A DNA stretch of 35,058 nucleotides from a virus. The DNA lies in IMG/VR virus record IMGVR_UViG_3300036876_000166, positions 1 through 35,058 of that record; one strand, 5' to 3'. The position numbers and the translations under genes were made by a program. Position 1 is the stretch's first letter, and the number at the start of each line of letters is the position of its first letter. Shown here one piece after another: positions 1 through 35,058 of this stretch. The notes beneath the pieces are model-generated. The model was not told where the DNA came from. It made no database searches and saw only the letters and a program-made list of their open reading frames with translations.

Positions 1-1487
1 TTGAATCCGCTCAGTTCGCGGTTCGCAGCCTGCGCCGTGATTTCATCCACGCGTGTAGCGAACGACTTGTTCAGCTCGCCGACCTGCTGCACCGTCTGTT
101 TGTGGATCTCATTCACTTCCGCCAGACGCTGGCCAGGATTGAGCCCATTATGGGGATCGAAGACGGCGCTGACTCTGTTCTTCTCTTCCTGCTGGACACG
201 GGAAACGCCCGTCAACCCAACCAACTGGGTCTGAGCACGCATTTCCTGAATCTTGTGTTCTTCCTCTTCCATCCGGTGCATCTGTTCGTTATGGAACTTG
301 GCCTGGATATCAGCGACGGCCTGGCTCGATGCGATGTGCTTTTCTTCCAGTTCTCGAATCGCGGCGGCTTCTTGGGCGGCATAAAGTTTCGATCCGCGCA
401 GTCCCGACTCCAATGCTTCCTCGTGGATGCGGCGCAGTTCCTGGGCGTCCGTTCTTTGCTGCTCGGTCTGGTGAGCTTCAAACTCCGCCTGGGCGTGCTG
501 TTTTGCAAGAGCGTTCTCAGCCGCGCCCACGTCTGGACGCACCGTGAGGTAATTGGGATCTGTGGGGTCTTTCCCGCGATTTGCGATATCAGCCAAGGCC
601 CGAGCTTGTTCGCGCCGGAATCGCGCATCCTCATCCGCCTTCTTATTCGCCGAGTCCCGTACCACGCTGTCCTTGGCATTAGAGCTAGCTCTTGCTTCCG
701 CCTTTATTTTCTCGTCATCGATCAACTGGAGGTTCTTTTTATGCGTCTCTTCCATCACGCGAAGATGATCAGCATCGCTCTTCCCTTGGGCTGTGTTTAA
801 GCTGTTGGCGTCCTCAACGCCAAAATGGCTCTGGGCTTCGCCGAGGGTGTTGCGCCTTCCCTCGCCACCAAGCGCCCCCATGAAAATATCTTCCCAACTC
901 TTGGAAGTCACCTTTTTCTGATTGAGCTGGTCTATCTGCTGATTTGCCTTCTGCAGATCGGCATTCAGTTCATCGATACCCGCATTTTCATAAAACTTCT
1001 TCGATGCCGCCTCGGCAGCCTCGTCGTTGTATTTTTTAATTGCGCCGTCAACGTCCAGCCACTTCTCGTAAAGCTTCTTTGCCCCATCGTAGAGCTGGGT
1101 GAAGACCATTGTGCCGATCTGGATCGCGCCCAGACCAATCATCGCCGGTCCCAACGCGCTTAATGCTTCCTGCGCAATCTTGCTTTGAGCAACGAGGCGC
1201 TGCATGGCGCGGGGAAGATGGATGTCGAACTCTTCCGTCAGAAGGTGCGTGCCATGCAACGCTTCAGTGGCCTCGCGCCGCGCACTTGCCAAGGCTCTTT
1301 CGGTGTCACTGGCAGCCTTCTTGCCCTTCTTCCCCATTTGGTCGAGGGAAAGGTTCAGCCGCTCCAACGTGGAGTTGAGCGCTTGGGCGGTGGGCGTGAT
1401 CCCCTTCAAGGCGGTATCGACATTGCGCACACCGCTGACGGCGCCCTTCTCATCCACCTGCAACTCGATCTGTACAGCCGTCGCCAT
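1..1487 (-). CDS. Tail tape measure protein, N-terminal part (runs off left edge)
   Basis: At least 495 residues are visible and the frame stays open to base 1. The ATG at 1487 is preceded by AGGGGA about six bases upstream. The N-terminus resembles the start of many siphophage tape measure proteins (a short beta segment with an internal EKGAVSGV stretch). A hydrophobic segment lies near residues 100-115, followed by long Glu/Lys/Gln/Ala-rich helical, coiled-coil-like sequence. Tape measure proteins set tail length inside the tail tube and help eject DNA. Position supports the call: it is the last gene after the tail tube gene and a chaperone-like pair. The C-terminus, where lytic or fusion domains may sit, is outside the window. 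The call rests on composition and order, not on a specific motif. Confidence 0.75.
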   Translation of the reverse strand, partial: MATAVQIELQVDEKGAVSGVRNVDTALKGITPTAQALNSTLERLNLSLDQMGKKGKKAASDTERALASARREATEALHGTHLLTEEFDIHLPRAMQRLVAQSKIAQEALSALGPAMIGLGAIQIGTMVFTQLYDGAKKLYEKWLDVDGAIKKYNDEAAEAASKKFYENAGIDELNADLQKANQQIDQLNQKKVTSKSWEDIFMGALGGEGRRNTLGEAQSHFGVEDANSLNTAQGKSDADHLRVMEETHKKNLQLIDDEKIKAEARASSNAKDSVVRDSANKKADEDARFRREQARALADIANRGKDPTDPNYLTVRPDVGAAENALAKQHAQAEFEAHQTEQQRTDAQELRRIHEEALESGLRGSKLYAAQEAAAIRELEEKHIASSQAVADIQAKFHNEQMHRMEEEEHKIQEMRAQTQLVGLTGVSRVQQEEKNRVSAVFDPHNGLNPGQRLAEVNEIHKQTVQQVGELNKSFATRVDEITAQAANRELSGF

Positions 1488-1520
1488 TGCTATCCCCTGA
1501 CCCCTAATCCCTGTCTATGG

Positions 1521-1901
1521 CTACTTCCCAATTTCCCCCATGCACTCCCGGCAGACCAGCGCATGCACTTCGTTGGGCATACCGCAGTGGGGGCACGCCG
1601 GGTGCGCGGACTGGAAGCGACTCCGCTCCTGTTTGAGCATGAGCAGCCCTTCAACCTCGACGGCCGCCAGATCGAGCGGAACAATCTCCAGCACGCGCTC
1701 AACCCAGATGAGGTGCGCAACCCATACGTAGTAGCCGTCCGGCAGAGTGCGCTGAGGCAGAAGCGCCTTGCGCGCCTCATCCTGGTGCTCAGGAGGGGTC
1801 GCGGCGAGAGTTCGATTTGCTTCCGGATACGCATACCCCTCCTCGAAAAACTCCTGCGCGGCCGTGCGCAGCCCCTTCAGATCCCGCGCCGCGTCCCTCA
1901 C
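1521..1901 (-). CDS. Small tail-region protein with C-terminal zinc ribbon, in frame behind a TGA stop
   Basis: A 126-residue protein starting at GTG 1901. The last 25 residues carry CPHCG and CRECMG, a four-Cys zinc ribbon; the rest is helical with no family I recognise. It lies between the gene at 1905-2693 and the tape measure gene, the place where siphophages encode the second tail-assembly chaperone (the T part of G/GT). Only one codon (TCT) separates the upstream TGA from this GTG, and both are in the same frame, with no convincing Shine-Dalgarno in front. It may therefore be made by readthrough of the TGA as a C-terminal extension, or by translational coupling. Function unknown; chaperone role inferred from position only. 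Confidence 0.6.
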   Translation of the reverse strand: MRDAARDLKGLRTAAQEFFEEGYAYPEANRTLAATPPEHQDEARKALLPQRTLPDGYYVWVAHLIWVERVLEIVPLDLAAVEVEGLLMLKQERSRFQSAHPACPHCGMPNEVHALVCRECMGEIGK

Positions 1902-1904
1902 AGA

Positions 1905-2693
1905 TCACTGCACGCGAACGGCATCGCCCTGCGAGAAGAGCGCCAGCGCGGCCTCGGCCTTGTGCGCGCCGTCCATCTCCCGCTGGATATTCTCGATGCC
2001 CACCAGCGGCTTGCCGTCCACTGAGTAGCCGTCGACCTCTTCAATCAGCTCGTCGTAGATCCGCATGGCTACGAGCTGCCGCGCGGGATACGTCGTGATA
2101 CCGTTCTCCGCCGTGCCTTCGACGCGCACCCGCGCCGTCTCAAAGTTGAAGTGGCGAAGCTGTGCGATCGACGGCTGCCGGAACCGATGCACCAGGCCGG
2201 AGTAGAGCGTGGCTTTGCCCTTGTCGCCGGCCGACCAGAACGCGTCCAGTTCGATTGTGATCAGGTCGGCAAGCTGCGCGGTTTCCCGCGGACGGCTCGA
2301 TTCGCCCACATTGCGCAGCACCACGCCTACAGAGAGGCGATGCGTCAGGGGCAGCGCCGCTTTCCAGTTCTTTAGGCTGGACAGGTCGCCGTAGCCGTCC
2401 ACGGACTTCAGCGCTTTCTCTACCAGCTCGATCTGCGCGGTCTCACTCTCATACACCGTCTCCCGCACCGGGCCTCGTTGCAGTGTCTGGTGAACGATAG
2501 CGGCGAAGAACGCCTGCCAGTCCGCGGCCGTAATGCGGCGGAAGTGGTAGCTGAGCGTCTTCTGTGCGCCCTTCAGCGTGATGGTGCGCGGAACGTCCAA
2601 GGGAAGCATGGCCGCTTCCGGCGCGCTCCCGGCCGGGAGTTCTGCGGTTGGGATTGCCGGAGCGTCGATGCGCTGCTTGCTGGTCTTTGCCAT
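1905..2693 (-). CDS. Tail-region protein, candidate tail assembly chaperone
   Basis: A 262-residue protein. The ATG at 2693 is chosen because GAGGAG lies about a dozen bases upstream; the open frame extends further but overlaps the tail tube gene. The N-terminal 30 residues are rich in Ala, Pro and Lys; the rest is mixed helix/strand with no family I can name. It follows the tail tube gene after a likely terminator and precedes the zinc-ribbon ORF and tape measure gene. That is the usual position of tail assembly chaperone G, which keeps the tape measure protein soluble. At 262 residues it is longer than typical lambda-type G, so this role is a positional guess. Confidence 0.6.
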   Translation of the reverse strand: MAKTSKQRIDAPAIPTAELPAGSAPEAAMLPLDVPRTITLKGAQKTLSYHFRRITAADWQAFFAAIVHQTLQRGPVRETVYESETAQIELVEKALKSVDGYGDLSSLKNWKAALPLTHRLSVGVVLRNVGESSRPRETAQLADLITIELDAFWSAGDKGKATLYSGLVHRFRQPSIAQLRHFNFETARVRVEGTAENGITTYPARQLVAMRIYDELIEEVDGYSVDGKPLVGIENIQREMDGAHKAEAALALFSQGDAVRVQ

Positions 2694-2719
2694 TTTCTTC
2701 AATCTCCTCGTAATTGGTG

Positions 2720-2753
2720 AAAAAGAAGGGGACAGCCCACCCGCGCCGTCCCC
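2720..2753 (-). terminator. Rho-independent-like terminator after tail tube gene
   Basis: Read on the minus strand, GGGGAC (2753-2748) pairs with GTCCCC (2733-2728), with two further GC pairs after one mismatch. A T-rich run (CTTCTTTTTC, reading down to about 2718) follows. It lies about 18 bases past the tail tube stop and before the Shine-Dalgarno of the next gene, so it probably acts as a partial terminator that raises tail tube mRNA relative to downstream genes. The loop is large (14 nt), which lowers certainty. Confidence 0.5.
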
Positions 2754-2770
2754 CAGGAGAAAACCCGTGA

Positions 2771-3784
2771 CTAGACGCCGATCAGATAAGCCGGGTCCGT
2801 ATTGCCGACCGTAACCGTGACGCTGTCGCCGCCGCCGGCAGGCTGGAGAATCGAGTTCTGGTCCAGCTCTACGGTGTAGGCCACGTACTTGTCCTGTTCG
2901 CCCAGGTCTGCCTTGGGCAGAATGACGTGCGGATAGTCGGCCAGAAACGTGGTTGCGCCCGAAGCGACTGCGATCTTCACTTCGAGCGGCGTCTGCTGGA
3001 TCATCCAGTCGCGCACATCGGTGGATGTGTCGACGGCGATCACCAGCTTGAGTTTGTTGATTGGGCTGCCCATCCGAACGAAGTAGGGCTTGGTGCCTCC
3101 GCCGCAGGCACGGAAAAGCTCGCATGCATGATCGAAGGTCGCTTCCCAGCTCAGAACGCGGGGCGAAAGCGAGACCGGCGCACCTACCGGGCCGATCTGC
3201 ACAGTGGAACCCGAGCCGTAGAGGTACTGCGCCGTGGGGAGCGCGGGCAACGCGGCCATTGCGCCGTCAGTCACGGTGTCGAGCCCCAGGAAGGAAGCCT
3301 TCACCATCACCGACCCCTTATCCGCTCCCGAGATCACAACCTGTGAGAGGGCCAGGTCGCTCCACTTGCGCTTCAGGCCGGCCGCGTCTTCGATGTAGAC
3401 GTTGGTCAACGGAGCCGGGTCGCCCGTGTCCTTCCATGTGAACGTGTGCGTATTCGGTGCAGGCGCCGCGCCTGCGATAAACGTCTCCTGGCCCATCACA
3501 AAGGCGAACAGGAACCCGGCCAGGAAGTCGTCCAGCCGCGTATTGAGGTTGAAGGACGATGACTCGGCAATCAGGCGGCTTTCGGTCGCCATCGAGTTAC
3601 CCTTGCCGGAGTACTGGTAGTCGGTCTCTTTTTCGTAAACCTGCTGCGCAAAGCCGGATGTCTCGGCGCGGGCAAGGTAGGTAAGGGCGGCATCGGCGAA
3701 GACCTCTCCTATAGTTTCCTGCGATTTCGCGCTCAACACGATCTTGCGGGCGATGGTCCTCTGGGTTGAAAACGTGGTAGCCAT
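2771..3784 (-). CDS. Phage tail tube protein
   Basis: A 337-residue protein starting at ATG 3784 with a strong AAGGAG five bases upstream. The N-terminus contains a Tyr-Leu-Ala-Arg segment and a Gly-Lys-Gly loop, and the Ser/Thr/Val-rich body with many predicted strands is typical of phage tail tube proteins, which stack as hexameric rings around the tape measure protein. It is a single copy with a following terminator-like hairpin, consistent with high expression. No sheath gene stands directly upstream, unlike Mu, so the tail is more likely non-contractile. The C-terminus (last 40 residues, Gly/Val/Thr-rich) may add a small decoration. Family assigned from sequence style and position. Confidence 0.75.
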   Translation of the reverse strand: MATTFSTQRTIARKIVLSAKSQETIGEVFADAALTYLARAETSGFAQQVYEKETDYQYSGKGNSMATESRLIAESSSFNLNTRLDDFLAGFLFAFVMGQETFIAGAAPAPNTHTFTWKDTGDPAPLTNVYIEDAAGLKRKWSDLALSQVVISGADKGSVMVKASFLGLDTVTDGAMAALPALPTAQYLYGSGSTVQIGPVGAPVSLSPRVLSWEATFDHACELFRACGGGTKPYFVRMGSPINKLKLVIAVDTSTDVRDWMIQQTPLEVKIAVASGATTFLADYPHVILPKADLGEQDKYVAYTVELDQNSILQPAGGGDSVTVTVGNTDPAYLIGV

Positions 3785-3799
3785 TGAAGCTCCTTTCGC

Positions 3800-4267
3800 T
3801 CAGTTGAGCGGAAATTCCTGAACCGGGTGAATGATGCGAACACTGTGGCAGAGCACATTGCCGAAGAAAACCAGCTTTACTCCCTCGGCCTGCGGCGGTC
3901 CCGACCAGTCGAACTGGTTGCCGAAGTGGCGATTTGCAAATGCGCCGAACACTGCGCAGATGGCCTCGATCTGCGCCTGCCAGATCGGCTCCGAGACGCC
4001 GTCTTGAAACGCCATAAAGCCGGTCATGACGATGTTGTGCGTCCGGCTGTAGGCCTGCATGGTCTGGTCCTTAGCCGGCGACGATTCGCGCGTCACCATC
4101 CAGGTGCGCACGATCGGGGCGCCTGGGTCGGTTGTCGCATCCATAAACAGATCTCTGAACTGACCGTCATTGTTCGAGAAGCGAATTTGGTTGTAGACGT
4201 TTGGCCCCACGCCCGGCACGGTTTTCAGAAGTGCGTAGACGGCGGCGATGGCTGTTTGCGCGCTCAT
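3800..4267 (-). CDS. Tail terminator / minor tail protein candidate
   Basis: A 155-residue protein whose ATG at 4267 overlaps the stop of the upstream gene (ATGA), a coupled start. The N-terminal helix (residues 1-20) is followed by mixed alpha/beta sequence containing several aromatic residues and a hydrophobic C-terminal strand region. Size, fold style and position directly before the tail tube gene match tail terminator proteins, which cap the finished tail and join it to the head. I do not see a diagnostic motif. Alternative: a head-tail stopper. Confidence 0.55.
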   Translation of the reverse strand: MSAQTAIAAVYALLKTVPGVGPNVYNQIRFSNNDGQFRDLFMDATTDPGAPIVRTWMVTRESSPAKDQTMQAYSRTHNIVMTGFMAFQDGVSEPIWQAQIEAICAVFGAFANRHFGNQFDWSGPPQAEGVKLVFFGNVLCHSVRIIHPVQEFPLN

Positions 4268-4803
4268 GCCATGGCTCCTGCGAATCCGTGTGCAATAAAG
4301 GCTGCGCCGATCGCGTGCTCCAGCGCTGCCGGGGCCAGCGGTTCCAGGTCGGCCAGGGCGCGGGAAAACATCTCGTGGCCTTGCGTGCCCTTTTTCTTCA
4401 TGGACATCGAGATGGCAAACGCCAGGCTCAGCGCCTTCTTTTCGTCGTCGATGCCAAACTTCTTCTGCACCCAGGCCAGCAGCGCGGAGGGCGGCGGCAT
4501 GTGCGGCTTTGAACCCGTCTCCACCGGAGCCGCGTACACGTCGGCGCCCACCGCGGGGCTCACACCGATAATCTCCCGGCACATCGAGGCCTCGCGCAGA
4601 AACGTCGGCGTGATCGAAGCGGCCAGGTTGCCGAAGGCCACGGCCGGCGGTAGCGCGCCGTACGGGGTGGCGATGTACTCCTGCACCATCTCCGCACCCT
4701 TGATGCCGAGGGCTTCGAGACCGGCCTGGACGCCTTCTTCGAAGGCGGCAAGCATCGCTGGCTCCAAGGTTTCCGTTCCGCTGATCTTCGTCGCCCAGGC
4801 CAT
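4264..4803 (-). CDS. Neck or tail-completion protein, HK97 gp10-like candidate
   Basis: A 179-residue protein starting at ATG 4803 with GAGGTAAG upstream. An Ala/Glu-rich helical N-terminus is followed by a Thr-Gly-Ser-Lys-Pro-His segment near residue 100, similar to the small basic loop of HK97 gp10-type proteins, and a Lys-rich helix around residues 115-140. These proteins sit at the head-tail joint. The gene is translationally coupled to the next one (ATGA overlap). Assignment rests on order in the morphogenesis block and a weak motif resemblance. Confidence 0.5.
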   Translation of the reverse strand: MAWATKISGTETLEPAMLAAFEEGVQAGLEALGIKGAEMVQEYIATPYGALPPAVAFGNLAASITPTFLREASMCREIIGVSPAVGADVYAAPVETGSKPHMPPPSALLAWVQKKFGIDDEKKALSLAFAISMSMKKKGTQGHEMFSRALADLEPLAPAALEHAIGAAFIAHGFAGAMA

Positions 4804-4809
4804 GGTTTC

Positions 4810-5541
4810 TTACCTCGAATATTTGTTGTGGACCAGCCGGTCCACGCCGCTGTTCTGCTCCAGATACTGGTTGCCCAAGGAAAATGCCGGACCAACTTCG
4901 TCCTCGCCCGTCGCGCCCTCTTCCACGCCCATGTGGTTGTAGTAGCGCTTGCGCAGCGCCTTGGCCACGGCCAGCATCTCGGCCGACTTCGAGCGGTACT
5001 GCACCACGTCCGCCTGAAGCGTTGAGTCGCCCGTACCCACATAAAAGGACGCCAGCCGCTCCGCGCCCAGGCTCGCGGCAAAGTCAGTCACCGCGTAAAA
5101 GTCCTTGTCAGGCACGGTGGAACCGTCGCGCAGATGGCGCGCTGTCCAGGTCAAGCGGAGGGAATCGCCCGCCTGGGGCGTATCGAAGTTGATGAGGATC
5201 TGATCCGGCTTCCCAGGCGTGCGGTAAACGCGGAAATCGGAATCCAGAATAAGCTGCGGCGGCTGCTGGCCGATCGGGAACTCGATCTGCTGGATCACAG
5301 AGAAGTTTGATTCCCACACCGGCAGATTGGCGCCTTCGCCCGGCGCCACCGGAAGCGGGATGTAGTTGCTGCCGTTTCCCTCGACATCGCTCACCAGGTA
5401 AAGCGGCGCATCCTGCGAATAGCGCTCCAGGATGGCGCGGGTCACCAGCGCGGCCAGCGACGAAGTGATGAGGCCCGCGTCGTCCGAAAACACGTTCGGG
5501 ATCTCCGCCACAAAGTCCGAGATTGCGTAGGGAAAGGGCAC
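4810..5541 (-). CDS. Head-tail connector region protein, unrecognised
   Basis: A 244-residue protein. The open frame reaches a TTG at 5547, but AAAGG lies one base from that TTG and about seven bases from the GTG at 5541, so the GTG is preferred. The N-terminal half is helical then beta-rich; the C-terminal third has a charged helical segment with Lys/Arg around residues 190-205. It stands between the capsid-side genes and the gp10-like gene, where adaptor or connector proteins are expected. No family recognised with confidence. A hairpin (5562-5587) lies just upstream. Confidence 0.55.
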   Translation of the reverse strand: MPFPYAISDFVAEIPNVFSDDAGLITSSLAALVTRAILERYSQDAPLYLVSDVEGNGSNYIPLPVAPGEGANLPVWESNFSVIQQIEFPIGQQPPQLILDSDFRVYRTPGKPDQILINFDTPQAGDSLRLTWTARHLRDGSTVPDKDFYAVTDFAASLGAERLASFYVGTGDSTLQADVVQYRSKSAEMLAVAKALRKRYYNHMGVEEGATGEDEVGPAFSLGNQYLEQNSGVDRLVHNKYSR

Positions 5542-5561
5542 GTTCAAGCCTTTGAAGGTTG

Positions 5562-5587
5562 GGAGGCTCCCCTCTCAGAGAGCCTCC
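5562..5587. repeat. Inverted repeat between capsid and connector genes
   Basis: GGAGGCTC (5562-5569) and GAGCCTCC (5580-5587) form a perfect 8-bp stem with a 10-base loop. It sits in the 114-base gap between the 129-residue capsid-region gene and the connector gene. No T-run follows on either strand, so it is more likely an mRNA processing or stability structure than a classical terminator. The rest of the gap shows nothing clear. Confidence 0.5.
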
Positions 5588-5655
5588 GGTTGCCAAAACC
5601 CAGGTACGCGCCGGTTACCCCTTGGGAGGGAGGCAATCTGGGCATCAGAAACCTG

Positions 5656-6045
5656 CTAAACGTCCACTTCCACGATGTCCAGCACCACGAACCCAGCCTT
5701 GGGCACCGTGGTTGCCGGAACGCTGGCCAGGTCCACCGTGACGACGTCGCCCTTGTTGAGGCGCGCGCCGCCGGGAAACTGGGAACCCTTGGTAATGGCA
5801 GTGCTGATCGACTTGCCCGCGGCTGCGCCGGCGATCGACAAGCTGGCGGCCGCATTCACGGCCACGCCGTTGATGTTGACATTGACCGCCGTTGCTCCGG
5901 CGCCCGTGCCGGTATCGCTGAGGCAGAGTTGCGCGCCCGCAACGCGCTGCGGCCGGGGCGACGTATAGGTCACCTGGCCAACGCTTGCCGCCAGCGGCGC
6001 GGGCAGCGGAAGAGTGAGTGTGCTTCTACGGAAACTGTCCTGCAT
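5656..6045 (-). CDS. Small beta-rich capsid-associated protein, decoration candidate
   Basis: A 129-residue protein. ATG 6045 is chosen because GAGG lies five bases upstream; an alternative ATG at 6063 adds six residues. It is almost entirely Ala, Val, Thr and Gly with regular strand-forming repeats and ends in a Val/Asp-rich strand. Its position directly after the capsid gene is that of lambda gpD-like decoration or stabilising proteins in many phages. No catalytic motif is visible. Role inferred from position and composition. Confidence 0.55.
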   Translation of the reverse strand: MQDSFRRSTLTLPLPAPLAASVGQVTYTSPRPQRVAGAQLCLSDTGTGAGATAVNVNINGVAVNAAASLSIAGAAAGKSISTAITKGSQFPGGARLNKGDVVTVDLASVPATTVPKAGFVVLDIVEVDV

Positions 6046-6129
6046 GAAATCCTCGCTTTTCATTCGCGGCCCTGGACCGACTCCAGGGCCGCGCCAGCAA
6101 TGCATCTACTGCGCTGTTGGTTGGGTATC

Positions 6130-8586
6130 TCAGCCGGCGACGACGTTCTTGCCCACGCCGCGGAAGTCGATGATGGCGCCGTTGAAGACCATCTTCACCT
6201 TGTATTGCAGCTCGTCCATCGTGAACTGGGTTCCGATGGTGGGCTGGTTGGCGAGGAAGATCTGCGGGTTCTCGATGCCGTCGAGGAACCCGATTTCAAG
6301 GAAAGGAGCGTTGTTCTGATTGGTGCCGTAGTACCAATCGGTTACGTCGGTGAGCTTCTCGTTGACGAAGATCCGCTCATTGTTGGCGCCGAACCGCTGG
6401 TAGAAGGCGTTGCTGCCGGCGGTATTGGTCTGGTTGATCTGGCGTGCGGTGGCGGCCAGGGCCGGAGGCACCATGATCCAATCGAGCGGCAGCCCCAGAG
6501 GTTCGCCCGAATCCTTCTCGGTCTGAGTCATCAGCGCGATCTCGGCCACGATCAGCGCGTCCTGCGAAAGGGCGGCTGAGCCAAGGTTCAGATGCGCGGC
6601 GTTGAACCAGGCCACGGCATCGGCGCCATAGTTGGGGTTGCTGGCAAAGAAGTTGGTGATGTAGTTCTTGAGCGTCCAGCGGCCGGCCCGCGCCAGGCGG
6701 CCGGGGAAGCGGGCGATTGCGCCCAGATCGTCATTGCGGATCGTCTCCTCAGAGATCGAGAGAATATTGCCGCGTTTCTGCATCTGGTAGCTCACGCGCT
6801 CATCCGTGGGCTTGGCAATTTCCGTGTAGCCCGGCGTGCCTTCCGCCACGATCGGCAGCTCGCCGAAGTAGCCCTCACGCACCCGGTCCTGCAGCTTGTA
6901 GTCGCTGATCGAGGCCTTGGTGTAGAGGTTCGACAAGCCATCGAGCGCCAACTCCGCCCAGTCCTGCAACAGACGCTTGGTCATGGAGTTCAGCAGGATG
7001 TTGGGGAAGTCGCCCGTCATCACAGCTTCCGAAGCCAGCATGCGGGTGCCGCTGAAGCCACCGCCGCCCGTCAGGTTGCTCAGGTCGTAATCCCCCGTGA
7101 TGGTGGAGTAGGCCTCGCGCAGACCCTTGAATGCCGGCACGCCCTTGTTCATCGAGTCCTTGATACCCAGGGCCGCTTCCATAGCCAAGTGAAGCTTGTC
7201 GGCGGAATCGAGCGTGATCGCCGAGCCGGGACGCACGCGGCCCACATTGTTGAAGGCGGCAAAGGCGGTACGGACACTGGTGATTTCCGCGTCGATTGCG
7301 GTCTGCGGCAGATCGGCCTCGGCGACCAGGGCGGACTCCAGGTGTGTGCGCGCCAGGTCCTGCGCCGGCTTGGGCAGCTTCGAGCTGACCAGAGAGGTTT
7401 CAATCCGGTTGCGGCTCTGGATGCGATGCGCCTCGGCGAGCTGCGTAGCGGCCTCGGCTGCGGTCACAGTCACAACGGGCGCGGCTGCGGCCGGCGTCTC
7501 GGTGAAGGCGGTTGTGACCGTCTCCATGAAGGCCGGGTAATCGGCCTCGGCAACGGTGGCGAACTTCAAACTCAGCTCGGCGCAGCGCGCGGCGTTCTTT
7601 TGCCGAAGCGCTTCGAGCAGTCGAAGAATGGAATTCTTCATGGGTGCTCCTTCGGTAGCGCTGGCAGCGCCGCCGCGGTTGGGACGATTGGGAACAATCG
7701 CCAGGGATTCAGGTTTGACCGCACTCAACTGTGCGGCCGACAGTGTGCTCGCCACGTCGCTATTGGCAACGAGGAACTTTCCGCCCGCGCCTCCGCGAGC
7801 GCAGAGGTCGACAGAAAAGAGAGTGTCCAGGCTTTCAGACACCAGGCAGTCCTTGCCCTCGATCCGGCCGGCCTTGAACTTCACATTCATCAGGGCCGAG
7901 GTGCCGAATAGGTTGAGGCGCTTCGCTTTCCGTGCGTCGTCAAGCTTCGACCGCAAATCGGACTCGGCAGAAAAGAGATTGACGGTGGTAATGGCCTGAG
8001 TCCCGTCAAACGAGCCGCCCTCCATCCAGCCCGCAATGCGGTCAGGGTCGACCGCGCCCGTCGGGTCCGGACCTCCAATCTCTGGATGCCGGCGCCCAAA
8101 GGGTTTTCCGTGGACGGCCTCAGCTACTTGCTTGACCACCTCGGGAGTGTAGTAGTGGGGGACCCTCGCGCCACTGATGCCGCCCGTTGCCCAGCCCGCA
8201 CGAATCGCGACGATTGGATAACGGCCGGGCTGCTGATCGGCTTCCGCCTCGCTGGCAACGAACTCGCATTCGGAGGCAACAGGCACGTACGCCGTCGTGA
8301 CTTCCTGAGCGTCGCCAAACGTGACGGTCTCGCCGTCGATCGTGTAGGGAATGCGAAACAGCTTCGATTCCGGGCCCCGCGCAATCACATAATCGCTGAA
8401 CGTCTCGTAGAGATAGAAGCGCGAGCCCCCATCGGTGTCGAGACCGAACTGCTCCCGCAGCGCGCCGCCGATTAGAGACTGCTGTTCATCGAGCGAAAGA
8501 TCCGCTTCGGCTGCAAGAAGAATAGCGCTCCGCAGAACTGTTGCAGTCCTGCGGAGCTGGTGCGCGAATTGAAGTGGTTGCTTCAT
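6130..8586 (-). CDS. Prohead protease-scaffold-major capsid fusion protein
   Basis: An 818-residue protein starting at ATG 8586 (GAGG five bases upstream). Residues about 50-280 look like a Mu gpI-type or S78-type prohead protease: likely catalytic His167 in a Gly-Arg-Arg-His-Pro-Glu context, and Ser230 in a Gly-Thr-Ser-Ala context, followed by a Ser-Val-Asp-Leu strand. Residues about 310-440 are helical and Ala/Glu-rich, as expected of a scaffold. Residues about 440-818 resemble Mu gpT-type HK97-fold major capsid proteins. In Mu these are separate genes (I with nested Z, then T); here they form one frame. An internal ATG at 7641 (residue 316) has AAGGAG six bases upstream and would give a 503-residue scaffold-capsid product. 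Self-cleavage is expected to release capsid subunits. Confidence 0.85.
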   Translation of the reverse strand: MKQPLQFAHQLRRTATVLRSAILLAAEADLSLDEQQSLIGGALREQFGLDTDGGSRFYLYETFSDYVIARGPESKLFRIPYTIDGETVTFGDAQEVTTAYVPVASECEFVASEAEADQQPGRYPIVAIRAGWATGGISGARVPHYYTPEVVKQVAEAVHGKPFGRRHPEIGGPDPTGAVDPDRIAGWMEGGSFDGTQAITTVNLFSAESDLRSKLDDARKAKRLNLFGTSALMNVKFKAGRIEGKDCLVSESLDTLFSVDLCARGGAGGKFLVANSDVASTLSAAQLSAVKPESLAIVPNRPNRGGAASATEGAPMKNSILRLLEALRQKNAARCAELSLKFATVAEADYPAFMETVTTAFTETPAAAAPVVTVTAAEAATQLAEAHRIQSRNRIETSLVSSKLPKPAQDLARTHLESALVAEADLPQTAIDAEITSVRTAFAAFNNVGRVRPGSAITLDSADKLHLAMEAALGIKDSMNKGVPAFKGLREAYSTITGDYDLSNLTGGGGFSGTRMLASEAVMTGDFPNILLNSMTKRLLQDWAELALDGLSNLYTKASISDYKLQDRVREGYFGELPIVAEGTPGYTEIAKPTDERVSYQMQKRGNILSISEETIRNDDLGAIARFPGRLARAGRWTLKNYITNFFASNPNYGADAVAWFNAAHLNLGSAALSQDALIVAEIALMTQTEKDSGEPLGLPLDWIMVPPALAATARQINQTNTAGSNAFYQRFGANNERIFVNEKLTDVTDWYYGTNQNNAPFLEIGFLDGIENPQIFLANQPTIGTQFTMDELQYKVKMVFNGAIIDFRGVGKNVVAG
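7639..7652 (-). promoter_or_regulatory. Internal ribosome binding site inside the protease-capsid gene
   Basis: On the minus strand, AAGGAG (within 7652-7645) stands a few bases before the in-frame ATG 7641-7639, which is residue 316 of the fusion, at the protease/scaffold junction. It matches the anti-Shine-Dalgarno better than the start of the full gene. An independent scaffold-capsid product from this start is inferred, analogous to nested scaffold genes in Mu (I/Z) and lambda (C/Nu3). Confidence 0.65.
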
Positions 8587-8599
8587 TCGAACCTCGTTG

Positions 8600-9067
8600 T
8601 TACTTCTCTGTGGCGGCAGCCTGGGTCTGAATTGCCGCGATCAAGTCCGCCTTGCTCGATGCCGGTTCGAGAGTCAGATCGTGCACTTCGGCGGCATGCG
8701 CAATCAGTTGCTCCTTCGTCATCTTCGAAAGATCGACAGACTGAGGAGCCGTATCGGCGATTGGGAATGCGTACTTGCGCCCATCGACGGTTACACACAC
8801 ACGCGTCGGAACGCTCTTGATGGTGCGATCTTCCCTGAGCAAGACTTGCCACTCTTGTAGTTTCGCGATTTCATCGGCGGAAGTAGGCGCGGGAACGGCG
8901 AGGAGCGCGTTTGCGCTCTTGAGCGCCACCGTGCGCTGGGCCGACTCATTGTCTGGGTAATCAAGCTTTGCCTGAGCGAAAGCTTTGGTGTAAGCTGCCG
9001 CCCACTGTTTTGAGGCTTTGTCCGACATGTGCTCCGGAGCGCTGGGAATTGCTGAGACTGTTGCCAT
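8600..9067 (-). CDS. ChaB-like/SAP-like head-region protein
   Basis: A 155-residue protein starting at ATG 9067 with GGAG eight bases upstream. Residues about 8-55 resemble ChaB-type domains (a His-Met start, then Trp, Ala, Phe and Ala at spaced positions and a Ser/Ala-rich helix). Residues about 110-150 look like a small SAP/LEM/Rho-N-type helix-loop-helix: Met-Thr-Lys-Glu-Gln-Leu, then Ser-Lys-Ala-Asp-Leu. The middle is a short beta segment. It lies between gpF and the protease-capsid gene. ChaB-like proteins occur in phages and baculoviruses without a firm biochemical role. A DNA- or nucleoprotein-binding head function is inference only. Confidence 0.65.
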   Translation of the reverse strand: MATVSAIPSAPEHMSDKASKQWAAAYTKAFAQAKLDYPDNESAQRTVALKSANALLAVPAPTSADEIAKLQEWQVLLREDRTIKSVPTRVCVTVDGRKYAFPIADTAPQSVDLSKMTKEQLIAHAAEVHDLTLEPASSKADLIAAIQTQAAATEK

Positions 9068-9078
9068 GGTTCTTTCTC

Positions 9079-9981
9079 CTATGCAGCTTGGGTTGTGACC
9101 GAGAGGCCGTAGCTTTTGAGCAACTGGCGTTCCTGGTCAGTGGGTTTTAATTGGTCATCGTCCAGGTGTGGTAGCACCAGGCAATGGCAGTTGATCGTGT
9201 TCTCCGCAGATCCGGAAGGATCGCGCGGATACATCAGCTCTTCGCCTTCCACAAGGAAAGGCTCGCCGGGGTTGCGGATTTGGCCATCGGCCAACAGGTG
9301 CCCGACCCGCGGCACAAGCGCTACCGGGATGTGCTTCCAGATCTCCTTCAGCCCCGGATGCCGCGTGGCCAGGTCGCCGATCCGCGCCACCGAGGCCAGC
9401 GAGTGGATGCGCATCACCTCGTTAGTTGCGATCGACATGGCCTTTTCGCCGACCTGCGAAAAGAGCCCGGAGAACTTACCGCCTTCAAGCGTGGTGCCGA
9501 TCTGCTCCACGAGTTGGGTAAGATTGGCACGGCCTAGGTAGCCCCTCTGAATGGCCGCATTGATCTTGGCGCCCATGTCGCCGGTCAGGCCGCCAATCAG
9601 GTCCGCCGTATATCCCTGGACAACTTGGAGCGCCGCGCGGTCGATCACCGGCTGAATCAGCGTTGTACCCGTCCCGGCCGCCACTGTTGCGTCCACGCTC
9701 GCCGCCGCAACTTTGTAGGCTTTATCCTCGTAGGAGTTCACCTGATGCGTGGCCGCGTCCCGGAATTGAGCCATGGCCCGTAGCACTTCAGCTCTCAGTG
9801 CTTTCAGACTCGATTCCGAATAGCTCTTCAGATTCGTGTGCGCCAGGTCGGCGAGGATCTCGCGGTTCAGATCGTCGAGCAGCTTCAGGATGGCGCGGCG
9901 CACCTCCGGCGACAGCTCCCCGGCCTGGCTGACCAGCAGGTTGAGCTTTGCCGCGTAAGCCTGTGCGCGCGAGTCCGCCAT
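9079..9981 (-). CDS. Phage head morphogenesis protein, Mu gpF / SPP1 gp7-like
   Basis: A 300-residue protein whose ATG at 9981 overlaps the portal stop by one base (TGATG). A long helical N-terminal half is followed by the family's characteristic C-terminal region: an Arg-Asn-Pro-Gly-Glu-Pro loop, a Tyr-Pro-Arg-Asp-Pro-Ser-Gly segment and an Asn-Cys-His-Cys strand (residues about 225-270). This matches Mu gpF-type minor head proteins (PF04233-like), thought to be packaged in small copy number with the portal. Gene order portal then gpF is the usual one. Confidence 0.85.
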   Translation of the reverse strand: MADSRAQAYAAKLNLLVSQAGELSPEVRRAILKLLDDLNREILADLAHTNLKSYSESSLKALRAEVLRAMAQFRDAATHQVNSYEDKAYKVAAASVDATVAAGTGTTLIQPVIDRAALQVVQGYTADLIGGLTGDMGAKINAAIQRGYLGRANLTQLVEQIGTTLEGGKFSGLFSQVGEKAMSIATNEVMRIHSLASVARIGDLATRHPGLKEIWKHIPVALVPRVGHLLADGQIRNPGEPFLVEGEELMYPRDPSGSAENTINCHCLVLPHLDDDQLKPTDQERQLLKSYGLSVTTQAA

Positions 9982-11717
9982 CAGGCCACCTGCTCTCTGG
10001 CTTCGTCTTCGTCCAGCAGATCGTCGTCCGGGCCTTTGCCTGTCTTGTCGGCCGCGTTCGGCTGCGAGGTCTTCAGCGAGCCCAGCGCCTGGGCCAAGGC
10101 CGACTGCGGGAAGAGCTGATCCTGCTGCTTGGCCGCGCGGTCTTGCTTCTCCTGTTGCGCGGCCTCGTACTCTTCGGCCGAGTCGTCAATGTCCACGCCG
10201 ATCTCAGCCAGCAACGTATGGAAGGCCCGCGCAGCCGTCGCTCCGGTCACCCAGCCTTCCTGCTGGCCAACCTGCATGGCGGTCGCCACGCCCGTCAGCG
10301 TCTGCGCGCCTTTCTCCAGATCCTTCACCGCGATCTCAGGAAACTCGATCGAGAAGGAAAGGTCCACCCCTTGCGGCAGTACCCCGGCGCGCTGCGCGCA
10401 GCTCAGCACAAAGTTCAGCACCGACTTGATGCAGCGCGACATCAAGTTCTGCCGCTTCTGGATCTTCTTCGTGAACGGCGCATTCATTTCCAGCGCCGAT
10501 GCGCGGTTGGCGTCGTCGCCGTCGCCCATCAACACGGGAGGAATTCCGGCGCCTCCCAAGCCGTACTTCTTCACCATGCCCGCGCCGGCCGCCATATCCT
10601 GGCCTTTGAAGTCCGGCGTCTGCGCCTGGATCTTCAGCTTCTCATTGCTCACGATGACGCCGCCCTGGCGCGGCGGGTCCTTGGTCAATTTGTTCTTGTA
10701 CTCATCAACCTTCTTGGGGTCCGCTCCCTCCAACGTGTAATGCCACACAAAGGAATTCAGAAACCGGCACTTGTCTGCAAAGTCGAAGATCATCTGGTCG
10801 AAAACATCGATCCAGTCAGCCAGGCTGAACAACTCGCTGAAGCCGCGGCTGGCGCTCTTGGCCTTGTTCAGCGCGAAATAGAAGCACTCCCCGTCAAGCT
10901 GGCCATAGTTCTCATCGTTCGGGTCCTCGATGCGGCGAACGATCAGCATCGGCTTCTGCAGGACCTCGCCCACCTCGCGGCGCAGCCGGACAGCATACGG
11001 CACGTTGATCGAAGCCGTGCCGTCCGCCGTGGCCATCTCCGCGAACTGGATGGTGTCGATATTCATCGGATCGATGTAGCCGACGCGCACCCTACCATTG
11101 ACCGGATTGACGGCCACCGGCACGCACAACTCGCCAAACGTGGTCTTCTCGTCGCACCAGGTCTCGATATTGGCGTCCATGTCATTGACTTCGTCGTTCC
11201 AAAAGTCGTCGATAACCTGCTGCACGCGCGGGTCCTTGGCTGTGACCCGCACGCCTTTGCCCAGGGTGTAATCGGTGAGGATCTCCACGATCCGTTTACC
11301 GAAGGGCGTCGTCACGGCCAGGAAATAGCAGACCTGCAGCATGCGGTCATGCATCAGCGGGTTCAGATCGCGGAGCGTGGCCAGACTGGTGATGCGCCGG
11401 AAACCCGGATCTTCGCCGTCGCCGGTGGTCAAGGTGAAGAGCTGTGGCGCGACGGCCTCGGCCGCCAGGCGCTGCTCGGGCGTGATCTTGCCCGTGCCCA
11501 GCATCTTGTACGCCGCGGTCAGCATCGGAATGTCGCTCTCGGCCACGTTCGACAAGCCAGCCTTCACCAGCGCCCCGCGCACGGCCGCTTCATCCGCGTC
11601 CTCGCGCGCATCATTCCAACGCTTGGCTTCGCCCAGGTTGAGCATCGTCATGCTATTGCGCTCGGCAATCGAGCGGCGCTGCAGCCAATTCTTTACGCGT
11701 CCCGGAATCAAGCCCAT
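9981..11717 (-). CDS. Phage portal protein
   Basis: A 578-residue protein. The ATG at 11717 overlaps the terminase C-terminus by 10 bases and has GGAG six bases upstream; the longer open frame upstream is out of register with real coding. The protein contains an extended N-terminal region, a stretch typical of portals around residues 120-210 (a Thr-Pro-Phe-Gly-Lys helix, then an Asp-Phe-Trp-Asn-Asp-Glu turn), a helical core, and a Ser/Glu/Asp-rich acidic C-terminal tail. Portals form the dodecameric ring through which DNA is packaged. It corresponds in order to Mu gp29. The exact portal family is not assigned here. Confidence 0.85.
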   Translation of the reverse strand: MGLIPGRVKNWLQRRSIAERNSMTMLNLGEAKRWNDAREDADEAAVRGALVKAGLSNVAESDIPMLTAAYKMLGTGKITPEQRLAAEAVAPQLFTLTTGDGEDPGFRRITSLATLRDLNPLMHDRMLQVCYFLAVTTPFGKRIVEILTDYTLGKGVRVTAKDPRVQQVIDDFWNDEVNDMDANIETWCDEKTTFGELCVPVAVNPVNGRVRVGYIDPMNIDTIQFAEMATADGTASINVPYAVRLRREVGEVLQKPMLIVRRIEDPNDENYGQLDGECFYFALNKAKSASRGFSELFSLADWIDVFDQMIFDFADKCRFLNSFVWHYTLEGADPKKVDEYKNKLTKDPPRQGGVIVSNEKLKIQAQTPDFKGQDMAAGAGMVKKYGLGGAGIPPVLMGDGDDANRASALEMNAPFTKKIQKRQNLMSRCIKSVLNFVLSCAQRAGVLPQGVDLSFSIEFPEIAVKDLEKGAQTLTGVATAMQVGQQEGWVTGATAARAFHTLLAEIGVDIDDSAEEYEAAQQEKQDRAAKQQDQLFPQSALAQALGSLKTSQPNAADKTGKGPDDDLLDEDEAREQVA

Positions 11718-13327
11718 CTGGATCTCCTGTCGCGGCGCACGAAGTCGTCGCCGCCCCGGCTCTGGCCGGCGAGTACTTCGCCCCGGCCGACGCCGGATTC
11801 CCGGCCGCCCACCTGAGCGTTGCTGCTGGCGATTGCTACCTGAAAGTTGATCGTGCGGGCGAGCTGCACCGCGCCCTGCAGCGCGTCGGCCTGATCGTCC
11901 TTGATCTTTCCCAGAAAGAGGAGCTGCTGGATCAGCGTCTTTTGCGTCCCATCCAGGCAGAAGCGGATGGTTCCGTTCTCTACCAGCGACGAGATGCTGG
12001 AGATCCGGAGAAACTTGTCCGTCAGGTTGGGCACGCCGACAACGTTGATATAGCGGCCCGTCACCCGGCTCTGCTCTTCCATCTCCTGTTTCAGAGCGTC
12101 CTGGTACGCCTGGTTCTCGATACCCACAACGACCGGTTGTTCTTCGTCGTAGCGGTTGAGGATGAATTCCTTTTGCTTGATGTACGGAAGCTTCACGCCT
12201 TCCGCGCGCTCGACATGCAGGAAGCCATTCGTGTCGATTGCCAGGGTGACGCTGGCAAAGAAATCCGCCCGCTTCTTCAGGCTGATCGCCGGATCGTAGT
12301 AAGTGACCCGGACACACGGTTTCTGTTGCAGCTCCTCGCGCCGGTAGGCGTGGCGAATGATCCATCCTTCCTGAAACACCTGAGTGTCTGCGCTGATCGG
12401 CCGGTTGCGGAACTCCTGGTTAAAGAAGACCGACCCGACATCGCCTTCCTTTTCCTTCAGCGATTGCAGATCCCACTTCTCGGGCCACAGCACGGACTCC
12501 GGAGTCCACTCGTCGTCTACGGCCTCGTAGGTGCGTTTGATGAACCGCTTGAATTTCTCCGGGTCCAGCAGGTTCGACAGGAACGAGTCGAAATGCTGAA
12601 TGGTGCCGACGGCGAAGATCTGGGCGTTCTTGCCCAGGCTCATCACCGTGCCCTTGAACCACTTGATGAGCTTGTCGCGCGTCTCCGGATTGTCTACGGA
12701 CTCTTCATTCTCCAGATCGTCGAGAATAATCAGGTCGGGGCGGTATTGCCGGTAGCGCAGGCCGCGCATGCTCTGGCCGGCGCCACGCGCGACAATCGAG
12801 ATCCCGGTGTTCGTCCGGCAATCGTTGACATCCCACTTCTTGTCGCCGACCAGGTCGCCGAAATCCTCGCGCAACTTGGCGTTGGTTTCCAGCTCCTCTT
12901 TGATGGCTGCGAGCTGGAGTGCGGCGTTCGCCTGGTTGTCACCGATGAGGACGATGAACCAGCGCAGCTTGTAGCAGATGCAATAAAGCGAGAAGATCAC
13001 CGAAACGACGGTGGACTTCGCATGCTCGCGAGGCGCGGCGATGGCCGCATATTGCTCGGTGAGCAGAATGGTGTATAGCTCACGGTGGAAGACTGCCGGC
13101 GCGATAAACCGCCCGGTCTCCGGGTCCACCATGAAGTGCCGGAGATACTTGACGGCAAAGTCGGTGATCTGGTCGGCCAGGTCCCACGCCTGCGAGAGAA
13201 TTACAGAGGCGTCCGCCTTTTCCGCCCGCGACTTGACCGGAACTTTTGAGAACACAGACCGGAGACCAGCTCCGGCTTCCTCAAGCCGCTGTCGCTTCGA
13301 TTTGCTTTGCGAATGCTTCAGCGGCAT
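11708..13327 (-). CDS. Terminase large subunit (packaging ATPase/nuclease)
   Basis: A 539-residue protein starting at ATG 13327 with GGAG seven bases upstream, overlapping the gp27-like gene by 47 bases. Visible motifs: a Walker A-like Ala-Pro-Arg-Glu-His-Ala-Lys-Ser-Thr (residues 98-106), a Walker B Leu-Ile-Ile-Leu-Asp-Asp (199-204), and a nuclease region with acidic residues at Asp345 (Tyr-Asp-Pro), Glu404 (Gly-Ile-Glu-Asn) and Asp477/478 and 481 (Asp-Asp-Gln-Ala-Asp). Equivalent to Mu gp28. The C-terminal about 25 residues are Gly/Arg-rich and overlap the portal start. In transposable phages it packages host-flanked DNA, consistent with random integration. Confidence 0.9.
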   Translation of the reverse strand: MPLKHSQSKSKRQRLEEAGAGLRSVFSKVPVKSRAEKADASVILSQAWDLADQITDFAVKYLRHFMVDPETGRFIAPAVFHRELYTILLTEQYAAIAAPREHAKSTVVSVIFSLYCICYKLRWFIVLIGDNQANAALQLAAIKEELETNAKLREDFGDLVGDKKWDVNDCRTNTGISIVARGAGQSMRGLRYRQYRPDLIILDDLENEESVDNPETRDKLIKWFKGTVMSLGKNAQIFAVGTIQHFDSFLSNLLDPEKFKRFIKRTYEAVDDEWTPESVLWPEKWDLQSLKEKEGDVGSVFFNQEFRNRPISADTQVFQEGWIIRHAYRREELQQKPCVRVTYYDPAISLKKRADFFASVTLAIDTNGFLHVERAEGVKLPYIKQKEFILNRYDEEQPVVVGIENQAYQDALKQEMEEQSRVTGRYINVVGVPNLTDKFLRISSISSLVENGTIRFCLDGTQKTLIQQLLFLGKIKDDQADALQGAVQLARTINFQVAIASSNAQVGGRESGVGRGEVLAGQSRGGDDFVRRDRRSRWA

Positions 13328-14027
13328 GAGATAGCTCCGTAATCAGTTCGTCTTGAATCGGGTCGAGAACTTCCCGCACCTGTTTACGAGTGCGCAGCTT
13401 CTTGAGCAGATCCTGGGCGGCCAACAGGTAAATCTCTCGCGGATCGCCAGCCTCGGCCGCCAGCTTGGCCCGCTCGGCATCGATCTTGGCCAGGTCGGCC
13501 TCCACGCGCTTGGCCTGCAGCTCCACCCGCTGCAGCCGTGACATGGTCAGAGCCAGGGCGTTCAGTCCCTCCAGGAACTTGCCGCGATCCGCGCCGCCCA
13601 CACCCTGCATCAAGCTGAACACCTGGTCGCGCATGGCGTTGATCACCGCGGCATTGCCTTCCGGCAAGCTTTTAGTGGCCAGGGCCGCCGCCCATTGGCG
13701 CGCCTGCTCCCCTTCGACAAGCACCTGCTGGCGCACCTGCGAGATGCGCAGATCGAACCAGCGCTGAAGCGACGACTTCGCCAGCCGCATCTCCGGGAAC
13801 AGCTCCAACACCTTCAGGTCGAGCGACTCCCAGTTGATGAATCCGCCGCCGTCCTTTTCCCAGTTGGCGCTGAAGGGCTCGGCCGAGCGGCCCTCGATCT
13901 CGATCCACGTCGCTCCCCGGTCGTAGAGCAGCTTGATTGCATCGCGCACGCTCTGCGGCAGCTTGTCGATCTTGAGCGGCTGATTCACTTCCCGCTTTTC
14001 GCCGGTCCTTGGTCTGGGCTTTGTCAC
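13281..14027 (-). CDS. Mu gp27-like protein (DUF3486-type), probable small terminase subunit
   Basis: A 248-residue protein. GTG 14027 overlaps the stop of the upstream gene (GTGA). It opens with a basic segment and a helix-turn-helix-like stretch (residues about 20-110) including an Ile-Glu-Ile-Glu-Gly turn and a Trp-Phe-Asp-Leu-Arg-Ile helix. A long Glu/Ala/Lys/Leu-rich coiled-coil region (about 150-200) follows. This is the architecture of Mu gp27/DUF3486 proteins, which precede TerL in Mu-like phages and are proposed to be the small terminase subunit. Family call is good; exact role is inference. Confidence 0.8.
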   Translation of the reverse strand: MTKPRPRTGEKREVNQPLKIDKLPQSVRDAIKLLYDRGATWIEIEGRSAEPFSANWEKDGGGFINWESLDLKVLELFPEMRLAKSSLQRWFDLRISQVRQQVLVEGEQARQWAAALATKSLPEGNAAVINAMRDQVFSLMQGVGGADRGKFLEGLNALALTMSRLQRVELQAKRVEADLAKIDAERAKLAAEAGDPREIYLLAAQDLLKKLRTRKQVREVLDPIQDELITELSHAAEAFAKQIEATAA

Positions 14028-14227
14028 TGGTGATCTTCCTCAATTTCCACTGCCACGCCGATAGGCACTATCGCAAATCCGTGGTTTGCGCAGACCTGTT
14101 CTACAAACTGAGCGAATTGCCTCTCGGCTTCCTCACGGCTGCATGTGGGCGAAGGACTAAACCAACAAGGAGGATTGGCCCATGCAGCCAGCGCTTTTCC
14201 AAGAATGGAACTCGGTTCCTCTGGCAT
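14024..14227 (-). CDS. Small unknown protein upstream of gp27-like gene
   Basis: A 67-residue protein starting at ATG 14227 with GGAGAAG five bases upstream. It has two Cys residues in the first half and a helix rich in Glu/Gln/Phe around residues 30-45, and ends in a hydrophobic strand and acidic tail. Its stop overlaps the GTG of the gp27-like gene (GTGA), showing translational coupling within the late operon. Not recognised. It could be a cofactor for the packaging genes by position. Confidence 0.6.
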   Translation of the reverse strand: MPEEPSSILGKALAAWANPPCWFSPSPTCSREEAERQFAQFVEQVCANHGFAIVPIGVAVEIEEDHQ

Positions 14228-14239
14228 CAGACTTCTCCA

Positions 14240-14560
14240 TCAGTCAAGCAAAACGTCGTCGTTGCTCTTGCGCCGCACCACCAAACCGAGGCCCTTGGCG
14301 GTCAGAGCGATTTCCGTGATCTCTTTCCGGCCGCTGATCTCGTTGGCGTGCTGATTGAAATCCAGATATTCCAGGACCTGGAGATCCTGCAGCAGCGTCA
14401 ACACCTGGTCGCGCCCCACGCTTTGGCCCAACTCCTGCATCATGGCGAACACTTCAAAGTCGTCCATGCGCGAGAGCTGCGCCTCGTGCCCCTGGCGCAC
14501 CAACTTCAGGATGATGCCGCGCCGCCGCTTCGTCAGTACCAGCTCCCGCTCTCCGCTCAT
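14240..14560 (-). CDS. Winged-helix protein, Mu gp26-region analogue
   Basis: A 106-residue protein. ATG 14560 overlaps the stop of the upstream gene. Helices around residues 15-60 are followed by a short strand pair (Glu-Ile-Thr-Glu-Ile-Ala-Leu-Thr-Ala) near residue 85, which together look like a winged helix-turn-helix. A small winged-helix protein occurs at this point in several Mu-like packaging modules (Mu gp26 region). A DNA-binding role in packaging or late regulation is inference. Confidence 0.6.
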   Translation of the reverse strand: MSGERELVLTKRRRGIILKLVRQGHEAQLSRMDDFEVFAMMQELGQSVGRDQVLTLLQDLQVLEYLDFNQHANEISGRKEITEIALTAKGLGLVVRRKSNDDVLLD

Positions 14561-15108
14561 TGCCCGTTCTCCCCGCCTTCATGCCGCCCTTGTGCGCCGC
14601 CGTTCAGGCGTGCGTGCAATCCCTGGACCGATGCGGCTACTTTGTCCAGCACAACGTCTTGCTTATCCAACCGCTCACAAATAGAGCCCAGCTCCCGGCC
14701 CGCGTAGATTGCGAGCCGTCTTACCTCTTCCGCCTGCCGGCCGCCTTGTTTGGCCAGCTCGGTCAGAGCATCGGCTTGGCGTCCGCTTGCGTGCGCCTGT
14801 TGCTGCACGCCCTCCACCACCGAGCTGAAAGTGGTTTGGACCGTGTCGTTCATCCGCGAGAGAAAGCGGCCAAGAAACATCAACCCCAGCAGGGCGAGGA
14901 ATGGCCACGGCCCCCACTGCGCCAAGAGAGTGAACCCGGCCTGCGGCTGCCGCTGCAGCAGCTCAAAGGCCGCCAGGACGACAGCCGCGCCGCCGGCTGA
15001 GCTGAGCCCAATCCGCATGTGCTTCAGCCAGCCACCACGGAAGGTCAACGCGGCTTCGCCCCTTGGCGCGGTTGACGCTCCTATTCCACCCAGTCCCAGG
15101 CTCGTCAC
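14557..15108 (-). CDS. Two-helix membrane protein with coiled-coil tail
   Basis: A 183-residue protein. ATG 15108 overlaps the upstream stop (ATGA). Two hydrophobic segments (residues about 33-50 and 65-82) are followed by a Gln/Glu/Ala/Arg-rich helix (about 85-150) with heptad-like spacing. It lies in the lysis block directly after the holin-like gene. The topology (membrane anchor, then periplasmic or cytoplasmic coiled coil) is like inner-membrane spanins or holin partners, but no family is recognised. Its gene is coupled to the winged-helix gene downstream. Confidence 0.55.
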   Translation of the reverse strand: MTSLGLGGIGASTAPRGEAALTFRGGWLKHMRIGLSSAGGAAVVLAAFELLQRQPQAGFTLLAQWGPWPFLALLGLMFLGRFLSRMNDTVQTTFSSVVEGVQQQAHASGRQADALTELAKQGGRQAEEVRRLAIYAGRELGSICERLDKQDVVLDKVAASVQGLHARLNGGAQGRHEGGENGQ

Positions 15109-15458
15109 TTGGCTGTGCTCCCGGCATCGGACGCCGCGAGAGACTGCGCGATCTCCGTTGCGTGGGCTGCCAGAAAAGATTGCACTGTCGCCTTCGCTTC
15201 AGCCGCGTTACCGGTTCGTATTTCGGCTCCGGCCTGAGCCACGTCCTGAAGCGCGGTCAGAAGCTCCGCCTGGTGGCGGTTCGCTTTGGCGCTGAATCCT
15301 GCGATCGAGAGCCCGACTCCCAGCACCGTGAGACCGGTCACCGGGTCCAGTTTTCCGTACCAAACCCCGGCCACCGCTCCGGCCATTACCAGGGTCCCGC
15401 CGATGATGGTTTTCTTCCCCTGCCACCAAACCAGCACTGCCGCCCAAATCTTCCCCAT
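15105..15458 (-). CDS. Holin-like small membrane protein
   Basis: A 117-residue protein. The ATG at 15458 has GAGGGGG a few bases upstream. Two transmembrane segments (residues about 17-34 and 42-57) are linked by a short Lys/Asp turn, with a short charged N-terminus and an amphipathic Ala/Glu-rich C-terminal helix. This is the topology of class II holins. It is close to the lysozyme gene, with only the PLD-like, the 84-residue and the exported-protein genes between them. Holin function is inferred from topology and neighbourhood. Confidence 0.6.
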   Translation of the reverse strand: MGKIWAAVLVWWQGKKTIIGGTLVMAGAVAGVWYGKLDPVTGLTVLGVGLSIAGFSAKANRHQAELLTALQDVAQAGAEIRTGNAAEAKATVQSFLAAHATEIAQSLAASDAGSTAK

Positions 15459-15479
15459 AAAACCCCCTCAAACCCCGAA

Positions 15480-15494
15480 ACCCTCACGGAGGGT
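15480..15494. repeat. Short perfect hairpin upstream of holin-like gene
   Basis: ACCCTC (15480-15485) and GAGGGT (15489-15494) form a 6-bp stem with a 3-base loop, about 22 bases before the holin-like ATG on the minus strand. It could tune access to that ribosome binding site or act as a weak terminator. The 178-base gap 15459-15636 contains only this and the plus-strand terminator-like hairpin. Confidence 0.4.
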
Positions 15495-15592
15495 CAGACT
15501 CCCCCAATTTTTTGGCGATCCCTGGCCAAATAAGGCCGCGTCGACCCCGTTCAGTCATTTCTCAGCTACTACCCCCGCCCAAAATCCATCCG

Positions 15593-15630
15593 CGCGCCTC
15601 TGGGAGCCCTCTGGCGCGTTTTGGCTTTTT
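15593..15630 (+). terminator. Plus-strand terminator-like hairpin inside late operon
   Basis: CGCGCC (15593-15598) pairs with GGCGCG (15613-15618), followed on the plus strand by TTTTGGCTTTTT. This is the shape of a Rho-independent terminator for transcripts running rightwards, antisense to the surrounding genes. It lies just past the stop of the PLD-like gene. On the minus strand the T-run is missing, so it would not stop late mRNA. Confidence 0.45.
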
Positions 15631-15636
15631 CATCCC

Positions 15637-16455
15637 TCAGGGCGTTGCCAGCGCCTGGGCGACCGTCAGATTGTCCGGCCGGAACCACATCGCCTTGAAC
15701 TTCAACTCGAACGCCCCAACCGGCTCCGTTCCGGCGGTGAAGGTGGCCGAATTGTCCTGGCTCCTCTCGCCCTGCTCGCTGAAGTTGGCTGAGCCATCGC
15801 GCACCAGGGTCGAATCCACGCAATAGCTCTTCAGGTGCATCAGCACTTTGGAGCGCTTCACGCGGATCTCGACGCCCTTCAATCCGATCAGCGCGTGCAG
15901 CGGAATCCGCGCGCAGGTGGCGTCGCCCCGGCACTCGGCCTGCAGCTCGCCCCGGTCCAGGTAGATCCGGATCGCCACGCCATGCGCCGCACGGTCCGCC
16001 AGCGCGGCCACAATCGCCTGGTCTGTAAGGCTGAAGGCCTCCAGGTCAATGGTTTTCTGCGCCAGGCCGATCTCGGCCGCGTCCATCTGTTCCAGGTTTT
16101 CATCCGGCGAGTAGACGGTTTCCGTGCCTATCAGGCGGCCGCCAGGGCCCTGGGCGTAAACCAGCCGGCCGCCGCCGCAGCTCGCCAGCCAGAAGCACAA
16201 GACAAGCACGGGCGTCAGCCAGGGGAAGATTCGCTTTGCGTCCAGGCCCAGCAGCCGGACCCTCTTTACCGCCAGATCGAGATTGGTTTTCAATTCGTTT
16301 CTCTCCTTTATCAGTTCCAGCCGCAGCAGACGCTCGGCCCGCATCTCGCTCTTCAGATCCTGCCAGCCGCGCCGCCTGCCCCCGTAAAAGACCAAAGACA
16401 GCACGGCCGCGTCCGCCAGCAAGACCCCAACCGCGAAAAGCACTTCCGAGTTCAT
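15637..16455 (-). CDS. Membrane-anchored phospholipase D-like protein with one HKD motif
   Basis: A 272-residue protein. ATG 16455 overlaps the upstream stop (ATGA). Residues 5-24 are a transmembrane segment, about 30-68 a charged helical stretch, and 77-93 a second hydrophobic segment ending Leu-Ala-Ser-Cys93-Gly, a good lipobox. Residues about 110-260 form a PLD/Nuc-like domain with one HxKx4D motif (His207, Lys209, Asp214) and a following Gly-Ser-Ala-Asn-Phe-Ser segment typical of the superfamily. Single-HKD enzymes act as dimers (Nuc-type nucleases, some phospholipases). Placement in the lysis block suggests an envelope-located enzyme; substrate unknown. The N-terminal anchor plus internal lipobox looks like a fusion of two parts. 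Confidence 0.75.
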   Translation of the reverse strand: MNSEVLFAVGVLLADAAVLSLVFYGGRRRGWQDLKSEMRAERLLRLELIKERNELKTNLDLAVKRVRLLGLDAKRIFPWLTPVLVLCFWLASCGGGRLVYAQGPGGRLIGTETVYSPDENLEQMDAAEIGLAQKTIDLEAFSLTDQAIVAALADRAAHGVAIRIYLDRGELQAECRGDATCARIPLHALIGLKGVEIRVKRSKVLMHLKSYCVDSTLVRDGSANFSEQGERSQDNSATFTAGTEPVGAFELKFKAMWFRPDNLTVAQALATP

Positions 16456-16706
16456 AGCGTCGTCACCAAGGCGCGAATCTTATCCGCGACCAGCGCCTCG
16501 GAGACGAACCATGGCTTGTCCGTGCACTGGATGCTCAATGTTTGGTTGGGATCGCTGTAGGTCCATGTGGCCGTGAAGCCATTGCCGCTGGCAACGCCCG
16601 TGTCGCCCATGACGGCGGTGTCGGCCTGCGCCCTGATCCGGGCGCGGATGGCCTGGAAGCGTTCCCGCGTGATGTTCTGGAATGTAACCGGCTTGCAGGC
16701 TGCCAT
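16452..16706 (-). CDS. Small unknown protein in lysis block
   Basis: An 84-residue protein starting at ATG 16706 with AGGGGA upstream. A basic helical stretch (residues about 14-28) is followed by Gly/Thr-rich strands and an amphipathic C-terminal helix. No signal peptide or catalytic motif is seen. Its stop overlaps the start of the PLD-like gene (ATGA), so the two are probably translated together. Its fold style resembles small tail or adaptor domains more than a lysis protein, but I do not recognise it. Confidence 0.6.
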   Translation of the reverse strand: MAACKPVTFQNITRERFQAIRARIRAQADTAVMGDTGVASGNGFTATWTYSDPNQTLSIQCTDKPWFVSEALVADKIRALVTTL

Positions 16707-16718
16707 CGCGTTCCCCTT

Positions 16719-16865
16719 CTATTCAGCGGCACCCGTCCCCGCTTCGGTTAAAGCTGAGCCGGATGCCGCCGGTTTGGTTGAGTCCTCGGGGTCCACGCGG
16801 CACTCTCCGTGCTGGCACTTCGCCGCAATCCCGAGTTCGGTGCTCTCTGTTGTGGGGGTATCTCG
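16719..16865 (-). other. In-frame open stretch behind the TAA of the exported-protein gene
   Basis: The 147 bases after the TAA at 16868-16866 stay open in the same frame for 48 codons to a TAG at 16721-16719. They encode a Cys/His/Glu-containing then Ala/Gly/Thr-rich peptide with protein-like composition. No ATG, GTG or TTG with a ribosome site starts it early (one GTG at 16796 would leave about 25 residues). It may be a lost C-terminal extension, a readthrough tail, or chance in GC-rich DNA. Confidence 0.25.
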
Positions 16866-17588
16866 TTAAGCCTTCTCGTCCGCTTCGGCCTGCGTCTCCG
16901 CTGCCGCGTCGGAAGCCAGCGCACTGGTCAGCAACTGCGGGTCTGTCTCACCGCGCAAAGCGATCAGCTTGGTCACCAGCGCCGACCCCGCTGCGATGGC
17001 CAGCGCGATCAGCTCCTCGATCTCCTCGGCCGTCAGCGTCAGACCCAGCAGAGGCGCGCCAGGCGGAAACGGGTTTGGCCCATGGCGCGGCACACCGGAC
17101 GAGGTGGATGCGATCTCCGCCTGAATAATCGTGATCGAGGCCTGAATCGTCGTGATTACGGCACTCAGAGCCGCCTGCGCTTTCGTGCTCTTCAGGTGCA
17201 GCACGCCCTGGGTCTGCAAGGTGGTGATCTGCGTGACCAACGTATTGAACGCCGTGATCGCCTGTGTCGAGGTCAACTGCGACCCCGAGTCGGGCAACGA
17301 TTGCAGCGTTTTGGTGAAGGCGTCGTTGCTCTTGGCGGCCTGGTCAATATAGCCGGCTACCAGCGCGCCTTCCGCGGCAGTCTCCTCGCCGGCCGTCAGC
17401 ATTTCGTGGTTCACCGTTGCGGCCGTCTGCAGGCTGGCCCCGATCGAGGCCGCCGCCACGCTCGCCTTATGCGCTGCCGTGCCGCAGCTCGATGTCCAGG
17501 CGCACAGCCCCGTCATCGTCACCAGAGCCAGTGCCAGCAGCAAACTCACGCGACCCAGCGGGCGCGCGTTCTTGAAAGGCATCTTCAT
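16866..17588 (-). CDS. Exported helical protein in lysis block, unrecognised
   Basis: A 240-residue protein. ATG 17588 overlaps the lysozyme stop (ATGA). A basic N-terminus and hydrophobic segment (residues about 14-30) form a signal peptide or anchor, with Cys29 and Cys35 near the cleavage region; the lipobox is not canonical. The rest is almost all Ala, Thr, Leu, Ile and Gln helix with a Pro-rich break near residues 165-178. Position next to the endolysin suggests an envelope role such as spanin or lysis accessory, but no sequence family supports this. Confidence 0.6.
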   Translation of the reverse strand: MKMPFKNARPLGRVSLLLALALVTMTGLCAWTSSCGTAAHKASVAAASIGASLQTAATVNHEMLTAGEETAAEGALVAGYIDQAAKSNDAFTKTLQSLPDSGSQLTSTQAITAFNTLVTQITTLQTQGVLHLKSTKAQAALSAVITTIQASITIIQAEIASTSSGVPRHGPNPFPPGAPLLGLTLTAEEIEELIALAIAAGSALVTKLIALRGETDPQLLTSALASDAAAETQAEADEKA

Positions 17589-18058
17589 TGGTCCGTCTTT
17601 CCGCCGGCCGTGCCGGACTTGGTTTCAGGTGTGTTCCAAAGCGCAAGCTCCGCTTCGCGCCTGGCTTTCAGGCCGGCGTTTTCCTTGCCGCCCGCGCGAT
17701 CCCAAAGCAGGATCTGCTCGCCGGCCTCTTCGTAGTGGCCGATATTCAGGAATTTCAAGAGGGTCGAGTCCGACAGGCGCACCCAGCCCAGGTTGAAGGT
17801 GAAGTCCACCAGGGCGTCGAACTGGCCCTGCGTCAGCGGCACCTTCACAAAGCGCAGCACGGCCGCCGCCGCGTCGCGCACGTCGGCGGCCAGGATCTCC
17901 GCCGCCTGAGGCTCATCCATGCCATTCGGAAATGAATCGGGATGCAGCAGCCGGTGACCATAGCCGATGGTGGGGAGCCCGGCCACGTCCAGGTAGACAT
18001 GGCTGCGAAACCCTTCCGACCGCTTCAACAGTTCAAGACCCGCCGCGCTGAATTCCAT
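17585..18058 (-). CDS. Endolysin, GH24 lysozyme (T4/P22-type)
   Basis: A 157-residue protein. ATG 18058 is chosen because a GAGGGGGG purine run lies about eight bases upstream; the open frame extends further but lacks a site. The family catalytic triad is visible: Glu15 in Ser-Glu-Gly, Asp24 in Tyr-Leu-Asp, Thr30 in Leu-Pro-Thr, followed by Ile-Gly-Tyr-Gly-His. Length is normal for GH24 enzymes, which cleave the MurNAc-GlcNAc bond of peptidoglycan. No signal peptide or SAR anchor is seen, so release should depend on a holin. First gene after the structured gap 18059-18277. Confidence 0.9.
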   Translation of the reverse strand: MEFSAAGLELLKRSEGFRSHVYLDVAGLPTIGYGHRLLHPDSFPNGMDEPQAAEILAADVRDAAAAVLRFVKVPLTQGQFDALVDFTFNLGWVRLSDSTLLKFLNIGHYEEAGEQILLWDRAGGKENAGLKARREAELALWNTPETKSGTAGGKTDQ

Positions 18059-18087
18059 CGCCTGTCCCCCCTCGCTCAAATGAGGCC

Positions 18088-18125
18088 GGGGATTGCAGCG
18101 TGCGTACTGCGCTGCCTGCAACCCC
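18088..18125. repeat. Long inverted repeat upstream of lysozyme
   Basis: Ten base pairs (GGGG plus TTGCAG against CTGCAACCCC) interrupted by one bulged A, with a 17-base loop, ending about 30 bases before the lysozyme start on the minus strand. It could be a dyad binding site for a late activator or an mRNA hairpin. Confidence 0.5.
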
Positions 18126-18227
18126 ACGGACACTCTTCGTGTGCGGCACCCGTCCGGCTCCTCGCGGAGACTGCGGCGGTGCGTTCAGATCTCAGAGTAG
18201 GCGGGGATGGAACAGGGGAGGGCGTGC

Positions 18228-18245
18228 CCGCGCCGAGAGGCGCGG
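18228..18245. repeat. GC-only 7-bp hairpin with GAGA loop
   Basis: CCGCGCC, GAGA, GGCGCGG: a perfect stem. The loop is of GNRA type only if transcribed from the plus strand; a second hairpin (18256-18272) follows within 11 bases. On the minus strand the pair lies just past the stop of the 84-residue membrane protein gene, and may limit readthrough, though no T-run is present. Confidence 0.45.
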
Positions 18246-18277
18246 ATGCGGCTACGAGCGCGGGGAGCGCTCAGTGC

Positions 18278-18532
18278 TTAAGCTGTGGCGAGCAGGCGAT
18301 AGATAAGGAGAATGAGACCGGCTGAAAGGCTGAAAGCCCACAGCGCACCGAAGACAGCCCAAAAGATGCCAGACGCGGCGAGAGGTTTTGGCGGGGCCGT
18401 CGTCGTGCCCTGACTATTTCCGGGAACCTTTGGCGCGGCAGGGTCTTTGTATGTCACCGAGTAGTAGATCGCCATGCAGATCATCCCCAGGAAAACCACC
18501 GCGATGATAGTTCCACCAATTGCTGCTGCCAT
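18278..18532 (-). CDS. Small two-helix membrane protein
   Basis: An 84-residue protein starting at ATG 18532; upstream AAAGTGAG is only a moderate ribosome site. Two transmembrane segments (residues about 6-27 and 57-80) are separated by a Pro/Thr/Lys-rich linker. It lies between the 103-residue acidic protein and the structured gap, downstream of the repressor on the same strand. It could be expressed in the lysogen (superinfection exclusion or similar) or be a late membrane protein; no family recognised. Confidence 0.55.
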   Translation of the reverse strand: MAAAIGGTIIAVVFLGMICMAIYYSVTYKDPAAPKVPGNSQGTTTAPPKPLAASGIFWAVFGALWAFSLSAGLILLIYRLLATA

Positions 18533-18557
18533 TTGCTCACTTTCTGTGCGAACTTCG

Positions 18558-18869
18558 CTATTGTTCCCTGATGTTTGCGACGGCTTCTACTGCGTTGGCC
18601 ACCAAATCTTGAATTTTCACGGATTGCTCTTCGCTCGGAGCGGATGCGCCCTGGTCTGGAGCCTCGCGATCGGCTTCGACCCTATCGCTCAGGTGGATGT
18701 TCACTTCAATATAATCCCCGCTCATGACTCCAATACCGCAAGGCGAGTTGAAGGTGATCGATTGGTGGGGGGGCTCCTGTTCGTCTTTTCCTTTTGCGGG
18801 CCGGGTTGCGTCCATGAGGTCTCCTAACCGCCTTCCATACTTCACCTTATCGTTCTCTTCCAATTCCAC
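18558..18869 (-). CDS. Acidic unknown protein downstream of repressor
   Basis: Up to 103 residues. The GTG at 18869 is the longest start, but GGAGG lies only one base before it and seven bases before a TTG at 18863, so the true start may be the TTG. The protein is Glu/Asp-rich with a short strand region in the middle (residues about 38-62) and a C-terminal helix. It is the next gene after the repressor on the same strand, so it may be co-expressed in the prophage. Not recognised. Confidence 0.5.
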   Translation of the reverse strand: MELEENDKVKYGRRLGDLMDATRPAKGKDEQEPPHQSITFNSPCGIGVMSGDYIEVNIHLSDRVEADREAPDQGASAPSEEQSVKIQDLVANAVEAVANIREQ

Positions 18870-18900
18870 ACCTCCAGGGGAAAGAATGGCCGAACGACGA

Positions 18901-19449
18901 TCAGGCGATCATCAATAACCGCTCGACCAAATCAAGATTCTGGCTCTTCGTCTCGTTGCAGAGTTCGTAAAAAAGCACGATCATTTGGGCGCGCTTGTCA
19001 ATCGGAAGGGTGAGTCCGCGCCTCTCAAGTTCCCTATCAACAGTTTCAATCGCAAAGACCATAATCTCTCGATCCCAGGGAACCGGGTCAGTCGGCTTCA
19101 GCTCGACCGTCTTCGATGGGGCAGCTTGCTCTTCAGGTCTTGCGCGCTCAGCCCGAACCTTCTGAATTACACAGGTCAACTTCAGTCGCTCCACAAACTT
19201 GGGACCGGCCTGCTCGTACCACCATTCCGTGTTGTCGTAGTCCAATCTCCCGATTGCCATCAGCGCTATTGGAGGAACCTTATGGTCCCCATTCTCCCAT
19301 TCCGAAATGGTTCCCTGGCTGACTCCAAGGTGCTCGGCTAGGACTCTTTGATCAATTCCCAAACGCTTTCTCAGATCCCTAATTCGCATAGGGATCGAGC
19401 TAGGCGGACATCGATTATCAATTTTTTGCTTGACACGTTTATCGACCAT
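18901..19449 (-). CDS. Phage repressor, Cro/CI-type HTH
   Basis: A 182-residue protein. ATG 19449 is chosen because AAGGAG stands seven bases upstream; the longer frame to 19482 lacks a site. Residues about 33-53 form an HTH_3-type helix-turn-helix (Val-Leu-Ala-Glu-His-Leu-Gly-Val-Ser-Gln-Gly-Thr-Ile-Ser-Glu-Trp-Glu). The C-terminal part, about 110-182, is helical and could mediate oligomerisation; no Ser-Lys LexA-type protease motif is seen. It is divergent from the Cro/Ner-like gene, with only 16 bases between the start codons and a palindrome over its own start codon, so autorepression and control of the early promoter are likely. It is not of the Mu c type. Confidence 0.8.
   Translation of the reverse strand: MVDKRVKQKIDNRCPPSSIPMRIRDLRKRLGIDQRVLAEHLGVSQGTISEWENGDHKVPPIALMAIGRLDYDNTEWWYEQAGPKFVERLKLTCVIQKVRAERARPEEQAAPSKTVELKPTDPVPWDREIMVFAIETVDRELERRGLTLPIDKRAQMIVLFYELCNETKSQNLDLVERLLMIA
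19409..19423. promoter_or_regulatory. Second, imperfect operator-like palindrome
   Basis: CATCGATTATCAATT matches 9 of the 12 arm bases of the perfect palindrome at 19440-19454. Its centre is 31 bases away, about three helical turns, so two repressor dimers could sit on the same DNA face. It lies upstream of the -35 box of the early promoter, inside the repressor gene. Confidence 0.45.
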
Positions 19450-19458
19450 CGATATTCT
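19430..19458 (+). promoter_or_regulatory. Early rightward promoter, sigma70-like
   Basis: TTGACA (19430-19435), a 17-base spacer and TATTCT (19453-19458). Transcription would begin near 19465, at or one base before the ATG at 19466, so the mRNA would be leaderless or nearly so. This fits the lack of a Shine-Dalgarno before that ATG. The promoter lies inside the repressor's coding start and overlaps the 15-bp palindrome. Confidence 0.7.
19440..19454. promoter_or_regulatory. Perfect 15-bp operator palindrome
   Basis: TATCGACCATCGATA has two perfect 6-base arms around a 3-base centre. It covers the spacer and first bases of the -10 box of the early promoter and includes the repressor start codon (19447-19449). 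Binding here would block the early promoter and repressor translation-start DNA together. Which protein binds (repressor or Cro-like) is not shown by the sequence. Confidence 0.65.
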
Positions 19459-19465
19459 CCTTCCT

Positions 19466-19672
19466 ATGGCAGTCAACGACAAGATGTCAGGTCATTTTAT
19501 CGCCCTCCAGCGAGAAACGCGGAAATACAACCGTCGCCGCGGCCTTTATACCCAAATTGCGAGGGAGCTGGGTGTAACGCCAGCTCACGTTCGAAACTGC
19601 GCCTTGGGGATGCGCAGGTCTGCGCGAGTCGAAGAGGCTCTGCTGCGGGAGCTGACGAGGGAAGCTGCATGA
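19466..19672 (+). CDS. Cro/Ner-like small DNA-binding protein, leaderless start
   Basis: A 68-residue basic protein. ATG 19466 coincides with the expected transcription start of the promoter at 19430-19458 and has no Shine-Dalgarno; an alternative ATG at 19484 also lacks one. Residues about 28-46 form a helix-turn-helix (Gln-Ile-Ala-Arg-Glu-Leu-Gly-Val-Thr-Pro-Ala-His-Val). It is the first early gene, as ner is in Mu and cro in lambda, and its stop overlaps the next start (ATGA). Probable role: turning off the repressor promoter and, later, early transcription. Confidence 0.75.
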   Translation: MAVNDKMSGHFIALQRETRKYNRRRGLYTQIARELGVTPAHVRNCALGMRRSARVEEALLRELTREAA

Positions 19673-20214
19673 ACACCCGACCAGCAGCATCAGCAGAACG
19701 GCGAGATATGAAAACAAGCGATTCATTACGTCCCCAGCTTGCCCCAGCGTCAACCGCATCTGCAACGGCTAATTTGCAGGGAAGATTTACCGGCCCAGCG
19801 CAACAATCCCTGTTTTCGGATCGGCCTGAGCCCCGCCAAGGCTCCATGAACGACTCTGATCTGGTACGCGGAGTCCTGGCCCAAGCTATTCGCCAGTGCG
19901 GCAAATCCCGCGCCCAGATTGCGGAAGAGATCAGTTTCCTTTCCAGTCGCGAGATCACGGAAATTTCGCTCAATAAATTTACCGCCGAGAGCCGGACCGA
20001 CTATCGCTGGCCCGCCGAACTGGACCGCGCTTTCTGCCAGGCAACGGGAGACGATACCCTCCTGTGCTGCCGCGCCGAACTCGCTGGATACAAGATGATC
20101 AACGCGACTGATGCTGAACTACTCGAACTCGGGCGCGAGTACTTGAAGCAAAAGCGAGCCAATGAGAAGGTCGCGGCCCTCGAAATGCGTCTGCGGGGGG
20201 TTGAGAATCTATGA
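19669..20214 (+). CDS. Early regulatory protein upstream of transposase
   Basis: A 181-residue protein with ATG 19669 overlapping the upstream stop. The first 60 residues are low-complexity Ala/Ser/Pro/Gln; the conserved-looking part starts near an internal Met60, which has AAGG five bases upstream. Residues about 63-115 contain an HTH-like stretch with an Ala-Gln-Ile-Ala-Glu-Glu-Ile core, then Cys-rich helical sequence and a Lys/Arg/Glu-rich C-terminal helix. Similar small regulators precede transposase genes in other transposable phages, as I recall. Its stop overlaps the transposase start (ATGA). Confidence 0.6.
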   Translation: MNTRPAASAERRDMKTSDSLRPQLAPASTASATANLQGRFTGPAQQSLFSDRPEPRQGSMNDSDLVRGVLAQAIRQCGKSRAQIAEEISFLSSREITEISLNKFTAESRTDYRWPAELDRAFCQATGDDTLLCCRAELAGYKMINATDAELLELGREYLKQKRANEKVAALEMRLRGVENL

Positions 20215-22271
20215 GCGCCCAGACCCAGCTTTGCCTCACCGCCCTGACGCCCTCCGGATCTGAGTGGGTGACCGCCGACCAGGCTCTCCAAATTACCGGA
20301 TGGAGTGACGAGTGGCTGCGCCAGCAGGTGCGAACTGGCTCAGTAATCTCCCGCGAAGGAGACCAGCGCGCCGCCAACGGCCGCCCGACACGCCTCTATC
20401 TGGCCGCATCGCTGCCGGCGCGCCACGCGCTGGAACTTGTCCCCACATCGACCCAAATTTCCCTACCGCTCTTCGCCGCGGCTCCCAAGGTTCCCGATCT
20501 GCGCATCACGTTGCCCGATCCGGCCGCCCAGAAGCTTGCCGAACAGCGGCTTGAAATCCTCCGGCCGATCCTGGAATACGACGCCGATCGCGAGAAGTGG
20601 TCCACTTGCCAGCTCGACGACAAGTCGTATGTCAACTCCAAGACGCAGTTCGTGCGCTATATCGCGCAGATCAACCGGCTGAGCGAAGGCACCGTTTGGA
20701 ACTGGTACCGCGCCCTCAAAAAGAACAGGTTTGAGGGCCTCGCCAAAAAGCCGCGCAGGGATAAAGGCAATTCGCACTGGGCGGATGAGAGCGCGGCGAA
20801 CCGCGAGATGGCGGAGTTGGCCGCCTACGGCTACCTCCATGAATCGCTGCACAAGAAAATGTGCTGGGAAATCGTCAAGTGCCGCGCGGGGCAGCTCGGT
20901 ATCGCGGCACCCAGCTACGAGACGATTCGCGCCATGCTGAAGAACATCCCGGCCCCGGTCCGGACGCTGGCGCTGGAAGGCCGGCGCAAGTACGACGAGG
21001 TCTTCGCGCCCTACATCTGCCGCGGCTACGAGGATATGGAGGCCGGCGAGATCATCGTCTCGGACCATGCACTGCATGACGTGCTTGTCCAAAACGATCT
21101 CTTTGACTTGAAGGATCGCCAGCACATGCGGCTGCGCTTTACCGGCCTGATCGACATGCGAAGCCGCAAGTTCCTGGGCTACGCCTGGTCGCAGGAAGGA
21201 TCGTCCCGTTCGATCACCAGGTCGCTCCGCCACATGTTCATGAAGTACGGCCCGGCTCGGCTCTTCTATTGCGATAACGGCAAAGACTATCAAAAAGCCG
21301 GACGCGGTGGACGTTCGCCCGCCTGGCGGATTGAGGAGATCCCGCCCGAGGCCATCGGCGTGATCGCCCGGCTGGGCATGGAAATCGGCTTTTGCCTGCC
21401 CTTCCACCCGCAATCGAAGCTGATCGAACGGGCCAACAATACCATTCATCAGCGTTTCGACCGGCGCTTCATCACCTATACCGGCCCCACGCCGGAGCAG
21501 CGCCCCGACCGTTGCATCGCCGCCCTGGAGCGCCACCAGAAGCTGCTCGCCCAGGGCCGCGCCGACGAATCCGATCTGCCTCTGGCCAGCGAGTTCATCA
21601 AGGCTGCCGTGGCCTGGATCGAGGGCGAATACCACACTATCACCAAGTTGAAGGCCAAGGGGATGCAGGGCCTGACTCCGAACGAGGCCTTTGAGAAATT
21701 CCGCTGGCAGAATCAGCCGCCCACGCCGGAGCCGCAGGTGCTGGATTGCCTGCTCGCCGAGCGCGTGCAGCGGACCATCCACGAGGGTTCAATCGAACTG
21801 CTCAACCGGCGTTATGTCGGCATCGACGATCTGAGCCGCAAAGAGCTGCATGACCGCAGCGGCACCAAGCGCAAGTACACCGTCGCGTTCGACTATCCCG
21901 ATGCGGACTTCCTGGCCGCGATTGACGACGACGGCTATGTGTTCGCGCACCTGGAGCCCGAGACCTTGGTGCGCCACGGCAACGATCCAGAGACCCAGGC
22001 CGCCATCGCCGCCAGCATGAAGGAGCGCGGACACCGCTACAAGGAAACCCGCGCCAAACTGAACACGCTCTCGCAGCGCGTGCTCTCCACCGGCTACGTG
22101 CCCCAGAACGATCAGATGCTCCAGATCGGACGCCTGCCTGGCGATATTGAGGGCTTCGTCGTCCACCGCCCAACCAACCACAAACTGATCCCCCACACCA
22201 CCCCCAACGCGCCCCTCACCCCGGCGCAGGCAGCACGGCTTTTCTTGGAGAGGCAAAAAAAGAATGACTGA
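20211..22271 (+). CDS. A: Mu-type DDE transposase A
   Basis: A 686-residue protein starting at ATG 20211, overlapping the upstream stop. The N-terminal residues about 18-75 resemble the MuA DNA-binding winged helix (a Trp-Val-Thr-Ala-Asp-Gln-Ala helix, then Gly-Arg-Pro-Thr-Arg-Leu-Tyr). The catalytic core shows Asp285 (Ile-Val-Ser-Asp), Asp355 (Phe-Tyr-Cys-Asp-Asn-Gly-Lys) and Glu406 (Lys-Leu-Ile-Glu-Arg-Ala-Asn), with spacing close to MuA Asp269, Asp336, Glu392. A beta-barrel and C-terminal tail, where MuB contact occurs in Mu, follow. Length matches MuA (663). It joins phage ends to target DNA in integration and replicative transposition. Confidence 0.95.
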   Translation: MSAQTQLCLTALTPSGSEWVTADQALQITGWSDEWLRQQVRTGSVISREGDQRAANGRPTRLYLAASLPARHALELVPTSTQISLPLFAAAPKVPDLRITLPDPAAQKLAEQRLEILRPILEYDADREKWSTCQLDDKSYVNSKTQFVRYIAQINRLSEGTVWNWYRALKKNRFEGLAKKPRRDKGNSHWADESAANREMAELAAYGYLHESLHKKMCWEIVKCRAGQLGIAAPSYETIRAMLKNIPAPVRTLALEGRRKYDEVFAPYICRGYEDMEAGEIIVSDHALHDVLVQNDLFDLKDRQHMRLRFTGLIDMRSRKFLGYAWSQEGSSRSITRSLRHMFMKYGPARLFYCDNGKDYQKAGRGGRSPAWRIEEIPPEAIGVIARLGMEIGFCLPFHPQSKLIERANNTIHQRFDRRFITYTGPTPEQRPDRCIAALERHQKLLAQGRADESDLPLASEFIKAAVAWIEGEYHTITKLKAKGMQGLTPNEAFEKFRWQNQPPTPEPQVLDCLLAERVQRTIHEGSIELLNRRYVGIDDLSRKELHDRSGTKRKYTVAFDYPDADFLAAIDDDGYVFAHLEPETLVRHGNDPETQAAIAASMKERGHRYKETRAKLNTLSQRVLSTGYVPQNDQMLQIGRLPGDIEGFVVHRPTNHKLIPHTTPNAPLTPAQAARLFLERQKKND

Positions 22272-23229
22272 CCATACGACCAGCGCGGAGCGAGCAGTAC
22301 GGATCGCGACCGATTTTCTGAAGCGCAGCGGCATGAGCCCGGTGGATTTCGCGCGCAGAATCCACTACGACACGAACACCCTGCAGCAGTTCATGTGCGG
22401 ACACTACAGCCGGATCACCGACGCCTCGCGCATTTCGGCGGCGATCCTCGACTTCATGGCGACGGACCCGCTGGACGAGGACGGCGAAGACTTTATCGGC
22501 ACGATCTATGAGACAGCCACGGTGCGCGCCCTGCGCAACGTCTTCGCCGAGCTTCTGGACTATCCCCAGGCATTCATGGTTTACGCACCTTCCGGAAGCG
22601 GCAAAACCGACTTGGCGCGCCACCTGATCAAGCAACACAATGCGCAGCGCGGCGAACAGAAGTCTTACATCTTTCGCATCTACTGCCGGGCTGCGATTCG
22701 GCCTCGTGACCTTCTGAAGCGGGTGGCGACGGCCTGCGGCACCCAATCCGATACGGGGATCGAGCGCGCCCTTCACAATCTCCGCTGGGATTTCCGGAAG
22801 TCGCGCGTGGTTCTCTACTTTGACGAGGCCCAGCACCTCAGTATCGATTGCTTTGAGACGCTGCGCGAGTTGCTCGATGAGAAGCCCCACATGTCTCTCT
22901 GTTTTGCCGGAGACGAAGATCTGGACGCTGTCTTCACCAAGTTCGCCGGCAAGCTGGAGCGGCTGGAGCGCCGCATCACCGACAAGATCACGCTGCCGCC
23001 CTTGACCGCCGACGAGGCAGCCGGGATACTGCGCAGCGAACTGTCTGGGCTCGCCTTTGACCAGGCGGCCATTCGCCAGCAGATTGAGCTGGCCACGACC
23101 ACCGTCCGCGTAGATAAGAAGATCGAGAAATACATCAGCATCGGGCGGCTTAAGGCCGCTATCCGCCAAATCCAGAAGGGAATGGCCGCGCAGGAGACAA
23201 AGCCTCAGAAAGTCGAGGCCATCGCATGA
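22264..23229 (+). CDS. B: MuB-type AAA ATPase, transposition target protein B
   Basis: A 321-residue protein; ATG 22264 overlaps the transposase end by eight bases. The N-terminal residues about 10-65 look like the helix-turn-helix domain found in MuB. Walker A is Ala-Pro-Ser-Gly-Ser-Gly-Lys-Thr (108-115) and Walker B Val-Val-Leu-Tyr-Phe-Asp-Glu-Ala-Gln (182-190). A Gly-Asp-Glu-Asp sensor-like segment follows near 217. MuB polymerises on target DNA, recruits the transpososome and gives target immunity. The gene order A-B is diagnostic of transposable phages. Confidence 0.92.
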   Translation: MTDHTTSAERAVRIATDFLKRSGMSPVDFARRIHYDTNTLQQFMCGHYSRITDASRISAAILDFMATDPLDEDGEDFIGTIYETATVRALRNVFAELLDYPQAFMVYAPSGSGKTDLARHLIKQHNAQRGEQKSYIFRIYCRAAIRPRDLLKRVATACGTQSDTGIERALHNLRWDFRKSRVVLYFDEAQHLSIDCFETLRELLDEKPHMSLCFAGDEDLDAVFTKFAGKLERLERRITDKITLPPLTADEAAGILRSELSGLAFDQAAIRQQIELATTTVRVDKKIEKYISIGRLKAAIRQIQKGMAAQETKPQKVEAIA

Positions 23230-23543
23230 ATGGCGCCCCCGTCGACAACTGCCCCGACGCCCTGCGCCGCCTGCTCGATGCCGATGAGCCACTGAACGTC
23301 AGGCGGTCAGTTGCCAATACGCCCACATTCAGCCTGCGCTGCTGGTGGGGTCGGCTGATGACCTGGGCCCCCACCGAGGCCCAGACGCGCCGCGTCGCCG
23401 AGCAGCTCCGCCGCACCGCGAGCATCTGCGATTTCTGGCTGAAAGTCGCGGTGATCGCCGCCATGATTTTCATGGCGATTGAGGTTGCCGAAGCCTTTCT
23501 GCCCGGCGGTGCGGTCGGCCGCGTACTAGGGGGTGCGAGATGA
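23226..23543 (+). CDS. Small single-helix membrane protein
   Basis: A 105-residue protein, ATG 23226 overlapping the B stop (ATGA). The first 60 residues are soluble, with Arg and Trp. A hydrophobic segment near residues 72-94 (Leu-Lys-Val-Ala-Val-Ile-Ala-Ala then Met-Ile-Phe-Met) is probably transmembrane. In Mu the gene after B is kil, a small host-toxic protein; this one shares only position. Function unknown. Confidence 0.6.
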   Translation: MNGAPVDNCPDALRRLLDADEPLNVRRSVANTPTFSLRCWWGRLMTWAPTEAQTRRVAEQLRRTASICDFWLKVAVIAAMIFMAIEVAEAFLPGGAVGRVLGGAR

Positions 23544-23824
23544 CGATCGCAGCTCATGAATTTCCAGAAGACGCCAGCTACCTGCTGATCGGAACAGAAG
23601 CCATTAAGGGCGTCACCATCGAACGCATCACGCCGGAACTCTTTCTACTGAACCATCGCGGGGGCTGTATCTGTGTCGCAGAAGCTTGGATCGAGCGCGT
23701 GGGAATCGGGGGCCTCGACCGGAAGGCAACGGCCTGGCGGCGCTATCTACGCAGAGCCGCCAAGCATAGGGCAAAGCCCTCTTGGGCCGACAAGCCCGGA
23801 GCCTTTTCAGGAGATGCGCGGTGA
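23540..23824 (+). CDS. Early unknown protein, basic C-terminus
   Basis: A 94-residue protein coupled to its neighbours by ATGA and GTGA overlaps. Beta-like N-terminal half (residues about 15-50) with two Cys near 44-46, then an Arg/Lys-rich segment (about 62-82). The basic tail suggests nucleic-acid contact, but no fold is recognised. It belongs to the cluster of small early genes. Confidence 0.55.
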   Translation: MTIAAHEFPEDASYLLIGTEAIKGVTIERITPELFLLNHRGGCICVAEAWIERVGIGGLDRKATAWRRYLRRAAKHRAKPSWADKPGAFSGDAR

Positions 23825-24096
23825 ACCCAACCTCTCAAGACCGAGCCGTTTTCCTGCATGATGACGGGCCGCGTTGCGTCAACGGGCGCGACCTGGTCGA
23901 GATCCCGGCCGAGTTCCTGGGCGCGGCCTCCGCCCTGGGCCGCGATCTGCGTGTCGCGCTGGATTGCTACCTGGCCTTCGGCGCCGTGCCCCGCGCGATT
24001 GCCAAGGCTGTTCTGCACAACATGGACGCCGCCCAGACCGGCTTTGACATGGCCCTGAAAGGCGAGACCCACGACTCCGGAAAGGATGCGAACTGA
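23821..24096 (+). CDS. Early unknown protein
   Basis: A 91-residue protein beginning at GTG 23821, overlapping the previous stop (GTGA); an upstream GTG/ATG in the frame is inside the previous gene and not needed. It contains a Gly-Arg-Asp-Leu turn near residue 23 and a mostly helical Ala/Leu-rich body. No motif recognised. Its stop overlaps the next start (TGATG). Confidence 0.5.
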   Translation: MNPTSQDRAVFLHDDGPRCVNGRDLVEIPAEFLGAASALGRDLRVALDCYLAFGAVPRAIAKAVLHNMDAAQTGFDMALKGETHDSGKDAN

Positions 24097-24368
24097 TGGA
24101 ATCCGTACAAATCACCTGCGATGTCTGCGGACGCGCCAAAGGCGAGACCAACCACTGGTTCAAGGCCGTAGTGGACCGCACCGTCGAAGTGCCGGTCGGG
24201 ATAGCGTTCGGCACATCGGAGGCAAACGCCGAGGGCACCGGCCTGGTGCTCGAACACATCTGCGGCGAGGCCTGCCTGCACAAGCGGCTCTCGCGCTGGA
24301 TCGACGCGGGCCGCGATGCCCTGCTCAACAAAATGATCGACAACTCCATTGAAAGCGTGAACGCATGA
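24096..24368 (+). CDS. Early protein with treble-clef-like Cys motif
   Basis: A 90-residue protein with ATG 24096 overlapping the previous stop. CDVCG near residues 8-12 and an HxCGEAC stretch near 53-59 supply four Cys plus His, a likely zinc site that pairs a knuckle with a helix. The segment between is beta-like. The arrangement is like small zinc-finger regulators of phage early regions. Binding partner unknown. Coupled to the next gene (ATGA). Confidence 0.6.
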   Translation: MESVQITCDVCGRAKGETNHWFKAVVDRTVEVPVGIAFGTSEANAEGTGLVLEHICGEACLHKRLSRWIDAGRDALLNKMIDNSIESVNA

Positions 24369-24940
24369 CCGACAAGAAGCCCAAGCCGACGCCCACCCAG
24401 ATTGACAGCCTCTGCGAGAAGTTCGACGCGGCAAAGATGGAGGCCGATCTCGCCGGCCAGCAGCTCTCCACCGCCAAGGGCGAACTCCTGGAACTCGTCC
24501 AGGACTTTGGCTACACGCCCACCCACGCCGAGAAGACCACCCGTCTCGAAGGCACGCTCTACATCGCCGATGCCACGGTGGCGACCACCGTTGCAGTGAA
24601 CGAGGCTCCGGTGGGCGAGCTGCAGAGCGAACTGTCCAGGCTCAAGAAGCCCAAGGTCTTCGGGCTGCTGTTTGAACGGAAGGTAAAGCACTCGCTCAAG
24701 AAGGACGCCGCCAGCACCCTGAAGGTGGAAATCGGCAGCTTTGACCTGGACACCCAGACGCGCCTGCTCGGGCTCTTCGCAACGTGCTTCACGGCGGAAT
24801 CCAAGGCTCCGGCGCTGAGCGTGGATCTGGCCGCCGCCCTGCGTCAGAAGGAAGCCGACGCCCTGGCGAAGGCGGAAGCGAAAGCCGCCAAGGCCGCCGC
24901 CAAAGCCGCCAAGGCGGCGAAGAAAGCCGGCCGGCAATGA
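24365..24940 (+). CDS. Early protein in Gam position, Lys/Ala-rich tail
   Basis: A 191-residue protein, ATG 24365 overlapping the previous stop. The N-terminal about 50 residues form a Lys/Glu/Gln-rich helix; a strand region with Thr/Val follows, then a Lys-rich helix (about 95-118) and a C-terminal Ala/Lys repeat tail (about 160-190) like that of histone-like proteins. Mu has gam (a Ku-like end-protecting protein) in this part of the genome, and the helix-strand-helix order is vaguely similar, but I do not see enough identity to name it Gam. A DNA-binding role is plausible from the tail. Confidence 0.55.
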   Translation: MTDKKPKPTPTQIDSLCEKFDAAKMEADLAGQQLSTAKGELLELVQDFGYTPTHAEKTTRLEGTLYIADATVATTVAVNEAPVGELQSELSRLKKPKVFGLLFERKVKHSLKKDAASTLKVEIGSFDLDTQTRLLGLFATCFTAESKAPALSVDLAAALRQKEADALAKAEAKAAKAAAKAAKAAKKAGRQ

Positions 24941-25167
24941 CCCTGCTCGAACGGCGCATTGAGCGCGTACAGAAAGCCCTGCGGGAAGCGCAGCAACACC
25001 TGGACTCCGTTAAGGAGCGCGAGTGCCTCAACCAGGGCGCGTTCCTGTGCGAGGTCTGCAAGTCGCTCCCGGCCCACTCAAGCGACCTGCAAAGGGTCCT
25101 GGTGCGCCTCGACAATGCACGCCGGGCGAAGAGCCTGAAGGCCGCGCGGAAGGGCGGCCGGAAGTGA
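24937..25167 (+). CDS. Small basic coiled-coil-like early protein
   Basis: A 76-residue protein starting at ATG 24937, overlapping the previous stop (ATGA). It is almost all helix with Arg, Lys, Glu and Gln, two widely spaced Cys pairs (near residues 30 and 38-41) and a very basic C-terminus. It could be a nucleic-acid binding accessory; no family recognised. GTGA-coupled to the next gene. Confidence 0.55.
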   Translation: MTLLERRIERVQKALREAQQHLDSVKERECLNQGAFLCEVCKSLPAHSSDLQRVLVRLDNARRAKSLKAARKGGRK

Positions 25168-25736
25168 CGGACGCCGCCCCACGCGGAAAGCGCTGCACGG
25201 AATGCCCGTGCTGCGATGCCGTGATTGTCTTCGAAGGCGAAGCTCTCTGCGCGGCCTGCGACGACGGCACGCACCCGCCGATGACCGAGCAGAGACGGCC
25301 TGAACCGCAACCAGCCCCGCAACCGGAGCGCGCCGCGGTGGCGCCGGAACAGGAATCCGAACCGAGAAAGGTGCACATGAGCCAAAAGAGACTTACCCCA
25401 TCTGAAATTGCGGCCATCCAGGAAGCGCCGCTTTCCGAGCCAACGGCAGCCTTAGCCAGGCGGCTCGGCTTGAGCGGGAACGCTGTGAGCTACCAGCGCC
25501 TGGTCTTCCAACGGAAAGCGAAAAGCCCCAGCAATATCCAGCCACCACGCAAGACTGAACCGGCAGTAGACGACTGGGTGCCTGAGCCCGATACCACGCT
25601 CCGCGAATCGCGCCAGGTCTCATTCAACGTGGACGCGCAAACGCTCGACGCCTGGTGGAAGAGCCAGACCATAGAATTCAAGGCTTCGGTCTTCGCCAGC
25701 AACTACGTGATCCGTGTGGAAGGGAGCTTCCAGTGA
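25164..25736 (+). CDS. Early protein: N-terminal Cys cluster, central HTH-like segment
   Basis: A 190-residue protein from GTG 25164 (GTGA overlap). Cys residues at 11, 14, 16, 17, 29 and 32 form a zinc-ribbon-like cluster, followed by a Pro/Glu/Gln-rich linker (about 40-70). Residues about 78-117 look like a helix-turn-helix (Leu-Thr-Pro-Ser-Glu-Ile-Ala-Ala then Ala-Arg-Arg-Leu-Gly-Leu-Ser-Gly-Asn-Ala-Val). An internal ATG at 25377 (Met72) has AAAGG six bases upstream, so a second, HTH-only product may be made. The C-terminus is beta-like. Regulator by appearance; target unknown. Confidence 0.6.
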   Translation: MTDAAPRGKRCTECPCCDAVIVFEGEALCAACDDGTHPPMTEQRRPEPQPAPQPERAAVAPEQESEPRKVHMSQKRLTPSEIAAIQEAPLSEPTAALARRLGLSGNAVSYQRLVFQRKAKSPSNIQPPRKTEPAVDDWVPEPDTTLRESRQVSFNVDAQTLDAWWKSQTIEFKASVFASNYVIRVEGSFQ

Positions 25737-25993
25737 GCCCGAACACCCTGCCGCTGATACCGCGGACCGCGCTGCGCTCCGCAAAAAACTCTGTGGCCCG
25801 CAAGCTGACGGTGTTGCTCTCCACTGATAACGCGGTGGCTCGGCTGTGGGCCGCCGCCGACCATGACCCGCAGGCCGCCATCGCCCTGGCCGACTCGCTC
25901 GACGTGCGGATCGACTCGCTCACCATCGGCATCGCCCTGCTGCGCCACGAGGCCCAGTGCGTAATCGAAGCGCGGAAAGGAGCAGCGGCGTGA
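25733..25993 (+). CDS. Early unknown protein
   Basis: An 86-residue protein from GTG 25733, overlapping the previous stop (GTGA). Helical, Ala/Leu/Asp-rich, with an Arg/Lys-containing N-terminal part. No motif is recognised. It is coupled to the next gene (GTGA). Confidence 0.5.
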   Translation: MSPNTLPLIPRTALRSAKNSVARKLTVLLSTDNAVARLWAAADHDPQAAIALADSLDVRIDSLTIGIALLRHEAQCVIEARKGAAA

Positions 25994-26310
25994 GCGAGAC
26001 CAAGACCAGGTCCCCGCAGTTGGACAAGCTTATTGCCCAATCCAAACAGATCACCGCAGATCTGATGGTCTTGCGCAATGAAGTGTCGAAGACGATCTAC
26101 CGCAGTGCGCGAGCAGCTCGATTCGGAACGGCCACCAGCCGCGCGAACTTGATTGCCGACGCGGCGCGCGAATTGCGCGATGAGATCTATGAGATATGGG
26201 CTCAGATGGCAGGGCTGCGCGACCCGATTCCAGAACCCAAGGTCCCGTTCCCGCGCCCAGCTCCGCGCCACATCGGCCAGGAGAAGCTCTTCCTGACGGG
26301 AGGCAAATGA
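25990..26310 (+). CDS. Early unknown helical protein
   Basis: A 106-residue protein from GTG 25990 (GTGA overlap). A long helix of Lys, Gln, Leu, Val and Arg (residues about 8-75) is followed by a Pro-rich tail with Arg-Pro-Ala-Pro spacing. It resembles a small coiled-coil accessory protein. Function unknown; part of the early cluster. Confidence 0.5.
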   Translation: MSETKTRSPQLDKLIAQSKQITADLMVLRNEVSKTIYRSARAARFGTATSRANLIADAARELRDEIYEIWAQMAGLRDPIPEPKVPFPRPAPRHIGQEKLFLTGGK

Positions 26311-26564
26311 TGGCATGTGAAACCGTTCGCGACACCGAAGGCCACGTCACCATGATCCTCTGCGGGCGCAGCCGCCGGCAGACCTGCAAGTTCTGCCGTA
26401 ACGGCTCCGTGACCAAGCTCTGCGACTATCCGGTGGCCAAGGGCAAGACCTGCGATGCCGGTATGTGCGCCAGGTGTGCAACCAACCTCGCCCACGAAAT
26501 GGACTATTGCCCAACCCACAAGCACCAGTCACCCCCACCGCAACGCAACCTTTTCGGAGAGTAG
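26307..26564 (+). CDS. Cys-rich small protein, zinc-binding
   Basis: An 85-residue protein from ATG 26307, overlapping the previous stop. Cys-x2-Cys pairs (CKFC near residues 26-29, CARC near 51-54) with several further Cys and a His near 72 give at least eight metal-ligand candidates, i.e. one or two zinc sites. The sequence between is basic (Arg, Lys). Likely nucleic-acid or protein binding. Not recognised. Confidence 0.6.
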   Translation: MMACETVRDTEGHVTMILCGRSRRQTCKFCRNGSVTKLCDYPVAKGKTCDAGMCARCATNLAHEMDYCPTHKHQSPPPQRNLFGE

Positions 26565-26566
26565 AC

Positions 26567-27037
26567 ATGGACACCCTGTTTGAACTGCAAACCGATGAAG
26601 ACCTCCGCCGCGATGCGGTGGCCGACAATGAGCGCCGCATCCACGATGCCCTTATAGGCCGTGGACCCTGGGAGCCGACCGAGCGCCAGCGCAAGCTGCT
26701 GGAGAGCCTGCGCGGCCGCCAGGGACGCCGTCTGGCCATGCCCATCAGCGACCTGGTCGAAAAGGTCAAGACCGACGCGCGCGCCATCAAGGCGGATGTG
26801 CGCGAGCTGGTGATGAGTTTCGGTTTGCCTATTGTGGCCAGCCGCGACGGCGACAACGGCGGTTACTTCTTCGCCGTTACGGCCGAGGAGCGCATCTCGG
26901 GCACCGCCGACTATCTGAAAGAAATCGTCGCCCTGGCTGAGCGCGTCCGCATCATCCGCAACCTCCACGACTTGAAGACCCTGTTCGGGCAAATCGCCAA
27001 CGACTTTATACCTGCAACCGGAAAGGAATCCCGATGA
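26567..27037 (+). CDS. Winged-helix early regulatory protein
   Basis: A 156-residue protein from ATG 26567, two bases after the previous stop. After an acidic N-terminus (1-30) and a basic segment (about 42-58), residues about 58-110 form a winged helix: a Pro-Ile-Ser-Asp-Leu helix, an Asp-Val-Arg-Glu-Leu recognition-like helix, and a Ser-Arg-Asp-Gly-Asp-Asn-Gly-Gly-Tyr-Phe wing. C-terminal helices could dimerise. Such proteins are common in phage early regions and resemble replication or regulatory wHTH domains. DNA target unknown. Confidence 0.65.
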   Translation: MDTLFELQTDEDLRRDAVADNERRIHDALIGRGPWEPTERQRKLLESLRGRQGRRLAMPISDLVEKVKTDARAIKADVRELVMSFGLPIVASRDGDNGGYFFAVTAEERISGTADYLKEIVALAERVRIIRNLHDLKTLFGQIANDFIPATGKESR

Positions 27038-27144
27038 AGTTAAGAGAGTCTGACCCGAAGGTAATGCTCGGCTTCGTCCTCCTCTATGCCGCCGTCTGCG
27101 TAGGCATCGGCATTGGCCTGCTCATCGCGCACTTTTGGAAGTAG
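27034..27144 (+). CDS. Very small membrane protein
   Basis: A 36-residue protein (ATG 27034 overlapping the previous stop, ending TAG 27142-27144). After a charged start (Lys-Leu-Arg-Glu-Ser-Asp), residues 11-33 are one hydrophobic helix ending His-Phe-Trp-Lys. Coupled at both ends. Its length is like those of toxin-like or membrane-tuning micropeptides, but no function can be assigned. Confidence 0.5.
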   Translation: MKLRESDPKVMLGFVLLYAAVCVGIGIGLLIAHFWK

Positions 27145-27146
27145 CC

Positions 27147-27347
27147 ATGACCAGCACACGCAAACTCGAAAGCCAACTGGACCGCATCCGCAGCGAAGAG
27201 AACGCGCTGCTGGTGCTCATCATCAAGCCGGACTGGGGCTACATCTCCACCATGCCCGGCCTGCGGCCGGAAGATGCCATCGAAACCCTCCGCAACGAGA
27301 TTCCCGCGCTGGCGGATTACCTGATCAGGAAGAGCACAGCACGATGA
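27147..27347 (+). CDS. Early unknown small protein
   Basis: A 66-residue protein from ATG 27147, two bases after the previous stop and ATGA-coupled to the next gene. An N-terminal basic/acidic helix is followed by a hydrophobic strand (near residue 21-26), a Trp-Gly-Tyr turn and a second helix. Not recognised. Confidence 0.5.
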   Translation: MTSTRKLESQLDRIRSEENALLVLIIKPDWGYISTMPGLRPEDAIETLRNEIPALADYLIRKSTAR

Positions 27348-27847
27348 CGAAACGGCTCAAGAACGCCAATCCCGACCCGCGCCACTCGATTGTCAAAGGC
27401 CTGCTCGACAGTTACTGGCAGCGCGAGAATCCGTCCATTCCTTCGTTGCCCTGGGGACCGGCCGACGCCGGCGCGCTCGGCCAGTTTCTCCGCGACAATC
27501 CCACAGTCGGTACCGACATCGTTGCGGACTGCCTGGACAACCGCCTGCGCAGCGAAGACCACGCCCCGGCCGAGCGCGTCCACCGCTGGATCGGCGACGT
27601 GCTGCGCTACGCCAGCGGCCCGCTCAACCAATTCAAACAGCCGGTGCGGGGCGCAGCCTCGGCCGAAGCATCAGTGGGCACCTACCGGCCGGGCAAGACC
27701 TGGGGCGCGCCGATCCCCGAGGAGACTATCCGGCAATTCATGGGCGAGGAGTGGTTTGCGCGCGCCTGCGAACATCTGAAGGCCGACCCCTCGAAGCTCA
27801 ATGAAACGGAGCGCAGATGCTTGCGCGATGAAGGGAGGCTGGCGTGA
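27344..27847 (+). CDS. Early unknown protein
   Basis: A 167-residue protein from ATG 27344 (ATGA overlap). Mixed helical sequence with a Trp-Gly-Pro turn near residue 37, charged helices around 55-90, a Gly/Ser-rich stretch near 105 and a C-terminal helix with Cys. No domain is recognised. GTGA-coupled to the next gene. Confidence 0.5.
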   Translation: MTKRLKNANPDPRHSIVKGLLDSYWQRENPSIPSLPWGPADAGALGQFLRDNPTVGTDIVADCLDNRLRSEDHAPAERVHRWIGDVLRYASGPLNQFKQPVRGAASAEASVGTYRPGKTWGAPIPEETIRQFMGEEWFARACEHLKADPSKLNETERRCLRDEGRLA

Positions 27848-28347
27848 TCACGATGATGAAGAGATCCTTCGCCGACGCAATGGGCTTTCAATGGCCCAAG
27901 GAACTCGCCTGTATCGTTAACGGCCGCAAGGTGACTTGGGATGAGATACGGCAGATGCGCAGAGACCGTCAAGCGCGCCATCTCGCCACGGTCTTGAGAA
28001 TAGATGGGCCGGTGCGACGCGCCGCCTTCGTGTGGACGTTTTTTGTGCCAGGTGTGATTTACGGTGGCTGGCATCTCTATCTCCGCACCGTCACCGATAG
28101 CTGGTGGATACGCGCTTCAAACGGTATCGCGCTTGAAATCATGAGGACGTTTCCTTGTGGATTGTTACCTATTCCGGAGAACTTCTATCGCTGGAAGCAA
28201 GCATTTGCAGGCGCTTTTCCCCGGCCTGGAAAATTCAGCAGGCAGGGAATGCTCGCTGGATGGATCGAGTGCTATAGAGAAGGTTCAGCGCCTTTGCACT
28301 TTGACAGCGCCTATTGGTCGGCACCGGCTCAGCGGAGGATTGCATAG
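27844..28347 (+). CDS. Early unknown Trp/Arg-rich protein
   Basis: A 167-residue protein from GTG 27844 (GTGA overlap). Arg-rich helix near residues 38-47, followed by an aromatic-rich middle (Trp and Tyr near 62-90) and a C-terminal part with several Phe, Trp and Gly. One hydrophobic stretch near 62-74 could be membrane-associated but is short. No motif recognised. The local codon and amino acid style (more Phe and Trp, more AT) differs a little from its neighbours. Confidence 0.45.
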   Translation: MITMMKRSFADAMGFQWPKELACIVNGRKVTWDEIRQMRRDRQARHLATVLRIDGPVRRAAFVWTFFVPGVIYGGWHLYLRTVTDSWWIRASNGIALEIMRTFPCGLLPIPENFYRWKQAFAGAFPRPGKFSRQGMLAGWIECYREGSAPLHFDSAYWSAPAQRRIA

Positions 28348-28349
28348 TC

Positions 28350-28850
28350 ATGGGACTCTACAACTTTCAGAAGCGGTTTGCGCCGTTCGTCCTGGATGGC
28401 CGCAAGACCCACACCATCCGGGCGCTGAGGGCGCATCCCGACAAGCCGGGAAATACGTTGCATCTGTATACCGGGCTGCGGCAGAAGGGCGCGCGGTTGC
28501 TCATGCGCGTGCCATGCACAAAGGTTGAAGACATCCTCATCGACTCCGCCTGCCATATCTCAATCAATGGCGTTCGCCTGGATACCTCCGAGTGCGATCA
28601 ACTCGCGCGCCGCGACGGATTCCTGGATTACATCGACATGATGTGTTTCTGGTCGGGCCGGCTGCCATTCCGCGGCCAGATCATCCACTGGAAATTTGAG
28701 ACCAACTCAGGGGAGAAAGCGGGAAATGGAGTACAGAAGGCAATGCCAGTTGATGGGGTGCAAGAACCTGATCGATCCAAAGCGCAGGCTGCAAAAGTTC
28801 TGCTCCGACGCGTGCCGGCAAAAAGACGGCCGCGAAATGCGGAAGAATAA
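28350..28850 (+). CDS. ASCH-domain protein
   Basis: A 166-residue protein from ATG 28350, two bases after the previous stop. Residues 1-120 match the ASCH pattern: Phe-Gln-Lys-Arg-Phe start, Val-Leu-Asp-Gly-Arg-Lys-Thr-His-Thr-Ile-Arg, a Leu-His-Leu-Tyr-Thr-Gly strand and Gly-Arg-Leu-Pro-Phe near 115. ASCH proteins bind RNA or nucleotides, and some act as nucleases or amidohydrolases. The last 41 residues overlap the next zinc-finger gene in another frame and look like an out-of-frame extension. Substrate in this phage unknown. Confidence 0.7.
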   Translation: MGLYNFQKRFAPFVLDGRKTHTIRALRAHPDKPGNTLHLYTGLRQKGARLLMRVPCTKVEDILIDSACHISINGVRLDTSECDQLARRDGFLDYIDMMCFWSGRLPFRGQIIHWKFETNSGEKAGNGVQKAMPVDGVQEPDRSKAQAAKVLLRRVPAKRRPRNAEE

Positions 28851-28902
28851 GCCGGCCCTGATTTGCCCCCACTGCCACAAGGACGTGAACAAGAAGGACT
28901 GA
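28726..28902 (+). CDS. Small zinc-finger protein overlapping ASCH gene
   Basis: A 58-residue protein from ATG 28726 with GGGGAG ten bases upstream. Cys-x4-Cys near residues 7-12 followed by Phe-Cys-Ser-Asp-Ala-Cys-Arg and a C-terminal Cys-Pro-His-Cys-His-Lys: a compact double zinc site, typical of small phage zinc-finger proteins with an Arg/Lys-rich helix between. Its start lies 125 bases inside the ASCH frame. Its coding signal is stronger than that of the ASCH C-terminus there. Function likely nucleic-acid binding. Confidence 0.65.
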   Translation: MEYRRQCQLMGCKNLIDPKRRLQKFCSDACRQKDGREMRKNKPALICPHCHKDVNKKD

Positions 28903-28904
28903 CC

Positions 28905-29417
28905 ATGCAGATCACCAAGCCACAGCTCGGACGCCTCCAAACTCTCTACGCGCAACTTGCCCGCCACGAGATCGGCGTGGGCGCCTCGCGCGCAGCGCGG
29001 ATCGCCTGGGCGACAGAGACGCTGCACAAGCCGGTCGAGAGCTTCAGCGCCTTGACGATGGAAGACGCCGGATGGCTGATCGACCAGCTCCAGCAGCAGC
29101 TCGGCGTCCAGGCCCCACTCAAGAGCCGCCCCGACGGCGACCAGGCGCGCCGCGCCGGCCTCGACGGCCGCAAGGACGGTACGGAGTTCGCCAACGCTCC
29201 ACAGATGGCCACAGCGCGGGATCTGCGACGCATCCAGGCTATGATTGCGCAGCTCGGCTGGAGCCACGAAACCTATGCCAACTTCCTGGCCTCGCAGCGC
29301 AGCCCGCTGGCCAAGCGCGCCGACAAGCAGATCCGCACCACATCCGACGCCAACAAGGTCTGGTGGGCGCTCAAGCGCATTGCCCAGCAAAAAGGCGTGT
29401 GGAGGAAGACGGCATGA
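28905..29417 (+). CDS. GemA-like (DUF1018-type) phage regulatory protein, putative
   Basis: A 170-residue protein from ATG 28905, two bases after the previous stop. The N-terminal half contains Ile-Thr-Lys-Pro-Gln-Leu-Gly and a Tyr-Ala-Gln-Leu helix; the C-terminal half has a Leu-Gly-Trp-Ser-His-Glu-Thr-Tyr motif near 125, close to the Leu-Gly-x-x-x-x-x-Tyr motif of GemA proteins, then Lys-Arg helices. GemA is an early Mu-region protein affecting host gene expression. The resemblance is partial; gene position in the early operon supports it. Confidence 0.55.
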   Translation: MQITKPQLGRLQTLYAQLARHEIGVGASRAARIAWATETLHKPVESFSALTMEDAGWLIDQLQQQLGVQAPLKSRPDGDQARRAGLDGRKDGTEFANAPQMATARDLRRIQAMIAQLGWSHETYANFLASQRSPLAKRADKQIRTTSDANKVWWALKRIAQQKGVWRKTA

Positions 29418-29962
29418 AGCCCTGGCGCAAACTGACGGCGGCGATCGATGAGGACATGCAGCATCCGCAGCTCATGCTGCCGTTCCCTGATGAGAAGACC
29501 ATCGACATGGGGCGCTGCTGCGCAATCCTCCACGTAACATCGCACGTCGTCCGCCGCCTCTCTGTCACCCCGCTCAAGCCGGGCAGCAGCGAGATGTGCC
29601 TCGACGCCTACAACACCATGCGCTGCGCCCCGCTGCGCATCGACTACGACTCCCTGGTGCGCTTCCTCGACCTGCTCAGGGACAAGCACGGCATCGTCGA
29701 TCGGCGCGCCGCCCCCATCTGGGGACGCCACCGCGACGACGATCTCCTGCCGTTCCCCTGGACCGACACCATGACGGTCGAGGAGGCCGCCGACGCGCTC
29801 AGCATCCATCGCAGCAAAGTGCTGCTGCGCATCGAGGCTGGCAAGTTCGAAGCCTATCAACTGGCGCCCGTTTCGCCCTGGCGCATCTCCCGCGCATCCT
29901 TCGCGAAATATATCGACAGCTTCCGTTCTCAATCTCGCCTGGAGCGGCCGTACGGAAGCTAG
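29414..29962 (+). CDS. Protein with two HTH-like segments, candidate late activator or excisionase-like
   Basis: A 182-residue protein from ATG 29414, overlapping the previous stop (ATGA). Residues about 29-90 and about 118-165 each look like a MerR/excisionase-type winged helix: the second begins Met-Thr-Val-Glu-Glu-Ala-Ala-Asp-Ala-Leu and continues with His-Arg-Ser-Lys-Val and a basic wing. It is the last gene of the early operon, where Mor-type middle activators stand in Mu. No Mor sequence match is seen; the role is inferred. Confidence 0.55.
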   Translation: MKPWRKLTAAIDEDMQHPQLMLPFPDEKTIDMGRCCAILHVTSHVVRRLSVTPLKPGSSEMCLDAYNTMRCAPLRIDYDSLVRFLDLLRDKHGIVDRRAAPIWGRHRDDDLLPFPWTDTMTVEEAADALSIHRSKVLLRIEAGKFEAYQLAPVSPWRISRASFAKYIDSFRSQSRLERPYGS

Positions 29963-30017
29963 TGCGCGTCGGTCTCCCTGCGCCGCTAATCGACGATAGC
30001 TTGCTTATGTTCAGATC

Positions 30018-33000
30018 ATGCGCACCCGTCTACTGATCGCCTTATTGCTCCTTCTGCCGGCCGCCCTCTATTCCCAGACGCAAACCTATGCCACGATCAC
30101 CGCATCGGGCATCAAGGACGAAGGCGGCAATCTGCTGAGTTCGGGAGAGATTTGCTTCCTCCCGGTCTCGCAGTCCACCGGGTTGCCTATGAACTACACC
30201 GTCGTCGGCGACGGGCAGAGATCGAGGGCGCCTGTCTGCAGCCCGATCGCGAACGGCGTAGTGACTCCGTTCACGCTGACCAATACCCTGATCACCTGGC
30301 CGGCGAATGCCTGCTATCGAGTCACGGTCACTGACATAACCGGCGCGCCGGTCATCGGCTCAACCTCCGCCACGGCGAAGACGGGCTATCAGTGCGTACA
30401 GATGTCCAGTTCCTGGTGTTCGACGGTCTCAAGCGCCTTTGGCTGTAATTGGGATGACTATGTGCCCGACATGTCCGCCCAGGTCACTGTGGAGGCTCCC
30501 ACGCTCAGCGCGGGCACCTTCACGGCCCTTGCGCCAGGCGCCACGCCGTCATGCACGATCACGGGCAGCAGCCCCAGTTACACGCTGAGTTGCGGCCTGC
30601 CACAAGGCGCGCAAGGTATCCAGGGGCCGACCGGGACCCTGGCCAACAACTCGGGCTATAACGGTACGGTGGGCGCGACAACACCCGCAGCGGGCAATTT
30701 TACCAACGTCCAGGCAAGCACTCTCGCGGCGCAGACTATGGTTCCCGGCGCGATCATCAGCCCGTCGCTGTACCCGCGCCCAGCATATTTATTTGCCGAC
30801 TCTCGCGGTTATGGTGTGGGCGCGTCGGTCTACGGAAAGTCATTCGCGGCCCTCCTGGCCGACAGCCACGGTGGTCCCTTCTACAATCAAGCGGTCGGCG
30901 GAGATCAGTCGGGAGACGAGACTGTTCGCATCGCGCAGAACTTCGCCCCCTTGGCAGATTTGAGCCAGGGATACCCGGTGAGCGTCATTTCGACCGGCGT
31001 CAACAACGCCAACACCTGCGGGGTTACGACGCCGTGTGAGCAGGTTTACACGAGCACCATGATGGCGGCGGTGGCTCTGGCCGCGAATCTGCCAACGTAT
31101 CAGACACTGGCTCCGGCCTGCACACTATCGGGCTTTACCTCGGACACAACGACCTATGCGCCTTACATCGGCGAGACCACAACCACAAGTGGGAGCACTT
31201 TCTCCTGCCCCATCACGACGACGGGGAATCCAATTGGGCTGGAGTATTCCGTTGCCTATGGTGGTGCGGGCACGGCCAGTTGCACTGTGGATGGGGGCAC
31301 GGCCACAACGATCAATTTCGGCTCCTCTACGGCGGTTGCGGCGCACTTCAACTATGCTTTGTTCCGCGCCGAGTTTGGCGCAGTGGCTGCCGGTTCGCAC
31401 ACCTTGGCTTGCACCGTCACATCTGCGACCGGGTCAACAAACTCTGTTGAGTTTATTGCCGTGGATTCTATCCCGACGGGGCAGCGCACTACCCTGCCGC
31501 GTGTCGTGCTGACAAACATCCCTCCGATTAGCGGGTCCAACGATTCCGGCACCGCGACATACTCGACTCTCGTAAATGCTGTCTACAGCACTTATCAAGC
31601 CGAGGGCGCAAACATCGTGTGGGTCGATGTTCGGACCCCCATGCTGAATCCGAACTATTACTCGTACTCTTATTCGGCGTGCCCCACGAACATCTACGCG
31701 GGATCAGGGGGACTGCACTACAACGACTGCGGCCACCATGTAGTAGCTCAGACCATCATCGCGGTCGCCCCCGATACTTTCGATGAGAAATCCACTCCAA
31801 AGGGCAGTCTAGGACTCTCGAGTTCGGCGCTGAGAATGGCAGGCTATACCTACACCAGCAACCTACAATATCCAACAGCCAACGCCTTGGGTGTGGTTCC
31901 CGGAGCAGGGGGTCTAGCGGGTGGATGGTGTATGTTCTTGAACGACTGCTACGATTTGGCCTCCGCACCCACCAGTCCGTACAGTTTCATCCTTCCGGAA
32001 GTGGGGGCGAGTGGCTATTTTCAACGCATACTTATGGCGAATCACGATTTTTGCTGGGTGAAAGCGAATGGAGTGACCAATAATACGACCGCGCCCATGC
32101 CAAACCTTTGCGTGGGGATAGACGGCCGCCTGTTCGGATTCATGACTCAGAACGGAAATACGCCGCTTGAGGCCGCCTGGCACCCTTACGAGCTGTCTTT
32201 CGATGATCAGACTTCGCCGAATTATGGACAGACTAGCAATGCTCCCAATCTCAACCATGCAATAAACTATGTGGGGCCGCTTACCGCAGGTGTGACCGCC
32301 TCGTTGCCATTTTGCTATAGTGCTTCCAATGCGACAGTTGGCTTTATCAAGGATAGCCCCCTCCTCATCCTCATTCGCCAGGGAACTGACGGTAATCCGG
32401 TGACGCTGCTCGGGGGAACAAATAACACGATCAACACGAATGCGGGAGGCGTAGGAACCACTTATGTGTGGACTGCTAACGCTGGCGATGCTCTGCTCCT
32501 GCAGTGCAGCACTCAAGTCCCCAGCGCTCTCACGGTCGTCGCTCAGAGTAACTGGTCAGCAATCCCGATCACAGCACAGCCCACGGCCACCACAAATCTC
32601 GCTGTCGCCGGGCAAATATCAGCAGCATCGATGGGGATTTTCGCCGGATCATTCTCGAATTTGGTCCACAACTCCTCTGCTCTCACCAACGCCTCATGGA
32701 CACAGCAGACCTTAGGAGCTTCCCAGTTTGCAGTGACTGGATCGCAGGCTGATCCGGGATTGAGCTACTTGCCCGCAGGCACTACAGCCGTGAAGTTGAC
32801 TACCGGGACCGGCGTGGGAAACACCGGCTGGTACCGCGATTCGCTTATGACCGCGACGGTTGGTCAAGCCTATTGCATCGGCGTATGGGCAAAGGGCGCC
32901 GCTGGCGGCGAAACTAACTTCGCGCTGCAAGTAGGGAACCAAGGCTTCTATTTGACCGGAATCACTACCTCGTGGACGTTATTCACCGGGACGGAGACCG

Positions 33001-33377
33001 TGGCAAATACTATGGGTCTCACAATCGCACAGTTATCCTTTCCGGCAACTGCAGAGTCGGTAACTTTTGCATACCCGTTTGCGATTCTTGGGGCCTGCCC
33101 TGCCAACCCAGCATCCATCGTCTATGTGCCGACCGCTTCGACGTCTATCACGTCGCTGACGGAGCTGATCGCCCCACTGATCAGCGCCCCGCAAAGCAAG
33201 CCGTCATTAATCTATTCGGCAGCGGGAACACCAGTGCCCACATGCAACTCCTCGTCGGCTGGATTGCAGGTCACGGTCAGCGATGCCATATCCCCGACGT
33301 ACCTTAGCACATATACAAGTGGGGGATCGGTTCTGGCTCCAGTGGTGTGTAACGGGACAAACTGGGTGACGCATTGA
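30018..33377 (+). CDS. Large secreted SGNH-hydrolase/fibre-like protein
   Basis: A 1,119-residue protein from ATG 30018; no clear Shine-Dalgarno. Residues 1-20 are a Sec signal peptide. Residues about 22-190 are beta-rich; 193-206 a short collagen-like Gly-X-Y stretch. An SGNH hydrolase domain (about 255-590) shows Asp261-Ser262-Arg-Gly, Gly327-Val-Asn-Asn330 and Asp570-Cys-Gly-His573, i.e. Ser, Asn and Asp/His catalytic candidates, interrupted by a beta-rich insert (about 370-490). Residues about 890-1040 look like a beta-sandwich carbohydrate-binding module, and the C-terminus ends in a fibre-like module. It may be a receptor-modifying virion protein or a lysogenic-conversion esterase. A signal peptide is unusual for a virion protein. 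Confidence 0.7.
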   Translation: MRTRLLIALLLLLPAALYSQTQTYATITASGIKDEGGNLLSSGEICFLPVSQSTGLPMNYTVVGDGQRSRAPVCSPIANGVVTPFTLTNTLITWPANACYRVTVTDITGAPVIGSTSATAKTGYQCVQMSSSWCSTVSSAFGCNWDDYVPDMSAQVTVEAPTLSAGTFTALAPGATPSCTITGSSPSYTLSCGLPQGAQGIQGPTGTLANNSGYNGTVGATTPAAGNFTNVQASTLAAQTMVPGAIISPSLYPRPAYLFADSRGYGVGASVYGKSFAALLADSHGGPFYNQAVGGDQSGDETVRIAQNFAPLADLSQGYPVSVISTGVNNANTCGVTTPCEQVYTSTMMAAVALAANLPTYQTLAPACTLSGFTSDTTTYAPYIGETTTTSGSTFSCPITTTGNPIGLEYSVAYGGAGTASCTVDGGTATTINFGSSTAVAAHFNYALFRAEFGAVAAGSHTLACTVTSATGSTNSVEFIAVDSIPTGQRTTLPRVVLTNIPPISGSNDSGTATYSTLVNAVYSTYQAEGANIVWVDVRTPMLNPNYYSYSYSACPTNIYAGSGGLHYNDCGHHVVAQTIIAVAPDTFDEKSTPKGSLGLSSSALRMAGYTYTSNLQYPTANALGVVPGAGGLAGGWCMFLNDCYDLASAPTSPYSFILPEVGASGYFQRILMANHDFCWVKANGVTNNTTAPMPNLCVGIDGRLFGFMTQNGNTPLEAAWHPYELSFDDQTSPNYGQTSNAPNLNHAINYVGPLTAGVTASLPFCYSASNATVGFIKDSPLLILIRQGTDGNPVTLLGGTNNTINTNAGGVGTTYVWTANAGDALLLQCSTQVPSALTVVAQSNWSAIPITAQPTATTNLAVAGQISAASMGIFAGSFSNLVHNSSALTNASWTQQTLGASQFAVTGSQADPGLSYLPAGTTAVKLTTGTGVGNTGWYRDSLMTATVGQAYCIGVWAKGAAGGETNFALQVGNQGFYLTGITTSWTLFTGTETVANTMGLTIAQLSFPATAESVTFAYPFAILGACPANPASIVYVPTASTSITSLTELIAPLISAPQSKPSLIYSAAGTPVPTCNSSSAGLQVTVSDAISPTYLSTYTSGGSVLAPVVCNGTNWVTH

Positions 33378-33447
33378 GCAACGCGCTTCATGGCACTGCG
33401 GTGCCTGGAAAGGGGTATGATGCACTGGGAAGTTGCGGGAGGATGAG

Positions 33448-33789
33448 ATGACGCCAAAACGGCATATGAATACGCAGAAGAGATTCGCGAAGGAGACCGG
33501 CTCTCGGACATTTACTGCCCCGCCTGGAACGGACTCCCTCCCACTTGCTGAACGGCTCTATATTTACCTCGATGTGTTTGAGAGCGGCTGCACCTCCACG
33601 CAGCCGCCGATAGGCAACGGCAACGCGGAAGATTGCCCTGAATGTGTTCGCTCCTTTGTGGATGCGGTGAAGGCGGCTGTGGATGAGGCCATCGCTGCCG
33701 ATCCTCTGGCCGCTGTATCCAATATGGCAACCTGGGCGTCTGAGCACGCTTCTGAAGCCCAAGCGCTCAGGTCAAAAGGCCAGAGGTAG
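33448..33789 (+). CDS. Unknown protein next to fibre-like gene
   Basis: A 113-residue protein from ATG 33448, with GGGAGG five bases upstream. Basic start (Lys/Arg), then acidic and Ala-rich helices (about 65-113) and two Cys near 60 (Cys-Pro-Glu-Cys), possibly a metal site with more distant Cys. It lies between the SGNH protein and the methyltransferase. Not recognised. Confidence 0.5.
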   Translation: MTPKRHMNTQKRFAKETGSRTFTAPPGTDSLPLAERLYIYLDVFESGCTSTQPPIGNGNAEDCPECVRSFVDAVKAAVDEAIAADPLAAVSNMATWASEHASEAQALRSKGQR

Positions 33790-33881
33790 GACGGCGCATG
33801 CAGTGTGTACTCTTCGTGGCGATTTTTCATCTAAATGTTTCTGGACGCGGGAGCGGGGCTGAATTGGAAGTTCGAGCAGGT

Positions 33882-34373
33882 ATGAACGTTACTCCTTATT
33901 ACGAGCACGATGGCATCACAATTTACCACGGAGATTTCAGCGATTTTGCTGGAAGAAGCGATATTCGCGCGGATCTTCTTTGTACCGATCCGCCTTATGG
34001 GATCGGAGCAAGTCGGCGGTCTTTTTACACGCACGGCAAGCGAGCGTGTTACCAGGCAAGAGACTTTGGCGACTCTGATTGGGACGATCATCCGGCCCCT
34101 GCCTGTTTAATTGATGCTGCCCGCGCTGCCTGTTCTGACGCGGTGATCTGGGGCGGAAATTACTTCGAGCTTCCGCCATCGATGCGCTGGCTCATTTGGG
34201 ACAAGCAAAACGACGGGATGAGCTTCGCCGATTGCGAGATGGCGTGGACCAATCAAAGAAAGGCGACCCGGATTTTCCGGCATCGGTGGAATGGAGCGAA
34301 CCAGCAGCGCTGTGGGAGCGTGAAGGAACCGCGCATGCATCCCACAATGAAGCCCCTGCCATTGATGAAGTAG
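33882..34373 (+). CDS. Beta-class DNA methyltransferase, N-terminal part before an in-frame amber codon
   Basis: A 163-residue frame from ATG 33882 to TAG 34371-34373. It carries the catalytic Asp-Pro-Pro-Tyr-Gly (36-40, motif IV) and a target-recognition region. Beta-class N6-adenine/N4-cytosine methyltransferases continue after motif IV to the AdoMet-binding motif I; that part lies in the same frame directly behind the stop. Codon 164 aligns with the Trp in the family's Lys-Trp-Cys-Ile sequence, so TGG to TAG would explain it. Alone, the 163-residue form lacks the cofactor site and is probably inactive. The start lacks a strong Shine-Dalgarno; an upstream ATG (33798) is less likely. Confidence 0.75.
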   Translation: MNVTPYYEHDGITIYHGDFSDFAGRSDIRADLLCTDPPYGIGASRRSFYTHGKRACYQARDFGDSDWDDHPAPACLIDAARAACSDAVIWGGNYFELPPSMRWLIWDKQNDGMSFADCEMAWTNQRKATRIFRHRWNGANQQRCGSVKEPRMHPTMKPLPLMK

Positions 34374-34544
34374 TGCATCCAGTTCTTTCCAGAAGCAAAC
34401 TCTGTCCTCGATCCGTTCATGGGATGTGGAACCACGCTCGTCGCAGCTAAAGCGCTCGGACTGCACGCAATCGGAATCGAGCGAGAGGAAAAATACTGCG
34501 AAACGGCTGCGATTCGTCTGGCGCAAGAAGTCTTCGCATTTTGA
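34374..34544 (+). pseudogene. Methyltransferase C-terminal half behind the amber codon
   Basis: The same frame continues for 56 codons to TGA 34542-34544 and encodes Asp-Pro-Phe-Met-Gly-Cys-Gly-Thr-Thr (motif I, counted residues 177-185 of the full frame), Ala-Ala-Lys, and the Gly-Ile-Glu-Arg-Glu and Tyr-Cys-Glu segments typical of the family's end. No frameshift is present. This shows one intact 220-residue gene with a single nonsense codon. It is either a recent knock-out, a sequencing or assembly error, or a suppressed amber. Confidence 0.7.
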
Positions 34545-34691
34545 TGATTCCCGCTCGGTTTCCGGGGTATGGAAAAGCGTCGGATTCTTCCTCGTTTTTG
34601 GGCACAAAAAGCCGTTAGAATGGGCGCCAGCGGCGGGTGGTTTTCGAGGGTCTTCGGGCGGTGCAGCCCGGTCTATCTACGGTTTTTAATA

Positions 34692-34843
34692 GTTGGCCAG
34701 GATTGGGGGTGCCGGGAGCTGATTTGGAGTAGTTGGTTTGGATCTAGGTGAGGCCTTTAGCCGCGGCGTATCTGCCCGTTTTGCGGTTTTCCACATCGCC
34801 GGGAATCGGCGCTCAATTGGGGTTGGTTTGGTTGGCTTGGATT
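34692..34843. repeat. Three GTTGG-N3-GGAT(T/C) direct repeats
   Basis: Copies begin at 34692 (spacer CCA), 34732 (TTT) and 34831 (CTT). A related GTTGG-TTT-GGTTG overlaps the third at 34822. Spacing of 40 and 99 bases is near whole helical turns. Similar spacing is known for transposase end sites. Whether transposase binds is inference. Confidence 0.4.
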
Positions 34844-34936
34844 CCGAAGCTGCCAGAACGTATTTTCAACAACTTACGCTCCGAATCTAAGTCCAGTCGG
34901 CCCGACCACTGTAAAGTAGAGGCTGTATTCTCCGCC

Positions 34937-35009
34937 CGCGACCGACGTGTGGAAAAGCGTGTTTGACCCGCGCTAATCCCGCCTTTGACCGCGACCGACC
35001 GCGACCGAC
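34937..35009. repeat. Three CGCGACCGAC direct repeats
   Basis: Exact 10-base copies at 34937-34946, 34990-34999 and 35000-35009, the last two in tandem. TTTGACC repeats 22 bases apart (34962, 34984) lie between. They may be part of an end-binding array or simple tandem repeats in GC-rich DNA. Confidence 0.45.
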
Positions 35010-35058
35010 CGCCACTACAAGACAAAGACTGTACTCACAGTGCCCCATCCATTCAGCG

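Follow-up and report, generated by a model that had tools for sequence, protein, structure and literature searches.

The window, a 35,058 nt stretch of viral DNA (IMG/VR record IMGVR_UViG_3300036876_000166), very probably encodes a head gene with two products translated from a single mRNA: an 818-residue protease–scaffold–capsid protein and a nested 503-residue scaffold–capsid protein. The full gene is an 818-codon ORF on the minus strand (8586–6130), and its outer start consists of a GAGG motif, a 5 nt spacer and the ATG of codon 1 (8584–8595, minus strand). Within this gene, the sequence AAGGAGCACCCATG at 7639–7652 on the minus strand is made up of the putative nested Shine–Dalgarno (SD) motif AAGGAG (7652–7647), a 5 nt spacer (CACCC) and an ATG (7641–7639). 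The ATG is codon 316 of the same reading frame, and initiation at this position would leave the 503 residues encoded by 6130–7641. The initial annotation had singled out both the motif and the length of the nested product, and both stand.

The nested ATG lies between regions of different predicted function. A fold match and invariant alignment columns place a protease domain at residues 105–265 (7792–8274, minus strand). In a search with VIA-align, the predicted model of the N-terminal, protease part (mean pLDDT 69) matched the T4 gp21 capsid-assembly protease (5jbl) with a Z score of 11.3 over 138 residues; subsequent rows scored 6 or below, with herpesvirus proteases among the lower ones, and Foldseek matched the same model to a gp21-type protease with an E value of 2e-3. 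Residues H144, H167 and S230 are invariant across the family alignment. Judged from the predicted model, the domain is of the T4 gp21/herpesvirus-type fold.

The protease fold ends at approximately residue 265, and is followed by a linker of variable sequence and length (residues 266–315; 7642–7791, minus strand) that is modelled with low pLDDT. The nested product would begin with residues 316–447 (7246–7641, minus strand), a region predicted to be helical from residue 317, with pLDDT mostly 65–83 and a putative scaffold role. Further downstream, residues 521–811 (6154–7026, minus strand) match the Pfam capsid family PF25209 (Phage_capsid_4) at 114 bits, against a gathering cut-off of 27 bits. 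The nested product was modelled with low confidence (mean pLDDT 50); in a fold search its C-terminal part retrieved HK97-fold shells first (SaPI1, Z score 9.0), with R4C, HK97 and others among the further shells matched. Searches of PDB sequences with profiles of the protease and capsid parts gave no matches. The fold matches and PF25209 support the domain order protease–scaffold–capsid. Because the protease fold ends before codon 316, and the helices and capsid domain follow it, the nested ATG divides the protease from the scaffold and capsid; the site is therefore at the junction where the initial annotation had put it, and the nested frame does include the capsid.

Taken on its own, a single AAGGAG–ATG site is weak evidence (p about 0.03). 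The motif AAGGAG-N4-9-ATG occurs four times in the window against an expectation of 1.28, and AAGGAG preceded ATG316 in 3.2% of codon shuffles in which the protein and codon usage were fixed. The nested start has the best pairing with the anti-SD of 16S rRNA among the 42 in-frame ATG, GTG and TTG codons, at −8.0 kcal/mol versus −6.6 kcal/mol for the outer start. We discarded chance as the explanation because the site is conserved across relatives. Openness of the mRNA around the nested start was checked as a possible feature, and was not unusual. A hairpin sequestering the nested SD, in which GAGC would pair with GCTC ~22–26 nt downstream of the ATG, was seen in many single folds and was rejected as unsupported: covariation for the hairpin was nil (term +0.13), and SD pairing did not exceed that in codon-shuffled controls (median p of 0.69 for pairing and 0.17 for MFE).

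Relatives were drawn from two IMG/VR scans that yielded some 45 loci, several of them from the same contigs; a scan of genome contigs found no relatives. The family comprises 26 distinct sequences, including the window, with best-segment identity down to 44%. In a codon alignment of the relatives covering the junction, the nested ATG is kept in 26/26 distinct sequences and AAGGAG in 25/26, the exception (L043) having lost one codon at the site while retaining GAGG at 5 nt spacing. The linker around these elements otherwise differs in both sequence and length. Glutamine replaces glutamate in L024 with AAGGAG still intact, and the remote pair L045 and L047 (41–44% best-segment identity) carry AAAGGAG. 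The initial annotation had made its proposal depend on conservation of the SD and ATG in close relatives, and such conservation was found.

The position of the outer start varies among relatives. In eight loci (L007, L023, L024, L026, L031, L037, L043 and L046), the open frame continues upstream for another ~85–100 codons and contains candidate SD/ATG starts, which suggests that some members of the window family have an additional N-terminal domain. Separately, a cysteine-rich insert, CSCCQGCADQCCQGCANGTGCQCCQGCSGGQC, lies close to the N-terminal end of the protease part in the 92%-identical relatives L002 (L002:3001-4032), L003 and L008, but not in the window or other relatives.

Codon-level tests on 25 representatives below 95% DNA identity point to a constraint on nucleotides around the nested start, beyond that on the peptide alone. 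Gly313 is encoded by GGA in 24/24 representatives, with no change on the tree, the residue being missing in L043. This is the sole column among 43 conserved glycine columns with GGA as its main codon, and GGA makes up 13% of glycine codons in the family genes. Synonymous sites around codons 308–330 have changed unusually little. Seven-codon windows starting at codons 308–312, 322–324 and 332–334 rank among those with the least synonymous change, and are rivalled only by windows near codons 773–775 and 795. Given the invariant GGA at Gly313 and the low synonymous change, we infer selection on nucleotides. What these comparisons establish is the domain order and, at the junction, a conserved translation start under selection. 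Unusually little synonymous change is also seen immediately after the nested start, at 7603–7623 (codons 322–328), where CTC324 and GCG326 are invariant in 25 sequences; the SD hairpin was examined as a cause and was unsupported.

For eight named phages, we also looked for a nested start in the fusion gene, three with ClpP-type proteases (F10, E. coli 606R10 and Sc-Yong805-1) and five with other proteases (Bordetella PBb002, Paenibacillus Pd_22F, Synechococcus MinM1, Nonnen-W8red 2 and Microcystis JY22). In all eight, an in-frame start accompanied by an SD-like sequence lies close to where the protease domain ends, and it is clear in most. The start of Microcystis JY22 is the weakest of the eight, and that of Paenibacillus Pd_22F is best taken as a TTG two codons ahead of the ATG. 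The nested start predicted for phage F10 is Met220. An even stronger SD in this phage, AAGGAGGAG, precedes an in-frame ATG within the ClpP domain at codon 185 (L053:2356-2358); this site is probably incidental, as the matching site in 606R10 is weak.

Three further scans gave three alignable families with ClpP-type or HK97-like proteases. We scored an ATG with an SD of ≤−5 kcal/mol no more than 4 codons from the aligned junction, and found it in 14/14 distinct sequences of the F10 type, 49/55 of the MinM1 type, 54/62 of the Bordetella type and 26/26 of the window family. The three non-window families together have such a start in 117 of 131 sequences, and in 29 of the 33 clusters formed below 50% amino acid identity. 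The background in these three families is 2.5–3% of other 9-codon windows, and across the genes of all four families it is 0.9–3.0% of other 9-codon windows and 7–14% of other internal ATGs; kinship within families and the overlap in kind of the MinM1 and Bordetella types mean that the Fisher values lack independence. Roughly a tenth of the sequences in the other families have no ATG plus SD in this 4-codon range, and in several of these exceptions the start is displaced by 4–20 codons, or is GTG instead. Judged from the alignments, the nested junction start appears to be general across fusion families. We lean, with some reserve, towards the broader proposal that essentially all protease–scaffold–capsid fusion genes of tailed phages, whatever the class of protease, are two-product genes in which the nested scaffold–capsid start determines how much capsid is made relative to protease and so makes the fusion tolerable.

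The alternative that survives best, though we consider it improbable, is that only the polyprotein is made. All capsid would then come from 818-residue chains from which the protease cleaves it free, and the AAGGAG–ATG would be incidental or would reflect the need for a particular peptide, for instance a cleavage site (EGA-MK). It is in keeping with this reading that the frame is uninterrupted through the junction in every relative, that database annotation treats the protein family as a fusion and that protease cleavage is expected in any case. However, a peptide constraint leaves both the GGA codon in 24/24 representatives and the low synonymous change unexplained, and the peptide ahead of the nested methionine varies between families, whereas the SD and ATG persist. 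A separate internal transcript for the nested product, in the style of herpesvirus UL26/UL26.5, is very unlikely: herpesviruses, with their related protease fold, do use a nested transcript, but no promoter was found at 6000–9200 in a scan limited to sigma-70-like sites, and the conserved element is an SD, equally usable on the long mRNA. Just as little credence is due to the idea that the SD-like sequence pauses ribosomes between domains for co-translational folding, with no initiation, since a coupled in-frame ATG at normal spacing in four families would go unexplained, even though internal SD-like sequences have been proposed as pause sites and the synonymous constraint reaches beyond the SD to codons 322–334.

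We therefore favour two starts on one mRNA. Initiation at codon 1 would yield the 818-residue protease–scaffold–capsid protein, and initiation at the nested AAGGAG/ATG316 of the same mRNA would yield the 503-residue scaffold–capsid protein. Most of the shell would be built from the nested product, which can be compared with HK97 gp5 and its delta domain. The protease would reach the procapsid on a smaller number of full-length subunits and remove the scaffold there. Actual initiation, the product ratio, co-assembly and cleavage are the steps that we infer. An excess of the short product over the full-length protein is plausible, because the nested SD is stronger than the outer SD.

Fusions of protease, scaffold and capsid are already known (NF045540, NF045541 and phage MD8; PMC8508860). 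The MD8 fusion gene was presented as a single-product gene, in a text in which neither 'internal' nor 'start codon' occurs (PMC8508860), and databases give such genes a single product name, 'protease/major capsid protein fusion'. Within a limited coverage of the literature, we found no description of an internal start in such fusions; an earlier account may exist for the Gifsy-2 capsid gene. If the two-product reading is true, the puzzle of a one-to-one ratio of protease to capsid disappears, and virion proteomics of fusion phages will need to be re-read. The nested scaffold start of Mu and lambda would then be a general solution, retained through gene fusion and across protease classes. Elsewhere in the window, the portal ORF (9981–12365) overlaps the terminase ORF (11708–13327) on the same strand by ~660 bases (11708–12365) if its first ATG is used; the true portal start is probably further downstream.

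The window gene resembles the fusions of NCBIfam families NF045540 and NF045541, and those of Pseudomonas phages F10 and MD8, in combining protease, scaffold and capsid in one gene, and F10 and its relatives share the nested SD/ATG at the junction. Unlike those families, it has a gp21-like protease and scores far below their cut-offs, with 161 bits against NF045541 (prohead protease/MCP fusion; residues 363–814 only, cut-off 525) and 133 bits against NF045540 (ClpP-like protease/MCP fusion; residues 520–814 only, cut-off 475). The window protein is thus not a member of either family. The layout of the nested product, a helical scaffold followed by an HK97-fold shell, is like that of HK97 gp5 with its N-terminal delta scaffold domain, but in HK97 the protease, gp4, has a gene of its own. 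Salmonella Gifsy-2 reportedly also has one gene for protease, scaffold and capsid. Herpesvirus UL26/UL26.5, whose protease shows fold kinship with that of the window, gives a nested in-frame scaffold product that is nested by transcription, and the herpesvirus major capsid protein is encoded by a separate gene.

The initial annotation had likened the arrangement to the nested scaffold gene of Mu, and the Mu record (NC_000929) bears this out: the scaffold part, Z, is annotated with an in-frame start of its own inside the protease gene I. The Mu capsid T is, however, a separate gene whose start codon overlaps the end of I/Z, whereas in the window the capsid is in both products. In a sequence comparison, kinship of the window capsid to Mu gpT was weak (14% probability). 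Phage lambda also has a nested in-frame scaffold start, that of Nu3 within the protease gene C; the lambda capsid E, unlike the window capsid, has a gene to itself, and the proteases of lambda and the window belong to different classes. The window gene thus has the in-frame internal start and SD at the protease/scaffold junction that mark the Mu I/Z and lambda C/Nu3 type, but departs from it in that the capsid domain shares that frame instead of having its own gene. The window gene most likely extends the nested scaffold-start logic of Mu I/Z and lambda C/Nu3 to the capsid itself.
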